A DNA stretch of 64,000 nucleotides, from contig NZ_JAJAVH010000007.1 in assembly GCF_020511115.1 (NCBI RefSeq), forward strand, positions 310,001-374,000, written 5' to 3'. This stretch comes from Luteimonas panaciterrae (GTDB lineage Bacteria; Pseudomonadota; Gammaproteobacteria; Xanthomonadales; Xanthomonadaceae). Each line of letters starts with the position of its first letter. Position 1 is the first letter of the stretch. The position numbers and the translations under genes are program-made. Positions 1 to 64,000 of the stretch are shown here, piece by piece. The notes under the pieces are model-generated. The model had not been told where the DNA came from and did no database searches. It saw only the letters and a program-made list of their open reading frames with translations.

Positions 1-1715
1 TAATCTTCGAGGTACCGGCCGATGCTGACGAGTTCCTCGCGCCAGCCCTGGCGATCCATGGCAAAGAGCTTTTCCTTCGCCTCGTCGCTCAACTCGACGC
101 CATCCAGGTTGAGATCCGCGACAGCCGGCAGCGCGCCGATCGGCGTATCGACCGCACCGGCCTCGCCCTTCACGCGGCCGATCATCCACTCCAGCACGCG
201 CAGGTTGTCGCCGAAGCCGGGCCACAGGAACTTGCCGCCGTCGCCCTTGCGGAACCAGTTGACGTGGAAGACCTTCGGCAACTTCGCGCCCGGCTTGTCG
301 AACGACAGCCAGTGGGCGAAGTAGTCGGCGAAGTTGTAGCCGCAGAAAGGTTTCATCGCCATCGGGTCGCGGCGCATCACGCCGACCTGGCCGGTGGCGG
401 CGGCCGTGGTCTCGGAGCCCATCGAGGCACCGACCAGCACGCCGTGCGTCCAGTCGCGCGCTTCGAACACCAGCGGCACGAGCGAGGCGCGGCGGCCGCC
501 GAAGACGATCGCCGAGATCGGCACGCCCTGCGCGGCCTCGGCATGCGGCGAGTACGACGGGCACTGCTTCGCGCTCACCGTGAAGCGTGAGTTGGGGTGC
601 GCGGCCGGGCCGTTGTCGGCTTTGTAATCGCGGCCTTGCCAATCCTTGGCGGGAACGCGGTCGTCGAGACCTTCCCACCACGGCTGGTTGTCGGCGGTCG
701 TGGCGACGTTGGTGAAGATGGTGTCGCGCTGGATGCTGGCCAGCGCATTGGGATTGGAGTTGGCGCCGGTGCCGGGCGCGACGCCGAAGTAACCGGCCTC
801 AGGATTGATCGCGTACAGGCGGCCATCCGCGCCGGGGCGCATCCAGCAGATGTCGTCGCCGACAGTCCAGACCTTCCAGCCACGCTCGCGATAGCTCTCC
901 GGCGGAATCAGCATCGCCAGATTGGTCTTGCCGCAGGCGCTCGGGAAGGCGGCGGCGATGTAATGCACTTCACCTTGCGGATTCTCGATGCCGACGATCA
1001 GCATGTGCTCGGCCAGCCAGCCCTCGTTGCGCGCCTGATGCGAGGCGATGCGCAGCGCATGGCATTTCTTGCCGAGCAGTGCGTTGCCGCCGTAGCCGGA
1101 GCCGTAGGACTTGATGGTGAGTTCTTCCGGGAAATGCATGATGTAGCGGCGCTCGGGATCGAGCTCGCCGATCGAATGCAGTCCACGCACGAAACTCTCC
1201 TCACGCTCGATCCGCGCCAGCGCGTCCGCGCCCATGCGCGTCATGATGCGCATGTTGGCGACGACGTAAGGCGAGTCGGTGATCTCCACGCCGCAGCGCG
1301 CCAGCGGCGAGTCGATCGGGCCCATGCAGTACGGGATCACGTACATGGTGCGGCCGCGCATGCAGCCGTCGAACAGGGCGTCGATCTTGGCGTGGGCTTC
1401 GGCCGGCGCCATCCAGTGATTGTTGGGGCCGGCGTCTTCCTCGTTTTCGTGGCAGACGAAGGTGAGGTGCTCCACGCGCGCCACGTCGTCCGGATGCGAG
1501 CGGTGCAGCCAGCTGCCCGGATGGGTGTCGGCATTGAGCGGCAGCAGAGTACCGTCGGCCTGCATCTGCTTCAGGAGCGCGGCGTATTCGGCATCGCTGC
1601 CGTCACACCAGTGGATGCGATCCGGCCGGGTCAGTCCGGCGACGGACTGGACCCAGTCATTGAGCGCCTCGAGCGAACTGGGGGAGGGATTCGACGGGGC
1701 GATCGCGGCATTCAT
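1..1715 (-). CDS. pckG: Phosphoenolpyruvate carboxykinase (GTP), C-terminus cut off
   Basis: Converts oxaloacetate and GTP to phosphoenolpyruvate, CO2 and GDP, the committed step of gluconeogenesis, in the cytoplasm. Reading the minus strand from ATG 1715 gives 571 open codons ([12 protein letters not shown]...). They carry the GTP-PEPCK P-loop [12 protein letters not shown] (Lys about residue 263) and the late block [16 protein letters not shown]. The visible protein ends at GRYLED on the window edge. The family is near 600 residues, so about 30 C-terminal residues lie outside. Only 9 bases separate it from the upstream TetR gene on the same strand, so the two are probably cotranscribed. The GTP-dependent family is unrelated in sequence to the ATP-dependent PckA of enteric bacteria. 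Identity is secure; only the C-terminus is unseen. Confidence 0.95.
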
Positions 1716-1724
1716 TACGAGTTC

Positions 1725-2342
1725 TCAGGTTTGGGATTTCGGGGGAATCACCACGGCCATCATGTGCTCGACATAGGCTTCCAATTCTTCACGTGGCGGC
1801 TTGGCCTGCTGCAACTGTAGTTGCAGCTGTAGAAAGCCCACGTATGCGGCGTAGACAAGGCGCGCCCGGTGCTGGGCGTCGCTGCGGGTCAGTCCGGCCT
1901 GGCGGAACGAAGCGGTGAGGTAGTCCAGGCGCCGTTGTGAGACGCGTTCCATCACCGGTCGCACGATCGGATGATCCAGCGCTTTGAGCAGCGCGCTGAA
2001 GATGATGTGGGAGGTGACCTCGTGGGCGACCATCTGAAAGAGGTCGCGCAGGCGCTGGCGCGGGTCCGGGACGGCTTCGAGCATGCCGAAGACGGACTGC
2101 TGCTCGATGCTTTCCCAGCGTTCGAGCGCCGCCTGCAGCAGCGCGTCGCGCGAGGGGAAGTGCCAGTAGAAGCTGCCCTTCGTTACTCCGAGGCGCCGCG
2201 CGAGCGGCTCCACCGCCACGGCGGCGACGCCCTGCTCGGCGATCAGGTGAAGAGCAGCCTGGGCCCAGTCCTCGGCGCTGAGGCGCCCTTTGCGTTCCGG
2301 TTTTTCGGCAACCGGGGCCGTATCGGTGGCGGTCGTCATCAT
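1725..2342 (-). CDS. TetR/AcrR-family transcriptional regulator
   Basis: A one-component repressor of about 205 residues. The N-terminal helix-turn-helix is clear (LARRLGVTKGSFYWHFPSRDALLQAALERWE region). The ligand-binding C-terminal half is not assignable to a subfamily by eye. The start is uncertain: tandem ATGs lie at 2342 and 2339, with an ATG at 2357 and a GTG at 2369 also in frame and no convincing Shine-Dalgarno before any of them. It is 9 bases upstream of pckG on the same strand and divergent from fadE. A palindrome overlapping the fadE -10 (2468-2485) is a natural operator. By context I infer that it senses an acyl-CoA or fatty acid, as PsrA/FadR-type TetR proteins do, and links beta-oxidation to gluconeogenesis; the ligand is unproven. 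Confidence 0.85.
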   Translation of the reverse strand: MMTTATDTAPVAEKPERKGRLSAEDWAQAALHLIAEQGVAAVAVEPLARRLGVTKGSFYWHFPSRDALLQAALERWESIEQQSVFGMLEAVPDPRQRLRDLFQMVAHEVTSHIIFSALLKALDHPIVRPVMERVSQRRLDYLTASFRQAGLTRSDAQHRARLVYAAYVGFLQLQLQLQQAKPPREELEAYVEHMMAVVIPPKSQT

Positions 2343-2444
2343 GGGCAGTGTAACCATACGCAGAGGCACGGAAAAGTATCGTTCATGAATCCGCGTTCAT
2401 TCCCGGGCCCTATCGGGCCTTATCGGACTTCGCCAGAACTTCGA

Positions 2445-2485
2445 TTGACAACTCAAAAAATACTACTCCATACTAGGCCGTATGG
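2445..2485 (+). promoter_or_regulatory. fadE promoter with overlapping TetR-type operator
   Basis: A perfect TTGACA -35 lies at 2445-2450. An 18-base spacer leads to CATACT at 2469-2474, which matches 4 of 6 positions of TATAAT. A perfect inverted repeat CCATAC-N6-GTATGG (2468-2485) covers that -10, the classical position for repression. It sits in the divergent region between the TetR gene and fadE. Confidence 0.6.
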
Positions 2486-2559
2486 TAATACCAGCGGTCG
2501 CGCCACGGTAACCCGACACGGCCTAGTCTCTCCTTCTAAGTAGTTCCCGGAGTGCACAG

Positions 2560-5034
2560 ATGAGCATCGCGCTTCCCTTCCTCGCTTTCCTTCTCGTGGG
2601 CGCATTCGCCGCCTACCATCGCCTGCGTCTGGCGTACTGGGCCGCGATCACCGCCACTCTGCTGGTGGCTTGCTGGCTGCTCGGCGTCAACCAGACGGCC
2701 GTGATCGTGGCCGCCGCGCTGGTCGCACTGATCGCGGTGCCGCTACTGCTGCCGCCGATCCGCAAGGCGCTGATCACCGCGCCCCTGCTGAAGGGTTACC
2801 GCAAGGTGCTGCCACCGCTGTCGCAGACCGAGCGCATCGCGCTGGAAACCGGCTCGGTCGGTTTCGAAGGCGAGCTGTTCTCCGGCGATCCGGACTGGAA
2901 GCAGCTGCTCTCGCAACCGAAGGCGCAGCTCACCGCCGAGGAGCAGGCCTTCCTCGACGGCCCGGTGGAAGAACTGTGCAAGCACACCAACGATTGGGAA
3001 ATCACCCACATCCTGGCCGACCTGCCGCCGGAGACCTGGGAATACATCAAGAAGCACAAGTTCTTCGGCATGATCATCCCGAAGGAATACGGCGGTCTCG
3101 GCTTCTCGGCGCTGGCGCACCACAAGGTGATCCAGAAGCTGGCTTCGGTGTCGAGCGTGCTCAGCTCCACCGTCGGCGTGCCCAATTCGCTCGGCCCGGG
3201 CGAACTGCTGATGCACTACGGCACGAAGGAACAGAAGGACTACTACCTGCCGCGTCTGGCCGACGGCCGTGAAGTGCCCTGCTTCGGCCTGACCGGTCCG
3301 TTCGCCGGCTCCGACGCCACGTCCATCCCCGACTACGGCATCGTCTGCAAGGGCGAGTGGAACGGCGCGCAGGTGCTCGGCGTGCGCCTCACCTTCGACA
3401 AGCGCTACATCACGCTCGCCCCGGTGGCGACGCTGATCGGCCTGGCGTTCCGTCTGTACGATCCGGACGGCCTGATCGGCGACAAGCGCGACGTCGGCAT
3501 CTCGCTGGCGCTGGTGCCGCGCGATACCGCCGGCGTTGAAATCGGCCGTCGCCATTTCCCGCTCAATTCCACCTTCCAGAACGGCCCGATCCGCGGCCGC
3601 GATGTGTTCGTGCCGCTGTCGCAGCTGATCGGCGGTGAGGAATTCGCCGGCAAGGGCTGGCTGATGCTCAACGAGTGTCTGTCGATCGGCCGCTCCATCA
3701 CCCTGCCCTCCACCGCCAGCGGCGGCGGCAAGATGGGCGCGGTCGTCACCGGTGCCTACGCGCGCATCCGCAAGCAGTTCGGCCTGTCGGTCGGCCGCTT
3801 CGAAGGCGTCGAGGAAGCACTCGCCCGCATCGGCGGCAAGGCCTACACGGCCAGCGCACTGGCGCAGGCCACGGCGATGGCGGTCGATCGCGGCGAGAAG
3901 CCGGCGGTGCCGTCGGCGATCGCCAAGTATCACTGCACCTCGATGGGCCGCGAACTCTCGTCCGACATCATGGACGTGCTCGGCGGCAAGGGCATCATCC
4001 TCGGCCCGCGCAACTTCGCCGGCCGCGCCTGGCAGGCGGCGCCGATCGCGATCACCGTGGAAGGCGCCAACATCATGACGCGCAGCCTGCTGATCTTCGG
4101 CCAGGGCGCGATCCTGTGCCATCCGTGGGTGCTGAAGGAAATGAAGGCGGCGCAGAACACCGACGTGAAAGCCGGGCTCGCCGAGTTCGACCGCAGCCTG
4201 TTCGGCCACATCGGCTTCGCCATCTCCAACGCCGTGCGTTCGTTCTGGTTCGGCCTGACCGCCGCGAAGATCGGTTCGGCACCGGGCGACGACTACACGC
4301 GCCGTTATTTCCGCAAGCTCGATCGCTACTCCGCCAACCTGGCGCTGATCGCCGACGTGTCGATGCTGCTGCTCGGCGGCAAGCTGAAGTTCAAGGAATC
4401 GCTGTCGGGTCGCCTGGGTGATGTGCTCAGCAACCTCTACATCACCAGCGCCATGCTCAAGCGCTACCACGACGAAGGCGCGCCGGTCGCCGACCAGCCG
4501 CTGCTGGCCTGGGCTTTCCACGACGCCGTGCACAAGATCGAACTGGCGCTGTCGGGCGCGCTGCGCAACTTCCCGATCCGTCCGGTCGGCTGGCTGCTGT
4601 GGGCGCTGGTGTTCCCGTGGGGACGCCGCGCGCAGGCGCCGAGCGATCGCCTCGGCCACCGCGTCGCCGCCCTGCTGATGGCGCCGAACGAAGCACGCGA
4701 CCGCCTCGGCAACGGCGTGTTCCTCACCCCGTGCGAGAACAACCCGGCTGGCCGCATCGACAGCTATCTCGCCAAGGCCGTGCTGGCCGAACCGGTGGAG
4801 CGCAAGTTCCTCAAGGCGCTGAAGAACAGCGATATCGAGGCGCTGGAGTTCACCCAGCAACTCGACGAGGGCGTGCGCGAAGGCTGGATCACGGCCGACG
4901 AGCGCAAGCAGCTGGAAGAACTGCGTGCGATCACGCTCGACACGATCACGGTCGACGACTTCGATCCGCACGAACTGCGCGCGGCCACCTACTACGACCG
5001 CAAGCAACCGCAGCCTTCGCGCGAGGCGGCATAA
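2560..5034 (+). CDS. fadE: Acyl-CoA dehydrogenase FadE
   Basis: FAD-dependent first step of fatty-acid beta-oxidation, forming the trans-2-enoyl-CoA. At 824 residues it matches the long FadE type (814 in E. coli) rather than short mitochondrial-type dehydrogenases. Residues 1-70 contain two hydrophobic segments that should tether it to the inner membrane. The dehydrogenase core follows (PKEYGGLGFSALAHH, CFGLTGPFAGSDA, a segment ending in GRELSSDIMDVLGGKG), then the C-terminal FadE extension. The start ATG follows the weak GGAG of TTCCCGGAGTGCACAG. It is expressed divergently from the TetR-pckG unit and is followed by a hairpin and a DUF4442 gene that may be part of the same operon. Identity is secure. 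Confidence 0.95.
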   Translation: MSIALPFLAFLLVGAFAAYHRLRLAYWAAITATLLVACWLLGVNQTAVIVAAALVALIAVPLLLPPIRKALITAPLLKGYRKVLPPLSQTERIALETGSVGFEGELFSGDPDWKQLLSQPKAQLTAEEQAFLDGPVEELCKHTNDWEITHILADLPPETWEYIKKHKFFGMIIPKEYGGLGFSALAHHKVIQKLASVSSVLSSTVGVPNSLGPGELLMHYGTKEQKDYYLPRLADGREVPCFGLTGPFAGSDATSIPDYGIVCKGEWNGAQVLGVRLTFDKRYITLAPVATLIGLAFRLYDPDGLIGDKRDVGISLALVPRDTAGVEIGRRHFPLNSTFQNGPIRGRDVFVPLSQLIGGEEFAGKGWLMLNECLSIGRSITLPSTASGGGKMGAVVTGAYARIRKQFGLSVGRFEGVEEALARIGGKAYTASALAQATAMAVDRGEKPAVPSAIAKYHCTSMGRELSSDIMDVLGGKGIILGPRNFAGRAWQAAPIAITVEGANIMTRSLLIFGQGAILCHPWVLKEMKAAQNTDVKAGLAEFDRSLFGHIGFAISNAVRSFWFGLTAAKIGSAPGDDYTRRYFRKLDRYSANLALIADVSMLLLGGKLKFKESLSGRLGDVLSNLYITSAMLKRYHDEGAPVADQPLLAWAFHDAVHKIELALSGALRNFPIRPVGWLLWALVFPWGRRAQAPSDRLGHRVAALLMAPNEARDRLGNGVFLTPCENNPAGRIDSYLAKAVLAEPVERKFLKALKNSDIEALEFTQQLDEGVREGWITADERKQLEELRAITLDTITVDDFDPHELRAATYYDRKQPQPSREAA

Positions 5035-5077
5035 CCGGCCGCGCGATCGTCGGATCGCAGGTCCGAGTAGACACCCA

Positions 5078-5108
5078 CAACGGCGAGCCTCGGCTCGCCG
5101 TTGTTCTA
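5078..5108 (+). terminator. Hairpin after fadE (terminator or attenuator)
   Basis: A perfect 12-bp stem (5078-5089 with 5092-5103) has only TC at its centre and is followed by TTCT. The T-tract is weak. The next gene's AGGAGG begins at 5108, so the hairpin could reduce rather than stop read-through. Confidence 0.55.
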
Positions 5109-5118
5109 GGAGGATTCC

Positions 5119-5598
5119 ATGTCCGCGTCCGTCCTGTCCCTATATCGCCGCATCAGCCGCTGGCCCGCGGGCCACTGGCTGTTCTCACGGCTGATCTGCG
5201 TGAAGGCGCCCTACTTCAGCAGCATCTCGCCGCGCATGACCGTGCTCGAACCCAATCGCGGCGAAGCCACCATCACGCATCGCCGGCGCGTCACCAACCA
5301 TCTGGGCACCGTGCATGCGATCGCGTTGTGCAACCTGGCCGAATTCGTCGGCGGGCTGACCACCGACGTCAGCATTCCCGCCTCGATGCGCTGGATTCCC
5401 AAGGGCATGACCGTGGAATATCTGAAGAAGGCCGTCGGCACGCAGCGCGCGGTGGCGACGCCGGAATTCCCGCCACGTGAATCGGCGGAGGGCTACGAAT
5501 TGCCGATGAATATCGTGGTCACCGATCCGCAAGGCGATGCGGTGTTCAAGGCACGCATCTCGATGTGGGTGTCGCCGAAACCGGCGCGCGGCAGCTGA
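5119..5598 (+). CDS. DUF4442 hotdog-fold protein, possible acyl-CoA thioesterase
   Basis: A 159-residue protein with the pattern of DUF4442/PaaI-like hotdog proteins: an amphipathic N-terminus, the central NHLGTVHAIALCNLAEFVGG helix and strand-rich ends. It has an ideal start, with AGGAGG at 5108-5113 five bases before ATG 5119. Hotdog proteins typically hydrolyse acyl-CoA or bind acyl chains. The position right after fadE fits a role in releasing or buffering acyl-CoA, which is inference. The next gene starts 4 bases after its stop, so the two are coupled. Family fairly sure; substrate unknown. Confidence 0.75.
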   Translation: MSASVLSLYRRISRWPAGHWLFSRLICVKAPYFSSISPRMTVLEPNRGEATITHRRRVTNHLGTVHAIALCNLAEFVGGLTTDVSIPASMRWIPKGMTVEYLKKAVGTQRAVATPEFPPRESAEGYELPMNIVVTDPQGDAVFKARISMWVSPKPARGS

Positions 5599-5602
5599 CG
5601 TC

Positions 5603-5995
5603 ATGTCTCCGGACCTGCTGGTCCAGCTCTGTGGCCTGCACAGCTTCGGCTTCGCCGTGTTCCATCTCGCGTTCTGGAAGCTGTTCGACTGGAAATTGCC
5701 TGATTGGAGCCGCGACCCGCAGCGCGCCAGCTTAGCCACGCGCGCCATCACGCAGATCCTCAATCTGCGGCTGATCTACGTCTTCCTCGGCATCGGCGTG
5801 CTGTGCTTCGCCTTCACCCGCGAATTGCATGAGACGCTGCTCGGACGCGCCGTGCTGGTGTTCATGTCACTGTTCTGGGTGGGGCGGACCATCGAGCAGT
5901 TCGTGTTCCTGCGTATCAACCGGCCGCTGGTACACGCATTGACCGCACTTTTCGTGCTGGGCGCCGTGCTGTTCGCGGCGCCGCTCTTCGTCTGA
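5603..5995 (+). CDS. Small four-helix membrane protein, function unknown
   Basis: 130 residues starting at ATG 5603, four bases after the DUF4442 gene. I chose this start over an upstream in-frame ATG (5537) because that one lies deep inside the previous gene and encodes an Arg/Cys-rich out-of-frame segment. Hydrophobic segments lie at about residues 1-22, 45-65, 75-95 and 108-130, separated by short basic loops, giving an inner-membrane protein. I recognise no catalytic motif and no family beyond uncharacterised proteobacterial proteins. Operon position suggests a link with the lipid genes upstream. Confidence 0.7.
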   Translation: MSPDLLVQLCGLHSFGFAVFHLAFWKLFDWKLPDWSRDPQRASLATRAITQILNLRLIYVFLGIGVLCFAFTRELHETLLGRAVLVFMSLFWVGRTIEQFVFLRINRPLVHALTALFVLGAVLFAAPLFV

Positions 5996-6006
5996 CTCTT
6001 ACGCGA

Positions 6007-6375
6007 TCAGGCCGGGTACCCACCGCCCAACCACAACACCGCAGCGATCGCCAGCAATGCCGGCACACCCTGCACGTAGAAAATGCGCTTGTTGACGCTG
6101 TAGGCGCCGTACAGAGCGGCCACAACCACGCAGCCCAGGAAGAACAGCTGCACGTCGCGCTGTCCGCTGCACAATCCCCACAGCAAGCCAGCCGCGAGGA
6201 ATCCGTTGTAAAGGCCCTGGTTCGCGGCCAGCACGCGCGTGATCTCCGCCTTCTCCGGCGTGTTGCGGAACACTTTCAGCCCGGGCGGCTTGGTCCACAG
6301 GAACATTTCCAGCACCAGGAAATACAGGTGCAGCAAGGCGACCAGTACGACCAGTGCGACGGCAATCCACGACAT
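6007..6375 (-). CDS. DUF1304 family membrane protein
   Basis: 122 residues with four predicted transmembrane helices and the DUF1304 pattern: an N-terminal helix ending HLYFLVLEMFLW, then FRNTPEKAEITRVLAANQGLYNGFLAAGL. The latter block is the conserved hallmark of the family. Function is unknown; members are small integral membrane proteins. It is convergent with the preceding membrane-protein gene, with 11 bases between the stops, and lies downstream of the phosphoesterase gene on the minus strand. Family call is firm. Confidence 0.85.
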   Translation of the reverse strand: MSWIAVALVVLVALLHLYFLVLEMFLWTKPPGLKVFRNTPEKAEITRVLAANQGLYNGFLAAGLLWGLCSGQRDVQLFFLGCVVVAALYGAYSVNKRIFYVQGVPALLAIAAVLWLGGGYPA

Positions 6376-6406
6376 CCCGGCATCTCCCCTGAGCAGAGCG
6401 CCCAGC

Positions 6407-7273
6407 TTACGGCGAAGTCGCCCCGCTACGCAGCGTCAACCGCGAAATTTCCGGCGGCACGCCCAGGCGGATCGGCATGATGCTGGTACCGATGCCCGTC
6501 GTGACGAACAGCTGGCGGTTGCCCTCGACGATCAGACCGCTGACGTAACGATGGTCCGCGGGCACGATCGGCGTGCCGATCAACGGCAATTTCACCTGCC
6601 CGCCGTGGGTGTGGCCGGCGATCGTCAGCGATGCGCGCGACGGGATCTGCGGAAAGAGATCGGGATTGTGGGTGAGCACGATCACCGGCGCGTCGTCGCG
6701 AATAGTCGAGAAGGTCGCGGCGACTTGCGGATGGCCTTCCCAGAAATCGCCGATGCCTGCGAGCCAGAACCTGCATTGCCCGAGCTGCAGCTCGCGCGCC
6801 TGATTTTCCAGCACCACCACGCCGGCCGATTCGAGCGCCCTGCGCACCTGACCACCATTTTTCCACCAGTCGTGATTGCCGAGCACGGCATAGACCGGCT
6901 TGCGCGCGGTCAACGGCTTCAGATGCGCGGCGAACTGGTCGGCCGGCACGTAGGTGCCCATGAAGACGCTGAGGATCACGTAGTCGCCGGCCATGAGCAC
7001 CGCCTGCGAGTCGCTGGCAATCAGGCGCTGCACGATGCGGTCGAGATTATCCACACCGTTGCGCGGGGAGCCTGTGTGCGTGTCCGAAATCACGTCGAGG
7101 CGCAGCTCGTCGCAGGATGCCGGCCAATTCGATGGCGTCAGCGCATAGTCGCGTTCGACCAATTGTCCCGGCTCGATCACGAACCCCCAGACGGCGACAC
7201 TGGACATCGCCAGCAACAGCACCAGAATCGGATAACGCCAGCGGCGCAGCAGCGGCGCTAACTTCTGTCTCAT
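6407..7273 (-). CDS. Membrane-anchored metallophosphoesterase (YkuE/YaeI-like)
   Basis: 288 residues from ATG 7273 (MRQKLAPLLRRWRYPILVLL). A basic N-terminus and one transmembrane segment precede a calcineurin-like phosphoesterase domain. The metal motifs are DVISDTHTGSP, MAGDYV, LGNHDWW and THNPDLFPQI...IAGHTHGGQVKLP. This arrangement is typical of YkuE/YaeI-type enzymes that act on lipid or sugar phosphates at the periplasmic face. The substrate here is unknown. Its ATG overlaps the TGA of the transporter gene upstream (ATGA, 7270-7273), so translation of the two is coupled. A longer in-frame reading into the transporter exists but would be out of register with it. Confidence 0.88.
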   Translation of the reverse strand: MRQKLAPLLRRWRYPILVLLLAMSSVAVWGFVIEPGQLVERDYALTPSNWPASCDELRLDVISDTHTGSPRNGVDNLDRIVQRLIASDSQAVLMAGDYVILSVFMGTYVPADQFAAHLKPLTARKPVYAVLGNHDWWKNGGQVRRALESAGVVVLENQARELQLGQCRFWLAGIGDFWEGHPQVAATFSTIRDDAPVIVLTHNPDLFPQIPSRASLTIAGHTHGGQVKLPLIGTPIVPADHRYVSGLIVEGNRQLFVTTGIGTSIMPIRLGVPPEISRLTLRSGATSP

Positions 7274-8631
7274 GCTTCTGATGACTTCGTCGCGGCGTCG
7301 GAAGTTCGCTCGGAAGGCAGCTTGGATTCCTCGCGCAGCAACCGCCACGCACCGAAGGTCATGCCCCCGGCTACCAGCAGACCCACGCCGAAGACCACGT
7401 TGGAGCCGAAGGCGGACAACACTTTGTGCACCCAGACGAAGGTCAGGTCGCCGCCGCGATAGATCACCGTGTCGATGGCGGCGCCTGCCTTGTAACGCCA
7501 TTCGCGGCCGACGCGCGTGTAGATGGTCTCGCGCGCCGGCTTGGCGAGCGAGAACTCGCTGGCACGCGTGATGATCTGCACGATCGCCACCATCAGCGGC
7601 AACGGCGATGCGGCCAGCGCCGCGAATCCGAGCATGATCGCGAAACCGGGAATCAGCAGCGCCGGTTTGATCCCGAAACGCGAGAGCAGCCAGCGCGTGG
7701 CGAGCAATTGGACGATCAGCGTCAACCCGTTCACCACCAGATCGATCTTCGCGTAATAACCCGTGCTCATCGCCGGATCGGTGAACAAGCGCCGCACGAT
7801 CGCCGCCTGCTCGTTGTAGAGCAAGGTGCCGACACCTACGCCGAAGATCGTCAGCACCGCGAGCCAGCGCAGTAGCGGCTCGCGCGCGATCAGCTTCAGG
7901 CCGGCGAGCACGTCGCCGCCCATCGGCACCTCGCCGCTGGCCAGTTTGCGTTCCTGCTCGCGCGCCACCGCCGTCCAGCGCAGGCGCAGCACGCACACCA
8001 CGCAGATGGTGAGGAAACCGGCCGAGACCAGCATCAGGTTGGCGATCCCGATGCGTTGCACCAGCGTGCTGGTCAGTGCCGGCCCCGTCAGCGCGCCCAG
8101 CGTGCCGGCCGCGCCGATGTAGCCGTAGTAGCTGCGCGCCTCGACGTTGCTGAAGACATCCGCCATGAAGCTCCAGAACACCGCCACCGCGAACAGGTTG
8201 AACACGGTGATCCAGAGGAAGAACGCCATGCCCCGCCCCGGCATGCCGCTGTTGAAGGCGAGATAGAACAGCAGCAGCGTGACGATGAAGAAGCCGTACA
8301 CCACCGGCAGGAACACGCGACGCGGATAACGGCTGACCAGCGCGCCATAGGCCGGCTGCAACAGCAGCATGATCAGGAAGGTGCAGGTAAACAGCACCTG
8401 CAGCGTGAACTCCTTCAGCGGCATGCCGCGCGCGGCGAAGAAATCGATCATCCAGGGCGGGAAGATCGCCTTCACGTCATTGGATGCGCCCATCGCCTCG
8501 CGCACCGGACGCAGCACGTAATAGCCGCTCAGCAGACAGAAGAAATAGAGGAAAGCCCACACCAGCGGCGGCGAAGCGGCGAGCGCCGCACGGAAACGTC
8601 CGATTCGTTGGGTGGCGCTAGTGGCGTTCAA
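7270..8631 (-). CDS. MFS-fold transporter resembling ATP/ADP (NTP) translocases
   Basis: 453 residues with about 12 transmembrane helices. The start region PPLVWAFLYFFCLLSGYYVLRPVREAMG and the block FWSFMADVFSNVEARSYYGYIGAAGTLGALTGP resemble the Npt/Tlc-type branch of the major facilitator superfamily. In free-living bacteria such proteins are annotated only as MFS or NTP/NDP exchange transporter-like, and their substrate is not known. It is translationally coupled to the metallophosphoesterase downstream, so the phosphatase and transporter may handle the same phosphorylated compound (inference). It diverges from the GMC oxidoreductase across a 123-bp promoter region. Confidence 0.8.
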   Translation of the reverse strand: MNATSATQRIGRFRAALAASPPLVWAFLYFFCLLSGYYVLRPVREAMGASNDVKAIFPPWMIDFFAARGMPLKEFTLQVLFTCTFLIMLLLQPAYGALVSRYPRRVFLPVVYGFFIVTLLLFYLAFNSGMPGRGMAFFLWITVFNLFAVAVFWSFMADVFSNVEARSYYGYIGAAGTLGALTGPALTSTLVQRIGIANLMLVSAGFLTICVVCVLRLRWTAVAREQERKLASGEVPMGGDVLAGLKLIAREPLLRWLAVLTIFGVGVGTLLYNEQAAIVRRLFTDPAMSTGYYAKIDLVVNGLTLIVQLLATRWLLSRFGIKPALLIPGFAIMLGFAALAASPLPLMVAIVQIITRASEFSLAKPARETIYTRVGREWRYKAGAAIDTVIYRGGDLTFVWVHKVLSAFGSNVVFGVGLLVAGGMTFGAWRLLREESKLPSERTSDAATKSSEA

Positions 8632-8715
8632 GCAGGCACCGGGTTCGTGGATCGCATGCTGCGCTGCGGCACGTTAGCCGATGTCGATGACATGTGCTAG
8701 TTGTGCATCGCAACA

Positions 8716-8729
8716 AGAGCATATGCTCT
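8716..8729. promoter_or_regulatory. Perfect 14-bp palindrome in a divergent promoter region
   Basis: AGAGCATATGCTCT is fully self-complementary and lies 26 bases before the GMC oxidoreductase ATG, in the intergenic region shared with the divergent transporter gene. It is a good candidate operator; the regulator is not identified. Confidence 0.45.
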
Positions 8730-8754
8730 ACCTGCGCGGCCTACTTTCCGCCGC

Positions 8755-10428
8755 ATGTCCGAATCTCCCACGACCTACGACTACATCATCGTCGGCGCCG
8801 GCTCCGCCGGTTGCGTACTGGCCAACCGTCTCAGCGAAGATCCGGACGTGCGCGTGCTGCTGCTGGAAGCCGGCGGCCGCGACTGGAACCCGTTCATCCA
8901 CATGCCGGCCGGCCTGGCCAAGCTGGTCGGCCGCAAGGGCATCAACTGGGACTACAACACCGCGCCCGAAGCACAGCTCGACAACCGCCAGCTGTGGTGG
9001 CCGCGCGGCAAGGTGCTGGGCGGCTCCAGTTCGATCAATGCCATGTGCTACATCCGCGGCGCGCACGCCGATTACGACGAGTGGGCGGCGCTCGGCGCGC
9101 AGGGCTGGCATTGGGACGCGGTGCTGCCCTACTTCAAGCGCAGCGAAGGCAACAGCCGCGGCGGCGATACGTGGCATGGCGGCAACGGTCCGCTGTCGGT
9201 GTCCGATCTGCGCTACGTCAATCCGCTCTCGCAGGTGTTCATCGACGCAGCGCAGCAGGCCGGGTTCTCGCCCAACGCCGACTTCAACGGCGCCAACCAG
9301 CTCGGTGTCGGCCTGTACCAGGTGACGCAGCGCGACGGCATGCGCTGCTCCACGGCCGTGGCCTATCTCGAACCGGCCAAGGCACGCGCGAACTTCACGC
9401 TGGAAACCGGCGCGCTGGTGCAGCGCGTGCTGATCGAGGGCGGCCGCGCCGTCGGCGTCGCCTGCCGCCTGCGCGGTCGCGAGGTGCAGGTGCGTGCCAC
9501 GCGCGAGGTGCTGCTGTCGGGCGGCGCGATCAATTCGCCGCAGCTGTTGATGCTCTCGGGGATTGGCCCGGCGCAGGAACTGCGCCGGCACGGCATCGGC
9601 GTCACCGTCGATGTCGCAGGGGTCGGCGCCAATCTGCAGGACCATCTCGACGTCAGCACCCTGCAGCATTGCACGCAAGATCACGTCAGCTACGACCGTG
9701 CCAGCGAGGTGGGCACGGCCTACCGCTATTTCCTGCACGGACACTCCGGTCCCGGCAGCAGCAACCTCGCCGAGGCCGGCGGCTTCGTGCGTTCGCATCT
9801 CGCACCCGATGCGCGGCCGGACATCCAGTTCCACTTCATCCCGGCGATGCTCGACGACCACGGCCGCCACCGCCTCAAGGGCGACGGCTACACCGTGCAT
9901 GCCTGCTTCCTGCGCCCGCGCAGCCGCGGCCGCATCACGCTCGCCAGTGCGAACCCCGCCGACAAGGCACGCATCGAGGCCAACTACCTCAGCGACGCCG
10001 AAGGCTTCGACCTGAAGATGATGGTGGAATGTGCCAAGGTCTCGCGCGAGGTGTTCGCGCAGAAGGCCTTCGATCCGTATCGCGGCGCGCCGATCTTCCC
10101 GACCCGCAACGACCTTTCCGACGACGAACTGGTGGCTTTCATCCGCGCCAAGGCGGAAACCGTCTACCACCCGGTCGGCAGCTGCCGCATGGGCAGCGAC
10201 GACGCCTCGGTGGTCGATCCGGAACTGCGCGTGCGCGGTGTCGACGCCCTGCGCGTGATCGACGCCTCGGTGATGCCGGCTCTGATCGGCGGCAACACCA
10301 ACGCGCCGACGATCATGATCGCGGAGCGTGCGTCCGATCTGATTCGCGGCAAGCTGCGATCGGATGCGGGACGCTCTTCCGAAGCCAGGCAAGACGCCCG
10401 GCCCGTGGTGGATGTGGTGACGGCCTGA
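8755..10428 (+). CDS. GMC-family FAD-dependent oxidoreductase (choline/alcohol dehydrogenase type)
   Basis: 557 residues from ATG 8755 (MSESPTTYDYIIVG). An in-frame ATG at 8701 would only add a stretch covering the promoter palindrome. The protein has the dinucleotide fold GAGSAGCVLANRL, GMC signature 1 around GKVLGGSSSINAMCYIRG, signature 2 around SGGAINSPQLLMLSGIG, and the C-terminal active-site region with YHPVGSCRMG and GGNTNAPTIMIAE. It oxidises an alcohol with FAD. BetA or AlkJ are the closest well-known relatives, but the substrate cannot be read from sequence. No aldehyde dehydrogenase or betaine genes flank it, so a general alcohol dehydrogenase is more likely than BetA. Confidence 0.9.
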   Translation: MSESPTTYDYIIVGAGSAGCVLANRLSEDPDVRVLLLEAGGRDWNPFIHMPAGLAKLVGRKGINWDYNTAPEAQLDNRQLWWPRGKVLGGSSSINAMCYIRGAHADYDEWAALGAQGWHWDAVLPYFKRSEGNSRGGDTWHGGNGPLSVSDLRYVNPLSQVFIDAAQQAGFSPNADFNGANQLGVGLYQVTQRDGMRCSTAVAYLEPAKARANFTLETGALVQRVLIEGGRAVGVACRLRGREVQVRATREVLLSGGAINSPQLLMLSGIGPAQELRRHGIGVTVDVAGVGANLQDHLDVSTLQHCTQDHVSYDRASEVGTAYRYFLHGHSGPGSSNLAEAGGFVRSHLAPDARPDIQFHFIPAMLDDHGRHRLKGDGYTVHACFLRPRSRGRITLASANPADKARIEANYLSDAEGFDLKMMVECAKVSREVFAQKAFDPYRGAPIFPTRNDLSDDELVAFIRAKAETVYHPVGSCRMGSDDASVVDPELRVRGVDALRVIDASVMPALIGGNTNAPTIMIAERASDLIRGKLRSDAGRSSEARQDARPVVDVVTA

Positions 10429-10469
10429 TTGGTTCGCCTCGGATGAATCTCCGAGGCGTCTGCACGGTC

Positions 10470-11135
10470 TCAGGGAACGGATAGGTATCGTTCCGCCTCG
10501 AATTCCTTCAGGAACTGATCGAACTGCTCGGCCGGCATCGACTGGTTTCCGGTCTTGTTCTCGGCGGCCTGTTTCTTGTACTCGTCCGTCTGCTTGTACT
10601 TGGCGAACCGCTCATCGCGAAAACGCTCGAACTCATCGAGCGAGAGATTGTGGCGCTCGGTCTCGATTCCATCCTTGATGGATACGACGATGTATTTCGC
10701 GTAGGTCGACCCGTAGCCCATGTGCACGTACTCGACCTGCTCGCCGTCGGGGATGATCAAGGTGCCGGTATACCAGTCGGCGACGACATCACTCTTGTCC
10801 GGAAACATCTCTTTCATGCCGTCGACATTCGCGCCGGAATCGTCGGCACTGCCGGCATCGTTGCCCGAGTTGCGATGTCCCTCGACCTTCCTGAGATACA
10901 GCTTGCCCTGGGCCAGCTCCCACGTGGCGACGTAACCGCGCCACAAGGCGGTGTGAGGCCATTCGAATCGCGGCGCCTTGTCTCCGAGCTTGTCGAGATA
11001 CCGATCCAGCGGATTGGTGTTGAGCGAATATTCCTTGCCGTCGATCAGGATGACATCGGGGACCTGCGCCGTGGCATGCGCCAGGGAAAAGAAGCCCGAC
11101 AGGACGAACAACACAATCGCGAATGCGTTTTTCAC
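10470..11135 (-). CDS. Secreted protein of unknown function
   Basis: 221 residues with a signal peptide (MKNAFAIVLFVLSGFFSLAHATAQ, probable cleavage after AHA or ATA). The mature part begins VPDVILIDGKEYSLNTNPLDRYLDK and contains tyrosine-rich segments. The C-terminal helix is highly charged (YKQTDEYKKQAAENKTGNQ). I recognise no domain. It is probably periplasmic or surface-exposed. It lies convergent with the GMC oxidoreductase and 95 bases downstream of another secreted-protein gene on the same strand. Confidence 0.7.
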   Translation of the reverse strand: MKNAFAIVLFVLSGFFSLAHATAQVPDVILIDGKEYSLNTNPLDRYLDKLGDKAPRFEWPHTALWRGYVATWELAQGKLYLRKVEGHRNSGNDAGSADDSGANVDGMKEMFPDKSDVVADWYTGTLIIPDGEQVEYVHMGYGSTYAKYIVVSIKDGIETERHNLSLDEFERFRDERFAKYKQTDEYKKQAAENKTGNQSMPAEQFDQFLKEFEAERYLSVP

Positions 11136-11230
11136 GGAAGCCCTCTCGAATCCGTCCCGAGATGCCTACGTTACAAGGTCTCGGGGCGTCACGCACTGTC
11201 AGCCGTCGGCGGCGATGACAGCCGATCGCA

Positions 11231-11980
11231 TCACTGCTCCGGGATCAGGCTCAGGTCTTCGCGATAGCTCCAGGTTTCGGAATCGACTTCGGCCACCGCG
11301 GTCGTCAGATCTTCGCGCTGCGCTTCCGTGACGACGAGTTGGTCCAGACTGGCGGCATGGTCGTCGTAGCTCTTCCAGTCCTGGCGCGCGACCATCAGCA
11401 TGTATTGCGGCGCGGTACCACCGACGACTTTTTCGTACCAGGTGTGCACGGGCGCCTGATCGTCCTTGCGCAGGGTGTCGCGCGCGGCGAGCAGCGCCCG
11501 TTCGAAACGCGCGCGCGTTCCCGGCCGCAGCGTGTAGTGGAAAACCTGCACGCGCTTGCTCGGTTTCCATTGCTCCAGCGGAAAGCCGGTGCTCAACTCG
11601 CGACGGACGCGGTAGCTCGCGCGGAATGCCGTATCGGCGTAAGGCGTGACGTTGCGGTCGGCGTCCGCGCCGTCGCCGGCCGGATCGATACGTCGGTCGA
11701 ACGCGGCGAACGGCGCGCCGAAGCTGCCGTCGACGAACAGGCCGACACGCGTGCCGTCGCTGACGTACCAGCCGTACCAGACCAGCGGGTCGTGTTTGTC
11801 GCGATGCCAGTTCAGATGCGTGCGATAGCCCGCGTCGAAACGCGCCTCCATGCCCTTCTTCGGGTAATAGGCAAACAGGTGGGCGGCATCCCCAGTGTCG
11901 CGCAGCGACTGCGCCTGCACGGCCGGTGCCGCCGCCAGACAACAGGCCAGTCCCGCCAGGAATCGGATCGAACCTCGCAT
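11231..11980 (-). CDS. Secreted protein of unknown function
   Basis: 249 residues with a signal peptide ending AAAPAVQAQ. The mature protein is rich in Trp, Tyr and His (LNWHRDKHDPLVWYGWYVSDGTRVGLFVDG). It shows two similar halves of alternating strands and helices (residues about 25-140 and 141-249, each with a long helix: RFERALLAARDTL...). This may reflect a duplicated ferredoxin-like (dimeric alpha/beta barrel) fold, which is a guess. No catalytic motif is recognised. Same strand as the secreted protein downstream. Confidence 0.68.
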   Translation of the reverse strand: MRGSIRFLAGLACCLAAAPAVQAQSLRDTGDAAHLFAYYPKKGMEARFDAGYRTHLNWHRDKHDPLVWYGWYVSDGTRVGLFVDGSFGAPFAAFDRRIDPAGDGADADRNVTPYADTAFRASYRVRRELSTGFPLEQWKPSKRVQVFHYTLRPGTRARFERALLAARDTLRKDDQAPVHTWYEKVVGGTAPQYMLMVARQDWKSYDDHAASLDQLVVTEAQREDLTTAVAEVDSETWSYREDLSLIPEQ

Positions 11981-12046
11981 ACGCGCCTCCCGCGTCGATG
12001 GCTGGCGGCAGCTTAGTCCCGTCGGCGGATCGCGACTATTTCAATT

Positions 12047-12076
12047 CCGCATGCGGGCATTCAAGTTCATAGAATG
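12047..12076. promoter_or_regulatory. Candidate LysR-type binding site before the lysR gene
   Basis: CATTC-N9-GAATG (12058-12076) contains the T-N11-A core typical of LysR-type boxes. It lies five bases before the ATG of the LysR gene and is preceded by the palindrome CCGCATGCGG (12047-12056). The position suits autoregulation. Confidence 0.45.
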
Positions 12077-12081
12077 GTCCG

Positions 12082-12936
12082 ATGCCGCCCGACTTCAAAC
12101 GACTCTCCGTGTTCCGCGCCGTGGTCAACCACGGCGGCGTGATCGCGGCCGCGCGCGTGCTGCACAAATCCCCTTCGGCGGTGACGTACGACCTGCAGCA
12201 GCTCGAGGGTGCGCTTGGCGTGCGCCTGTTCCGCAAGGTCGGCCGCCGTCTGGCGCTGACGCCGGAGGGCCGCACGCTCGCCGCGTCCATCGAGCGCGCG
12301 TATCTGGATCTGCAGCACGCCTGGGATGGATTGGCCGGCGGTGAGTCGCCCGAGCCGCTGCGCATCGCCTGCGTCTCCGGCTTCGGCCGGTATCGGCTGC
12401 TGCCGCGGCTGCTGTCGCGCCTGCCGCGGCAACGATCGCTGGAAGTGCTGTTCCGCACCGCCAACGAAGTGCTCGCGCTGCTCGAAAGCGGTCGCGTGAG
12501 TTTCGGCGTCAGCTATCGGCCACTGGTCACCACTGGCATCGCCTCGGCGCCGCTGGCCGAGGAGTCGCTGGTGCTGATCGGGCCGAAGGCATCGCGTCGC
12601 CCGGCACCTTCCGACGTGGCCGCGCTGCCCTTCGTCACCTACGAGGAATTCGATTACGTCTTCTTCCGCTGGTTCGAGGTCCACGAGTTGGCCCTGCCGC
12701 AACCGTGGCGGCGTGTCGATCATTTCGACGAGCTGGAAGAAGCGCTGGAAAGCGTGGCCTGTGGTCGCGGCTGGTCGGTGGTGCCCTTGGATGCCGCGCA
12801 GGGGCGCGCGTATCGCACGCGGTTGAAGATCCATCACCTGCAGGGACGGGTCTGCCGCAATCAGGTACATCTGGTCGGCAGCACCGAAGCGCTGCAAAGC
12901 GAGGATGCGGCGCTGCTACGGCTGGCGGCGTCCTGA
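12082..12936 (+). CDS. LysR-family transcriptional regulator
   Basis: 284 residues. The N-terminal winged helix is typical (FKRLSVFRAVVNHGGVIAAARVLHKSPSAVTYDLQQLEGALGVRLF...), followed by a periplasmic-binding-protein-like effector domain from about residue 90. Ser-Ala-Val in the recognition helix is the usual LysR pattern. It is divergent from a secreted-protein gene about 100 bases upstream, its most likely regulatory partner besides itself. The effector is unknown. The start ATG 12082 follows a T-N11-A palindrome rather than a strong Shine-Dalgarno. Confidence 0.9.
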   Translation: MPPDFKRLSVFRAVVNHGGVIAAARVLHKSPSAVTYDLQQLEGALGVRLFRKVGRRLALTPEGRTLAASIERAYLDLQHAWDGLAGGESPEPLRIACVSGFGRYRLLPRLLSRLPRQRSLEVLFRTANEVLALLESGRVSFGVSYRPLVTTGIASAPLAEESLVLIGPKASRRPAPSDVAALPFVTYEEFDYVFFRWFEVHELALPQPWRRVDHFDELEEALESVACGRGWSVVPLDAAQGRAYRTRLKIHHLQGRVCRNQVHLVGSTEALQSEDAALLRLAAS

Positions 12937-12989
12937 AAGATTGCCACCATTGCACTGTGCTACCGCCATCCTTGGCGTAGTTTTTCTGG

Positions 12990-13030
12990 CTTCGGATCGC
13001 CCGGCCCGACCATCCATGGCCGGGCGTTCG
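12990..13030 (-). repeat. Copy A of a dispersed 41-bp palindromic repeat
   Basis: Read on the minus strand this 41-bp segment matches 25296-25336 on the plus strand at all but about four positions. It contains a GCCCGGCC/GGCCGGGC stem. It sits between the convergent lysR and M48 protease genes, where it could also act as a terminator. Confidence 0.6.
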
Positions 13031-13053
13031 CCAGGGCAGCACGGCATGCCGCG

Positions 13054-14964
13054 CTAAGCACGCCCTGGCTCACCCAGCATCGGCGGCAAGGGGCAATGCA
13101 GCACCGCGCAGATCGTGCGCAGCAGCTCCGCCTCGGCCACGGAAACGCGACCGTCGGCGCTGACCGCGGCGGTGATCGCTTCCACCATCACCTGCTTGGC
13201 CAGCGGATCGAGCGCATCGAGCGGCTCCCAGACCGCATCGAGCGCGCGCACGCCCTCGGCCGGCACCGCGTAAGGCACGTGATCGCGCGGCAGCACGCGC
13301 TGCATGCCGGCGAGGTAGGCGCGCTGCGCTTCGGCGGGATCGTCATTGCCCGCCTGCGCCACCACGGCCAGCAGCGTGGCGAATTCCTGCTTGACGCTCC
13401 CGGGCTTGCGGCGCCCGAAACGCGCGTATTGCGAGGGATCGAGCGCCTCGCGCACCTGCACTTGCAGCAGGCGCCCGAGGCAGTACTCGAATAGCGAGAC
13501 CCTGCCATCGGTGTGGATGGCGGCATGCACGGTGTCGAGGAAGGTATCGAGCTCCGGACGCGGCCGCCTGCGCAGCAACGGGAAGGTCAGCGCGGCCAGC
13601 GGCAGGCGCTGCGCGGGGTGCAGTCCGGCGATGAAGCGTTGCCGCAGGTCCTGCACGACCTCCACCGTGGCGGTGCCCATGCGCGAGGAGATTTCGCCGA
13701 ACTGCTTATCGCGAACCGCCACGGCCTCGTCCAGCAGCAACGCCAGCAGCAGCGGCATGGCGGCCTCGCGGCGCTGCGCGAGTTCGCGCAAGGCTTCGGG
13801 CAAGCTGGAGACTATGGTGTCGGCGAAGCGGTAATCGTCCGACTGCGGATGCGCGACCTGCGCGGCCACCATCGGCGGCGTGACGTTCATGCGCGCGTTC
13901 GCCGCGGGCAGCGATGGCAGCGTGGCATGGCCGCTGCCGGTCAGGCCCATGCGGACGTCTTCCTCCAGGCCGTCGGGTGGCGCGGACAACCATTGCGCCT
14001 GCAACGCGGACAAATGTTCGGCGCGGAAGCCGGGTTCCAGCGTCTGGATGCGATCGAGGATCGGTGGATGCGTAGCGAAGAGCCCACTGAAGCCGACGCC
14101 ATCGCCGAACAGCATGTGGCTCGCCTCTTCCGCGTCGCCGCGATCGCTGAGCTTCGAGCCGTCCTGCAATCCGGCGATCTTCTTCAACGCGCCGGCGAGA
14201 CCGACGGTCTGGCGCGTGAACTGCACCGCCGAGGCATCCGCCAGCGTTTCGCGCGAGCGGCTGACGCCAGCCTTGATCATGCGACCGAAGAACAGCCCGA
14301 TGTAGCCGATCGCGAGCGCCGCCAGCGCCGCGCCCAGGACCGCGCCGGCACCGCGTCCACGTCCGCCGCCGTGCTCGAGGATCTTGCGGCCGATCAGGCC
14401 GAGCATGAGGATGCCGAACAGCACGCCGATCAGCCGGATGCTAAGCCGCATGTCGCCGTTCAAGATGTGGCTGAACTCGTGCGCGATCACGCCCTGCAGT
14501 TCGTCGCGGTTGAGCCGGTCGAGCGTGCCGCGGGTGACCGCGATCGCCGCGTCGGAAGGCGAATAGCCGGCGGCGAAGGCGTTGATCGCCGACTCCTGCT
14601 CCAGCACGTAGAGCTTGGGCATCGGCACGCCGGAGGCGATCGCGATCTCCTCCACCACGTTGCGCAGGCGTCGCAGCTGCAGGTCGCTGGTGTTCTCCGG
14701 CACCGGCGTGCCGCCGAACTGCACCGCCACCGCCTCGCCGCCACCGCGCAGCGAGGTGATGCGGTAGAGCGAACCGAACCCGATGATCGCCAGCGTCAGC
14801 AGCGTGACAAAGGCCACCACGCCGACCTGGTGGCCGCCGCGACCGAACAGCAGCAGCGCGACGAGGTCGGCCGCCACCACGATGCCGAGAATGGCCAACG
14901 CGAACAGCACCACCAGCCGCATGGAGCTGCGCCGCGCCGCGGCCTGATGTTCGAAGAAATTCAT
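13054..14964 (-). CDS. M48-family (HtpX/Ste24-like) membrane metalloprotease with C-terminal extension
   Basis: 636 residues. Two transmembrane helices (about 15-40 and 47-68) precede a zinc metalloprotease domain with HEFSH at residues 162-166. Two further helices (about 180-225) and the glutamate-bearing SRSRETLADASAV motif follow, then FATHPPILDRI typical of HtpX. HtpX itself is near 290 residues. The extra 300 or so here include two similar segments (AIHTDGRVSLFEYCLG and AVSADGRVSVAEAELL) that resemble TerB-like helical domains. It lies 86 bases downstream of lemA on the same strand, a frequent pairing of a LemA anchor with an M48 protease in membrane quality control. Confidence 0.88.
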   Translation of the reverse strand: MNFFEHQAAARRSSMRLVVLFALAILGIVVAADLVALLLFGRGGHQVGVVAFVTLLTLAIIGFGSLYRITSLRGGGEAVAVQFGGTPVPENTSDLQLRRLRNVVEEIAIASGVPMPKLYVLEQESAINAFAAGYSPSDAAIAVTRGTLDRLNRDELQGVIAHEFSHILNGDMRLSIRLIGVLFGILMLGLIGRKILEHGGGRGRGAGAVLGAALAALAIGYIGLFFGRMIKAGVSRSRETLADASAVQFTRQTVGLAGALKKIAGLQDGSKLSDRGDAEEASHMLFGDGVGFSGLFATHPPILDRIQTLEPGFRAEHLSALQAQWLSAPPDGLEEDVRMGLTGSGHATLPSLPAANARMNVTPPMVAAQVAHPQSDDYRFADTIVSSLPEALRELAQRREAAMPLLLALLLDEAVAVRDKQFGEISSRMGTATVEVVQDLRQRFIAGLHPAQRLPLAALTFPLLRRRPRPELDTFLDTVHAAIHTDGRVSLFEYCLGRLLQVQVREALDPSQYARFGRRKPGSVKQEFATLLAVVAQAGNDDPAEAQRAYLAGMQRVLPRDHVPYAVPAEGVRALDAVWEPLDALDPLAKQVMVEAITAAVSADGRVSVAEAELLRTICAVLHCPLPPMLGEPGRA

Positions 14965-15049
14965 GCGCCTCTATCCTCTCCCTGGAGAACGCGCTCTGGC
15001 CCGCCCTCGGCCGTGATCGGCCGCCGGGGCGGAACACCGGAGTCATCCT

Positions 15050-15646
15050 TCAGAACTGGACCTTCGGCGCTTCGCGCACCTGCGCCTGCTTCTCGGCCGG
15101 AATCTCCAGCAGCGCGGCCGGCGCGAAGCCGAACATGCCGGCGACCACGCTGGAGGGAAACACCTCGCGCTTGTTGTTGAAGGCCATCACCGCGTCGTTG
15201 AAGGCCTGGCGGGCGAAGGCGACCTTGTTCTCGGTGCTGGTCAGCTCTTCGGTCAGCTGCATCATGTTCTGGTTGGCTTTCAGGTCGGGATAGGCCTCCG
15301 ACACCGCCAGCAGACGCCCGAGCGCGCCGTTGAGCGCGCCCTGCGAGGCCGCGAGTTCGGCCATCGCCGCCGGATCGCCGGGGCTGGCCTTGGCCGCGGA
15401 CAGGCCGGCGACGGCGGCGCCGCGCGCGGCGATCACCGCTTCCAGCGTTTCGCGCTCGTGCTTGAGGTAGCCCTTGGCGGTCTCGACCAGGTTCGGGATC
15501 AGATCGAACCGGCGCTGCAGCTGCACGTCGATCTGGGCGAAGGCGTTCTTGTAGCCGTTACGCGAGGTGATCAGGCCGTTGTAGATCGCCACCGCCCAGA
15601 AGGCGAGCGCGACCACGATCACCAACAGGATCAAAGCGATAACCAT
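15050..15646 (-). CDS. lemA: LemA family protein
   Basis: 198 residues. A single N-terminal transmembrane helix (VIALILLVIVVALAFWAVAIYNGLI) is followed by the LemA core: YKNAFAQIDVQLQRRFDLIPNLVETAKGYLKHE, then AVSEAYPDLKANQNMMQLTEELTSTENKVAFARQAFND and the C-terminal FPSSVVAGMFGF. The protein forms a helical bundle facing outward or inward from the inner membrane; its biochemical role is unknown. It starts the lemA-M48 protease unit. Family is certain. Confidence 0.93.
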   Translation of the reverse strand: MVIALILLVIVVALAFWAVAIYNGLITSRNGYKNAFAQIDVQLQRRFDLIPNLVETAKGYLKHERETLEAVIAARGAAVAGLSAAKASPGDPAAMAELAASQGALNGALGRLLAVSEAYPDLKANQNMMQLTEELTSTENKVAFARQAFNDAVMAFNNKREVFPSSVVAGMFGFAPAALLEIPAEKQAQVREAPKVQF

Positions 15647-15728
15647 CGAAGCTCCCCTTGTTCATGCAAATCTAAAATCAGACGGTATGATCCCCTGCAA
15701 TAAAGCATACGTCAGGGGAGGGCTCCCG

Positions 15729-17135
15729 ATGAAAGACTCCACCAGCCGGCACCGCCGGCGGACGTTGCGACTCGGCCTGGTCGGCATGCTCCTGCCGATC
15801 ACGCTCGGCACCGCCGCACAGACGCCGCAACGCCTCAACACCCAACCCTCTTCTTCCGCCGCGCTGACCTCCGCGCAGGCCACCAGCGTCTCCACCTATC
15901 AACCGCCCGCCGAGCGCACCTTGCCGCCCGCCGCCGGTTTCGACGTGCGCCTGTTCGAGGCGATGGCGCAGGAACTGGTCGCCAACCAGCGCGTGCCCGG
16001 CATGGCGATGGCAGTCGTGCAAGGCGGACAGATCCTCAGCGCGCGCGGCTACGGCATCACCGACGTGCGCAACGCCGAGCCGATCGATTCGCACACCGTG
16101 TTCCGCCTGGCGTCGCTGTCCAAGGCTTTCGCCGGCACCGTCACCGGCCTGCTGGTGAACGAAGGCGCGCTGCGCTGGGACACGCATGTCGCCGACTACA
16201 TGCCCTCGCTGCAGTTCTCCAATCCGAGCGCGGCGCGCGAGCTCACCGTCGCCGAGGTGCTCAGCCACCGCGTCGGCCTCACCCACAACACCTACGACCG
16301 TGACCTGGAAGGCAACGCCGACTACAACTCGCTTGTGCAGCGCCTGGCCTACGCGCCGATGCAGTGCGCGCCCGGCGAGTGCTACGGCTACCAGAACATC
16401 GCCTTCAGCCTGATCGGCGATGTCGTCTTCGGCGCCAGCGGACAGTTCTACAGCGAGGCGGTCAGCCGTCGCATCTTCAAGCCGCTGGGCATGAACGATG
16501 CCAGCTATGGCCTCGAAGGCATCGAAGCGAGCCCGCGCTGGGCCAAGCCCCACGTGCGCGCCGGCGGTGGCTGGATGTCGCTGATGCCCAAGCCGAGCTA
16601 CTACCGCGTCGCGCCCGCGGCCGGCGTCAACGCCAGCATCAGCGACATGGCGCAGTGGCTGCTCGCGCAGGGCGGACATCGCCCCGACGTGCTGCCGGCG
16701 CCGCTGCTGGCGACGCTGCACGCGCCATTGGTCTCCACGCCGACCGAAATGCGCGGCGGTGCCAGTTCGTGGCGGCGTCAGCGCCTCTACGACGCCGGCT
16801 ACGCGATCGGCTGGCGCGTCTACGACTACGCCGGCCACCGCCTCGTCTTCCACGCCGGCGCCGTGCAGGGATACCGCGGCATGGTGGCGCTGCTGCCAGA
16901 GCGCGATCTCGGCGTGGCGATCCTTTGGAACAGCGAAAGCGCCCTGCCCTCCGGCCTGCTGCCGACCATTCTCGATCGCGCGATCGGCCTGCCGGCGCAA
17001 CGCTGGCTCGACGTCGATACCTCGTTCGAGACGCTGTACGCCAATGGCGCCGCGCCCGCGTCCTCGCCCGATCTGCGCCAGGCGCCCATCCAGGGCGGAC
17101 CGGAAACCAGCACCGCCAACGCGCAGCCGGAATAA
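15729..17135 (+). CDS. Secreted serine hydrolase of the class C beta-lactamase family
   Basis: 468 residues from ATG 15729 after a GGGGAGGG ribosome site; an in-frame ATG at 15687 lacks one. A twin-arginine-like basic start (RHRRRTLRLGLVGMLLPITLGTAAQ) suggests export. The serine-hydrolase motifs are SLSK (Ser129, Lys132), YQN in CYGYQNIAFS, and HAG in LVFHAGAVQGYRG. These belong to the PF00144 family, which includes AmpC, DD-peptidases and esterases. The low-complexity linker (about 32-75) and the Pro/Ser-rich tail suggest a cell-wall or lipid esterase/peptidase rather than a dedicated antibiotic enzyme, but the substrate cannot be told. Confidence 0.85.
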   Translation: MKDSTSRHRRRTLRLGLVGMLLPITLGTAAQTPQRLNTQPSSSAALTSAQATSVSTYQPPAERTLPPAAGFDVRLFEAMAQELVANQRVPGMAMAVVQGGQILSARGYGITDVRNAEPIDSHTVFRLASLSKAFAGTVTGLLVNEGALRWDTHVADYMPSLQFSNPSAARELTVAEVLSHRVGLTHNTYDRDLEGNADYNSLVQRLAYAPMQCAPGECYGYQNIAFSLIGDVVFGASGQFYSEAVSRRIFKPLGMNDASYGLEGIEASPRWAKPHVRAGGGWMSLMPKPSYYRVAPAAGVNASISDMAQWLLAQGGHRPDVLPAPLLATLHAPLVSTPTEMRGGASSWRRQRLYDAGYAIGWRVYDYAGHRLVFHAGAVQGYRGMVALLPERDLGVAILWNSESALPSGLLPTILDRAIGLPAQRWLDVDTSFETLYANGAAPASSPDLRQAPIQGGPETSTANAQPE

Positions 17136-17251
17136 CGGCGTCGCCGATGGCTTCGCGGCCCTGATCCTCGGGGCCGCTCTCACAAGTGCATCACACGCCT
17201 CCCGCGGCGCACGGGCGATCGTGGACATGCCGCGCGCGCCACTTTCCCGCG

Positions 17252-17298
17252 GGCAATAAAAAACTCCCTCTCCGCCTGGGCTCGCGGAGAGAGAGTTT
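17252..17298 (-). terminator. Rho-independent terminator of the histone-H1-like gene
   Basis: Read on the minus strand, a 15-bp stem with one mismatch (17284-17298 with 17261-17275) and an 8-base loop runs into a T-rich stretch (GTTTTTTATTGCCC). It lies 24 bases past the stop at 17322. Confidence 0.8.
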
Positions 17299-17321
17299 GA
17301 TTACGACTAATCGGGTTTTGA

Positions 17322-17702
17322 TTACATCAGCGGAGCGGGTGCAGCGGGGATCGCTACAGACGCGGCTCGCTTGGCCTTCTTTTTGGCAGCCTTTTTCGGG
17401 GCTTTCTTGGCCTTCTTCTTGGTGGCCTTCTTAGTGGCCTTCTTGGCGGCCTTCTTCTTGGCTACCTTCTTTTTGGCTACCTTCTTTTTCGCAGCCTTCT
17501 TAGCGGTCTTCTTAGCGGCCTTCTTAGCAGGACGCTTCTTGGCAGCCTTCTTAGCGGTCTTCTTCGCAGCCTTCTTAGCGGGCTTGCGGGCAGCCTTCTT
17601 CGCTACCTTCTTCACTGCCTTGCGGACAGCTTTCTTAGCGGTTTTCTTCGCCGCCTTTTTGGCGGGGGCTTTCTTTTTTGCAGCTTTCTTCTTTGCGGCC
17701 AT
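17322..17702 (-). CDS. Histone-H1-like lysine/alanine-rich protein (AlgP-like)
   Basis: 126 residues from ATG 17702 with GAGGAGAG as the ribosome site. Almost the whole protein is imperfect AAKK, KKTAKKA and KKVAKK repeats, ending in a short neutral tail (ASVAIPAAPAPLM). It resembles the C-terminal tail of histone H1 and the AlgP/HupN-type proteins of pseudomonads and xanthomonads, which bind DNA non-specifically and compact the nucleoid. A globular domain is absent. Repeat number in such genes varies between strains by slippage. It has its own terminator and probably the upstream promoter at 18025-18053. Confidence 0.85.
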   Translation of the reverse strand: MAAKKKAAKKKAPAKKAAKKTAKKAVRKAVKKVAKKAARKPAKKAAKKTAKKAAKKRPAKKAAKKTAKKAAKKKVAKKKVAKKKAAKKATKKATKKKAKKAPKKAAKKKAKRAASVAIPAAPAPLM

Positions 17703-17847
17703 GTGATGGCTCTCCTCGTCAGTGGAACTATCAGGTACTGCAGCCCAGTGTGAAACAGCGCCACGGGTATCGGACCCGCGACCAACCGCCGACGCGCCAG
17801 GCGCGCCGGTACGGATTCCTTCCGCCTCGCGCATTGGCGCGGGGCAA

Positions 17848-18018
17848 TAAAAAACCCACGGTGCCAGGTAGCGCCGCAGGTGGATTCGGGAGACGTTGCA
17901 TTTTCGCAGGGGAGACGACGCCTGATTCCACCGTGATGAAATTCCGGGCAGAGGTCTGTGTTGTGCTGCGCGTTTGCGTTGTGGTTTGACTCACTCGCTT
18001 CTGTAACAACGTCTGTTG
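17848..18018 (-). ncRNA. Candidate C-rich small RNA with its own terminator
   Basis: On the minus strand a promoter (TTGACA at 18053-18048, TAGGTT at 18030-18025) is followed about 170 bases later by a stem (CACGGTG at 17935-17929 with CACCGTG at 17863-17857) and a run of T. Inside is a long imperfect hairpin opened by GGTGGA (17932-17927) and closed by TCCACC. It exposes two CTCCC-type stretches (GTCTCCCC and GTCTCCCG) complementary to Shine-Dalgarno sequences. This recalls the C-rich loops of xanthomonad sX13-type RNAs, a resemblance I cannot verify. It could instead be the leader of the histone-like gene. Confidence 0.4.
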
Positions 18019-18024
18019 GGGCGA

Positions 18025-18078
18025 AACCTAATCACGGTTTTTTCAACTGTCAACACCCTCGCGTAAATTTTTTTACGC
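18025..18078 (-). promoter_or_regulatory. Promoter facing the histone-H1-like gene, with upstream hairpin motif
   Basis: A consensus TTGACA (18053-18048, minus strand) and TAGGTT (18030-18025) are separated by 17 bases. Just upstream is a perfect inverted repeat GCGTAAA-TTTT-TTTACGC (18061-18078) that could bind a regulator or end transcription coming from gcvH. Confidence 0.5.
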
Positions 18079-18565
18079 CCGGGTCGCGGCGACCGCCTTC
18101 CGCCAAACCGGCTTCGACGCGTCGGCATCACGCGCCGACATCGTCGCGACGCATCGCATCGACCGATCGCATTTCGCAAAACTACTTTTTTTCAGTGGTT
18201 TCGTGCGCGACGCATGTCATCGTCGTCGTTACGGACATCTCTTCGAAGCAGTGCCGACGACACGCGCGCGACGGTGCGAAGAAGGTGTATCGAACCTGTC
18301 CGATGCCGTGCCGCCGCCGACGGATTTCCGGCACCGCACCAGACGATTTGCGCAAAACTGCGCAAAACTTTCGGCGTCTCCACCCCGTCGCGAACCCACC
18401 GCGCGACCGCTTCGCGAAGTGTTCCGACGCGATCGCGACACGTCGTCGACGACGCCGAACACGCGTTTCGGATCGACCGCGTCGGACAAGAAATGGCATC
18501 GCCGAGGACGTCGTACACACCGCGTCGACACGCCGAAGACGTCGGCGACGGCAATTCGGAACGCC
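18079..18565. other. Gene-free spacer with CGACG-rich composition and a 10-bp tandem repeat
   Basis: About 490 bases with no gene I believe in. Several overlapping frames stay open on both strands, but none has a ribosome site or recognisable protein. The pentamer CGACG or its complement recurs very often. A direct repeat TGCGCAAAAC occurs twice in tandem at 18349-18368, with a related CGCAAAACT at 18175-18183 and the palindrome TTTGCGCAAA at 18347-18356. Confidence 0.5.
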
Positions 18566-18600
18566 GAAAACGCCACCGGCCGCACATGGCGGCCGGTGGC
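18566..18600 (-). terminator. Rho-independent terminator after gcvH
   Basis: A perfect 12-bp stem (18572-18583 with 18589-18600) with a five-base loop is followed on the minus strand by GTTTTCGG. It lies about 60 bases past the gcvH stop. Confidence 0.85.
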
Positions 18601-18658
18601 GGATGTCGAACGAGATGGAGTCGAACCGGGTGTGTATCCCCGGCCCGGCACGGACGAC

Positions 18659-19054
18659 TCAGTGCTCGTCGTCCTCGATCAGCTCGGCGTAGTCGTCCGG
18701 GCTGAGCAGCTCGTTGAGCTGGTCCGGCTCGCTGACTTCGACCACGAACAGCCAGCCTTCGCCGTAGGCGTCCTCGTTGATGGTTTCGGGCTTGTCGGCC
18801 AGCGCCGAGTTCACCGCGGTGACCTTGCCGGAGACCGGCGCGTACACGTCTGACGCCGCCTTCACCGACTCCACCACCGCGCAGGCATTGCCGGCATCGA
18901 CGCTGTCACCAACGCTGGGCAGATCGACGTAGACCAGATCGCCGAGCAGGCCTTGGGCATGATCGGAAATGCCGACGGTGACCTTGCCGTCGCCCTCCAC
19001 GCGCGCCCATTCGTGGGATTTCATGAACTTGAGGTCGCCTGGGATATCGCTCAT
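18659..19054 (-). CDS. gcvH: Glycine cleavage system H protein
   Basis: 131 residues, the usual length. It shuttles the aminomethyl group of glycine on a lipoyl arm between GcvP, GcvT and Lpd in the cytoplasm. The lipoylation site is Lys65 in [13 protein letters not shown], and the hallmark [21 protein letters not shown] lies near the N-terminus. It is downstream of gcvT on the same strand with 69 bases between. gcvP is not in the window. Certain. Confidence 0.97.
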
Positions 19055-19123
19055 CGGGGGGCTCCGAAACTGGGGAGACAGTGGAAAGATGGTTAGTAGT
19101 TTAAGCGAAGGAAATCGACAGCG

Positions 19124-20242
19124 TCAGATGCCTTCCTGCGCCTTGCCGTCCCTGACGAACGGAAACTTCACCACGCGCACGGGCACTTCCTTGCCGCGGA
19201 TGTCCACGCGGACATTACCCGCCGCTCCCAACGGGATGTCGCCGGCCGGAACGCGCGCGAACGCGATCGCCTTGCCCAGCGTCGGCGAGAAGGTACCGGA
19301 GAGGATCTCGCCTTCGCCGTGAGCGGTCAGCACCTTCTGACCGTGGCGCAGCACGCCCTTCTCGTCCATGACCAACCCGATCATCTGTCGCGGCGCGCCT
19401 TCGGCCTTCTGCTTCTCGAGCACGTCACGTCCGGTGAAGGGACGGCCTTCGTCCAGCGCGATCGTCCACGCCAGCGCCGCTTCGTAAGGCGACACGGTCT
19501 CGTCCATGTCCTGCCCATAAAGATTCATGCCCGCCTCCAGGCGCAGCGTGTCGCGCGCGCCGAGGCCGGCGGGCTTCACACCGGCGTCCAGCAACGCGTC
19601 CCACAGTGCGACGGCCTGCTGTTCCGGCACGATGATCTCGAATCCATCCTCGCCGGTGTAGCCGGTGCGGGCGACAAAGACATCGATGCCATCGGTGGTC
19701 TTCGCCTGCCCCGCGACGAACTTGCCGAGCTTGCCGATGCGGGCGCGGTCACCATCGGCGATCAGGCCGAGCGTCTTCTCGCGCGCGTTCGGGCCCTGCA
19801 CGGCGATCATGGCGAGTTCGGCGCGTTCCTTCATTTCGACGCCGCCGAACTGCTTCGCCTGTTCGCCGATCCAGGCCAGGTCCTTGTCGCGCGTGGCGGC
19901 ATTCACCACGATGCGGAACCAGGATTCGTCGAGGTAGTAGACGATCAGATCGTCGATCACGCCGCCCTGCGCGTTGAGCATGCAGGTGTAGAGCGCCTTG
20001 CCGGAGGCCTTGAGCTTGTCCACCGAGTTGGCCACCAGCTTGCGCAGGAAATCGCGCACCTGCGCGCCGTGCAGATCGACCACGGTCATGTGCGAGACGT
20101 CGAACATGCCGGCGTCACGGCGCACCTGATGGTGTTCTTCGATCTGCGATCCGTAGTTGAGCGGCATGTCCCAGCCGCCGAAGTCCACCATGCGGGCGCC
20201 GAGGGCGCGATGGCGGTCGTTGAGGATCGTTTTCTGGGTCAT
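19124..20242 (-). CDS. gcvT: Glycine cleavage system aminomethyltransferase (T protein)
   Basis: 372 residues. It transfers the methylene from the GcvH-bound intermediate to tetrahydrofolate, releasing ammonia. Family blocks are clear: [27 protein letters not shown] at the N-terminus, [13 protein letters not shown], and the [21 protein letters not shown] block that builds the folate pocket. It precedes gcvH. Upstream are the REP pair and nfeD on the same strand. The 5' region is too short for a glycine riboswitch and none is visible. Confidence 0.97.
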
Positions 20243-20277
20243 GGACGCGGCCTGTGGAATCGAAGACCGCCATTATC

Positions 20278-20383
20278 GTAGGGCGGGCCTTGGCCCGCTA
20301 TGGTCTTGGCTCCGGCGGCGATGGCTTTCGGCGATGCCAAAGCCCGTATCGTGACAGTAATGGCGGGCCAAGGCCCGCCCTAC
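20278..20383. repeat. REP doublet (BIME-like) with GTAG heads
   Basis: Two 21-bp units that begin GTAGGGCGGGCC lie in inverted orientation at 20278-20298 and 20363-20383, perfectly complementary and 64 bases apart. Each unit is itself a palindrome around CCTTGG or CCAAGG. The GTAG head is typical of REP elements mobilised by RAYT transposases. The inner unit supplies the TAG stop codon of nfeD. Confidence 0.8.
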
Positions 20384-20811
20384 GCCGCTTCCACCACCAG
20401 CGTCATGCCATCGGCGGCGACGATCTTCACTGCGGCGCCCGCCGGCAGATCGGGGCCGACCACGTCCCAGTACGCGTCGGCGATCTGCACGCGGCCCTGG
20501 CCCTGCACGATCGCGCGCTCCAGCGGCACGACGCGGCCGATGAGCGCGGCGGCGCGGCGGTTCAACGCCGGTTGGTCGGAAGGACGGCCGCCGCTGCGGA
20601 ACCAGCGCCGGCAGATCACGACGAAGACGAAGCTCAGCACGGCGAACAGCACCGCCTGCGCCAGCAGCGGCATGCCCGGGAACAGCAGCGTCACCACGAA
20701 CATCACGCCGGCCGCGAAGCCAAACCACATCATGAAAGCACCCGGCGCCATGGTCTCCGCGGCGATCAGCAGCAGCGCCAGACCCGCCCAGACATAGACG
20801 ACCCAAGGCAT
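20380..20811 (-). CDS. NfeD family membrane protein
   Basis: 143 residues. Three hydrophobic segments (about 5-25, 28-48 and 50-66) precede a C-terminal OB-fold domain (ALIGRVVPLERAIVQGQGRVQIADAYWDVVGPDLPAG). Such short NfeD proteins partner with SPFH/stomatin proteins in membrane microdomains. It starts 3 bases after the qmcA stop (ATG at 20811, stop at 20815-20817), so they are cotranscribed. Its TAG stop lies inside a REP unit, suggesting the original C-terminus was replaced when the repeat arrived. Confidence 0.9.
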   Translation of the reverse strand: MPWVVYVWAGLALLLIAAETMAPGAFMMWFGFAAGVMFVVTLLFPGMPLLAQAVLFAVLSFVFVVICRRWFRSGGRPSDQPALNRRAAALIGRVVPLERAIVQGQGRVQIADAYWDVVGPDLPAGAAVKIVAADGMTLVVEAA

Positions 20812-20814
20812 GGT

Positions 20815-21771
20815 TCAGCCTCCCGAGCGTGGCAGCGGCGGCACGGTGGCGGCCGACGGCTTGTTCAACGCTTCCTTCGCCAGTTCGGCGATGCCGCCGA
20901 GCGAGCTGAGGATGCCAGTCGACTCCATCGGCATCATCACGAACTTCTGGTTCGGCGCCTCGGCCAGCGCCTTGAACGCCTCGATGTATTTCTGCGCGAC
21001 GAAGTAGTTGATGGCGCTGACGTTGCCGTTGGCGATGGCGTCGGACACCAGTTGCGTGGCCTTGGCTTCTGCTTCGGCCAGGCGCTCGCGTGCTTCGGCG
21101 GCGCGGAAGGCCGCCTCGCGATTGCCTTCCGCTTCCAGGATCACCGACTGCTTCTCGCCCTCGGCCTTGAGGATCGCCGCCTGTCGGAAACCTTCGGCTT
21201 CCAGGATGTTGGCGCGCTTCTCGCGCTCGGCCTTCATCTGCCGGGCCATGGATTCCACCAGATCGCGCGGCGGCTGGATGTCCTTCAGTTCGATGCGGTT
21301 GACCTTCAGACCCCAGGGATGGGTAGCCGCGTCCACCGCCACCAGCACCTTGGCGTTGATCTCGTCGCGCTTGGACAGCGATTCGTCGAGGTCGAGCGAA
21401 CCGATCGAGGTGCGGATGTTGGTCATCACCAGATTGAGCACGGCGATTTCCAGCGTGGCCACTTCATAAGCCGCCTTGGCCGCGTCCAGCACCTGGAAGA
21501 ACACGATGCCGTCGACCTTGACCACCGCGTTGTCCTTGGTGATCACGTCCTGGCTGGGCACGTCCAGCACCTGTTCCATCATGTTGATCTTGCGGCCGAC
21601 GCTCTGATAGACCGGGATCAGGATGTGCAGGCCGGGATCGAGCGTGTGGGTGTACTTGCCGAAACGCTCCACGGTCCATTCGTAGCCTTGCGGCACCATC
21701 CGCAGCATCTTCGCCAGGAAGATCACGGCGGCGATCACCACGACGATGGCGAGCAGGAATCCAGCGTTCAT
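20815..21771 (-). CDS. qmcA: SPFH/stomatin-like membrane protease-associated protein (QmcA)
   Basis: 318 residues from ATG 21771, preceded by AGAGGGGTGTGAG; an ATG nine codons earlier lacks a ribosome site. One N-terminal transmembrane helix is followed by the band-7 domain (VPQGYEWTVERFGKYTHTLDPGLHILIPVYQSVG), then a long Ala/Glu-rich coiled coil (ANILEAEGFRQAAILKAEGEKQ...) and the conserved tail FVMMPMESTGILSSLGGIAEL. It organises membrane microdomains and modulates FtsH-type proteases. First gene of the qmcA-nfeD unit. Confidence 0.92.
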   Translation of the reverse strand: MNAGFLLAIVVVIAAVIFLAKMLRMVPQGYEWTVERFGKYTHTLDPGLHILIPVYQSVGRKINMMEQVLDVPSQDVITKDNAVVKVDGIVFFQVLDAAKAAYEVATLEIAVLNLVMTNIRTSIGSLDLDESLSKRDEINAKVLVAVDAATHPWGLKVNRIELKDIQPPRDLVESMARQMKAEREKRANILEAEGFRQAAILKAEGEKQSVILEAEGNREAAFRAAEARERLAEAEAKATQLVSDAIANGNVSAINYFVAQKYIEAFKALAEAPNQKFVMMPMESTGILSSLGGIAELAKEALNKPSAATVPPLPRSGG

Positions 21772-21923
21772 CTCACACCCCTCTTTCCTTGAATTCACGC
21801 AGTATAGGCGCGGGGAGTGCGTTTAGCCTGTGCCGCGCCGGGAGCCGGCGGCGGCCAGGACGTCCAGCCGGAATCGAACGCGCCGGCTGCCCGGAAGCCT
21901 GCCGGCGCGACGCCTCAACGGTA

Positions 21924-21954
21924 GAAACAAATCGCCCCGGTAAATACCGGGGCG
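21924..21954 (-). terminator. Terminator of the haem-uptake operon
   Basis: A perfect 10-bp stem (21933-21942 with 21945-21954) followed on the minus strand by ATTTGTTTC. It begins 8 bases after the stop of the DUF6607 gene. Confidence 0.8.
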
Positions 21955-21961
21955 TTTGCTC

Positions 21962-22915
21962 TCAGCGGCGCTTGGCCGGCTCCACCCACTTCTTGAACAC
22001 CTTGTCGATGTCGCGCTCGGACACCTTCTTGCCCTCCTGTATCCGGTCGGCCTGGGTGAACAGCGGAATGATCATCGCCATGCCATCGATCTTGGTCTTC
22101 AGGCGCAGCCCCGGCGGCTTCGACAGGAATCCATCCCAGCGCGCGCGCACCTTTGCCCAATAGTCGCCGGTCGCGGTCCAGTAGGCGTAGGCGGGCTTGA
22201 AGTCGATGTCCTTGGTCTTCTGATAGTCGTTGAAGCCGAATTCGCGCACCAACTCGACCTGCGTGCCGTCGGGCTTGCGCAGCACCTTGGTGTTGAACTG
22301 CTCGTGTGTCCAGCCACCCGGCGTGATGGTGTGGCGGTTGATCGCCGAGATCGCGTTGTAGTCGCTGCGCTTGGTGTACTCGCGGCGCGGCAACGGGCGC
22401 CAGCTCGGATCGCTGGTCCAGGTGGCGACGCCGTTGTCGTAGGTCCAGCGGCCGGTGCCGCAGTAACGCGGCGCGTCGCTGACCTCGAATACGCACTGCG
22501 TCCAGGCGCCCTGGGTCTGCTCCGCCGGGAGATTGCGCACGGTCCAGGTCTGGTCGGCGGTGAACTCGAAGCGATTCGGCGCCTCGTACGTCCAGTCCTG
22601 GCGCCAGTGCTTGGTGACGTGACCGCTCTTCTCGTCCACCAGGATGTGCTGGAGCACGATCTTCTTCGGCGTGTCCTGCACCACGATCACCGTCTCGTTG
22701 CCGCCGCTGCGCATCGCCGGATGGCGTTCGTAGCCGGGCTGCAGCAGCACGGTCTCGTCGAAGGCGAAATCGACGATGTATTCGCCCTGCATCGCCAGGA
22801 TCGAGGCGCGATCGCGCTCCGGATTCGACGGAGCGTTCGCGGTGGAGGTTTGCGCGCCAGCGGCGCCGGTTGCGAGTGCCGACAGCGTCAGCATGGCTGC
22901 CAAATGCGATTTCAT
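21962..22915 (-). CDS. DUF6607 family secreted protein of a haem-uptake locus
   Basis: 317 residues from ATG 22915. An earlier in-frame ATG at 22972 lies inside the receptor gene. A signal peptide (MKSHLAAMLTLSALATGAAGAQ) is followed by a Trp/Tyr-rich mature protein with blocks such as YIVDFAFDETVLLQPGYE and RHTITPGGWTHEQFN. I associate this pattern with the DUF6607 family, which is often found next to TonB-dependent haemoglobin receptors. Function is unknown; a periplasmic haem-handling or haem-protein-processing role is inference. It starts 50 bases after the receptor gene and ends at a strong terminator. Confidence 0.75.
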   Translation of the reverse strand: MKSHLAAMLTLSALATGAAGAQTSTANAPSNPERDRASILAMQGEYIVDFAFDETVLLQPGYERHPAMRSGGNETVIVVQDTPKKIVLQHILVDEKSGHVTKHWRQDWTYEAPNRFEFTADQTWTVRNLPAEQTQGAWTQCVFEVSDAPRYCGTGRWTYDNGVATWTSDPSWRPLPRREYTKRSDYNAISAINRHTITPGGWTHEQFNTKVLRKPDGTQVELVREFGFNDYQKTKDIDFKPAYAYWTATGDYWAKVRARWDGFLSKPPGLRLKTKIDGMAMIIPLFTQADRIQEGKKVSERDIDKVFKKWVEPAKRR

Positions 22916-22965
22916 GCGTGTTCTCTTGAGTGAGGTCGGATAGACATGTTCGTTCCGGGGAGTGC

Positions 22966-25209
22966 TCACCACTCCAGCGCCAGGCTCACCGCCAAGTTAC
23001 GCCCGGGCGATGTGTAGCGGTCGACGATGACGGAGCTGGCCGAGACCAGCGGCATGTCGCCCGCGTCGAAATACTTGCGATCGGCCAGGTTGAACACGCC
23101 GGCGTTGAGCTTGGCACCCGGCGCGAAGTTCCAGTGCGCCATCAGATCGAGCACGCCATAGCCGGGTGTTTCCCGATAAGGCACGCCCGGCGTGGTGGCC
23201 GACGGCAGACGATCCTTGCGAGCGACGAAACGCCCCGCGAGCTCCGCCCCCCAGACATTGCTGTCGTAGGCCACGCCCAGCGTCGCGGTGAACGGATCGA
23301 TCGAAGCCAGCGGCTCGTCCGCGGTGCGGTCGTCACCGCGCGCGTAGGCGGCGGCGCCGTGCAGCGACCAGCCCTGCATGCGTTCCGACAAGGTGCCCAG
23401 GTCGACACCGGCCTTGACCTCCGCGCCATAGATGCGCGCATCGGCGATGTTCTGCGACTGGAACACCTGCAGCCCCTCGGCGTTGAAGCCGATGAAGCGG
23501 AACGATTCGATGAAATCCTTGTACTTGTTGTAATAGGTGGACACGCTGACGTGCACGGCATCGCCGACGAAGCGCACGCCCGCTTCCAGCCCATTACTGG
23601 TTTCCGGCTTCAGATCCGGATTGGCGATCGCGGTATAGCCGAACTGCAGATTGGTGAAGCCGATATTGACGTCGTTGTACGGCGGCGAGCGGAAACCGCG
23701 CGAATAACCGCCGAACAACGACCACTTGTCGGCGAAGTGCCACACCGCGCCGAGCTTCGGCGACACGCTGGTCTTGGTGAGATCGGAAATCGCCACGCCG
23801 GGATTGTCCTCGCGGAAGATCGCGTCCGACTGCGGATTCAATTCGTAACGGTCCACGCGCACGGCGGGAATCAGGCGGAACTTGTCGTCGGCGAGACTGA
23901 TCTCGTCTTGCACGTAGACCGCCGCGGTGGTGGTCTTGCTGATCGGGAAATCGCGAACCGGGAACACGTCCGGCAGCATCGCATTGGTGACTCTGCCGGT
24001 ATCCAGGTTGTACACGCGGCCATCGCGCTTCTGCCGGGTTTCGGTGCGCGAGACATCGAGTCCGTAGCTCAAGGTGTGCCGTGCGCCGCCGGTGTCGAAA
24101 TCCTTGTGGAAGTTGGCCTGGATGCCGTAAAGGCGCTGGTCGAAGTTGAACTCGCGTTCGCGGCGCTCGTTGACGCCACGCGAAGTGCGGCGCACCTCGA
24201 CCGTGTCCTGCGTGGTCTCGCTGTCCTGGCGGTAGATCTGCCAGTCGAGGCTGTCGGCGAAGCCGGCACCCACTTCGCCCATTTCGTGCGCCAGCGCCAC
24301 GCGCGCGCGCGCCTGGTGATCGTTGCCGGTGACCAGAAGATTGTTGGCGCCGGTGAGCGCCTGCAGGCCGCGCATGCTGAGCAGGTCGGTGTCGACGCTG
24401 TCCTCGTTGCCTTCCACCGTCAGCTTGAAGCGTTGCGTGTCGCTCGGCGCGTACACCAGCTTGCTCAGCACGCTGCGGCCGTCGCGATCCTGCGGATCGT
24501 TCTGCGTGCGCTGGCTGCCCTCACCGCCGACCGTGCCCATGTTCTCGGTCTCCTTGCCCTGGCGATGGTTCACCGCGACCATCCCTGACCAGCGCTCGCC
24601 ACCGAACGCGGCGGTGGCGCCGGCGGACAGACCGCTCCAGTCGCTCTCGTAGCCGAACTTCAAGCCGAAGTAGGCGTCCTTGCCGTCCTTCAGATAATCC
24701 GAAGGATCCTTGGTCACGAAGGAGACCACGCCGCCGAGCGCGTCGGAGCCGTACAGCGAACTGGTCGGCCCGCGCACCACTTCCACGCGCTTGAGCGTGT
24801 CGAGATCGACGAAGTTGCGGTTGGCGCTGGAGAAGCTGCCGATCGAGAACGCGTCGGAGACCGGGATGCCGTCGGTCTGGATGCGCACGCGGTTGCCGCT
24901 CAGGCCGCGGATGCGGATGTCGCCGAGGCCGAAGCGGCCGAAGTTGGAGGTGACGCTGATGCCGGGCTCGTAGCGGAACAGGTCCTTCAGGTCGCGCGTC
25001 AGCGTCTCGTCCATGCGCACGCGGTCGATCACGTCGACCGTGTTCGGCACATCGGCGATGACACGTTCGGTGCGGGTGGCGCTGACGACGACGCGGTTGA
25101 ATTCGGTCGCCTCGCTGGCGCCGGCTTCTGGGGCTTCTGGGGCTTCGGCGGCGAGGACGGCATTGGGCAACGCCAGGCACAAGGCCAGGGAGAGAGGATG
25201 GAGGCGCAT
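22966..25209 (-). CDS. TonB-dependent haem/haemoglobin receptor
   Basis: 747 residues from ATG 25209 with a signal peptide (MRLHPLSLALCLALPNAVLAA). The plug domain (residues about 40-160) begins FNRVVVSATRTERVIADVPNTVDVIDR. The outer-membrane beta-barrel ends in the aromatic residue Trp. The motif pair FRSPPYND and NPDLKPETSNGLEAG corresponds to the FRAP/NPNL box of haem receptors. It imports haem across the outer membrane with TonB energy. Upstream is hemP, and a Fur-like site precedes hemP, so iron regulation of the whole set is likely. The exact host protein ligand cannot be read. Confidence 0.88.
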   Translation of the reverse strand: MRLHPLSLALCLALPNAVLAAEAPEAPEAGASEATEFNRVVVSATRTERVIADVPNTVDVIDRVRMDETLTRDLKDLFRYEPGISVTSNFGRFGLGDIRIRGLSGNRVRIQTDGIPVSDAFSIGSFSSANRNFVDLDTLKRVEVVRGPTSSLYGSDALGGVVSFVTKDPSDYLKDGKDAYFGLKFGYESDWSGLSAGATAAFGGERWSGMVAVNHRQGKETENMGTVGGEGSQRTQNDPQDRDGRSVLSKLVYAPSDTQRFKLTVEGNEDSVDTDLLSMRGLQALTGANNLLVTGNDHQARARVALAHEMGEVGAGFADSLDWQIYRQDSETTQDTVEVRRTSRGVNERREREFNFDQRLYGIQANFHKDFDTGGARHTLSYGLDVSRTETRQKRDGRVYNLDTGRVTNAMLPDVFPVRDFPISKTTTAAVYVQDEISLADDKFRLIPAVRVDRYELNPQSDAIFREDNPGVAISDLTKTSVSPKLGAVWHFADKWSLFGGYSRGFRSPPYNDVNIGFTNLQFGYTAIANPDLKPETSNGLEAGVRFVGDAVHVSVSTYYNKYKDFIESFRFIGFNAEGLQVFQSQNIADARIYGAEVKAGVDLGTLSERMQGWSLHGAAAYARGDDRTADEPLASIDPFTATLGVAYDSNVWGAELAGRFVARKDRLPSATTPGVPYRETPGYGVLDLMAHWNFAPGAKLNAGVFNLADRKYFDAGDMPLVSASSVIVDRYTSPGRNLAVSLALEW

Positions 25210-25295
25210 GGAAGGCTCGCGAAAGTTAAAAACGAGGCGAGCTGGGTGAGGAAGCGCGTGCTTAGCGGACGCCTTCAAGGCGTCTGCTGCGCTTC

Positions 25296-25336
25296 CGAAC
25301 GCCCGGCCACGGATGGCCGGGCCGGGGCATCCGAAA
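25296..25336 (+). repeat. Copy B of a dispersed 41-bp palindromic repeat
   Basis: Matches the minus strand of 12990-13030 apart from about four positions. The core stem is CCCGGCCA-CGGA-TGGCCGGG (25302-25321). It lies in the 240-base gap between hemP and the receptor gene, which also holds a second small palindrome GACGCCTT-C-AAGGCGTC near 25268-25284. Confidence 0.6.
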
Positions 25337-25452
25337 GTCGGGCGTGTGGCGCCACGGATGGCATCCACTAACCACTTGGCTAGCGATTGGATGTGCCGGC
25401 AGAAGGCGGCCGGGCGACGATTTGGCGCCCCACTCCCGACCGGGTACGGGGA

Positions 25453-25653
25453 TTACTTGGTCAGGATGAGCTTGTCGTTGCGGGTATGCCGCAGGCGGTA
25501 GCACTCGTTGCCATGACGGATACGCAGTTCGCGCTGGCCCTGCAGCAGGCGGGCGCTGTCGATCTCGATCACCTCCGGCGAGGCAGCCTGCCGGTCGGCG
25601 GCGCGCTCGGGCGTGATGGGGGTGACCTGCAATTGCGGGCGGGCGGCGAGCAT
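25453..25653 (-). CDS. hemP: Haem uptake protein HemP
   Basis: 66 residues (68 if the ATG at 25659 is used). GGAG sits only 2 bases before ATG 25659 but 8 before ATG 25653, so I prefer the latter. The C-terminal half has the HemP signature SARLLQGQRELRIRHGNECY and RLRHTRNDKLILTK. HemP is a small DNA-binding activator of haem receptor genes in several proteobacteria. Here it lies immediately after a Fur-like promoter and upstream of the receptor, the standard arrangement. Confidence 0.9.
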   Translation of the reverse strand: MLAARPQLQVTPITPERAADRQAASPEVIEIDSARLLQGQRELRIRHGNECYRLRHTRNDKLILTK

Positions 25654-25682
25654 CAGCATGGCTCCGTCAATAGGAGTGATAG

Positions 25683-25710
25683 ATGCTAATGATTCTCATT
25701 TAAATGTCAA
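25683..25710 (-). promoter_or_regulatory. Fur-like box overlapping the hemP promoter
   Basis: On the minus strand TTGACA (25710-25705) and TAGCAT (25688-25683) are 16 bases apart. Between them TGATTCTCATTTA-type sequence (25685-25703) matches most positions of the 19-bp Fur consensus, centred on AATGATTCTCATT. This predicts iron repression. Confidence 0.75.
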
Positions 25711-25722
25711 CAACCCGGTCGG

Positions 25723-26694
25723 TTACTGCATCGCAGTTTCAATCCGCTTCCAGCCCGCCTCGTCCACCTGCCGCCCGACCTCCAGGGCTTCCAGGTTCTG
25801 CAGCAGCTGCTCGATACGGCTGGCGCCGAGGATCACGCTGGACACGTGCGGATTGCGCAGGCACCACGCGATCGCCAGCGGTGCCGGCTTCACGCCCAGC
25901 TCGGCGGCCAGCGCCGTGAACGCCCTCGCCCGCTCCAGCCGGCGCGAGGCGGCATCGCCGAGGATCACGCCCTGCAGGTCGCTGTACTGCGGATTCGCCA
26001 GCCGCGAATCCGCCGGCACGCCGGCGTTGTACTTGCCGGTCAGCAGACCGGAGGCGAGCGGCGACCACACCGTCGTGCCCAGGCCGAACGCTTCGTAGAG
26101 CGGCGCGTATTCCGTTTCGACCGGCTCACGATGCAGCAGGTTGTACTGCGGCTGCTCCATCGTCGGCGGCTGCATGTTGTGTTCGCGCGCGACCGTGAAC
26201 GCTTCACGCAACTGCCCCGCCGACCAACTCGAAGTGCCCCAGTACAGCACCTTGCCTTGCCGGATCAGCGTATCCATCGCCGCCACGCTTTCGGCGATCG
26301 GCACTTCCGGATCGGGGCAATGGCAATAGAACAGATCGAGATAATCCACGCGCAGGCGCTTCAACGCCGCATGACATCCATCGTGCAGATGCTTGCGCGA
26401 CAACCCGCGCTGCATCGGCCGCGGCGATTCGACCGCGCCATTGAACGCCTTGCTCGACACCGCGAAGCTGTCGCGCGGCAGACGCAGATCGGCGAGCACA
26501 TCGCCCATGACGCGCTCAGCGCCACCGAAGGCGTAGTTCTCGGCGTGATCGAAATAATTGATGCCGTGATCCCACGCGGCGGCCACCAGATTGCGCGCAT
26601 CACCACGATCGACGGAATCGCCGAACGTCGCCCACGTTCCGAACGACAACACGGACAACTGCAGGCCCGACGAGCCGAGACGACGATATTCCAT
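25723..26694 (-). CDS. Aldo/keto reductase (Kv-beta/YghZ-like)
   Basis: 323 residues from ATG 26694 with GAGGAA ahead of it. NADPH-dependent TIM-barrel reductase of carbonyl compounds. The tetrad is visible: Asp49 and Tyr54 in FDHAENYAFGGAE, Lys82 in SSKAFN, His125 in FYCHCPD. The closest recognisable group is the AKR family related to potassium-channel beta subunits and YghZ (methylglyoxal reductase). Substrate is unknown. It lies upstream of the Fur-controlled hemP but has its own region and is probably independent. Confidence 0.9.
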   Translation of the reverse strand: MEYRRLGSSGLQLSVLSFGTWATFGDSVDRGDARNLVAAAWDHGINYFDHAENYAFGGAERVMGDVLADLRLPRDSFAVSSKAFNGAVESPRPMQRGLSRKHLHDGCHAALKRLRVDYLDLFYCHCPDPEVPIAESVAAMDTLIRQGKVLYWGTSSWSAGQLREAFTVAREHNMQPPTMEQPQYNLLHREPVETEYAPLYEAFGLGTTVWSPLASGLLTGKYNAGVPADSRLANPQYSDLQGVILGDAASRRLERARAFTALAAELGVKPAPLAIAWCLRNPHVSSVILGASRIEQLLQNLEALEVGRQVDEAGWKRIETAMQ

Positions 26695-26785
26695 GGCGAT
26701 TCCTCGATCTGTGCGCGGACGCCGGCAAGCGTCTGCTAATGAATGAAGCACAGGCAAAGTTTAGCGTTTTGTAGTGAGTGGCTTG

Positions 26786-27037
26786 TAGAATGCGCGCCAC
26801 TTCCTTTCGGGGAGTAGCCCACTCACGACTTTCGTGAGGCTGCGCGTCAACATGCTTGGCTGCGATTTTCGACGGATCGTTCGACGAATCGCCTCGCCAT
26901 GGCGCGCGAGATGTTCCTTCCGCGACGAATACGCGCGGAAGCGACGATCGGGCAAGACCGAAGGCGGACTGCGCACGCACCCGGACCGGGCCGAGCGCTG
27001 TCGGCCTTCGCATGTGCGAGCGCCCGGTCCCGCGAGT
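26786..27037 (+). promoter_or_regulatory. yybP-ykoY manganese riboswitch with promoter
   Basis: The aptamer's conserved elements appear in order: GGGGAGTAGCC (26810-26819), CGTCAACATG (about 26858), and GGGCAAGACCG (26950-26960). The closing stem pairs CCTTTCG (26803-26809) with CGAAGG (26959-26964). A TAGAAT -10 sits at 26786-26791. Downstream, GGACCGGGC (26983-26991) can pair with GCCCGGTCC (27022-27030) just before the start codon at 27042, a plausible expression platform. The yybP-ykoY class binds Mn2+ and turns exporters on. Confidence 0.9.
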
Positions 27038-27041
27038 TGCA

Positions 27042-27605
27042 ATGGACGCGCTGTACGTCTCCACGTTTTCCGTCGCCCTCGCCGAAATCGGCGACAAGAC
27101 GCAGTTGCTCGCGCTGCTGCTGGCCGCGCGCTATCGGCGTCCGTGGCCGATCGTCGCCGGCATCCTGCTGTCGACGATTCTCAATCACGCGCTGGCCGGT
27201 TCGCTCGGTGCGATGCTGACGCAGTGGCTCTCGCCCGCCGTGCTGCGCTGGGTGGTCGCGGGCAGCTTCCTCGCCGTGGCGCTGTGGACGCTCAAGCCCG
27301 ACAAGCTGGGCGAGGACGAATCCGCGATTCCCGCGCATGGCGCGTTCATCGCGACCACCATCGCCTTCTTCCTGGCCGAGATCGGCGACAAGACCCAGGT
27401 GGCGACGGTGCTGCTGGCGGCGAAGTATTCGCCGCTGTGGGAAGTCGTGGTGGGCACGACGCTCGGCATGCTGTTGGCGAACGTGCCGGTGGTGGTACTG
27501 GGGAGCAAGTTCGCCGATCGCCTGCCGCTGAAGGCGGCGCGCATCGTCGCGGCACTGCTGTTCCTGGGGTTGGCCCTCTGGGTGGCGTTTCGAGGACTCG
27601 GCTAG
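27042..27605 (+). CDS. mneA: Manganese exporter, UPF0016/TMEM165 family
   Basis: 187 residues from ATG 27042 (MDALYVSTFSVALAEIGDKTQ). Six transmembrane helices form two repeats, each with the hallmark EIGDKTQ (residues 15-21 and 113-119) that lines the cation site. Members export Mn2+ from the cytoplasm. The yybP-ykoY riboswitch immediately upstream supports this substrate directly. No clear Shine-Dalgarno precedes the ATG, which fits a start whose access is controlled by RNA folding. An earlier in-frame ATG at 26856 lies within the aptamer and is not a credible start. Confidence 0.93.
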   Translation: MDALYVSTFSVALAEIGDKTQLLALLLAARYRRPWPIVAGILLSTILNHALAGSLGAMLTQWLSPAVLRWVVAGSFLAVALWTLKPDKLGEDESAIPAHGAFIATTIAFFLAEIGDKTQVATVLLAAKYSPLWEVVVGTTLGMLLANVPVVVLGSKFADRLPLKAARIVAALLFLGLALWVAFRGLG

Positions 27606-27740
27606 GCGACCCGCAGCCGTCCTCTCCTGACCGCCCTCCCCCTTCCCCCGCGTCGCGGGAGAGGGTTTCAAACGAGTTTTGTTGCCCCGGCTGGCGCCGT
27701 GCTCTAGGCTGCGCCGACTCTAAAGAAGGTGGGGAACGGG

Positions 27741-29039
27741 ATGGAGGCATTGGGGCGGATTGGATTCGGCCTGTTCGGGCTGGCGGTGCTGATCGGCATC
27801 GTCTGGCTGTTTTCGAACAACAAGCGTGCGGTGAACTGGAAGCTGGTCCTCACCGGTATCTCACTGCAGATCGCCTTCGCCGCGCTCGTGCTGCTCGTGC
27901 CCGGTGGGCGCGAAGCCTTCAACTCGCTTGGCAATGGCTTCGTGAAGGTGCTGAGCTTCGTCGGCGAAGGTTCCAAGTTCATCTTCGGCGATCTGATGGA
28001 CACATCGAAGTACGGCTTCATCTTCGCCTTCCAGGTGCTGCCGACGATCATCTTCTTCGCCGCGCTGATGGGCGTGCTGTACCACCTGGGCGTGATGCAG
28101 CTGGTGGTGCGGGCGATGGCCTGGGCGATCACCAAGGTGATGAAGGTATCGGGCGCGGAGACCACCAGTGTCTGCGCGAGCGTCTTCATCGGCCAGACCG
28201 AGGCGCCGCTGACGGTACGCCCGTACATTCCGAAAATGACCGAATCCGAGCTGATCACGATGATGATCGGCGGCATGGCCCATATCGCCGGCGGCGTGCT
28301 GGCGGCCTACGTGGGCATGCTCGGCGGCGGCGATCCGGTGCAGCAGGCCTTCTACGCCAAGCATCTGCTGGCGGCCTCGATCATGGCCGCGCCGGCGACG
28401 CTGGTGGTGGCGAAGATCCTGATCCCGGAAACGCAGGAACCGCTGACCCGCGGCACGGTGAAGATGGAAGTGGAGAAGACCACCACCAACATCATCGACG
28501 CCGCGGCCGCAGGTGCCGGTGACGGCCTGCGCCTGGCGCTGAACATCGGCGCGATGCTGCTGGCCTTCGTCGCCCTGATCGCGCTGATCAACTGGCCGCT
28601 GACCTGGATCGGCGAAGTGACCGGCCTGGCTTCCGCGCTCGGCAAGCCCACCGACCTCGCCTCCATCCTCGGCTGGGTGCTGGCACCGATCGCCTGGGTG
28701 ATCGGCACGCCGTGGCAGGACGCGACCACGGTCGGTTCGCTGATCGGACAGAAAGTGGTGATCAACGAATTCGTGGCGTACCTGCAGCTGGCTGAAATCG
28801 TCAACGGCAAGGTCGCGGGCGTGACGCTGACCGATCAAGGCAGGCTCATTGCGACCTACGCGCTGTGCGGCTTCGCCAACTTCAGCTCGATCGCGATCCA
28901 GATCGGCGGCATCGGCGGACTGGCGCCCGAGCGCCGTCACGACCTCGCCCGCTTCGGCCTGCGCGCGGTGCTGGGCGGTTCCGTCGCCACCTTCATGACC
29001 GCGACCATCGCCGGCGTGCTCACCTACCTGGGATCGTGA
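27741..29039 (+). CDS. Concentrative nucleoside transporter (NupC family)
   Basis: 432 residues from ATG 27741; an in-frame GTG lies 12 bases upstream. Eight or more transmembrane helices and the CNT signature GQTEAPLTVRPYIPKMTESE in the substrate site. A longer periplasmic/cytoplasmic loop (PETQEPLTRGTVKMEVEKTT) and the later GQKVVINEFVAYLQL and CGFANFSSIAIQIGG blocks complete the family pattern. It takes up nucleosides with H+ or Na+. Its TGA overlaps the GTG of the following kinase, so import and phosphorylation are coupled. Confidence 0.92.
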   Translation: MEALGRIGFGLFGLAVLIGIVWLFSNNKRAVNWKLVLTGISLQIAFAALVLLVPGGREAFNSLGNGFVKVLSFVGEGSKFIFGDLMDTSKYGFIFAFQVLPTIIFFAALMGVLYHLGVMQLVVRAMAWAITKVMKVSGAETTSVCASVFIGQTEAPLTVRPYIPKMTESELITMMIGGMAHIAGGVLAAYVGMLGGGDPVQQAFYAKHLLAASIMAAPATLVVAKILIPETQEPLTRGTVKMEVEKTTTNIIDAAAAGAGDGLRLALNIGAMLLAFVALIALINWPLTWIGEVTGLASALGKPTDLASILGWVLAPIAWVIGTPWQDATTVGSLIGQKVVINEFVAYLQLAEIVNGKVAGVTLTDQGRLIATYALCGFANFSSIAIQIGGIGGLAPERRHDLARFGLRAVLGGSVATFMTATIAGVLTYLGS

Positions 29040-30025
29040 TCGTGCCCTCGCGTGCTGTGTCCTCGCGTGTCGTTGTCGTCGGTTCGTTCAATGTCGATCA
29101 CGTCTGGACGTGCGCAACGCTGCCGCGCGCCGGCGAAACGCTGAGCGGACGCTACGCCACCGGCCCCGGCGGCAAGGGCTTCAACCAGGCCACAGCCTGC
29201 GCGCGTGCGGGCGCGGTGACGAGCTTCGTCTGCGCGCTCGGCGAGGATGCGGGCGGCCAGCTGGCGCGTTCGCTGGCCGTCGCCGACGGTATCGATCTGC
29301 GCGATTTGCGCAGCGGCGAACCCACCGGCACCGCCGGCATCTATGTCGATGCCGACGGCCGCAACTGCATCGTGATCGGCGCCGGCGCCAACGCGCAGCT
29401 GACCGCCGAACACATCGCCGCGCAGGCCGATGCGATCGCCAGCGCCCGTGTCGTGCTCACGCAACTCGAATCGCCGCACGACACTATCGTCGCCACCCTG
29501 CGCGCTGCGCGCGCGCATGGCGTGCTTACCCTCTTCAACCCGGCGCCGGCCAACGCCGCGATCTCGCGCGAGCTGCTCGCGCTGAGTGACGTGCTGACGC
29601 CGAACGAAAGCGAATTCGCAGGACTGATCGCCCGCCACGTCGGCGAGCGCATCGAGGACGACGCCATCGCCGCGCTCGACCAGGCGCGCCTGCACGCGCT
29701 GTGCCGTGATCTGCTGGGCGCGGGCACCGTGGTGGTCACGCTCGGCGCCAGTGGTTGCTTCGTGTCCCATGCCGAAGGCCAGCTGCACGGCGACGAGCGC
29801 CCGTTCTATCGGATGCCCGCCGAACAGGTCAAACCCGTCGACACCACCGGTGCCGGCGATGCCTTCAACGGTGCCCTGGCGGCGGCGCTGGCGCTCGCGC
29901 CGGACGCACCGTTCGCGCAGCACATCCGTTTCGCCTCGCGTTATGCAGCGCTATCGACCGAACAGGAAGGCGCCGCCGCATCGATGCCGCAGCGCGAAGA
30001 TGTCGAGACGCGCTTCCCCAGCTGA
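29036..30025 (+). CDS. Ribokinase-like PfkB-family sugar/nucleoside kinase
   Basis: 329 residues if started at GTG 29036, which overlaps the permease TGA (GTGA); GTG 29042 and 29057 are alternatives and no ATG is available. PfkB motif 1 is GPGGKGFNQATACARAGA, and the catalytic motif 2 is DTTGAGDAFNGALA (Asp base). It phosphorylates a ribose-type sugar or nucleoside with ATP. Cotranscription with a NupC permease makes a nucleoside or ribose salvage role likely. It could be a ribokinase or a nucleoside kinase; sequence alone does not decide. Confidence 0.88.
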   Translation: MIVPSRAVSSRVVVVGSFNVDHVWTCATLPRAGETLSGRYATGPGGKGFNQATACARAGAVTSFVCALGEDAGGQLARSLAVADGIDLRDLRSGEPTGTAGIYVDADGRNCIVIGAGANAQLTAEHIAAQADAIASARVVLTQLESPHDTIVATLRAARAHGVLTLFNPAPANAAISRELLALSDVLTPNESEFAGLIARHVGERIEDDAIAALDQARLHALCRDLLGAGTVVVTLGASGCFVSHAEGQLHGDERPFYRMPAEQVKPVDTTGAGDAFNGALAAALALAPDAPFAQHIRFASRYAALSTEQEGAAASMPQREDVETRFPS

Positions 30026-30174
30026 ATGCGAGCGTTTTCGCATTGCGGCACATGACATCGGCGTAGAGTGACAGCGACTCCGGACGCCATCCGGAATCCG
30101 CCGTTGCCGTGCATCGGCACGCGCGTCTTTTTCAACACTCCGCTTTCCCACTGCAAGCACACTGGGAGAACGTC

Positions 30175-30336
30175 ATGACTCGCAATCCCTCGTACCACCA
30201 CACGGCCGCCATCGGTTTGTCTCTCCTCATTGGCTTGATCGCCATCGTCATCAGCGGCAAGGCGCATGGCCTGCACGACACCGCATGGGGAACCGATGCG
30301 CGTGTCGCGAACGTCGTCTCGAGCAATCACGCCTGA
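30175..30336 (+). CDS. Candidate 53-residue single-helix membrane peptide
   Basis: MTRNPSYHHTAAIGLSLLIGLIAIVISG and a polar tail. ATG 30175 has GGGAG six bases upstream. One strong transmembrane segment spans residues 11-28, with a short cytoplasmic start and a tail GKAHGLHDTAWGTDARVANVV outside. No family recognised. Codon use is less GC-biased than in neighbours. It is a plausible real small gene because of the ribosome site and the ordered topology, but homologues are needed to be sure. Confidence 0.45.
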   Translation: MTRNPSYHHTAAIGLSLLIGLIAIVISGKAHGLHDTAWGTDARVANVVSSNHA

Positions 30337-30494
30337 AGCGAGCCCGCTCCGAAACAATCGTGCCTTGATCCGGTGCGAGGCTCGCGTTTGGCGCTGCCTG
30401 GATTTCGGGCGGCATCCGGCATACATCTTCGTTAACAATCCTTGCGCTACCCTGCCGCCGCCATTCCGCCACCCAACCCAAGGAGCCAACGTCA

Positions 30495-30830
30495 ATGGCA
30501 GGCAAGTTCGAGATCAGCAAGCGCAGCAACGGCGAATTCCAGTTCGTGCTGAAGGCCGGCAACGGCCAGGTGATCCTCACCAGCGAGGGATATTCGGCCA
30601 AGGCCTCGTGCACGAACGGCGTCGAATCCGTGCGCAAGAACAGCCAGGACGATCAACGCTACGATCGCAAGACCGCCAGCAACGGCAAGCTCTTCTTCAA
30701 CCTGACGGCGAGCAATGGCCAGGTCATCGGCAGCAGCCAGATGTACGCGGACGACAGCGGCCGCGGCAACGGCATCGCTTCGGTGAAGGAAAACGCACCC
30801 GGCGCCACGGTCGACGACCAGACCGCCTGA
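30495..30830 (+). CDS. yegP: YegP-family (DUF1508) protein
   Basis: 111 residues with two tandem DUF1508 repeats: residues about 3-50 (GKFEISKRSNGEFQFVLKAG, NGQVILTSEGYSAKASCTNG) and 53-101 (NGKLFFNLTASNGQVIGSSQMY). Each begins with a beta-hairpin and the NGQVI turn. Length equals that of E. coli YegP (110). Function is poorly known; members form compact double-repeat proteins induced under stress. GGAG of AAGGAGCC precedes the ATG. A strong terminator follows. Confidence 0.92.
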   Translation: MAGKFEISKRSNGEFQFVLKAGNGQVILTSEGYSAKASCTNGVESVRKNSQDDQRYDRKTASNGKLFFNLTASNGQVIGSSQMYADDSGRGNGIASVKENAPGATVDDQTA

Positions 30831-30852
30831 TCCGCAAACGTTTCCGCTCAGA

Positions 30853-30884
30853 CAAGGCCCGCGCATCGCGGGCCTTGTTCGTTT
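30853..30884 (+). terminator. Rho-independent terminator after yegP
   Basis: A perfect 11-bp stem CAAGGCCCGCG/CGCGGGCCTTG (30853-30863, 30867-30877) with loop CAT, then TTCGTTT. Confidence 0.85.
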
Positions 30885-30916
30885 AAGCACCTGCTCGAAG
30901 GCCGGCACTATCAAAC

Positions 30917-30935
30917 GAGAATGCTTCGCATTAAC
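30917..30935 (+). promoter_or_regulatory. Fur-like box before the siderophore receptor
   Basis: GAGAATGCTTCGCATTAAC matches about 13 of 19 positions of the Fur consensus and is symmetric around CTTCG (GAATGC/GCATT). It lies 35 bases before the receptor ATG. Confidence 0.55.
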
Positions 30936-30969
30936 ATACGTCGGTTTGCCGCCTGGACTCCCCACTCCG

Positions 30970-33093
30970 ATGCTCTCCCGCTCCCTCCTCGCCAGCGCGC
31001 TGCTGACGGCCCTTGTCATGCCCACCGCTCACGCCGCTGACGAGGTCCGCGAACTCGACCGCGTCACCGTGTCGGCCAGCACCAGCCGCATCCCGCACTC
31101 CGAGGCCGCGCTGCCGAACACCATCACCGTGATCGACCAGAAGCAGTTGCAGCAACAGCTCGCCATCACCCAGGACATCTCGCAGGTGCTGGCCAATCTG
31201 ATCCCTTCGTTCGCGCCGTCGCGGCAGAAGCTGACCAATGCCGGCGAAACCCTGCGCGGGCGCAAGCCGCTGTACTTGATCGACGGCGTGCCGCAATCGA
31301 CGCCGCTGCGCGAAGGCGGCCGCGACGGACACACCATCGATCCGGCGATGATCGAGCGCATCGAGGTGATCCACGGCGCCAATGCGCTGCAAGGCCTGGG
31401 CGCCTCCGGCGGCATCATCAACATCATCACCAAGCGCGCGCCGCGCAAGGACGGTGGCAGCTTCCAGGACGTCTCGATCTCCAGCAGCACCGCGCTGCCG
31501 CATGAGCACGACAGCGTCGGCTACCGCGGTTCCTACGTGTTCGGCACGCGCCAAGGCGCATTCGATCTCGTCGGCGGTGCGTCCTACGCGAAGGAAGGCC
31601 TGTACTACGACGCCGATGGCCGCTCAATCGCCGTCAGCAATGTGCAGGGCGATCTGATGGATTCCACCGCGACAAATCTGTTCGCGAAGGGCGGATGGAA
31701 CATCGATGACGAGCGCCGGCTGCAGCTGACCGTCAACCGCTACGAACTGGAAGGCGACGGCGACTACACGGCGGTCGACGGCGACATCGCCGCCGGCGTG
31801 CCGGCGACTTCGGCCAAGGGACGGCCGCCGCTGCAGCCGCCGCGCAATCTGTCGACTTCGGTGTCGCTGGATTACACCGACCAATCGTTGTGGGACGGCC
31901 ATTTCCAGGGCCAGCTGTACTGGTCCGATTTCGAGGGCCGCTACGGCTCCAGCACCTGGATCGATTTCTGGGGCCCGAACAGCGGTGACTGGGACGACCA
32001 GTCGCAAAACGTGTCGAAGAAGCTCGGCGGCAAACTCACCTGGTCGCGCGGCGACATCGCCGGCCTGCCGCTGCGGCTCACGCTGGGTCTGGACGCGGCG
32101 CGTGACGAGACCTATCAGGAACTGGTGGTCAGCGGCCTGAACTGGGTGCCGAAAACCGTCTACACCTCGCTTTCGCCGCTATTGCAGGCCGAATACCGCA
32201 TCGGCCCGGTGCAGTTGAACGCGGGCCTGCGCTACGAACACGGCAAGCTGAAGGTCGACGACTACACCACGCTGCCGTTCTACGGCGCCCGTTTCGTCGA
32301 AGGCGGCGAACCGACGACCAACGAGACCTTGCTCAACTTCGGCGCGGTCTGGGAAGTCACCGACGCGCTCAAGCTGTACGCGTCGTATTCCGAGGGCTAC
32401 ACCGTCGCCGACATCGGCCGCGTGCTGCGCGCGATCAACCGCCCCGGGCAGCGCGTCGACCAACTGGTCGATCTGCAGCCGGTCATCGCCGACAACCGCG
32501 AGATCGGACTGGATTACGAAGACGATCGCTGGGTCGCGCATCTGGCCGCGTACTGGTCGGATTCCGATCTCGGTTCGATCCTGATCCGCGATCCGGCCAG
32601 CGGCACCTACAACGTCAACCGGCAGAAGACCAAGATCGACGGCATCGAAGCCAACCTCGCCTACCGGTTCGCCGAATCGGGCCGGATCGGCATCGGCTAC
32701 GCGCAAGCCGACGGCCGTTACGACACCAACAGCGATGGTCGCGTAGACAGCGATGTGTCCGGCAGCAACATCAGCCCGGATCGCGTCACCGCGTTCTGGG
32801 AGCAGCGCTGGACGGAGGATTTCTCCACGCGCCTGCAGGCGAACCGCGCCATCAGCCGCACCTTCAGCACGCTCGGCAAGGCCGACACGCATTTCGACGG
32901 CTATGCCACGTTCGATCTGCAAGCCTCGCTGGCGTTGCCGCTGGGCCGGCTCAACCTCGGTGTCGAGAATCTGTTCAGCAAGCAGTACATCACCTACTAC
33001 GCGCAGACGGTCGCGGTTCCGGTCCGCGACGCCGACGACTATTTCGCCGGTCGTGGCCGCACGCTGACGGTGGGCTGGTCACACCGTTTCTGA
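30970..33093 (+). CDS. TonB-dependent siderophore receptor
   Basis: 707 residues from ATG 30970 with a signal peptide (MLSRSLLASALLTALVMPTAHAA). The plug domain starts VRELDRVTVSASTSRIPHSEAALPNTITVID and contains KPLYLIDGVPQ and GANALQGLGASGGIINIITK. The barrel ends VGWSHRF with a terminal Phe, as outer-membrane porin-like barrels do. The DVSISSS, QLYWSDFEGRYG and Trp/Tyr-rich strands fit a ferric-siderophore transporter of the FepA/FhuE-like class. The ferric chelate is unknown. A PepSY reductase gene follows 7 bases later, supporting a siderophore role. Confidence 0.88.
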   Translation: MLSRSLLASALLTALVMPTAHAADEVRELDRVTVSASTSRIPHSEAALPNTITVIDQKQLQQQLAITQDISQVLANLIPSFAPSRQKLTNAGETLRGRKPLYLIDGVPQSTPLREGGRDGHTIDPAMIERIEVIHGANALQGLGASGGIINIITKRAPRKDGGSFQDVSISSSTALPHEHDSVGYRGSYVFGTRQGAFDLVGGASYAKEGLYYDADGRSIAVSNVQGDLMDSTATNLFAKGGWNIDDERRLQLTVNRYELEGDGDYTAVDGDIAAGVPATSAKGRPPLQPPRNLSTSVSLDYTDQSLWDGHFQGQLYWSDFEGRYGSSTWIDFWGPNSGDWDDQSQNVSKKLGGKLTWSRGDIAGLPLRLTLGLDAARDETYQELVVSGLNWVPKTVYTSLSPLLQAEYRIGPVQLNAGLRYEHGKLKVDDYTTLPFYGARFVEGGEPTTNETLLNFGAVWEVTDALKLYASYSEGYTVADIGRVLRAINRPGQRVDQLVDLQPVIADNREIGLDYEDDRWVAHLAAYWSDSDLGSILIRDPASGTYNVNRQKTKIDGIEANLAYRFAESGRIGIGYAQADGRYDTNSDGRVDSDVSGSNISPDRVTAFWEQRWTEDFSTRLQANRAISRTFSTLGKADTHFDGYATFDLQASLALPLGRLNLGVENLFSKQYITYYAQTVAVPVRDADDYFAGRGRTLTVGWSHRF

Positions 33094-33100
33094 GTGACTC

Positions 33101-34207
33101 ATGGTAGCCGCCGCGCCATCCTCGCCCATGCATGCACCGTCGCCGAAACGACGTCTGCGCGCGCTGCTGTCATGGCTGCACCTGTGGGGCGGGTTGAGCA
33201 TCGGCGTCCTGTTCGCGTTGGTCGCGCTGGCCGGCAGCGTGTTGGTGTTCCATAACGAACTGCTGTGCTGGCAACACCCGCAATTGACCCAGCACCAGCC
33301 GCGCGCCGACGGCCGCGTGCTGGCGACGCTGATCGAACGCTGGCAGCCGCAGGGACTGCGCTCGCTCGACCTGCCGCGCAACGATCTGCCGGTCTGGCAG
33401 GGCTACTTCGAGGGCGGCCGCCGCGCCTACTTCGCCCCCGAGGACGGCGTGCTGCTGCTGCAACGCACGCCGCACGACGACGTGCTGTTGTGGCTGCACG
33501 AATGGCATGTCGAGCTGCTCGGCGGCAAGACCGGCAAGGCAGTGCTGGGCGTGATCGGATGGGCGGCGCTATGCCTGCTGCTGATCGGGCTGTACCTGTG
33601 GTGGCCCAAGCGCGGCCGCTGGCTGACGCAGCTGAAAATGCATGCGAACCCGCCTGTGCGGCGCTGGCTTACCTGGCATCGCAGCAGCGGTGCCATGCTG
33701 CTGCCGCTGCTGGTGCTGGCCACGCTGACCGGCACGGGCATGGTGTATTCGAACGGATTCCGGGCGGCATTGACCGCGGTGTTCGGCGGCGACGCGACGC
33801 GCACGCCCGCGCCGCCAACGCGCATGCTCCCGTCAAGCGAAGTCAGGCTGGACTGGACGCAACTCATCGCGCAAGCCCAAGCCGCCCTGCCCGATGCACG
33901 CATCAGCCGGCTCTCCGTGCCGAAACCCAACGACGGCACGATCAACTTCCGTGCCCGCGCCGATGGCGAATGGCATCCGACAGGACGCAGTGAAATCCGT
34001 CTCGACCACAGCGGCCGGATTCTGCAGGTCGTCGACGCCACCGCGCAGCCTCTGGGCAATCGCATGCATCAGGCGATTTATCCGCTGCACATCGGCGTCG
34101 CGGGCGGTGTCGTGCTGCGATGGCTGCTCGCCTTCACCGGTCTGATGCCCACATTTCTGCTGGTCACCGGCTTCCTGTTCTGGCGACGCCGTCGCGGCAA
34201 GCGCTAG
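33101..34207 (+). CDS. PepSY-associated transmembrane protein, probable ferric reductase
   Basis: 368 residues. Four transmembrane segments (about 25-50, 148-168, 195-218, 332-356) and the PepSY-TM family blocks LHLWGGLSIGVLFALVALAGSVLVF, LTWHRSSGAML and LHIGVAGGVVLRW. His residues in the first and later helices are candidates for haem or metal binding. Proteins of this family (PiuB/FsrB-like) reduce ferric siderophores at the periplasmic side to release iron. It follows the receptor closely and is probably cotranscribed. ATG 33101 is the first start; ATG 33128 is also possible. Confidence 0.85.
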   Translation: MVAAAPSSPMHAPSPKRRLRALLSWLHLWGGLSIGVLFALVALAGSVLVFHNELLCWQHPQLTQHQPRADGRVLATLIERWQPQGLRSLDLPRNDLPVWQGYFEGGRRAYFAPEDGVLLLQRTPHDDVLLWLHEWHVELLGGKTGKAVLGVIGWAALCLLLIGLYLWWPKRGRWLTQLKMHANPPVRRWLTWHRSSGAMLLPLLVLATLTGTGMVYSNGFRAALTAVFGGDATRTPAPPTRMLPSSEVRLDWTQLIAQAQAALPDARISRLSVPKPNDGTINFRARADGEWHPTGRSEIRLDHSGRILQVVDATAQPLGNRMHQAIYPLHIGVAGGVVLRWLLAFTGLMPTFLLVTGFLFWRRRRGKR

Positions 34208-34229
34208 CCGATCCGCGACGTCCGCGACC

Positions 34230-34676
34230 TCAATCCGGCAGTGGAATCGAAGCCTGCGCGAAACTGTATTGCCAGCCATCCGTCGTGCACAGATAAAGAT
34301 CGCTAAACCACAGCCGGTACTGGAACGGCTTGCGCTTGTCGGTGCCCTTGGCGTGCAGCAGCGCGGTCACCATCGCCACTTCGCCCACGAAGCGCACACT
34401 GTGCTCGGAATCATCCTGGCGCTCGTACGCGACATCATCCGCGCGCGCTTCGGCCAGCAGATCGGACTTGCCGTACCGCTTGCCCTTGCCCGTGACCAGC
34501 ACGAAATCATCCGGCAACAGACGCTCGATCGCCGCGACGTCGCGGTTCTTCACCGCGGCCTGGTATTCCTGATCCAACGCCACGATCGCCGCTTCGTTCT
34601 TCGGACATGCCGCGAACGCGGGCAACGCCGTCATCCCTGCCGCCACCAGCCATACCGCTTTCGCAAAACGCGCCAT
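34230..34676 (-). CDS. Secreted SnoaL/DUF4440-like protein
   Basis: 148 residues. Signal peptide MARFAKAVWLVAAGMTALPAFAA, then an NTF2-like domain: a helix EAAIVALDQEYQAAVKNRDVAAIERLLPDDFVLV followed by strands (SVRFVGEVAMVTALLHAKGT and YRLWFSDLYLCTTDGWQYSFAQAS). Typical of DUF4440 proteins, small ligand-binding or ketosteroid-isomerase-fold proteins without assigned function. It lies convergent with the PepSY gene, 22 bases away, and divergent from dusB. Confidence 0.82.
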   Translation of the reverse strand: MARFAKAVWLVAAGMTALPAFAACPKNEAAIVALDQEYQAAVKNRDVAAIERLLPDDFVLVTGKGKRYGKSDLLAEARADDVAYERQDDSEHSVRFVGEVAMVTALLHAKGTDKRKPFQYRLWFSDLYLCTTDGWQYSFAQASIPLPD

Positions 34677-34788
34677 CTCGAATCTCCAGTCCGTCAGCTG
34701 CCGCGCAGCATCCGGAACCGGAACGGGACTTGCTGGCCGCTTTCGGACGCCATTCCCGCCTTCGCGACGCGCGCCTTAGAATGCGCGG

Positions 34789-35787
34789 ATGCGGATCGGT
34801 TCCTTCTCCATCGCCCCCAAGGTGATCCTCGCGCCAATGGCGGGCGTCACCGACAAACCCTTTCGGCTGCTGTGCAAGCGGCTGGGCGCGGGCATGGCCG
34901 TGTCCGAGATGACCACCAGCGATCCGCGCTTCTGGCATACCGAGAAGTCGCTGCGGCGCATGGATCATGTCGACGAGCCCGATCCGGTGAGCGTGCAGAT
35001 CGCGGGCACCGAGCCCGGAATCATGGCGGAAGCCGCGCGCTACAACGTCGACCATGGCGCGCAGATCATCGACATCAACATGGGCTGCCCGGCGAAGAAG
35101 GTGTGCAACGCCTGGGCCGGCTCGGCGCTGATGCGCGACGAGGCGCTGGTGGCACGCATCGTCGAGGCGGTGGTGAAAGCTGTCGACGTGCCGGTGACGT
35201 TGAAGATCCGCACCGGCTGGAACGCCGACAACCGCAACGCGCCGACGATCGCGCGCATCGCCGAGGACGCCGGCATCCAGACCCTGGCGGTGCACGGCCG
35301 CACCCGCGATCAGCAATACACGGGGCACGCCGAATACGACACCATCGCCGCGATCAAGGCGGCACTGCGCATTCCAGTGATCGCCAATGGCGATATTGAC
35401 TCACCCGAACGCGCCGCCTTCGTGCTGCGCCAGACCGGCGCCGATGCGGTGATGATCGGCCGCGCCGCGCAGGGGCGGCCGTGGGTCTTCCGCGAGATCG
35501 CGCATTACCTCGAAACCGGAGAACATCTGCCGCCTCCCTCGTTGCAGGAAATACGCGACATCCTGCTCGGCCATCTGGAAGCGCTGCACGTTTTCTACGG
35601 CGAGATCGCCGGCGTGCGCATCGCGCGCAAGCACCTGGGCTGGTACGCGAAGGACCGGCCCGAGAACGCCGCCTTCCGCGCCGTGGTCAATCGCGCCGAG
35701 ACGGCGGCGGATCAGATTGCGCTGACACGTGACTACTTCGACGCACTGGCGACGAACGCGGCTTCGCCGTTCCGCGCGGCGGCCTGA
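34789..35787 (+). CDS. dusB: tRNA-dihydrouridine synthase B
   Basis: 332 residues. FMN- and NADPH-dependent reduction of uridine (position 17 in E. coli) in tRNA. The N-terminal IAPKVILAPMAGVTDKPFR and the catalytic Cys100 in INMGCPAKKV are diagnostic; the FMN-binding loops are VIANGDI and GRAAQGRPWVF. Length matches E. coli DusB (321). In many gammaproteobacteria fis follows dusB; here it does not. The start is 112 bases from the divergent DUF4440 gene. Confidence 0.95.
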   Translation: MRIGSFSIAPKVILAPMAGVTDKPFRLLCKRLGAGMAVSEMTTSDPRFWHTEKSLRRMDHVDEPDPVSVQIAGTEPGIMAEAARYNVDHGAQIIDINMGCPAKKVCNAWAGSALMRDEALVARIVEAVVKAVDVPVTLKIRTGWNADNRNAPTIARIAEDAGIQTLAVHGRTRDQQYTGHAEYDTIAAIKAALRIPVIANGDIDSPERAAFVLRQTGADAVMIGRAAQGRPWVFREIAHYLETGEHLPPPSLQEIRDILLGHLEALHVFYGEIAGVRIARKHLGWYAKDRPENAAFRAVVNRAETAADQIALTRDYFDALATNAASPFRAAA

Positions 35788-35789
35788 TT

Positions 35790-36830
35790 TCAGTTCTTCG
35801 CGACCGCCTTTTCGCCTTCCCCGATCGCTTTCGGTTCCTGCCAGATTCGCTGCCACATCTCCGGCAAGCGTTTGCCCGCCTGCCAGGGCCATTTCAGCTG
35901 CTCGGGCGGGATCTCGCGCCAGGTCGGGCTGTTGTGCTTGGCCACGGCGAAACGGAACGTGTAATCGGGCTCGCTGCCCATTCGCAGATCGCTCAGCACG
36001 AGCTTGTCTTCGTATGTTTCAGCTTTCTGGAAGCCGTGGTTGAACCAGGTCAGCCGCTGCACCACCTTGAAGTCGCGGACCGCGGCGAGCGCCTGCGTAT
36101 CCGATGGATAGGCACGGAAGCGGATATCTCCTCGATCGGCGACCAGCGAGCGTTCGCCTTCCACGAATCCTTGCGGCGTCATCGCCACCACCCGCCACAG
36201 CAGCGTGTTGAACGGCATCGGCACCGAGAAACGCGGCGCGGCACCAAGGCCAATGCGCGCGAGCGCGCGATCGGCTTCGCGTTCGATCATCCACTTGGCA
36301 GTCAGCGACCAGCCGACGTAGGCCACACCCAACGCGATGCCAACCACGAGCGCGCGCTGCGCCAGCACCCGCTCGCGCGCGAACCAGGCAACGACGCATG
36401 CCACCAGCCACGGCAGCGTGAACAGCGGATCGATGATGAACAAACTCGACCACATCAGCGGCTGCATCGGCAGCGGCCAGAACAGCTGCGTGCCGTAGAC
36501 GGTGAACGAATCGATCAGCGGATGCGCCATCAGGCAGAGCAGGATCGCCCAGAACCAGCGCGCCGGTTCCTGCGCCACGCGCCCGCCGCGACGCTTGAAG
36601 AACGCCCAGATCGCCCAGGCGACGAAGGGCAGCACGAGCCAGGAATGGGTCAGCCCGCGATGGCAGGTCATTTCCGCGACCGGATCGGCGAACAACCGCA
36701 GCGGAATCACATCCAGGTCGGGCAAGGTGTTGAGCGCGGCGCCGGCAAGCAGAGCCGCGCGCCGATGCCCGCGCGGCGCGATGGCGGCGGCGATGGCGCC
36801 GCCGTAGAACAGATGGGTGATCGAATCCAT
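35790..36830 (-). CDS. YdjM/DUF457-like membrane-bound metal-dependent hydrolase
   Basis: 346 residues. The start MDSITHLFYGGAIAAAI, then LPDLDVIPL, HRGLTHSWLVLPF and HPLIDSFTVYGTQLFWPLP are the hallmark of the YdjM (PF04307) family. These His/Asp clusters lie at ends of transmembrane helices and bind metal. Four or five helices make up the first 180 residues; the C-terminal 150 residues are soluble. The enzyme acts at the inner membrane; substrate unknown, possibly a phospholipid-like compound. Convergent with dusB, 2 bases between the stops. Divergent pairing is absent. Confidence 0.9.
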   Translation of the reverse strand: MDSITHLFYGGAIAAAIAPRGHRRAALLAGAALNTLPDLDVIPLRLFADPVAEMTCHRGLTHSWLVLPFVAWAIWAFFKRRGGRVAQEPARWFWAILLCLMAHPLIDSFTVYGTQLFWPLPMQPLMWSSLFIIDPLFTLPWLVACVVAWFARERVLAQRALVVGIALGVAYVGWSLTAKWMIEREADRALARIGLGAAPRFSVPMPFNTLLWRVVAMTPQGFVEGERSLVADRGDIRFRAYPSDTQALAAVRDFKVVQRLTWFNHGFQKAETYEDKLVLSDLRMGSEPDYTFRFAVAKHNSPTWREIPPEQLKWPWQAGKRLPEMWQRIWQEPKAIGEGEKAVAKN

Positions 36831-36884
36831 GCGCCGATGCTAAAGGGTTTCGACGCGAAACTTCAGGGATGTGGTGGGCTTTCC

Positions 36885-37706
36885 TCAGGCCGCTCGCGCC
36901 AGCCCGTTTTCCTGCACCAGCCGCAGGCGCGGCGGAATCTCCGCCAGAACATCGCCGCGATGCGAGAGCAAACGCAGCGTACCGTCGGCCTCCTCGACCA
37001 GCGCGGTCAGGCTTTCGACCCAGTCGCCGTCGTTGGCGTAGATCAGCCGGTCGCGCTGCACGAGGCCGGCACGATGGATATGGCCGCAGACGATGCCGTC
37101 GAGCCCGCGCCGTTGTGCATCGTCGAGCCCGGCCTGCACGAAGCGCTCGATGTAGCGTTCCGCCGCGCCGCTCTGGCGCTTGAGGAATTCCGACAACGAC
37201 CAGTAACGCAGACCGAAGCTGCGGCGAATCCGGTTGAGCACCTGATTGCCGGTGAGGATGCGATAGTACAGCCAGTCGCCGAATTTCTCCTGCAACCCGC
37301 CGAAATGGGTGACCGCGTCGTAATCATCGCCATGCACCACCAGCAGACGGCGCCCGTCGGCGGTGACGTGGATGGTGCGGCGGCGCACCTGCATCGCCGG
37401 CAACGCGAGACCGCAGAAGCGGCGCACCGGGCGATCATGGTTGCCAGGGATGTAGATCAGCTCGGTGCCCTTGCGGCGCAGCGCGTGCAGTGCCTCAACC
37501 ACGTGGTTGTGCGCCTGCCCCCAGCGCGCGCGGCGCTGCGCCAGCCACCACAGGTCGACGATGTCGCCGACCAGATACAGCCGTGCGCAATCCAGCGTCG
37601 ACAGGAACGCCGCCAGCTCCTCCGCATGGCAATGCTTGGAGCCGAGATGGACATCGGATACGAAGACCGCGCGCCGACGCCCCTTGCTCGCGGTCGCGGG
37701 GCTCAT
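36885..37706 (-). CDS. LpxH-like metallophosphoesterase
   Basis: 273 residues. The metallophosphoesterase motifs are FVSDVHLGSKHC, YLVGDIVDLWW, IYIPGNHDRPV, LVVHGDDYDAV and VCGHIHRAG. This is the pattern of UDP-2,3-diacylglucosamine diphosphatases, but this gene is longer than LpxH (240) and may be a second family member with another phospholipid substrate. The ATG overlaps the TGA of the acyltransferase gene upstream by 4 bases (37703-37706), so the two are made together. No other lipid A gene is nearby. Confidence 0.85.
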   Translation of the reverse strand: MSPATASKGRRRAVFVSDVHLGSKHCHAEELAAFLSTLDCARLYLVGDIVDLWWLAQRRARWGQAHNHVVEALHALRRKGTELIYIPGNHDRPVRRFCGLALPAMQVRRRTIHVTADGRRLLVVHGDDYDAVTHFGGLQEKFGDWLYYRILTGNQVLNRIRRSFGLRYWSLSEFLKRQSGAAERYIERFVQAGLDDAQRRGLDGIVCGHIHRAGLVQRDRLIYANDGDWVESLTALVEEADGTLRLLSHRGDVLAEIPPRLRLVQENGLARAA

Positions 37707-39403
37707 GCGTCGGCCCCGGCTTGCTTGAGATAGCGTTTTCGCTTGTTCGGGCGCAGCTTGTGCATGTCCACTTCGATCAGGCCATCGATCGAATCGCTGA
37801 AATCCGGATCGACGCCGAAGGCGAGGAAGCGCGCGCCGCCCGGCTCGCACAGATCGGTGTACTGCTTGTAGAGCATCGGCACCGACGCGCCCAGCGCGGA
37901 CAGATTGCCCTTCAGCACGCCGAAGGCAGTGTCGGCGTCCATCTCGCCGAACGACGGCGGCGCGGCGAAGTACTGGAACGGCTTCAGCGAGGCCACGAGC
38001 GGTTCCTGGCAGCCGTAGTAGCGCTGGTAGTAGGCAACGAGCTGCTCGCGCGCCGGCAGCGGCAGCGCCGCGCTGATCGAGACCGGCCCGAACAGGTAGC
38101 GCACGCCCGGATAACGCATCAGATACGCGCCGAGGCCGTACCACAGGTAGTCGAGGCTACGGCTGCCCCAGTATTCCGGGGTCACGTAGCTGCGGCCCAG
38201 TTCCATGCCCTCGGCGATGTGCGGGATCAGATCGTCGGAATAGCGGAACAGCGAAGCGGTGTAGAGGCCGGACAAACCGCGATCGGCCAGCGCACGCGAA
38301 CCGCGCATCACGCGGTAGCCGCCGGCGATGCGTTCGGCGTCCGCGTCCCACAGCACGATCTGTTCGTAGTGGGCGTCGTAGGCGTCGATGTCGCGACTGC
38401 GGCCGGTGCCCTCGCCCACCTTGCGGAAGGTGAACTCGCGCGCGCGGCCGATCTCGCGCAGCAGCGGCGAATCGGTGCGCAGGCGCGCCAGGCGGATCTG
38501 CTTGCCGTCCTGGGTTTCGCCGAGCAGTTCGGTGGCGGCGATTTCCGCGCGCAGCAGTTCAACGGGTTCCGGCGGTGCCAGCGGCTCCGGCCCCGGCGTC
38601 TGCGACATGCGCTGCTTGCCGAGCGCATACAGCGCCTTGCGCACGGTGCGCAACGCCGTCACCGGATCGGCATCGGGTTCGATCTTCAGCGGCTGGCCGA
38701 TGCGCAGGCTCAGCGGGCGGTTGCGGCGCGCGTACATCTCGCGCGCCAGCAGCGCGGTGCCGGCCGGCTTGAACAGGGCCGAAGCGCCGTAGAACAGCGC
38801 CGAATTACGCGCCTTGATGCGCACCGGCAGCACCGGCGCGCCGGTCTTGCGGGCAAAGCGCACGAAGCCGCGCTGCCAGCGGCCGTCGCGCACGCCGCGC
38901 AGTCCGAGGCGCGAGACTTCGCCGGCCGGGAACACGATCACGCACTGCTCCTGCCGCAACGCCTGCTCGACCGCGCGCAGGCTCTCGGCCCCGGCGCGGC
39001 CGTCGAGAATGCGCACCGGCAGCAGCAGGCCGGACAAGGGCTCCAGCATCATCAGCAGATCGTTGGCGATGATGCGCACGTCGCGGCGCACGGTGCCGAC
39101 ATGCTGCAGCAGCGCCAGCGCGTCGGTCGCGCCGGAAGGATGGTTGGCGACGATCAGCAGCCTGCCGCGTTCCGGGATATGGCCTTCGCCCGAATCCACG
39201 GTGTAGCGCGCCTGCACGTGATCCAGCGCGGCGTCCACGAAGGCGAAATCGCGCAGGTGGCCGCTCTCGGCCAGGAAATGCTCGATCGTCTCGAACCGCG
39301 ACCAGCGCCCGAGCGTGCGCAGCAGCGGACGCGTCAGCGCCGCACGGCGACCGCTGAACCATTGCGGAAAGCGTTGTTGCAGGCGTTCTTCGAGTGACAG
39401 CAT
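37703..39403 (-). CDS. Bifunctional acyltransferase, OlsF-like (PlsC-type plus GNAT)
   Basis: 566 residues from ATG 39403; an in-frame ATG at 39487 adds a Pro/Arg-rich stretch and is less likely. Residues about 75-280 are an O-acyltransferase domain of the PlsC type: NHPSGATDAL (active-site His and Asp) and VFPAGEVSRLGLRG. Residues about 310-540 are an acyl-ACP-dependent GNAT domain (REFTFRKVGEGTGRSRDID, LWYGLGAYLMRYP, MELGRSYVTPEY). The same pair of activities is fused in OlsF, which makes ornithine lipids from ornithine in one protein. The order here is O-acyltransferase first, as in OlsF. Coupled to the phosphoesterase downstream. Confidence 0.8.
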   Translation of the reverse strand: MLSLEERLQQRFPQWFSGRRAALTRPLLRTLGRWSRFETIEHFLAESGHLRDFAFVDAALDHVQARYTVDSGEGHIPERGRLLIVANHPSGATDALALLQHVGTVRRDVRIIANDLLMMLEPLSGLLLPVRILDGRAGAESLRAVEQALRQEQCVIVFPAGEVSRLGLRGVRDGRWQRGFVRFARKTGAPVLPVRIKARNSALFYGASALFKPAGTALLAREMYARRNRPLSLRIGQPLKIEPDADPVTALRTVRKALYALGKQRMSQTPGPEPLAPPEPVELLRAEIAATELLGETQDGKQIRLARLRTDSPLLREIGRAREFTFRKVGEGTGRSRDIDAYDAHYEQIVLWDADAERIAGGYRVMRGSRALADRGLSGLYTASLFRYSDDLIPHIAEGMELGRSYVTPEYWGSRSLDYLWYGLGAYLMRYPGVRYLFGPVSISAALPLPAREQLVAYYQRYYGCQEPLVASLKPFQYFAAPPSFGEMDADTAFGVLKGNLSALGASVPMLYKQYTDLCEPGGARFLAFGVDPDFSDSIDGLIEVDMHKLRPNKRKRYLKQAGADA

Positions 39404-39762
39404 GGCGGCGTGGGGACGGCCTGGCAGGGGCGGGCTTGTTTTAGGGCGGGCCTGGTTGGCCGGCAGCCTGCGCCCGCCCTGCGACATCGATATTGCTGAA
39501 TTGCTGCGGCAAGATTACAAAGCGGCCCGATGCATTGCCAGTGTGAACGGCCACGCCGTCCGACACCTCCCGATCCGCGTCGGCGAGCGGAAAACCCGGT
39601 CACAGCCCCGCGCATCCGGCCCGTCAGGCGCCCAGACGACGCCTCTTCACTTTCCCGCTGCTTAATTCCCGGGAAACATCGTTTCCGTCATGATGCGCGC
39701 GTCACCCCGCCCGTGTATCATGCGCGCCCATCTTTTCATCCGAATACAAGGATATTAAGCCG
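39404..39762. other. Intergenic region before metK with REP-like palindrome
   Basis: AGGGCGGGC (39443-39451) and GCCCGCCCT (39472-39480) form an inverted repeat resembling the REP heads at 20278-20383, but degenerate. Further on, TTCCCGGGAA (39666-39675) is a 10-bp palindrome and TATCAT near 39716 could be the metK -10. I see no recognisable SAM riboswitch and no gene. Confidence 0.45.
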
Positions 39763-40974
39763 ATGTCCAGCTACCTCTTCACCTCCGAATCGGTTTCGGA
39801 AGGCCATCCGGACAAGGTCGCCGACCAGATTTCCGATGCGGTGCTCGATGCCATCCTGGCCCAGGACAAGCGCGCGCGTGTGGCCTGCGAGACGATGGTG
39901 AAGACGGGCGTGGCGATCGTCGCCGGCGAGATCACCACCTCGGCCTGGATCGACCTGGAAGCGCTGACGCGCAAGGTCATCCTCGACATCGGCTACGACA
40001 GCTCCGACGTCGGTTTCGACGGCGCCACCTGCGGCGTGCTCAACCTGATCGGCAAGCAGTCGCCCGACATCAACCAGGGCGTGGACCGCAAGAAGCCGGA
40101 AGAACAGGGCGCGGGCGATCAGGGCCTGATGTTCGGCTATGCCACCAACGAAACCGACAGCTACATGCCGGCGGCGATCCACCTCTCGCACCGCCTGGTC
40201 GAGCAGCAGGCCAAGGTGCGCAAGGCGAAGAAGTCGCCGCTGCCGTGGCTGCGTCCCGACGCCAAGTCGCAGGTCACCCTGCGCTATGAAGACGGCAAGG
40301 CCTCGGCCATCGACGCCGTGGTGCTCTCCACCCAGCACGATCCGGACGTGAAGCAGAAGGATCTGATCGAAGCCGTGCGCGAGGAAATCCTCAAGCCCGT
40401 GCTGCCGGCCAAGTGGCTGCACAAGGGCACCAAGTTCCACATCAACCCGACCGGCAAGTTCGTCATCGGCGGCCCGGTGGGCGACTGCGGCCTGACCGGC
40501 CGCAAGATCATCGTCGACACCTACGGCGGCTGGGCCCGTCACGGCGGCGGCGCGTTCTCCGGCAAGGATCCGTCAAAGGTCGACCGTTCGGCTGCCTACG
40601 CCGCGCGCTATGTCGCCAAGAACGTGGTCGCGGCCGGTTTGGCCGATCGCTGCGAAGTGCAGGTCAGCTACGCCATCGGCGTGGCCGAGCCGACCTCGAT
40701 CTCGGTGACCACCTTCGGCACCGGCAAGATCAGCGACGACAAGATCGAGAAGCTGATCCGCAAGCACTTCGACCTGCGTCCGTACGGCATCATCAAGATG
40801 CTCGACCTGATCCATCCGATGTATCAGGACACCGCCGCCTACGGTCATTTCGGCCGCAAGCCGAAGCAGATCACCTACACCGACTCGGCCGGCAAGAAGC
40901 ACACCGCCACCGCGTTCTCGTGGGAGCAGACCGACAAGGCCGAGGAACTGCGCAAGGCCTCTGGTCTCAAGTAA
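39763..40974 (+). CDS. metK: S-adenosylmethionine synthetase
   Basis: 403 residues, the family length. Makes SAM from methionine and ATP. The signatures [23 protein letters not shown], the ATP-binding [16 protein letters not shown] and the catalytic loop [27 protein letters not shown] are all intact. Strong start after AAGGATATTAAGCC. It is expressed alone on the plus strand and ends at a good terminator. With ahcY and metF 9 kb away it forms the methyl-cycle set. Confidence 0.98.
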
Positions 40975-41017
40975 TCGGTGCTTTAAATCATCGTGATCGG
41001 ATCATCTTGATCCGCAT

Positions 41018-41050
41018 GGAACGGGCCGCTTCGCGGCCCGTTTCGTTTTT
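41018..41050 (+). terminator. Rho-independent terminator after metK
   Basis: AACGGGCCGC (41020-41029), loop TTC, GCGGCCCGTT (41033-41042), then TCGTTTTTC. Preceding it, CGGATCA-TCT-TGATCCG (40998-41014) forms a smaller hairpin. Confidence 0.85.
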
Positions 41051-41081
41051 CAGGGCCGTGCGCTCATCGGCGCCGCGCCAT

Positions 41082-43061
41082 TCACTCCGTGCCGATCTGC
41101 TTGTGCAGGATGCGGCGAATCTCCAGGATCGCCTGCGGCGTTTCCTGCACGCTGTGCCATGAGGTGATCACCAGTTCCGATTCGGCGCCCGCCAGGTGCG
41201 CGCTGCGATAAGGCACCAGGCCGTCGTCGGAATCGATCAGCGGCAGCTTGGGATCGCGCTGGGCGATGATCGAGTTGTAGCGCACACGCGGCGAGATCGG
41301 CAGATCGGCGGCGGCATGCACGAAGGGATCGGTATCGCGCAGGTTGTCGATGCTGTTGGGCATGGCACGCTTGTGCTTCCTGCCCTCTCCCTTTTCGTTG
41401 CCGGCGAGATCGCTCAGCACGTCGGCGAAGCGCGTCAGCAGCGTGGCGGGCAAACGAATCAGCTTGCCGACGAAGCGTCCCAGCCCACCATCGGCCATCG
41501 CCGTTCCGCGATGCGGCGCAGCGATGAAGACGGCGCGATCGACCTGCGGCAGCGGCTGGAAATTCAGCAGCGGCTGCAGGCGCCGGCGAATGCGTTCTCC
41601 GCGATCGCCGGAAAGATCACGCCCGGCGGTGACGGCGCTCCACAGTTGATCGCCGGAAGAAGACACCAGCAATCGCGCCAGCACGCCACCCATGCTGTGC
41701 CCGATCAGCACCATGTGCTGCGAAGCCGGCGCCTGTCCGGCGGGGTCGAAATGCTTGAGCGCCTGTTCGACCAGCTTGGCGATTTCCGCGCGGTTCCAGG
41801 CGATCGGCATGTTGGTCGGGTAATAGACCTGCCAGATCTGGTAATGCCGGCGCAGCTGCTCGTCGCCCATGATTTCGTTGGCGACGTTCACCCAGGCCTC
41901 GGGGCTGCTGGCCAATCCGTGCAGCATCAGCACGATCCTGCGCTCCGGATCGTAGGGCTGCATCAGATACAGATGCGGCCGCACGATGCCGCGCTCGCGG
42001 CCGAGCATCGAACGCAGCGACTGCTTGGCGAAACCCGAACGCGCCAGCCACAGCCCGTAGCCGGCGGTGAAGTTGGCCGCCAGCGGCAGCCGCTGTCCTT
42101 GCACGATCACTTCCGCCTGGCGATACGGATCGTAGGGCGAGATCAGCACGCGCCGCGTAGTCAGCACCTGCGCCAGCGTCTGCCCGTCGAAGCGCAGCAG
42201 CAGCGTCACCGGCATGAACGGCATCTCGCTGAAGGCCGGCGCCTTGTCGTCGCGGCTCTCGCCGGCCAGTGGCGTGCCCGGAAGCGCGCCGGGATACGCG
42301 GCCGGATCGCCCACCGCCGCCGGCGAGACTTCGGCCACCAGTTCAGCACCGAAGCCATCGCGGCGATACACGCTGCGCACGCCTTCGAAGCGCAAGGATG
42401 ACGCCGGCGCGATCGCATCCGGATACGGAACGCCGCCCGGCATTCGCAGTTCGGTCGCTTCCGCGTTCACGCGCCAGCCGGCGACATCCATCTCCGTGTC
42501 GCGACGCACGCCGCCATCACTAGCGATCTGCGCGCGCCAACGCGCGAACAGGCTGCCCACCACCTGCTGCACCGCGTAGTTGTAGTAGTCGCGGACCTGG
42601 GTCTGGCGATCCTCGAACGCACGCTCGCCCGGCGCGCGCGGACTGAAGAACAGATAGGCGTAGGCATAGCGCGCGGCTTCCAGCCATGCGCCCACCGTGG
42701 CGTCGCTTTGCGCGGCCTCCCCTTTCGGGGTGAGGCGGATCGCCGCCTGCGTCCAGAGTTCGGCGGACGTGGACAGCTTGCGTTCCTCGTCCAGCCCTTC
42801 GCTCGTGGACAGCGTCTTGGCGCATGCCGGCACGTCCGCCGTGCAGGTCTTGGCTTCGATGCCCAGCACTTGCAGCGCTTCCAGGCTGGCGGCGCTCAAT
42901 TCGCCGCTGCTGAGCACATCGCCGCGCTTGGCCGCGATGTAATCCTCGGCGCCGAGCGACTTCACCTTCACCATCGCGCAGCCGCCGAGGGTCAGCGACA
43001 GGCATGCCATCGCCAGCAGCAGGGCGATCGAGACGTATCGGCGTGCGTTTCCGCGCGTCAC
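41082..43061 (-). CDS. Lipoprotein alpha/beta-hydrolase (esterase/lipase)
   Basis: 659 residues. Signal peptide ending with a lipobox LGGC (lipid-modified Cys28), so the protein is anchored to a membrane. The N-terminal half (30-370) has no recognised domain. From about residue 370 a hydrolase domain appears with HGLASSPEAW (oxyanion turn), the nucleophile elbow VLIGHSMGGVLARL (Ser about 456) and IDSDDGLVPYRSA as a possible acid. The C-terminal ELVITSWHSVQE carries a likely catalytic His. Related to triacylglycerol lipase/thioesterase-like lipoproteins. The substrate is unknown. Confidence 0.85.
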   Translation of the reverse strand: MTRGNARRYVSIALLLAMACLSLTLGGCAMVKVKSLGAEDYIAAKRGDVLSSGELSAASLEALQVLGIEAKTCTADVPACAKTLSTSEGLDEERKLSTSAELWTQAAIRLTPKGEAAQSDATVGAWLEAARYAYAYLFFSPRAPGERAFEDRQTQVRDYYNYAVQQVVGSLFARWRAQIASDGGVRRDTEMDVAGWRVNAEATELRMPGGVPYPDAIAPASSLRFEGVRSVYRRDGFGAELVAEVSPAAVGDPAAYPGALPGTPLAGESRDDKAPAFSEMPFMPVTLLLRFDGQTLAQVLTTRRVLISPYDPYRQAEVIVQGQRLPLAANFTAGYGLWLARSGFAKQSLRSMLGRERGIVRPHLYLMQPYDPERRIVLMLHGLASSPEAWVNVANEIMGDEQLRRHYQIWQVYYPTNMPIAWNRAEIAKLVEQALKHFDPAGQAPASQHMVLIGHSMGGVLARLLVSSSGDQLWSAVTAGRDLSGDRGERIRRRLQPLLNFQPLPQVDRAVFIAAPHRGTAMADGGLGRFVGKLIRLPATLLTRFADVLSDLAGNEKGEGRKHKRAMPNSIDNLRDTDPFVHAAADLPISPRVRYNSIIAQRDPKLPLIDSDDGLVPYRSAHLAGAESELVITSWHSVQETPQAILEIRRILHKQIGTE

Positions 43062-43142
43062 GGCGAAGCACCCGACGACAATTGGCCCGGAATGTTCGCT
43101 CGAATCGATTTCGGGTGCGAGTTCAAGAATCGGCGACGCGAT

Positions 43143-43164
43143 CGGATCATATCGTCATGATCCG
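43143..43164. promoter_or_regulatory. Palindrome upstream of the lipoprotein esterase
   Basis: CGGATCAT-N6-ATGATCCG, 8-bp arms, about 80 bases before the esterase start. A shorter version (CGGATCA-N3-TGATCCG, 40998-41014) lies downstream of the same gene. It could be an operator. Confidence 0.4.
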
Positions 43165-43240
43165 ACAAACCCGTCCCGCCGCGCAAAGCGATCAAGGCCG
43201 CGTGAACGCGGAGCGGTTCCTCTTTGCTGCGTCCGCGCGA

Positions 43241-43657
43241 TCAGCGCACGACCGTCACCGGCACGTGCGAGCGCGCCAGCACATCCGTGGACACCGAACC
43301 GATCAGCCAGCGCGCCAGCGCGCCGCGTTCGCTATGGCCGATGACGATATGGTCGATGCCATGCTGCTCGACCTCGCTCAACAGCACGTCGCCCGGACTG
43401 CCGTTGAGCACGGTCGTGTCGACGAGCCCGGCCGCGTCCGGAGACGCACCGACCAGCCCCTCCAGCATTTCGGTGGCGTGCTGCGGGCTGTTGTCGGCCA
43501 CCAGCACCGCCATGCCCTCGATCCCGCTCACCGCCGGCTGCAACACCGTCACCACGCGCACGCGCCCGCCGAAAGCACGGGCCAGATCGACCGCGAGCCG
43601 GAACGCCCGCTTGGCCGAATCGGAACCGTCGTAGCCCACAAGGATTCGTCTGGACAT
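43241..43657 (-). CDS. Universal stress protein, UspA family
   Basis: 138 residues, single domain. Alpha/beta fold of the Usp type with the N-terminal RRILVGYDGSDSAKRAFRLAVDLARAFGG and the C-terminal HIVIGHSERGALARWLIGSVSTDVLARSHVPVTVVR. The usual ATP-loop G-2X-G-9X-G(S/T) is present only in part: the second Gly is replaced. Such proteins rise in stationary phase or under envelope stress. It is divergent from the Anbu operon that follows on the plus strand. Confidence 0.88.
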   Translation of the reverse strand: MSRRILVGYDGSDSAKRAFRLAVDLARAFGGRVRVVTVLQPAVSGIEGMAVLVADNSPQHATEMLEGLVGASPDAAGLVDTTVLNGSPGDVLLSEVEQHGIDHIVIGHSERGALARWLIGSVSTDVLARSHVPVTVVR

Positions 43658-43840
43658 GGGAATGCGCCTCCGCCGCGGTTCGAACCGATATTCACATCAG
43701 CATGATCCGCCCTTCCGCGTGATCGGCCAATTAACGTCGGGACCCTGCGGCCACGCCATTGGTGCGTCGCAACATCTAGGCAAGTCCCGCAACACGTGGT
43801 ATCAGTGGAACCGGGAATGGCCCCGCCGAGCGCAAGGCCT

Positions 43841-45253
43841 ATGCGGACCAGTTACGACGAAATGCGCGCTGCCGACGGCGACGTCCGTCCGCACTACCAT
43901 GCCTTCGACGACTGGCTGCAACAGACGCCCGCTCCCGCGGTCGAACACAAACGGCGCGAAGCGGAGATTTCCTTCCATCGCGTCGGCATCACCTTCTCCG
44001 TCTATGGCGAGGAATCGGGCAGCGAACGCCTGATCCCCTTCGATCTGGTGCCGCGCATCGTGCCCGCCGCCGAGTGGAGAATGCTCGAAGCCGGCCTGCG
44101 CCAGCGCGTGCATGCGCTCAATCTGTTCCTCGGCGACGTCTACGGCGAACAGCGCATCCTGCGCGACGGCAAGGTGCCGCAATCACTGGTGCTGGACAAC
44201 GAAGCCTATCGCCACGAAATGCGCGGCCTGCAAGTGCCGGGCGGTGTCTATTCGCACATTTCCGGCATCGATCTGGTACGCGCGGGCGACGGCGAGTACT
44301 ACGTGCTCGAGGACAATCTGCGCGTGCCTTCCGGCGTGTCCTACATGCTGGAAAACCGCCGCATGATGACGCGGCTGATCCCGGAGCTGTTCGCGCGCCA
44401 GCAGATCGCGCCCGTCGAACGCTATCCCGACGCGCTGCAGGAAATCCTGCGCCAGGCCGCGCCGCCCGGCATCGACAATCCCACCGTGGCGATCCTCACG
44501 CCGGGCTCGGCCAATTCCGCGTACTTCGAACACGCCTTCCTGGCGCAGCAGATGGGCGTGGAGCTGGTCGAGGGCGCCGACCTGTTCGTGCGCGACGACA
44601 CCGTCTACATGCGGACCACCCGTGGCGCGCAGCGCGTGCACGTGATCTATCGCCGCATCAACGACGACTTCCTCGATCCGACCGTGTTCCGGCCCGAATC
44701 GCTGCTCGGCGTACCCGGCCTGTTCAACGCCTATCGCGCCGGCCGCGTGACGCTGGCGAACGCACCCGGCACCGGCGTCGGCGACGACAAGTCGGTCTAT
44801 CCCTACGTGCCGGAGATGATCCGCTTCTATCTCAGCGAGGAGCCGATCCTGCACAACGTGCCGACCTATCAGTTGCGCAATCCGGACGACCTGCGCTACA
44901 CGCTCGACAATCTCGCCGAGCTGGTGGTGAAGGAAGTCCACGGCGCCGGCGGCTACGGCATGCTGGTGGGACCGGCGGCGAGCAAGGCGGAGATCGAGGA
45001 ATTCCGTCGCCGCATCCTCGCCACGCCCGACAACTACATCGCGCAGCCGACCTTGTCGCTGTCGACCTGCCCCACCTTCGTCGAGAGCGGTCTCGCGCCG
45101 CGCCACATCGATCTGCGCCCTTACATCCTGTGCGGCCGCCGCATCCACGTGATGCCCGGCGGCCTCACGCGCGTGGCGCTGCGCGAAGGCTCGCTGGTGG
45201 TGAACTCGTCGCAGGGCGGCGGCACCAAAGACACTTGGGTATTGGAGGGCTGA
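43841..45253 (+). CDS. Circularly permuted ATP-grasp protein (DUF404/DUF407) of the Anbu cluster
   Basis: 470 residues from ATG 43841 (MRTSYDEM). ATG 43817 and GTG 43796 are alternatives, and no good ribosome site decides. Conserved blocks VRPHYHAFDDWL, LDNEAYRHEMRGLQVPGGVYSHISGIDLVRAGDGEYYVLEDNLRVPSGVSYMLENR (ATP site) and HGAGGYGMLVGPAASKAEIE identify the permuted ATP-grasp family. It is thought to make peptide-like bonds with an acyl-phosphate intermediate. The next gene overlaps by TGATG. These genes accompany Anbu and, usually, a transglutaminase-like gene, which is missing here. Confidence 0.88.
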   Translation: MRTSYDEMRAADGDVRPHYHAFDDWLQQTPAPAVEHKRREAEISFHRVGITFSVYGEESGSERLIPFDLVPRIVPAAEWRMLEAGLRQRVHALNLFLGDVYGEQRILRDGKVPQSLVLDNEAYRHEMRGLQVPGGVYSHISGIDLVRAGDGEYYVLEDNLRVPSGVSYMLENRRMMTRLIPELFARQQIAPVERYPDALQEILRQAAPPGIDNPTVAILTPGSANSAYFEHAFLAQQMGVELVEGADLFVRDDTVYMRTTRGAQRVHVIYRRINDDFLDPTVFRPESLLGVPGLFNAYRAGRVTLANAPGTGVGDDKSVYPYVPEMIRFYLSEEPILHNVPTYQLRNPDDLRYTLDNLAELVVKEVHGAGGYGMLVGPAASKAEIEEFRRRILATPDNYIAQPTLSLSTCPTFVESGLAPRHIDLRPYILCGRRIHVMPGGLTRVALREGSLVVNSSQGGGTKDTWVLEG

Positions 45254-46260
45254 TGCTCTGTCGGACCGCCAACGATCTGTACTGGGTCTCCCGCCACATG
45301 GAACGCGCGGAGAACACCGCGCGCCTGATCGACGTGACCTTGCGCATCGCGATGCTCCCCGAACGCCTGGACCGCGGCAAGGCCGAGGCCGCGCCGTGGC
45401 GACGCGCGCTCGACGCCCTCGGCATCGCCGATGCCTTCGTGCAGCGCTACGGCATCATCGACGCCGACGGCGTGCTGCGCCACCTGCTGCTCTCGCCCGA
45501 CAATTCCTCCTCGATCTACAGCTGTTTCCGCGACGCGCGCGAGAACGCGCGCGCACAGCGCGTGGCCATCACCTCGGAGATGTACGAGGACCTCAACACC
45601 TCGTGGCTGGAGATGCGCAGTCTCAACACGGCGCGCATGCGTCGCGACGGCGTCAACAGCATCCTGGAATGGGTGAAGGGTCGTTCGGCGGCCTTTCGTG
45701 GCGTCACCATCGGCACGCTCGGGCGCGGCGAGGGCTATCACTTCCTGCAGCTGGGCGCCTTCATCGAACGTGCCGACTGGGCGATCCGCCTGCTCGACAT
45801 CACCGGCAGCGACAGCGATCTCCCCGAATCGGGCGAAGCGCGCGATGCCGTGCAGTATTTCCAATGGAGCGCGCTGCTGCAGTCGCTCTCGGCGTTCGAG
45901 ACCTATCGCCGGGTGTATCGCGAATCGGTCAGCCCGGCCAATGTCACCGAACTGATGCTACTGCGGGACGGCAATCCGCGCTCGCTGCAGACCTGCACCA
46001 ACACCCTGCACGGCGTCCTGCGCACGCTGGCCGGTGGTGACGGCCTGGAGGTCGTGCGCCAGGCCGGCGCGCTGTCGGCGTTCACGCGCTACGCGCGCAT
46101 CGACGAGATCATCGCCTCCGGCCTGGAAACCTGGCTGCAGGATGCGATGGCGCGGCTCACGCGGCTCGGCGATGAAATCCATCGACAATTCATGCTGGCG
46201 GCGGAACAGTCACTGCCGCAAGCCGCGCCGCAAGCACAATCGCACTCCCAGTCGCAATGA
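45253..46260 (+). CDS. Alpha-E domain protein (DUF403) of the Anbu cluster
   Basis: 335 residues starting within the stop of the ATP-grasp gene (TGATG), so coupled. Almost wholly alpha-helical, with the N-terminal MLCRTANDLYWVSRHMERAENTARLIDVTLRIAMLP that marks the alpha-E family (PF04168). Two internal segments (IERADWAIRLLDITGSDS and FTRYARIDEIIASGLETWLQDAMARLTRLG) look like diverged helical repeats. Function is unknown; the protein always travels with the ATP-grasp partner and often with Anbu. The C-terminal QSHSQSQ tail is low complexity. Confidence 0.88.
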   Translation: MLCRTANDLYWVSRHMERAENTARLIDVTLRIAMLPERLDRGKAEAAPWRRALDALGIADAFVQRYGIIDADGVLRHLLLSPDNSSSIYSCFRDARENARAQRVAITSEMYEDLNTSWLEMRSLNTARMRRDGVNSILEWVKGRSAAFRGVTIGTLGRGEGYHFLQLGAFIERADWAIRLLDITGSDSDLPESGEARDAVQYFQWSALLQSLSAFETYRRVYRESVSPANVTELMLLRDGNPRSLQTCTNTLHGVLRTLAGGDGLEVVRQAGALSAFTRYARIDEIIASGLETWLQDAMARLTRLGDEIHRQFMLAAEQSLPQAAPQAQSHSQSQ

Positions 46261-46345
46261 CGGCCCTCACCGCAGCGCGCTTCCCGTACCGGCGCTGCGC
46301 GAGGCAAAATTACCGCGATTCCCCCATCGAGCCCTCGGCGCACCC

Positions 46346-47092
46346 ATGACGTATTGCATCGGCCTCAACCTGGAGCAGGGCCTGATCCTCGCTTCCGATT
46401 CGCGCACCAACGCCGGCGTCGACGACGTTCGCCGCAACGGCAAGATGCGCGTCTACGTCAACGAGGGCGAGCGCATGATCGTGACGCTGTCGTCCGGCAA
46501 CCTGTCGTTGACGCAGAACGCGGTCAATCTGCTCGAACATCGCGCCGCGCACGACCCGCAACGCCCCGGCATCGGCAATGCCCGCTCGATGTTCGAAGTG
46601 GCGCAGCACGTCGGCGACGCGCTGCGCGAAATCCGGGCACGCGATGCCGCCTATTTGCGCGACAGCGGTGTCGACCCGAGTGGTTCCTTCATCGTCGGCG
46701 GCCAGATCAAAGGCGAGGCGCCGCGGCTGTTCCTGGTGTACTCCGAAGGCAACTTCATCGAAAGCTCGCCGGAAACCCCCTACTTCCAGACCGGCGAGAG
46801 CAAGTTCGGCAAACCCATCCTCGACCGCGTCATCACTCCGCGCACCTCGATGACCGAGGCCTGCAAGTGCGTGCTGGTGTCGTTCGATTCGACCATGCGC
46901 TCGAACCTGTCGGTCGGACCGCCGCTCGATCTGCTCCTGTACCGCCGCGACAGCTTCAACGCGAACCTCAAGCAGCGGCTGGAAGAGGACGATCCCTATC
47001 TGCACACCGTCCGCACCGAGTGGAACGAGACGCTGCGCCGCGGCGTGCGCGATCTGCCAGGGCCGACCTGGCTGACGGATCTCCCGGGCTGA
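46346..47092 (+). CDS. Anbu, bacterial proteasome homologue
   Basis: 248 residues from ATG 46346. MTYCIGLNLEQGLILASDSRTNAGVDDVRR is the Anbu hallmark: after Met removal the N-terminal Thr would be the nucleophile, with Asp18 and Lys33-type residues in the family positions. It forms open helical rings of N-terminal-nucleophile subunits; proteolytic activity has been hard to show. The long in-frame reading from 46034 overlaps the alpha-E gene and is not credible. 85 bases separate it from that gene. The ATP-grasp/alpha-E/Anbu set is a recognised genomic module with unknown substrate. Confidence 0.92.
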   Translation: MTYCIGLNLEQGLILASDSRTNAGVDDVRRNGKMRVYVNEGERMIVTLSSGNLSLTQNAVNLLEHRAAHDPQRPGIGNARSMFEVAQHVGDALREIRARDAAYLRDSGVDPSGSFIVGGQIKGEAPRLFLVYSEGNFIESSPETPYFQTGESKFGKPILDRVITPRTSMTEACKCVLVSFDSTMRSNLSVGPPLDLLLYRRDSFNANLKQRLEEDDPYLHTVRTEWNETLRRGVRDLPGPTWLTDLPG

Positions 47093-47099
47093 CGCCGGC

Positions 47100-48425
47100 C
47101 TAACCGATCAACAGACGGACCACGCGCACGGCGGCCGCGAGCGCGACGACGAACACGGCCGCTTCATACGCGCGCTGCCCGTAGACGGCGCGCAGCGCCA
47201 GGATCATCTTCGCTACGACCAGCATCAGCGCCATCTGTCCGATGAACTGGACGCGTTCGCCCGAGGCATACACCGTCGGCGCGAAACCGAGCATCGCCAC
47301 GGCCGCCAGGCCCAGCGTCAGCGCGACCAGGGAGAACATCGCATCGCGGCTTGTCCGCCCCGCCGCGACGATGCACGCGATCAAAGCGGCCGCCAGGCAG
47401 AACAGGATCCACGCCGACAACGCATAAGCGCGGCTCGAACTCGCCTGCAGCGCCAGCGGCTCCGGCAGCACGTAGAACGTGGCCAGCGCATGCCCGAACG
47501 GCGACAGCAGCCGCAGATGACCCAGCAGCAGGAACACGATCGCGATCGCGATGACTACCTGCGTGATCCGGCCGATCGACCGCTTCATCACCAGCGCCAA
47601 GGCCAGCAAACAGGCCACGGCCATCAGCAGGTTGTGCGGATCGGTCAACCCGTCCATCACCAGGCCAAGCCCCATGCTGATCTTGTCGGGAAGGCCCAGA
47701 TCGCCGAAGTTGGGGAAACGCACCGAGGTTTCCACGCTGTAGCGGGCCTCCGTTCCGGGCGCCGCGAACACCAGTGCCGCGCTCACGATCGTGGCAGCCA
47801 CCTGCGCGAAGTCCCAGATGCCGGCCTGCCGCAGTATGCCTTTGCGCAACAGCAGCAACGCGCTGGCGAGCACCATCACCAGCGCCACCTGTTCGTTCTG
47901 CACGGACAGGAGCGCGGCGATCGCGAATCCGATGCGCTCGAGCGGTGCATGCGGCTTCTGCTCGACCAGCCCGATCAGCGCATACGCCGCCAGTGCCACC
48001 GTCCACAGATAGTTGACCGATCCGGTCACCCACCACGCGGAATAGAACAGCACTTCATACGACACCAGCATGAAGAGGCAGAACATCAGCGCGGTGGCGA
48101 CCGACGAGGACATCTCCTCGCGCGCGGTCGCGAGGCGGCCTCCTGCGTAGCACAGCAGCAGCAGGAAGGCCGCGTTGCACAGCTTCCACAGCCACAGGTG
48201 CCGCGTCAGATACACGAGCGCGGCCTCGACGAGGATCCTGCCGGACCAGTGCTCGTAGCGGAACGCCATGAAATCGAGAAGGCCCTGCTGATCGAGCACG
48301 CGACCGAAGAAACTGTCGTCGTTCACCCAGTGATTGCCGAACGCGACCAGTTGCAAGGCCACGATCGCGGCGACCGTGAACAGGAAGAACAATCGCCGGG
48401 ATTTCCAGATCGGTGCCGGCGTCAT
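47100..48425 (-). CDS. Polytopic membrane protein (DUF6056-like)
   Basis: 441 residues from ATG 48425. Ten to twelve transmembrane helices with an extracytoplasmic loop after the first helix (NHWVNDDSFFGRVLDQQGLLDFMAFRYEHWSGR). An N-terminal Asp-Asp after the first helix and that kind of loop are typical of GT-C-like or DUF6056 membrane proteins that build surface glycans. I infer a glycan-related role; the DUF assignment is by pattern only. It overlaps the small anchored protein gene upstream by ATGA (48422-48425), so the two are translated together. Confidence 0.75.
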   Translation of the reverse strand: MTPAPIWKSRRLFFLFTVAAIVALQLVAFGNHWVNDDSFFGRVLDQQGLLDFMAFRYEHWSGRILVEAALVYLTRHLWLWKLCNAAFLLLLCYAGGRLATAREEMSSSVATALMFCLFMLVSYEVLFYSAWWVTGSVNYLWTVALAAYALIGLVEQKPHAPLERIGFAIAALLSVQNEQVALVMVLASALLLLRKGILRQAGIWDFAQVAATIVSAALVFAAPGTEARYSVETSVRFPNFGDLGLPDKISMGLGLVMDGLTDPHNLLMAVACLLALALVMKRSIGRITQVVIAIAIVFLLLGHLRLLSPFGHALATFYVLPEPLALQASSSRAYALSAWILFCLAAALIACIVAAGRTSRDAMFSLVALTLGLAAVAMLGFAPTVYASGERVQFIGQMALMLVVAKMILALRAVYGQRAYEAAVFVVALAAAVRVVRLLIG

Positions 48426-48982
48426 GGCGCGCCCTCGATCCGGCATTCGAGCGGAATGAGCACTTTCACGCGTCCGTCGTCATAGGCCACATGGAGCGTG
48501 CGTCCGCGCAGGGATTGATCCGTGGCCGCGAGGTTGAGCGAAGCGACGAAGCCCGGCAGGGCGTAAGCGTCCGTTCCGCCGAGACGGTGCATGAGCATCT
48601 CCGCGATGTCCGAACGCGCCTGCAGCACCGTCCGCAGCGCGCGTGCTTCCCCGCTCGCCGCGTCGATCGCCACCACGCGCACGCTGCGCCGGCCTATGGC
48701 CGCGCCCTTGCGCGCGATCCAGCCGCGCACCGCGACCTTGCGCGGCGTCACCCAGCATCCGTCGATCGCATAGGCGACATCGGCCGGCGCGCCGACGGCG
48801 TATCCGCTGACGTCCACCACCGGTGCCGCGTTGTCGCGCCGGAACAGGAACCCATGGAACAGCACGGCGGCGAGCGCGGCCAGCAACAGGCCGATCGCCG
48901 CCAGACGGCCGATCGCACCGGCACCGGATTCGCCGGATGAATGCGCCATAGGAAGCGCGCCCCGCGTAGAGGAATTCGACAA
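48422..48982 (-). CDS. Membrane-anchored extracytoplasmic protein, unknown function
   Basis: 186 residues (174 if ATG 48949 is used). One transmembrane helix (about 27-47) is followed by an extracytoplasmic domain with strands (APVVDVSGYAVGAPADVAYAIDGCWVTPRKVAVRGWIARKG) ending SLRGRTLHVAYDDGRVKVLIPLECRI. It resembles beta-sandwich or Ig-like domains seen next to glycan polymerases. Coupled to the polytopic protein downstream, suggesting a two-component surface system. Function unknown. Confidence 0.65.
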   Translation of the reverse strand: MSNSSTRGALPMAHSSGESGAGAIGRLAAIGLLLAALAAVLFHGFLFRRDNAAPVVDVSGYAVGAPADVAYAIDGCWVTPRKVAVRGWIARKGAAIGRRSVRVVAIDAASGEARALRTVLQARSDIAEMLMHRLGGTDAYALPGFVASLNLAATDQSLRGRTLHVAYDDGRVKVLIPLECRIEGAP

Positions 48983-49232
48983 GCCGTGGTCTCCGACACG
49001 AACTGGAGCGCACGGTCATCCGCGGGCGCTGGCTGCTGACCGGCAGCCGGCGCGGACAATAGCAGAGCGCCCTTGAAGACGACTACTCCTCCGGATGACA
49101 ACCGGGCCCGATATTTCATATCCCTCGGTGGCATCGTGAAAGCGCCCGTGGGCATGCCGATCACCGCCCTCCGGCCGGCCCGCCGCCGGCGCGGAATCCG
49201 CCCCGGTTCATCCCTTCATCGCGAGAAAGCGA

Positions 49233-49343
49233 TAGAATTCACCCGCTTCGCCGAGGGGCGCTGCGACCGTACTCCCACCCGTGCTCCGCACGGCCGCCGG
49301 AGAGACGGCCAGGCTCGGCGTCGCGTCACCGTAACGGCGCCCG
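49233..49343 (+). promoter_or_regulatory. SAH riboswitch upstream of ahcY
   Basis: The P1 stem pairs CGCCGAG (49249-49255) with CTCGGCG (49314-49320). GGGCGC (49256-49261) pairs with GCGCCC (49337-49342) to make the pseudoknot of this class. The conserved GCGCTGCGACC and GCCAGGCTCGG boxes are intact. A TAGAAT -10 lies at 49233-49238. S-adenosylhomocysteine turns such genes on. The hairpin GAGTCC-CCAC-GGACTC (49351-49366) before the GGAG ribosome site may be the switching element. Confidence 0.92.
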
Positions 49344-49389
49344 TGACTGCGAGTCCCCACGGACTCACGACAACGGAGCACACCCCTCA

Positions 49390-50835
49390 ATGAACGCCGT
49401 AGCCAAGCCCGCTTCTACGAAGCAATTCTCCACCGAAGGCGATTACAAGGTCGCCGACATCTCCCTGGCCGACTGGGGTCGCAAGGAAATCGACATCGCC
49501 GAGCACGAGATGCCGGGCCTGATGTCGATCCGCCGCAAGCACGCCACCGCCAAGCCGCTCAAGGGCGTGCGCGTGACCGGCTCGCTGCACATGACCATCC
49601 AGACCGCCGTGCTGATCGAGACCCTGAAGGACATCGGCGCCGACGTGCGCTGGGCCTCCTGCAACATCTTCTCGACCCAGGATCAGGCCGCCGCCGCCAT
49701 CGCCGCCACCGGCACGCCGGTGTTCGCATGGAAGGGCGAGACGCTCGAAGAGTACTGGGACTGCACGCTCGCCGCGCTGACCTTCCCGGGCAACAAGGGC
49801 CCGCAGCTGGTCGTCGACGACGGCGGCGACGTCACCCTGCTGATCCACAAGGGCTACGAGCTGGAGAACGGCTCGAAGTGGGTCGACGAACCGGCTTCCT
49901 CGCACGAGGAACAGGTCATCAAGAACCTGCTCAAGCGCGTCGCCAAGGAGCGCCCCGGCTTCTGGACCGAAGTGGTCAAGGACTGGAAGGGCGTGTCCGA
50001 GGAAACCACCACCGGCGTGCATCGCCTCTACCAGATCGCCGAGGCCGGCAAGCTGCTGATCCCCGCGATCAACGTCAACGACTCGGTCACCAAGTCCAAG
50101 TTCGACAACCTCTACGGCTGCCGCGAATCGCTGGCCGACGGCCTCAAGCGCGCGATGGACGTGATGCTGGCCGGCAAGGTGGCCGTGGTCTGCGGCTATG
50201 GCGACGTCGGCAAGGGTTCGGCGCACTCGCTGCGTGCCTACGGCGCGCGCGTGATCGTTACCGAGATCGACCCGATCTGCGCGCTGCAGGCGGCGATGGA
50301 AGGCTTCGAGGTCAACACCATCGAGGACAGCCTGGGCTCGGCCGACATCTACGTCACCACCACCGGCAACAAGGACATCATCACGCTGGCGCACATGCAG
50401 CAGATGAAGGATCAGGCCATCGTCTGCAACATCGGCCACTTCGACAACGAGATCCAGGTCGACGCGCTGTATGCCTCCGGCGCCAAGCACACCAACATCA
50501 AGCCGCAGGTCGACAAGTACACCTTTGACAACGGCAACAGCATCTTCCTGCTCGCGGAAGGCCGCCTGGTGAACCTCGGCTGCGCCACCGGCCACCCGAG
50601 CTTCGTGATGTCGAACTCGTTCGCCAACCAGACGCTCGCGCAGATCGATCTGTGGCAGAACAAGGACGTCTACGAGAAGACCGTCTATCGCCTGCCCAAG
50701 CAGCTCGACGAGGAAGTCGCACGCCTGCACCTGGAGAAGATCGGCGTGAAGCTGACCAAGCTCACCAAGGAACAGGCCGATTACCTCGGCGTGCCGGTGG
50801 AAGGTCCGTACAAGCCGGATCACTACCGCTACTGA
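49390..50835 (+). CDS. ahcY: S-adenosylhomocysteine hydrolase
   Basis: 481 residues. Splits SAH into adenosine and homocysteine with bound NAD+. NAD-binding [20 protein letters not shown], substrate and catalytic blocks ([59 protein letters not shown]) and the C-terminal PYKPDHYRY are typical. The 40-residue insertion after residue 150 is the bacterial form. Controlled by the SAH riboswitch. Strong GGAG ahead of ATG 49390. metF follows. Confidence 0.98.
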
Positions 50836-50849
50836 TGTTCTCCGCTCTT

Positions 50850-50957
50850 CCCCCTGTTCGCAGGGGGAGGTTGGGAGAGGGTGTGAGGCGCGCAGCGCCG
50901 AATCTATGCGCGAAAAGCCACCCCTCCCCGGCCCTCCCCTGCAGTCGCAGGGGAGGG
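50850..50957. repeat. Two GC-rich hairpins between ahcY and metF
   Basis: CCCCCTG-TTCG-CAGGGGG (50850-50867) and CCCTCCCCTGC-AGTC-GCAGGGGAGGG (50932-50957, 11-bp stem). A similar C-rich hairpin occurs at about 27640-27668. None has a T-tract, so they look like dispersed extragenic palindromes or mRNA-stability elements rather than terminators. Confidence 0.55.
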
Positions 50958-50977
50958 AGTCCTTTCGGAAGGCCTGC

Positions 50978-51802
50978 ATGATTCCTACTTCGTTCGAGTT
51001 CTATCCGCCCAAGACTGACGAGCAGCGCGATCAGCTCGATCGCACCGCGAAGAAGCTGAAGACGCACGCGCCGGACTACGTGTCCTGCACGTTCGGCGCG
51101 GGCGGCTCGACGCTCGACTACACGCCAGAAACCGTCGAACGTCTGCATCATCATCACGGCCTAGACGCGGCACCGCATATCTCCTGCATCGGCGGCACGC
51201 GTGCCGAGCTCGGCGCTCTGCTCACGCGCTACAAAGCGATGGGCTGCCGACGCATCGTCGCGCTGCGCGGCGATCTGCCCTCGGGCATGGCGCGCACCGG
51301 CGACTTCCGCTACGCGACCGATCTGGTCGAATTCATCCGCCGCGAGCACGACGGCTTCTTCCACATCGAAGTAGGCTGCTATCCGGAAACGCATCCGCAG
51401 GCGGAGCACGCACTGGCCGATCTGAAGCATTTCAAGGCCAAGGTCGACGCCGGCGCCGATGGCGCGATCACGCAGTACTTCTACAACGCCGATGCGTATT
51501 TCCGCTTCGTCGACGACGTGCGCAAGCTCGGCGTCACGATTCCGATCGTGCCGGGCATCATGCCCATCTCCAATTTCAGCCAGCTGCGCCGTTTCTCCGA
51601 AGCCTGTGGTGCCGAGATTCCGCGCTGGATCAGCAAGCGCATGCTCGCTTATGGCGACGACATCGATAGCATCCGCGAGTTCGCCGCCGATTTCGTCGCC
51701 GCGCTGTGCCAGCGCCTGATCGACGGCGGCGCGCCGGCGCTGCATTTCTACACGCTCAACCTGGCGAAACCGACGCAGTCGGTGCTGGCGCGCCTGTCCT
51801 GA
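50978..51802 (+). CDS. metF: Methylenetetrahydrofolate reductase
   Basis: 274 residues from ATG 50978. FAD- and NADH-dependent reduction of methylene-THF to methyl-THF, which feeds homocysteine methylation. N-terminal SFEFYPPKTDEQRDQLDRTAKKLK, the catalytic/folate region VSCTFGAGGSTLDYT, AHPE-like GCYPETHPQAEHALADLKHFKAKVDAGADGAITQYFYNADAYFRF (FAD site). Length as usual (296 in E. coli). It is 142 bases after ahcY on the same strand and probably shares its SAH-responsive transcript. Confidence 0.96.
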   Translation: MIPTSFEFYPPKTDEQRDQLDRTAKKLKTHAPDYVSCTFGAGGSTLDYTPETVERLHHHHGLDAAPHISCIGGTRAELGALLTRYKAMGCRRIVALRGDLPSGMARTGDFRYATDLVEFIRREHDGFFHIEVGCYPETHPQAEHALADLKHFKAKVDAGADGAITQYFYNADAYFRFVDDVRKLGVTIPIVPGIMPISNFSQLRRFSEACGAEIPRWISKRMLAYGDDIDSIREFAADFVAALCQRLIDGGAPALHFYTLNLAKPTQSVLARLS

Positions 51803-51867
51803 ATCCCGGTCAGCAAGCTGTGTCGAACGCCCTTCCAGAGGAGGGCGTCCGACGCTACGCTGCGCCG

Positions 51868-52470
51868 ATGCCGCCAATGCCGCCGTTACGCCTCGCCTGC
51901 ATCCTGCTGCTGCCGCTGGCCTTCGTCTGCTGGCCGGGTCGCGCCGACGCGCAGATCAAACGCTGTACCGGCCCCGACGGCAAGTCGATCTTCACCGACC
52001 GCAACTGCAACGACGTCGGCGCCACCGACGCGCTGCCGCGCGCCACGGTCGGTTCGCCGCAGGTGGGCGGCAAGCCCTACGCGCGCGGCTGCTCGCGCAG
52101 CGTGCGCGACCTGATCTACGAACTCACCGCCGCCATCGACAGCCACGACACCAACCGCCTGGCCGGGCTCTACAACTGGTCGGGCATGTCGAACAACGGC
52201 GGCTACGCGGTGCTCTCGCGCCTGGACGCCATCGCCAGCCGCCCCCTGGTCGACATCAGCCCGATCCTGCCCGCGCCGCAAGTCAGCCTCGACGCCCAGG
52301 GCAACATGACCGTCAGCGGCGACGTCGACCCCGCCAACTACCCGGAGGCGCAGGTCCGGCGCACGCCGGTCGCCCTGCGGGTCGACCAGACCTCGCCGGG
52401 AGGGGCCACCTCCCTGCGCACGGTGTTCGGTTTGCGCAAATACATGGGCTGCTGGTGGCTGACCCTGTAA
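51868..52470 (+). CDS. Secreted DUF4124-domain protein
   Basis: 200 residues from ATG 51868 with a signal peptide (LACILLLPLAFVCWPGRADAQ). The mature start IKRCTGPDGKSIFTDRNCND is the DUF4124 motif, found at the N-terminus of many periplasmic proteins. The remaining 130 residues (LIYELTAAIDSHDTNRLAGLYNW...) are not recognised; Cys residues in the first and last segments could form disulphides. Function unknown. Confidence 0.75.
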   Translation: MPPMPPLRLACILLLPLAFVCWPGRADAQIKRCTGPDGKSIFTDRNCNDVGATDALPRATVGSPQVGGKPYARGCSRSVRDLIYELTAAIDSHDTNRLAGLYNWSGMSNNGGYAVLSRLDAIASRPLVDISPILPAPQVSLDAQGNMTVSGDVDPANYPEAQVRRTPVALRVDQTSPGGATSLRTVFGLRKYMGCWWLTL

Positions 52471-52592
52471 ACGGGATGCCTTGAGAGCGCGCATTGCTGC
52501 ACCTGCAGCTTGCCTGTATGCGAAGCGAGACGGCAGCGTCCGGAGCGTGACTTTAGTCACGTGAATTCTCTCCTCCACTCCGGAATCTCCTC

Positions 52593-53849
52593 ATGCAACG
52601 ATCCTTTCGAATCGCTGCCGGCCTGACCGGTCTTGCCCTCGCCGGCTCCGCCGCTGCCGCCGGGAAACCATTGTTCGTCGCCAGCCCCGCCGGCAAGGCG
52701 GCCGATGTCCGCAACGAGCGCGCGCTGGAAAATCTCTTCTCGCATCCCAGCACGCTCGACGTCCGGGTCACTTCCGTGGATGCCAGCGCCAGCGACAACG
52801 ACCAGATCGAGCTGGTGCTCGGCGGCCGCGTCCTGACCGCCGACCGCAGCCGCAGCGAGCGCACCGCGCGTGGCGACACCGTGTGGTACGGCCACGTCCG
52901 CGAGACCGCCGCCAAGCGTGTCCTGACCGCGCGCGAGACGTCGGCCGATCCGCTCAACGACGTGGTGCTGGTGCGCCACGGCAACCAGATCACCGGCAAC
53001 GCCCGCGTCGGCGGCAAGCTGTTCCGCATCAGGCCACTGCCGGACGGCACCACCGCCGTCGTCGAAGTCGACGAATCGCGCATGCCGGCCGAGCATCCGG
53101 ATCAGGCCTATCGCGAGATCCTCGACGCCGCCAAGCCCGCGGCCGACAAGAAGGGCGGCCTCGTCACCCCGACCGCGATCGATCCGGGCGCAACCGCGAC
53201 GATCCGCGTGCTCGTCGTCGCCACCCAGGCGGCGATCAATGCCTACGGCGGCGACATGCAGGCGCTGGCCGAACTCGCCGTCGCCGAGTCCAACCAGGGC
53301 TACGCCAACTCGAACGTCGGCATCAACATGGTGCTGGCCGGCTATAGCACGGTGAACTACAGCGAAGTGGGCATGAGCACCGACCTGTCGCGTTTCCGTG
53401 GCACCAGCGACGGCTACATGGACGGCATCCACACCACCCGCAACGACGTCGCCGCCGACGTCGCCGTGCTGATCGGCAACGACAGCTCGGCCTGCGGCCT
53501 CGCTTCGGGGATCGGCTCCACCGCGTCCACCGCCTTCGCCACCGCGTATTGGGACTGCGCCACCGGCTACTACAGCTTCGCGCACGAGATCGGCCATCTG
53601 CAGTCGGCGCGCCACGATCCGGCCACCGATTCCAGCACCTCGCCCTACAGCTACGGCCACGGCTACCGCCATCCGCAAAGCCAGTGGCGCACGATCATGG
53701 CCTACAACTGTTCGTCGAACTGCCCGCGCCTGAACTACTGGTCGAATCCGGACAAGACCTACAACGGCGCGCCGATGGGCACGGCCACCCAGAGCCACAA
53801 CCAGCGCGTGCTGGTGAACACCAAGGCGACCGTCGCCGGCTATCGCTGA
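52593..53849 (+). CDS. Secreted zinc metalloprotease of the M72/M12 type
   Basis: 418 residues. Signal peptide MQRSFRIAAGLTGLALAGSAAAAG, a propeptide to about residue 195, and a catalytic domain with AHEIGHLQSARHDP (His331, Glu332, His335 and the third ligand His341). This HExxHxxxxxH pattern with the following Asp and the later Met (TIMAYNCSSNCP) is the metzincin fold. It resembles peptidyl-Asp metalloendopeptidases. Cysteines in the C-terminal part could form disulphides. Secreted protease for nutrient degradation is a reasonable inference. Confidence 0.85.
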   Translation: MQRSFRIAAGLTGLALAGSAAAAGKPLFVASPAGKAADVRNERALENLFSHPSTLDVRVTSVDASASDNDQIELVLGGRVLTADRSRSERTARGDTVWYGHVRETAAKRVLTARETSADPLNDVVLVRHGNQITGNARVGGKLFRIRPLPDGTTAVVEVDESRMPAEHPDQAYREILDAAKPAADKKGGLVTPTAIDPGATATIRVLVVATQAAINAYGGDMQALAELAVAESNQGYANSNVGINMVLAGYSTVNYSEVGMSTDLSRFRGTSDGYMDGIHTTRNDVAADVAVLIGNDSSACGLASGIGSTASTAFATAYWDCATGYYSFAHEIGHLQSARHDPATDSSTSPYSYGHGYRHPQSQWRTIMAYNCSSNCPRLNYWSNPDKTYNGAPMGTATQSHNQRVLVNTKATVAGYR

Positions 53850-53873
53850 CGCACACGCAACTCCGGCACCCCG

Positions 53874-53905
53874 ACGCCGCGCGGTCATCCCGCGCGGCGT
53901 TTTTG
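53874..53905 (+). terminator. Rho-independent terminator of the metalloprotease gene
   Basis: ACGCCGCGCGG (53874-53884), loop TCATC, CCGCGCGGCGT (53890-53900), then TTTTG. Lies 25 bases after the stop. Confidence 0.88.
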
Positions 53906-53995
53906 TTGCCCGACGCGACAGTTCGTCCCAGGCGCCCGAAGCGCGGGCGGCGAACAGCCCTTAAACTATGCGCCCCTCCGCGAGAGCCGACGCCC

Positions 53996-54907
53996 ATGCA
54001 ATACCCCGAATGGATCTGGCACAACGGTGCGATCAAACACTGGGCGGAGGCGACGACGCACGTCATGTCGCACGTCGTGCACTACGGTTCCTCGGTGTTC
54101 GAAGGCATTCGCTGCTATGACACACCGAACGGCCCGGTCATCTTCCGCCTCACCGACCACAACAGGCGTCTGTTCGCCTCGGCCAAGATCTACGACATGG
54201 CGATGCCGTATTCGCTGGAGCAGCTCAACCAGGCCTGCCGTGAAGTGATCCACGCCAACAACAACACCACTGATTACCTGCGTCCGGTCGCCTATCGCGG
54301 CCTCGGCGGGTTCGGCCTGTCGGCCGACACACCCACCGACGTCGCCGTCGCGACCTGGAAGATGGGCCAGTACCTCGGTGCCGGCGTGCTCGCGCAAGGC
54401 ATCGACGCCTGCGTCTCCAGCTGGCAGCGCTTCGCGCCGAACACGCTGCCAGCCGGTGCCAAGGCCGGCGGCAATTATCTTTCCGGACAACTGGTCGCAC
54501 GCGAAGCGCGCCGGCTCGGCTTCGGCGAAGGCATCGCGCTCGCCTCCACCGGTCTGCTCAGCGAAGGCGCAGGCGAGAACCTGTTCCTCGTCTTCGACGG
54601 CGCACTGCACACCACGCCGGTCAGCGCCGCGCTGCTCAACGGCATCACCCGCAACACCATCATCACGCTGGCGCGCGATGCCGGCATCGAAGTGGTCGAA
54701 CGCGACCTGCCGCGCGAATACCTGTACCTGTGCGACGAGCTTTTCATGTGCGGCACGGCGGCGGAGATCACGCCGATCCGCTCGGTCGACGGCCGCCAGG
54801 TCGGCGCCGGCAAGCCGGGACCGGTGACGCAAAAGCTGCAGGAATTGTTCTTCGGCCTGTTCGACGGCAAGACGCCGGACAAATACGGCTGGCTCGAAGC
54901 GGTGTAA
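53996..54907 (+). CDS. ilvE: Branched-chain amino acid aminotransferase
   Basis: 303 residues from ATG 53996. PLP-dependent transfer of the amino group from glutamate to branched-chain keto acids. The PLP lysine is Lys156 in LPAGAKAGGNYLSGQLVAREARRLGFGEGIAL; LSEGAGENLFLV and GTAAEITPIRSVDGR are the other signatures. Length 303 against 309 in E. coli. It follows the metalloprotease terminator and stands alone. Identity secure. Confidence 0.95.
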   Translation: MQYPEWIWHNGAIKHWAEATTHVMSHVVHYGSSVFEGIRCYDTPNGPVIFRLTDHNRRLFASAKIYDMAMPYSLEQLNQACREVIHANNNTTDYLRPVAYRGLGGFGLSADTPTDVAVATWKMGQYLGAGVLAQGIDACVSSWQRFAPNTLPAGAKAGGNYLSGQLVAREARRLGFGEGIALASTGLLSEGAGENLFLVFDGALHTTPVSAALLNGITRNTIITLARDAGIEVVERDLPREYLYLCDELFMCGTAAEITPIRSVDGRQVGAGKPGPVTQKLQELFFGLFDGKTPDKYGWLEAV

Positions 54908-54938
54908 GCACTGCCGTGTGATGGCATCGCGCGAGCGG

Positions 54939-56291
54939 TTACGCGCTTGCGCCGTTGCCATTCCTTTCCGGCGTGAACGACAACGTCGCCACCACGCCCT
55001 TTTCTTCTCCCGGCACTACGCGCACGCCCCATCCGTACAACGCGCACAAGCGGCGCACGATCGACAGACCGATGCCGCCGCCCTGCGAATGCTCGGCGTG
55101 TGTGCCGCGATAACCGCGCTCGAACAGGCGCGCCGCATCCTCGGCGCTCAGGCCCGGACCGGAATCGATCACGTCGACCGATTTCTCGCGCAACCGCACG
55201 ATCACCTCGCCCTGGGCCGTGTACTTCACCGCATTGCCGATCAGATTGCCGAGCGCGACGTTCACCGCCGCTTCCGGCGCGTCGACCACCAATCCGCGCT
55301 GGCCTTCGATGCGCAGTTCCAGCGGCTTGCCGCCGAGCTGGCTGCGATGCGTATCGAGCAGTTGCTCGGCGACCCTGGCGACGTCGGTATTGCCATGACC
55401 TCGCTCGTTGCGCGAGAGCAGCAGCAGCGCGCTGATCAGGTCGGTGCATTGCTGCTCGGCGCGCTGGATGCGCTGCAACCGGGAGCGCGCCTTCTCGTCG
55501 AGATCGGGCTTGGACAGCAGCAGCTCCACCGCGCCCTTCACCACCGCCAGCGGCGTGCGCAATTCATGGCTGACGTCGGCGTTGAATTCGCGATCGCGCT
55601 TGACCACCTCGGTCAGCCGCGTGGCGTAATCGTCCAGTGCCGAGGCGAGCTGGCCGACTTCGTCGTCTGGGAAATGGGCGGCCAAATTCTGCGGCTCGGC
55701 GTTCTCGCCGGACGTCTGCAGGCGGCGCGCAAGTTCCGACACCGGCTTCATCACTCGCGATGCCGACCACCAGCCCACCACCAGCGAGAGCAAGGTGAAG
55801 GTGATCACCGAGCCGTACAGGGCACGATTGAACTGCTCCTGGCCACGGCTCGCCTGCGTCATGTCATACGCGAGGAAAAACCATTCCTTCTGCGTTTTCC
55901 GCACCGCGAGCTTGTACGAGAACGCGCGCCCCTGCTCGTCCTCGCCGCTGAGGTTGTGAATTCCGTCGCCCAGTTCGTACCAGTCCGGCTGATCCGCGCG
56001 CAGCGCCTCGAAACGGTCTTGCTTGACCACGCGCGCCAGCATCTGTTGCACCGGCAGGTCGGGGCTCTGGTTGGGATTGGTGTAATAGCGCCGCGCGTAC
56101 TCGTCGATGTTCTTGTTCATCACGTCTTCGACCAGCGTGTTCTCGACGCGATTGCGCGTCCAGTTCGTGGCGAAGGCGAACAGCGTCGTCAGCCCGAAGC
56201 CGAGCAGGACGAACGACAGGATGATGCGGCTTCTCAGCCGCCGGCGGTAACGAGTTTTTCGTCGCCGGGTGCGACCGTTAGGCGTTCGCAT
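54939..56291 (-). CDS. Sensor histidine kinase
   Basis: 450 residues from ATG 56291, which overlaps the response-regulator stop by 14 bases; an earlier ATG at 56321 is inside that gene. Basic N-terminus, a transmembrane helix (about 20-40), a periplasmic domain of about 110 residues, a second helix (about 158-180), HAMP-like linker, then the H-box DVSHELRTPLAVVKGAVELL, N-box GNLIGNAVKYT, G1 DSGPGLS and G2 GGGIGLSIVRRLC. Signal unknown; the input domain has no recognised family. Confidence 0.9.
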   Translation of the reverse strand: MRTPNGRTRRRKTRYRRRLRSRIILSFVLLGFGLTTLFAFATNWTRNRVENTLVEDVMNKNIDEYARRYYTNPNQSPDLPVQQMLARVVKQDRFEALRADQPDWYELGDGIHNLSGEDEQGRAFSYKLAVRKTQKEWFFLAYDMTQASRGQEQFNRALYGSVITFTLLSLVVGWWSASRVMKPVSELARRLQTSGENAEPQNLAAHFPDDEVGQLASALDDYATRLTEVVKRDREFNADVSHELRTPLAVVKGAVELLLSKPDLDEKARSRLQRIQRAEQQCTDLISALLLLSRNERGHGNTDVARVAEQLLDTHRSQLGGKPLELRIEGQRGLVVDAPEAAVNVALGNLIGNAVKYTAQGEVIVRLREKSVDVIDSGPGLSAEDAARLFERGYRGTHAEHSQGGGIGLSIVRRLCALYGWGVRVVPGEEKGVVATLSFTPERNGNGASA

Positions 56292-56961
56292 CGGGCGCGG
56301 CGATGCGGTATCCGATGCCATGGCGGGTCTGGATCAGCGGGGTCTCGAAGGGCTTGTCGACCACGGCGCGCAGGCCGTGGATGTGCACACGCAACGAGTC
56401 GGAATCGGGCAGTTCCTCGCCCCAGACGCGGGTTTCCAGTTCCTGTCGCGTGACCACGGCGGGCGACGCTTCCATCAGCGCCTGCAGGATCTTCAGCGCG
56501 GTCGGGTTGAGCTGCAGCAGCTTGCCCTCGCGGCGCACTTCCAGCGTGTCGAGGTTGTACTCCAGATCGCCCACCTCGAGCACGCGCGTCTGCACGCCGC
56601 GGCCGCGACGCGCCAGCGCGTTGAGGCGCACTTCCACTTCCTGCAGCGCGAACGGCTTGATCAGGTAATCGTCGGCGCCGGAGTCGAAGCCAGCCAGCTT
56701 GTTGTCGAGGCTGTCACGCGCGGTGAGCATGAGCACCGGCGTCTGCTTGCGCGCTTCGTTGCGCAGCTTGCGGCAGACTTCGAGGCCGTCGATGCCGGGC
56801 AGGTTGAGGTCGAGTACCACCGCGTCGAAATCGTGGACGACGGCCAGATGCAGGCCCGTGACGCCGTCGGCGGCGAAGTCGACCGTATGGCCGCGGTCTT
56901 CAAGATAGTCGCCGAGGTTGGCGGCGATGTCCTGGTTGTCTTCGATTACGAGGATGCGCAT
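56278..56961 (-). CDS. OmpR-family response regulator
   Basis: 227 residues from ATG 56961. Receiver domain with MRILVIEDNQDIAANLGDYLEDRG, phospho-acceptor Asp in DAVVLDLNLPGIDGLEVC, ARDSLDNKLAGFDSGADDYLIKPF, followed by a winged-helix effector (LELNPTALKILQALMEASP..., VHIHGLRAVVDKPFETPLIQTRHGIGYRIA). It pairs with the overlapping sensor kinase. Regulon unknown. Confidence 0.92.
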   Translation of the reverse strand: MRILVIEDNQDIAANLGDYLEDRGHTVDFAADGVTGLHLAVVHDFDAVVLDLNLPGIDGLEVCRKLRNEARKQTPVLMLTARDSLDNKLAGFDSGADDYLIKPFALQEVEVRLNALARRGRGVQTRVLEVGDLEYNLDTLEVRREGKLLQLNPTALKILQALMEASPAVVTRQELETRVWGEELPDSDSLRVHIHGLRAVVDKPFETPLIQTRHGIGYRIAAPDANA

Positions 56962-57357
56962 CAATCGGTTGTCCTTTGGGGTCAAGGTCAGACCCGTGTC
57001 ACGGGCCGCGGTTCCCCTGCGTGAGCAATCATGGATTCTGTCACACAGGACGGCGCCCTCGCTGGGCACGCTCGTTTCCTGTTCGACCGGGTCTCGGTGC
57101 GGAAAACAAAAGGCCCAAGCGAGGTCATCGCCTGGGCCAAATAAAGGACTGCCCCGATTACCGTAATCCGCTGACTGACCTGAAGGAACGACCTGGAGAG
57201 AGCGGAGAAATTCCGGTCTGGGCACCTTACGGGCCGGGGGGTTAGGTGGCTGTTAAACCGGCTTCCGATTTTCGGCTGCATCCCCGAACAGGGACTGAAA
57301 AGCCCTGAAAAATGATGTAACTGACTGTTTTTAAACAATCAAAAGCAGTTGAGGGGT
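56962..57357. other. Gap between response regulator and rimK with candidate sRNA
   Basis: About 400 bases without a credible gene. On the minus strand TTGATT (57342-57337) and TACATC (57319-57314), 17 bases apart, could be a promoter. GATTAC/GTAATC (near 57157-57169) is an inverted repeat, and a terminator follows at 57100-57137. This would make a transcript of about 200 bases. Confidence 0.35.
57100..57137 (-). terminator. Terminator facing the minus strand, downstream of rimK
   Basis: GGCCCA (57111-57116) and TGGGCC (57132-57137) plus inner GCGA/TCGC pairs form a stem; on the minus strand TTTTGTTTTCC follows. It ends the rimB-rimK transcript or a small RNA. Confidence 0.75.
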
Positions 57358-58275
57358 TCAGCCAGTCTTGCGCCGGCGCGTCTGCCGGGCCGGCTGCACC
57401 TGGGTGGCGATGTGGTCGATGATGTTGCCGGCGATGTCGACGCCGGTGGCCTGCTCGATACCTTCCAGCCCCGGCGAAGCGTTCACTTCCAGCACCAGCG
57501 GCCCGCGCTTTGAGTGGATCAGATCGACGCCCGCGATGCCCAGGCCCAGCACCTGCGCCGCCCGCACCGCCACCGCCTGCTGCGCCGCAGTCGCCAGGGC
57601 CGCCTTGCCGCTGCCGCCGCGATGCAGGTTGGAACGGAAGTCGCCGGCCGGCGCCTGCCGACGCATCGCCGCGACCACCCGGCCGCCGACCACGAAGCAG
57701 CGCAGATCGGCACCGCCCGCCTCCTCGATGAATTCCTGGACGAGGAAGTTGGCGTACAGGCCGCGCAATGTCTCGATCACGCTGCGCGAGGCAGAGAGCT
57801 TCTCGGTCAGCATCACGCCCGAGCCCTGTGAACCCTCGTTGAGCTTGATCACATGCGGCGGCGCGCCGAGCATCGACAGCAGATCGGTGGTGTCGTCGGG
57901 GTTGTCGCCGAATACCGTCGCCGGCAGATCGATCCCCTCCGCCGCCAGCAACTGATGGCATTGCAGTTTGTCGCGCGCGCGCGCGATCGCCGTCGACGGA
58001 TTGGGCGTGTAGGTGCCCATCAACTCGAACTGGCGCAACACCGCGCTGCCGTAACGCGTAACGGACGCGCCGATGCGCGGGATCACTGCGTTGTAGTCGG
58101 CGATCGGCTTGCCCTTGTAGTGCATGTCGAAGCCGCTGGCGGTGATGCGCATGTAGCAACGCAACGGATCGAGCACGCGCACGCTGTGGTGCCGCTCACG
58201 CGCGGCCTCCACCAGACGGCGGGTCGAATAGAGCAGGCTGTTGCGCGAGAGGATGGCGAGTTTCACGGGTGTCAC
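57358..58275 (-). CDS. rimK: RimK-type glutamate ligase
   Basis: 305 residues from GTG 58275, which overlaps the rimB TGA by 4 bases (GTGA). ATP-grasp ligase that adds glutamates to the C-terminus of ribosomal protein S6 in enteric bacteria. N-terminal [17 protein letters not shown] and [10 protein letters not shown], the grasp lid [18 protein letters not shown], Mg-binding [31 protein letters not shown] are the RimK pattern. The C-terminal basic tail ([10 protein letters not shown]) is usual. rimB is coupled upstream; rimA is not found nearby. Confidence 0.93.
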
Positions 58276-58721
58276 GCGATGGACGAGTGGATGGGCCGCG
58301 GCGGTTTGCCGTGGACGGAAGACTGTGCGGGGTCGACCATGAACGCCCCCGCCATGGCGCTGCGCCCGAGCAGCATCGGGAACAGCATGCCGCCGCGATC
58401 GGTCAGATTGATTTCAATCTCGCGCGTGACGCCGGCCAGTTGCAATTGCGTGCGCAGGAAGGGACGGCGCGTGCGGTGTCCGCCGGAGTCGACCACGTCG
58501 CGCTCCTCGATGAGCGGTGCGATCGCCTCCACGACATGGGAGGGCCGCGTTTTCCACGGCGTGATCCTGAATCCCACCCAGGGCGCCCCGCCTTCGGTGA
58601 AGCGCCACTGCGTATCGACGTGCAGCGCCGAACTGCGCGCGCCGGTATCCACCTTGGCGCGCAGACGCGTGATTCCGAGCGATGGCAGCGCCACCCATTC
58701 CCGCCAGCCGAGCACGATCAT
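58272..58721 (-). CDS. rimB: RimB retropepsin-like protease (RimK-associated)
   Basis: 149 residues. The PF05618 family, often misnamed ATP-dependent zinc protease, is a retropepsin-like aspartic protease with [11 protein letters not shown] (Asp25 catalytic). In RimBK systems it trims the poly-glutamate tail that RimK adds to ribosomal protein S6. The stop overlaps the rimK start, so the ligase and protease are made together. The tail HSSIA is variable. Expression is from the plus-side promoter region shared with the small ORF and the depolymerase. Confidence 0.88.
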
Positions 58722-58865
58722 CGCTGCTGTACCTTCGTTCTTTGCGGGGACGCCAGTGTGGGGAGAAGCGCCGAATAAATCCGTTATTCCATCCCGGCCG
58801 CGCGAACAACCATCGGGAAATCAAAAACCTAGCCAACGCGGGTCGCTCCGACCAAACATTCCGAC

Positions 58866-58900
58866 TAAAAACGGCGGCACGCCAGAGAGCGTGCCGCCGT
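58866..58900 (-). terminator. Rho-independent terminator on the minus strand with no annotated gene ahead of it
   Basis: A perfect 12-bp stem (ACGGCGGCACGC, 58871-58882, with 58889-58900), loop of six, then TTTTTAG on the minus strand. rimB starts downstream of it, so it must serve a transcript from 58900-59160, best explained by the small ORF at 58966-59067. Confidence 0.8.
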
Positions 58901-58965
58901 CGGAATCTGGAACGGATGACAGGAGCCGAACCGTGCTCATAGCTTAGCCGGAGTAGCCGTGCGCG

Positions 58966-59067
58966 TCATTTTTTTCGGGGTGCCACGGATGCGCCGATCG
59001 GCATCCCGCAACCGCCGCGGAATGCGACCGCCTTCAAGTCCTCACTCATGACTTCGGCGGACGTCAT
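58966..59067 (-). CDS. Candidate 33-residue small protein
   Basis: ATG 59067, preceded by GAGGGA with 6-base spacing, encodes MTSAEVMSEDLKAVAFRGGC and GMPIGASVAPRKK. A seven-A run stands immediately before the TGA, so a frameshift (or a sequencing slip) would extend it by about 10 residues. A strong terminator follows 66 bases after the stop. Codon use resembles neighbours. No family is recognised. One Cys and the GGCGMPIGAS stretch are notable. It explains the otherwise orphan terminator, but expression is unproven. Confidence 0.4.
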   Translation of the reverse strand: MTSAEVMSEDLKAVAFRGGCGMPIGASVAPRKK

Positions 59068-59183
59068 GCCATTTCCCTCATAGGTTTCTCTCGCACATGC
59101 CCCATCGGACGATGGCGCGCGCACCGGCGCGGTGGCTCACTGCGGGCACGCCGGGGCCGCTCCCCGGTTCAGGGAGTCACCAT

Positions 59184-61001
59184 ATGTCCATCGCATCTCG
59201 CGCGCTCCAAGGGCCCGCGCGCCGCTTGGCCCGACTGCTCCTGCTGTCCGCGCTGTCGTTGTCGTCGCTGTTCTGCGTGCCGGCACTGGCCTCCACCGAA
59301 GTGACCGGCTTCGGCAGCAACCCCGGCAACCTACGCATGTTCAAGTACGTGCCCGCCGGCCTGCCCGCCGATGCACCATTGGTGGTCGCCATGCACGGCT
59401 GCGTGCAAAGCGCGTCCAGTTACGACGCCGAAACCGGCTGGGAAATGCTGGCCGAACGATGGCGCTTCGCGGTGTTGCTGCCGCAGCAGCAGAGCGGCAA
59501 CAACATCCTCTCCTGCTTCAACTGGTTCGAACCCGGCGACACTACCCGCGGCCAAGGCGAAGCACTGTCGATCAAACAGATGATCGATCGCATGCATGCC
59601 GACCACGCCACCTCGACCGGCCGCGTCTACGTCACCGGCCTCTCCTCCGGCGGCGCGATGGCCGCCGTGATGCTGGCCACCTATCCGGAGGTGTTTGCCG
59701 GCGGCGCCATCGTCGCCGGCCTGCCCTACCGCTGCGCGACCTCGTCCACGCAGGCATCCAGCTGCATGTCGCCGGGCGTCGACCAGACGCCGCAGCAATG
59801 GGGTGACAAGGTCCGCGCGGCCAGCACGCACGGCGGACCGTGGCCGATCGTTTCGATCTGGCAGGGAGATGCCGACGCCACGGTCAAGCCGATGAACGCA
59901 ACCGAGCTGATGCAGCAGTGGACCAACGTGCACGGCATCGACCAGACGCCCGACGTCGAGGACAGCGTCGCCGGCTATCCGCACAGGGTCTATCGCGATG
60001 CTGCCGGCAACGCGCTCGTGGAGACCTACACCATTTCGGGCATGGGGCATGGCGTGCCGGTCGATCCCGGCAGCGGCGAAAGCCAGTGCGGCACCGCCGG
60101 CGCCTACGTGCTCGATGTGAACATCTGCTCGAGCTACTACATCGCCCGCTTCTGGGGCCTGGACGACCTGGACCCGAACCCGCCGCAAGTCACGCTGACC
60201 GCACCGGCCGACGGCGCCGCGGTCAGCGGCACGGTGACGCTCGCCGCCGATGCCAGTGATGACATCGGCGTGGAACGGGTCGAGTTCCTGCTCGACGGCG
60301 GCCTGCTCGGCAGCGACGCCAGCGCCCCCTACTCCCTGCAATGGAACAGCACCACCGCCAGCAACGGCGCGCATCAGCTGCAGGCGCGCGCGCTCGATCT
60401 CGCCGGCAACAGCGCGTCCTCCAACGCCATCACCGTGCAGGTCAGCGGCGGCGGCGATGTACCGCTGGTCGTGGAATTCGACAACGAGGACGTGAACGAC
60501 GGCTACGTCAAAGCCAACGCCGACGGCAGCGGCGCTGCGATCGGCACGTATGAAAGCAGCTTCGGCCTGGCCAGCGGCCGCGGCGCCGATGGCAAGCTCA
60601 ACCGCAGCGTGCTCTCGTTCGACACCTCGTCGCTGCCCGACAGCGCGCAGATCGTCTCCGCAACCCTCAGCGTCGCCTACCGCAGCGCCAGCGGCGATCC
60701 CTGGAGCCAGCCGTCAGGCAACCGTCTGCTGATCGACGTGCGGCGCGGCTGCTTCACTGGCTGCACGATCGAAGCCGGCGACTACGCCGCCGCGGCCGAC
60801 GCCAACGCGGTCGCGGAACTGACGCGCTTCACCGGCGGCCGCCAGAGTTCCAGCGCGTTCGATGCAGCGGGATTGGGGGCCATCAATCGCACGGGACGCA
60901 CACAGCTGCGGCTGCGCTTCGAACAGGCGCAGACGAGCACGAACTACCTGTGGATCGATCGCGGCGCCAGCGCCAAGCTGCGGGTGGAGTATCGGCCATA
61001 G
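59184..61001 (+). CDS. Secreted PHB-depolymerase-like esterase with Ig-like and C-terminal beta domains
   Basis: 605 residues from ATG 59184 with AGGGAG seven bases ahead. Signal peptide to about residue 38 (ARRLARLLLLSALSLSSLFCVPALAS). Catalytic domain to about 345: oxyanion VVAMHGCVQSASSY, lipase box GLSSGG (Ser154), then Asp and His (SGMGHGVPVDPG). Residues about 348-435 are an Ig-like domain (VTLTAPADGAAVSGTVTLAADASDDIGVERVEFLLDG...), and 440-605 a DNRLRE-like beta-sandwich. It is an extracellular polyester or feruloyl-type esterase; the polymer is unknown. Confidence 0.88.
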   Translation: MSIASRALQGPARRLARLLLLSALSLSSLFCVPALASTEVTGFGSNPGNLRMFKYVPAGLPADAPLVVAMHGCVQSASSYDAETGWEMLAERWRFAVLLPQQQSGNNILSCFNWFEPGDTTRGQGEALSIKQMIDRMHADHATSTGRVYVTGLSSGGAMAAVMLATYPEVFAGGAIVAGLPYRCATSSTQASSCMSPGVDQTPQQWGDKVRAASTHGGPWPIVSIWQGDADATVKPMNATELMQQWTNVHGIDQTPDVEDSVAGYPHRVYRDAAGNALVETYTISGMGHGVPVDPGSGESQCGTAGAYVLDVNICSSYYIARFWGLDDLDPNPPQVTLTAPADGAAVSGTVTLAADASDDIGVERVEFLLDGGLLGSDASAPYSLQWNSTTASNGAHQLQARALDLAGNSASSNAITVQVSGGGDVPLVVEFDNEDVNDGYVKANADGSGAAIGTYESSFGLASGRGADGKLNRSVLSFDTSSLPDSAQIVSATLSVAYRSASGDPWSQPSGNRLLIDVRRGCFTGCTIEAGDYAAAADANAVAELTRFTGGRQSSSAFDAAGLGAINRTGRTQLRLRFEQAQTSTNYLWIDRGASAKLRVEYRP

Positions 61002-61184
61002 GGCGGGAACGCACAGCGCGCGGCACGCCGATGACGTCGCCGCGCACGGCCTGATGAAACAGATCGCACGGTCGCATGCGCAATTTCCCGGAGCGCTTCG
61101 GCTGATTGAATCCCGCCAGGAAACTGACCCGGACGTCTGCATCGAAGCCTGGCTGAGTAGCCAAGCGGCCTTACGCCTTCGAGC

Positions 61185-62000
61185 TTAGAACCTGCGCGAG
61201 AAGCCAATGAACACCGAGGCCGAGCCATCGGTGTCGCGTTCAATCAATGGGCTATTGCTGATTTCATCGGGCAAGAGTTCGTATTTGACGAACCCAAGCA
61301 ACGACCATTTCTTACCGATGGGGCGGAAGTAAGACGCGCCCACGTGAGGGATGACCACCGAACCAGGCTTGTAGTCCACCACGCCTCGCGCCACCTCTTC
61401 ATCGAGGGTGCCGTAGAAGTAGTTGGCCATATCCTCGGAAAGCCAGGTGGCGCCCACGCTCGGGGTCAGCCGCCCTTTGCCGATGGCAATCGGATATCCA
61501 TATTGAAGCGATATCTCCTGGCCGCCACTCGTATCGATCGCATCGGCCAAGACCTCGGCTTCAAGCTCGCCGGCCGCGCCCTTCCACTTTGCACTGAACC
61601 CCACCCCCAGGCCATTGTCGCGGTCTTCCAGCAGTCGGGAGTCGATGCCGTTAGCGGCCAGTTCGCTCCGGCCCAGGTCTTTCACCCTGAAGCCACCGGG
61701 CTGGAACTTCGCAAACGCCGACAGCTCGAACGAATCGTTCTTGATGAAATTCCATCCGGCCGACAGACCTCGGAAGTAGAACTTTTCGCCCTGAAAGCCG
61801 ACAAGCGGGAACGGGAGTACGCGTGTCCCTTCGCCGGCATAGGGACTGTCATTGACGACCGCCCCCATCCCTAGACTCCAGCGCGGGGGGCCCCGCTTCG
61901 CAGTGCCCTCATCCGCGATTGCTTTGTCTGGATCGGTCGTTTGAGCCATCGTGGCGAACGGCATCGCGCACAACAACACGAACAACGGGAGCTTCTTCAT
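61185..62000 (-). CDS. MipA/OmpV family outer-membrane protein
   Basis: 271 residues from ATG 62000. Signal peptide MKKLPLFVLLCAMPFATMAQ. The barrel begins WSLGMGAVVNDSPYAGEGTRVLPFPLVGFQGEKFYFRGLSAGW and ends SASVFIGFSRRF with a terminal Phe. MipA/OmpV proteins act as scaffolds for murein enzymes or as porin-like channels and are often controlled by two-component systems. One is encoded just upstream on the same strand, 156 bases away. Convergent with the esterase gene. Confidence 0.9.
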   Translation of the reverse strand: MKKLPLFVLLCAMPFATMAQTTDPDKAIADEGTAKRGPPRWSLGMGAVVNDSPYAGEGTRVLPFPLVGFQGEKFYFRGLSAGWNFIKNDSFELSAFAKFQPGGFRVKDLGRSELAANGIDSRLLEDRDNGLGVGFSAKWKGAAGELEAEVLADAIDTSGGQEISLQYGYPIAIGKGRLTPSVGATWLSEDMANYFYGTLDEEVARGVVDYKPGSVVIPHVGASYFRPIGKKWSLLGFVKYELLPDEISNSPLIERDTDGSASVFIGFSRRF

Positions 62001-62156
62001 GGGACGCCAGGCCTCGGTCATTGAGTGGGGGACTGATCTGCCAACGTGCCCGTGCGCTACCAGACGGGCCGCTGCAAACATTCGCCCCAGAATGACTGGG
62101 CCATGTCGCCTAAATGTCGCGCGCCGCTCCAAACGACTTAACGGAGACTGTCTGGC

Positions 62157-63497
62157 TCAAGATTCGATGATGCTTGCCGAGACGTCCAACGCGGCCCGTG
62201 TGCCGCCCCCGGTAGCAGGTTCGATCAAGAGCTTCCACCCGAACCGATCGCATATCCGGCCAATGAGAAAGAGGCCAAGCCCCTGCCCTCTGACAGGAGC
62301 CGGCTGCTGCAAGCTTTCGCGATACCTCCTGGCCGCTTCGACAGGATTAAAGCCGCTGCCGGAGTCGGCAACCGAAATCACACCACCGCGAAGCGTCAGT
62401 TCCACGTAACCGTCATCGGTGCTTTCGATCGCATTGCGTATCAGGTTGCTCACCGCAATCCGCACCATGGCCTCGGGCGCCGCAATGAACGTCGGCTCGA
62501 TTTCCCCGATCCTCAGCTGGGCCGCTTTGCCGCCAAGCAAATGTTCATGATCGACCACCAGCCGGGGCAGGAGATCGTGGAGCACCGCAACGTCGATAGG
62601 CTCGGCGCCTGGGCTCGCCTCCCGGGCCAGGTAAAGCAGCGCGACCATAGTTTCGGAAAGGTCCTGCACGGCGTGCTCAATGCGGCCCAGCGCAGGCTTC
62701 GACACCTCCGGCAGCGACATCTGTTTGAGCACGTCCATCGCTCCCGAGATGACGGCGATGGGCGTCCTGAACTCGTGGCTTGCCTGGTCCAGCAGGCTGC
62801 GCTCGCGCTCGATGAATCGCTCCACGCGCTCCAGATGCGCGTTGCTGGCTTGTGCGATCACCTGGATCTCTTCGCGCCGATAAGTCGTGGGCAACCGTTC
62901 TCCCACAGTGCCGGGAACGATGGCACGCATGCGATCGGCCAGATCCCTTACCGGCCTGACAAGATTGACATGCAGCCAGAAAATGACACCGCCGATGAAG
63001 ACGGCAAGAAGTCCGGACCAGACGCCGCTGCGCCTGGAATCGTGATTCTGCTGGTCTTCCAACTGCCCCACGTCGATGGTCGTGATGAGTCTGCCCGGCG
63101 GTAGATCGGCTACCAGCGCATGAAAGCTGCCGTGCCCCTCGAATGCATCGCTTTCGGTAAAGGTTCCATATCCGGTTTCCGTCGAATAGAGGCCCGGCGC
63201 CAGCCCAAGGAGATAGTCGGGTGCCCCGGAAGCATTACGCCCTTTCTCGACGTACCAGGATCGAATGATCCCGCGGCTGGGAAGTCGATCGGCCTCGCCC
63301 GCGCGCACCCTCTCCGCGTAATCATTGGAGGTGGTCCTGAGCAAATCCGCCCAGAACTCATGCTCGATCAGCTGCTGGCTGCTGAAGCTCTGTATGCTCA
63401 ATGCGACGACCATCCACAGCCCGAAGGCGATGAAAGCCACGCTGATCCACAAATGGACGCTACGCGGCTTGCGCATCAACGTCGCCAGCCTACTCAT
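62157..63497 (-). CDS. Sensor histidine kinase
   Basis: 446 residues from ATG 63497, overlapping the response-regulator stop by 8 bases. Two transmembrane helices (about 15-37 and 155-175) bracket a periplasmic sensor domain of about 115 residues. HAMP (VRPVRDLADRMRAIVP), H-box ASHEFRTPIAVISGAMDVLKQ, N-box NLIRNAIEST, G1 DSGSGF and G2 GQGLGLFLIGRIC follow. Signal unknown. Probably controls the MipA/OmpV gene downstream (inference from position). Confidence 0.9.
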   Translation of the reverse strand: MSRLATLMRKPRSVHLWISVAFIAFGLWMVVALSIQSFSSQQLIEHEFWADLLRTTSNDYAERVRAGEADRLPSRGIIRSWYVEKGRNASGAPDYLLGLAPGLYSTETGYGTFTESDAFEGHGSFHALVADLPPGRLITTIDVGQLEDQQNHDSRRSGVWSGLLAVFIGGVIFWLHVNLVRPVRDLADRMRAIVPGTVGERLPTTYRREEIQVIAQASNAHLERVERFIERERSLLDQASHEFRTPIAVISGAMDVLKQMSLPEVSKPALGRIEHAVQDLSETMVALLYLAREASPGAEPIDVAVLHDLLPRLVVDHEHLLGGKAAQLRIGEIEPTFIAAPEAMVRIAVSNLIRNAIESTDDGYVELTLRGGVISVADSGSGFNPVEAARRYRESLQQPAPVRGQGLGLFLIGRICDRFGWKLLIEPATGGGTRAALDVSASIIES

Positions 63498-64000
63498 CTT
63501 CGCAGATTCTGTATCCCGCACCGGACACGGTGCGTAGAAGTGGTTTTTCTGATCCCAGGTCGATGGATCGGCGGAGCACATGCATGTGCGAGCGCAAGAG
63601 ATCGGCCCCGGGAACCATGTCCCCCCACGCCGCCCGTTCCAAACGCTCACGGCTCACGATATGGGGGCTTTCTCTCATCAGCAGCTCCAGAAGACGGCGT
63701 CCAATGCGGGTAAGCGCTATGACTCTCTCGCCGCGCCGCACTTGCACTTTGCGGATATCGAAATGCAGATCGCCCACGGCAAGGACGTCCTCCGGCGCGG
63801 CCGATTGCCTCAGGCGCGCCACCAACGCTCGCAATCGAACCTCGATCTCGGGCAGAGCCACAGGCTTGACAAGGTAGTCGTCCAGCCCGGACTCGAATCC
63901 ATCCAGTTTGTCTGCCAGCTGGTCGCGCGCCGTCAGCATGATGATGGGCACCTTTTTCTTGGCTTCCTGCCGCAGCCGGCGAAGAACCGTCAGACCATTG
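63490..64000 (-). CDS. OmpR-family response regulator, N-terminus cut off
   Basis: 170 residues are visible before the window edge, starting NGLTVLRRLRQEAKKKVPIIML and continuing ARDQLADKLDGFESGLDDYLVKPV. The first half of the receiver, including the phospho-acceptor Asp, is outside. The winged-helix effector is complete (LTRIGRRLLELLMRESPHIVSRERLERAAWGD, LRTVSGAGYRICEDE). Its TAG overlaps the kinase start by 8 bases. A GTG at 63951 is in frame but mid-receiver, so not a start. Confidence 0.9.
   Translation of the reverse strand, partial: NGLTVLRRLRQEAKKKVPIIMLTARDQLADKLDGFESGLDDYLVKPVALPEIEVRLRALVARLRQSAAPEDVLAVGDLHFDIRKVQVRRGERVIALTRIGRRLLELLMRESPHIVSRERLERAAWGDMVPGADLLRSHMHVLRRSIDLGSEKPLLRTVSGAGYRICEDE

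Follow-up and report, generated by a model that had tools for sequence, protein, structure and literature searches.

In the genome of Luteimonas panaciterrae, a gene for a TetR-type regulator lies between fadE and pckG, the gene for the GTP-type phosphoenolpyruvate (PEP) carboxykinase. The arrangement raises the question whether one acyl-responsive repressor governs both neighbours, and with them beta-oxidation and gluconeogenesis, as the original prediction for this DNA had proposed. In the window, the whole stretch of 64,000 nucleotides that was analysed, the layout is as predicted. On the minus strand, 9 bases separate the end of tetR at 1725 from the ATG of pckG at 1715; fadE is divergent from tetR and begins at 2560 on the plus strand. 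The perfect CCATAC-N6-GTATGG repeat that had been placed on the fadE -10 element occupies 2468-2485 and does overlap the CATACT hexamer at 2469-2474. The features of the locus are as follows.

1..1715, minus strand: pckG, GTP-type PEP carboxykinase; PEPCK_GTP domain; 3' end outside the window; 9 nt after tetR
1725..2342, minus strand: tetR, orthologue of tfmR by sequence; TetR_N domain; a GTG at 2369, further upstream, is another open start
2354..2371, minus strand: O3, candidate autoregulation site; exact half-site GTATGG (2359-2354) with a degenerate partner
2445..2474, plus strand: predicted fadE promoter, TTGACA-18 nt-CATACT, from a promoter-pattern match
2468..2485, plus strand: O1, probable TfmR operator, CCATAC-N6-GTATGG, over the fadE -10 region, from sequence match and conservation
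2560..5034, plus strand: fadE, acyl-CoA dehydrogenase; ACDH_C domain (FadE type)
5119..5598, plus strand: gene for a DUF4442 protein, after fadE

The TetR regulator and its relatives

The tetR product has a TetR-family N-terminal helix-turn-helix domain (PF00440, E 8.7e-15) and is, over residues 17-200, 80% identical to the product of a Xanthomonas euvesicatoria gene (L065) that lies 1.1 kb from a divergent fadE. By this comparison, which was made with the X. euvesicatoria gene and not with the X. citri protein, the regulator of the window is an orthologue of TfmR. The X. citri TfmR (XAC3052) is described as repressing mhpC/fadE through direct binding to this promoter, from which long-chain fatty acids release it, and its gene is likewise divergent from fadE (PMC6637906). 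The same authors noted the tfmR/fadE arrangement across the Xanthomonadales, and the absence of mhpC from it in X. albilineans, Lysobacter and Luteimonas (PMC6637906). The supposition that this gene combination had no described precedent survives for the trio, in so far as none of the literature matches listed, in a search with subscription titles mostly outside its scope, reports tfmR, fadE and pckG together or the operator discussed below. The tetR/fadE half was already described, and the locus is therefore not a new switch. An operator sequence is stated in neither of the two TfmR papers in the passages searched, and phosphoenolpyruvate and gluconeogenesis, as search terms, are not mentioned in the searched text of PMC6637906. 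Unlike the locus studied here, the Xanthomonas genomes of four loci (L038, L045, L061, L065) have no match to a GTP-type pckG. The X. oryzae TfmR is reported to act as an activator that binds rpfG and hrpX, a role that falls outside the model proposed below.

Within the family, 194 of 198 genomes contain a TfmR-like gene at E<=1e-20, with a single match in 193, and a match at E<=1e-22 was present in 14 of the 369 genomes of a class-wide sample. The detailed comparison covered 110 loci, namely the window, 29 relatives from the search of the family genomes, and 80 loci kept from a second similarity search, among which the closest named relative is Luteimonas aquatica, with a TetR protein of 96% identity. 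A match to a divergent fadE lies upstream of tetR in all 110, which include loci titled Xanthomonas, Stenotrophomonas, Lysobacter, Luteimonas, Arenimonas, Rhodanobacter and Dyella.

Other TetR regulators of fatty acid metabolism bear comparison with TfmR. PsrA and Smlt2053/XAC2014 are also TetR repressors of beta-oxidation genes whose binding is affected by fatty acids, but they have a different operator, and Smlt2053 and XAC2014 are reported to share an operon with fadB/fadA-type genes (PMC10304680). FadP of betaproteobacteria is a TetR regulator of fatty acid degradation, likened to TfmR by its description and not by sequence, and Shewanella PsrA, again likened by description, reaches into central metabolism with aceBA, sdh and gltA; the searched passages of the same source give no link to pckG for either (PMC5343134). 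Membership in the PsrA group was considered and rejected, as the palindrome at 2468-2485 differs from the PsrA box as described and has fadE and pckG, not fadBA, as its neighbours.

Conservation of the palindrome

The palindrome CCATACTAGGCCGTATGG is the sole perfect match to CCATAC-N6-GTATGG in the window. When up to two mismatches are allowed, the window contains two matches, and 18 of 100 shuffled sequences reach that number. A single palindrome in a single window is weak evidence; its recurrence across relatives is far beyond chance. Within the 420 nt that precede the aligned start of tetR, all 110 loci have a site with at most two mismatches. The best site has no mismatch in 72 of them, one in 36 and two in 2, compared to sites within two mismatches in 25 of 2200 shuffled sequences. 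The count includes the window and its close relatives, which weigh heavily because similarity to the window's protein governed the choice of loci; by exact upstream sequence, 103 of the 110 are distinct.

The position of the palindrome points to a role at the fadE promoter. Between 1600 and 2620, the sole promoter-like match combines TTGACA (2445-2450) and, after 18 nt, CATACT (2469-2474). As the latter hexamer lies inside 2468-2485, the palindrome covers the predicted -10 element of fadE. Of the 103 distinct loci, 71 have a TTGACA in the orientation of fadE at a distance of 14-17 nt from O1, and 41 have at least two sites within one mismatch (overlapping in L031).

In 60 whole genomes of the family, the exact pattern occurs 43 times, and the reversed pattern once. 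By coordinates, 37 of these 43 sites are at most 600 nt upstream of tfmR, five lie elsewhere, and one (in G050) could not be placed; 20 of the 60 genomes lack an exact site. Looser matches are less informative. Genome-wide, 60 sites at two mismatches against 47 for the reversed pattern are not clearly an enrichment, and in X. euvesicatoria the corresponding numbers are 69 and 89. Genome-wide sites at two mismatches were left out of the analysis.

The association between regulator and palindrome extends to distant proteins. Among nine TfmR-like genes of at most 45% identity, eight (L167-L172, L174 and L175; 34-45% identity, all outside the order) have an upstream site within one mismatch. A site within two mismatches was not found in the stretches fetched for L173 (37% identity) and for L166, which is from the same order and has 61% identity. 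Taken together, the data indicate that the palindrome is very probably the operator of TfmR.

Four of the loci from outside the order (L168, L170, L171 and L172) have the TfmR-like regulator followed by fadE in the same direction, with the sites upstream of the regulator. This suggests an autoregulated regulator-fadE operon in these organisms.

The place of pckG

The proximity of tfmR and pckG is widespread in the family. In 129 of 144 genomes (101 of 111, and 28 of 33 more), pckG follows tfmR on the same strand within 500 nt, a count that leaves out G120, G135 and G187 with their fragmentary pckG. In 13 of the 15 exceptions, pckG keeps the strand of tfmR and lies 0.8-6.6 kb downstream; in the remaining two, it is found 127 kb away on the other strand or on another contig. 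The gap between tetR and pckG is shorter than 60 nt, with one overlap, in 30 of 59 loci. However, pckG is not universal. A match at E<=1e-60 is absent from 51 of the 198 family genomes, 48 of which keep tfmR; the three that lack both (G007, G030, G041) are 72-87% complete. Among 12 named genomes, ten gave no pckG match, which does not represent a frequency, as a missing or displaced pckG was the main reason for including these genomes.

If TfmR repressed pckG directly, an operator would be expected nearby. In 63 distinct 220-nt stretches upstream of pckG, none has an operator within two mismatches and one has a match at three mismatches, a level at which the reversed pattern gives three. Across the tetR-pckG junction, with the final part of tetR and the first part of pckG included, there is no operator within two mismatches and one at three, compared to 0.42 and 4.9 after shuffling, and one of 58 loci (L028) has an exact half-site in the gap or the final 60 nt of tetR. 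For displaced or separated pckG genes, 12 stretches from 10 genomes were searched, with about 0.2 sites expected at up to two mismatches: L161 has a site at two mismatches 37 nt before pckG, L160 has one at three mismatches, and the other ten have none (L121 and L122 stem from the genomes of L096 and L093). Direct operator control of pckG is thus not supported by the sequence comparison. The proposal of one acyl-responsive repressor for both genes therefore fares well for fadE, by the orthology of TfmR and the conservation of the operator, and poorly for pckG, by the lack of operators in the 63 upstream stretches and the retention of tfmR in nearly all genomes without pckG. Conservation of the arrangement and of the palindrome, which the original prediction had proposed as a check, is borne out for both.

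One alternative is that the adjacency is inherited synteny without regulatory meaning, and that pckG has its own promoter everywhere. The absence of operators near pckG is consistent with this, as is the loss or displacement of pckG in several lineages with no visible change at tfmR-fadE. The far side of pckG speaks in both directions. When 37 adjacent loci are compared all against all, a similar stretch on this side is common to 112 of 666 pairs, and 11 groups result, of which the largest has 17 members, so that the far side, too, is partly shared. However, the far side is broken more often than the tfmR side, as indicated by the number of groups and by the finding that the gene which the window has there recurs in 4 of 38 loci. 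This comparison is one-sided, since pckG next to tfmR was the criterion by which the 37 loci had been selected. Simple synteny is conceivable, and somewhat doubtful as the full account.

Alternatively, tetR and pckG could form one autoregulated transcript, with TfmR acting at a half-site before tetR, so that fatty acids would raise both fadE and pckG. This would be the predicted switch by another route, and read-through from a perhaps autoregulated tetR promoter is the only way in which pckG could still be tied to fatty acids. The 9-nt gap in the window, the short gaps elsewhere, and the frequent adjacency despite greater rearrangement beyond pckG fit this idea. An extra exact half-site between the operator and tetR residue 26, moreover, occurs in 85 of 103 loci, compared to 6.9 expected by shuffling. 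In the window, it lies at 2354-2359 and adjoins a -10-like TACACT (2352-2347, assigned by eye), with O3 just upstream of this element, and it may in part be just an extended -10. The half-site is also found in loci without adjacent pckG (Xanthomonas, Stenotrophomonas), and in X. citri, a reporter for the tfmR promoter was reported to be unchanged in activity in a tfmR deletion (PMC6637906). The latter result applies to X. citri, and the four Xanthomonas genomes searched here have no GTP-type pckG. A terminator-like hairpin with a T run separates tetR from pckG in three Rhodanobacter loci (L106, L109, L110), and in long gaps, promoter-like stretches that could serve pckG are recognizable by eye. 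No such hairpin was found in the other 55 of the 58 loci tested, so that read-through may occur there. On balance, we regard a common autoregulated transcript as unlikely. The same judgement applies to a lineage-specific version, according to which TfmR would bind its own promoter half-site where gaps are short, pckG would be read through, and one fatty acid signal would open beta-oxidation and gluconeogenesis from a single intergenic region, with lineages that insulated or lost pckG having dropped the link; this scenario, too, seems rather improbable. The connection of pckG to a gluconeogenic switch is unproven from the sequences.

In the window, the stretch 2337-2352 has the tetR -10-like element a few bases before ATG codons at 2342 and 2339, and the tetR transcript may be leaderless.

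Other genes preceded by the probable operator and the proposed regulation

Outside the tfmR-fadE region, four of the five exact sites in the family genomes precede an orphan DUF4442 gene (G000, G028, G016, G009), and the fifth precedes a gene that appears, by eye, to encode a TonB receptor. An upstream site within two mismatches was found for the orphan DUF4442 gene in 21 of 30 loci, out of 53 genomes with the gene, and for a gene pair encoding an LEA protein and an acyl-CoA dehydrogenase in 14 of 30 loci, out of 58. The reversed pattern gave none in 30 for either. When the discovery loci (three and one, respectively) are dropped, 18 of 27 and 13 of 29 remain. The theme common to the operator-bearing genes is acyl-CoA oxidation and thioester chemistry. 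The model predicts less well for fadH, which in X. citri has been reported as a target of TfmR. The best site at the fadH-like gene of X. euvesicatoria has three mismatches, and the fadH-like gene of the window's genome has no site within three mismatches; both results, with fadH-like genes assigned by PF00724 and length, count against the model.

Individual sites can be listed as observations, those at one mismatch from single genomes without a matched control. In the window's genome, an orphan DUF4442 gene that follows what is, by eye, a thioredoxin-like gene has an exact palindrome 37 nt ahead of its ATG (L115:2076-2093, C77:18575-18592). Sites with one mismatch precede a 4HBT acyl-CoA thioesterase gene of this genome (L118:2402-2419, 44 nt from the ATG), which occurs in only 2 of 60 family genomes, a gene with a Peptidase_S15 domain (L116, also from this genome), and a LEA_2 protein gene with an acyl-CoA dehydrogenase gene (L117:2363-2380). 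In X. euvesicatoria, an etfB-like gene with an ETF domain is preceded by a site with one mismatch (L247:1501-1518), and so is a hydrolase gene (L248:1501-1518) which, judged by eye, looks similar to the Peptidase_S15 gene. The exact palindrome before the TonB-receptor-like gene (L153:1501-1518, from G027) lies about 550 nt beyond pckG; the TonB receptor gene beyond pckG in the window's genome (L259) has no site within two mismatches.

It is highly improbable that the palindrome serves another regulator, such as a PsrA-type regulator of fadBA: the Xanthomonadales also have a PsrA-like TetR regulator, but its box, G/CAAAC(N2-4)GTTTG/C, is unlike the palindrome (PMC10304680), which accompanies TfmR-like genes even at 34-45% identity outside the order, in eight of nine loci.

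We therefore favour, with good though not complete confidence, control of fadE by TfmR through its operator, with pckG as a neighbour that is not directly repressed. A TfmR dimer would bind CCATAC-N6-GTATGG over the fadE -10 element; that it occupies exactly 2468-2485 is suggested by the conservation of the operator at this place. Bound TfmR would block transcription of fadE, and perhaps of the DUF4442 gene behind it, until long-chain fatty acids, or the corresponding CoA esters, release it. Repression and release are carried over, by analogy, from the work in X. citri. The same operator would mark a small set of acyl-CoA genes elsewhere. As for pckG, we infer that its transcription here is probably read-through, coming either from tetR or from a promoter within that gene, and that some relatives use a promoter belonging to pckG itself. 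As pckG has no operator and would be transcribed in one of these ways, TfmR would not repress it directly. The model gives no firm reason for the widespread adjacency of tfmR and pckG.

Adjacency to pckG, by itself, should not count as shared control. The analysis points to a known repressor with a newly predicted operator, and it offers a testable 18-bp site for a regulator whose published targets lacked a stated one in the text searched. The predicted regulon is small, and would consist of fadE, DUF4442 genes, the acyl-CoA dehydrogenase pair, and perhaps an electron transfer flavoprotein gene.
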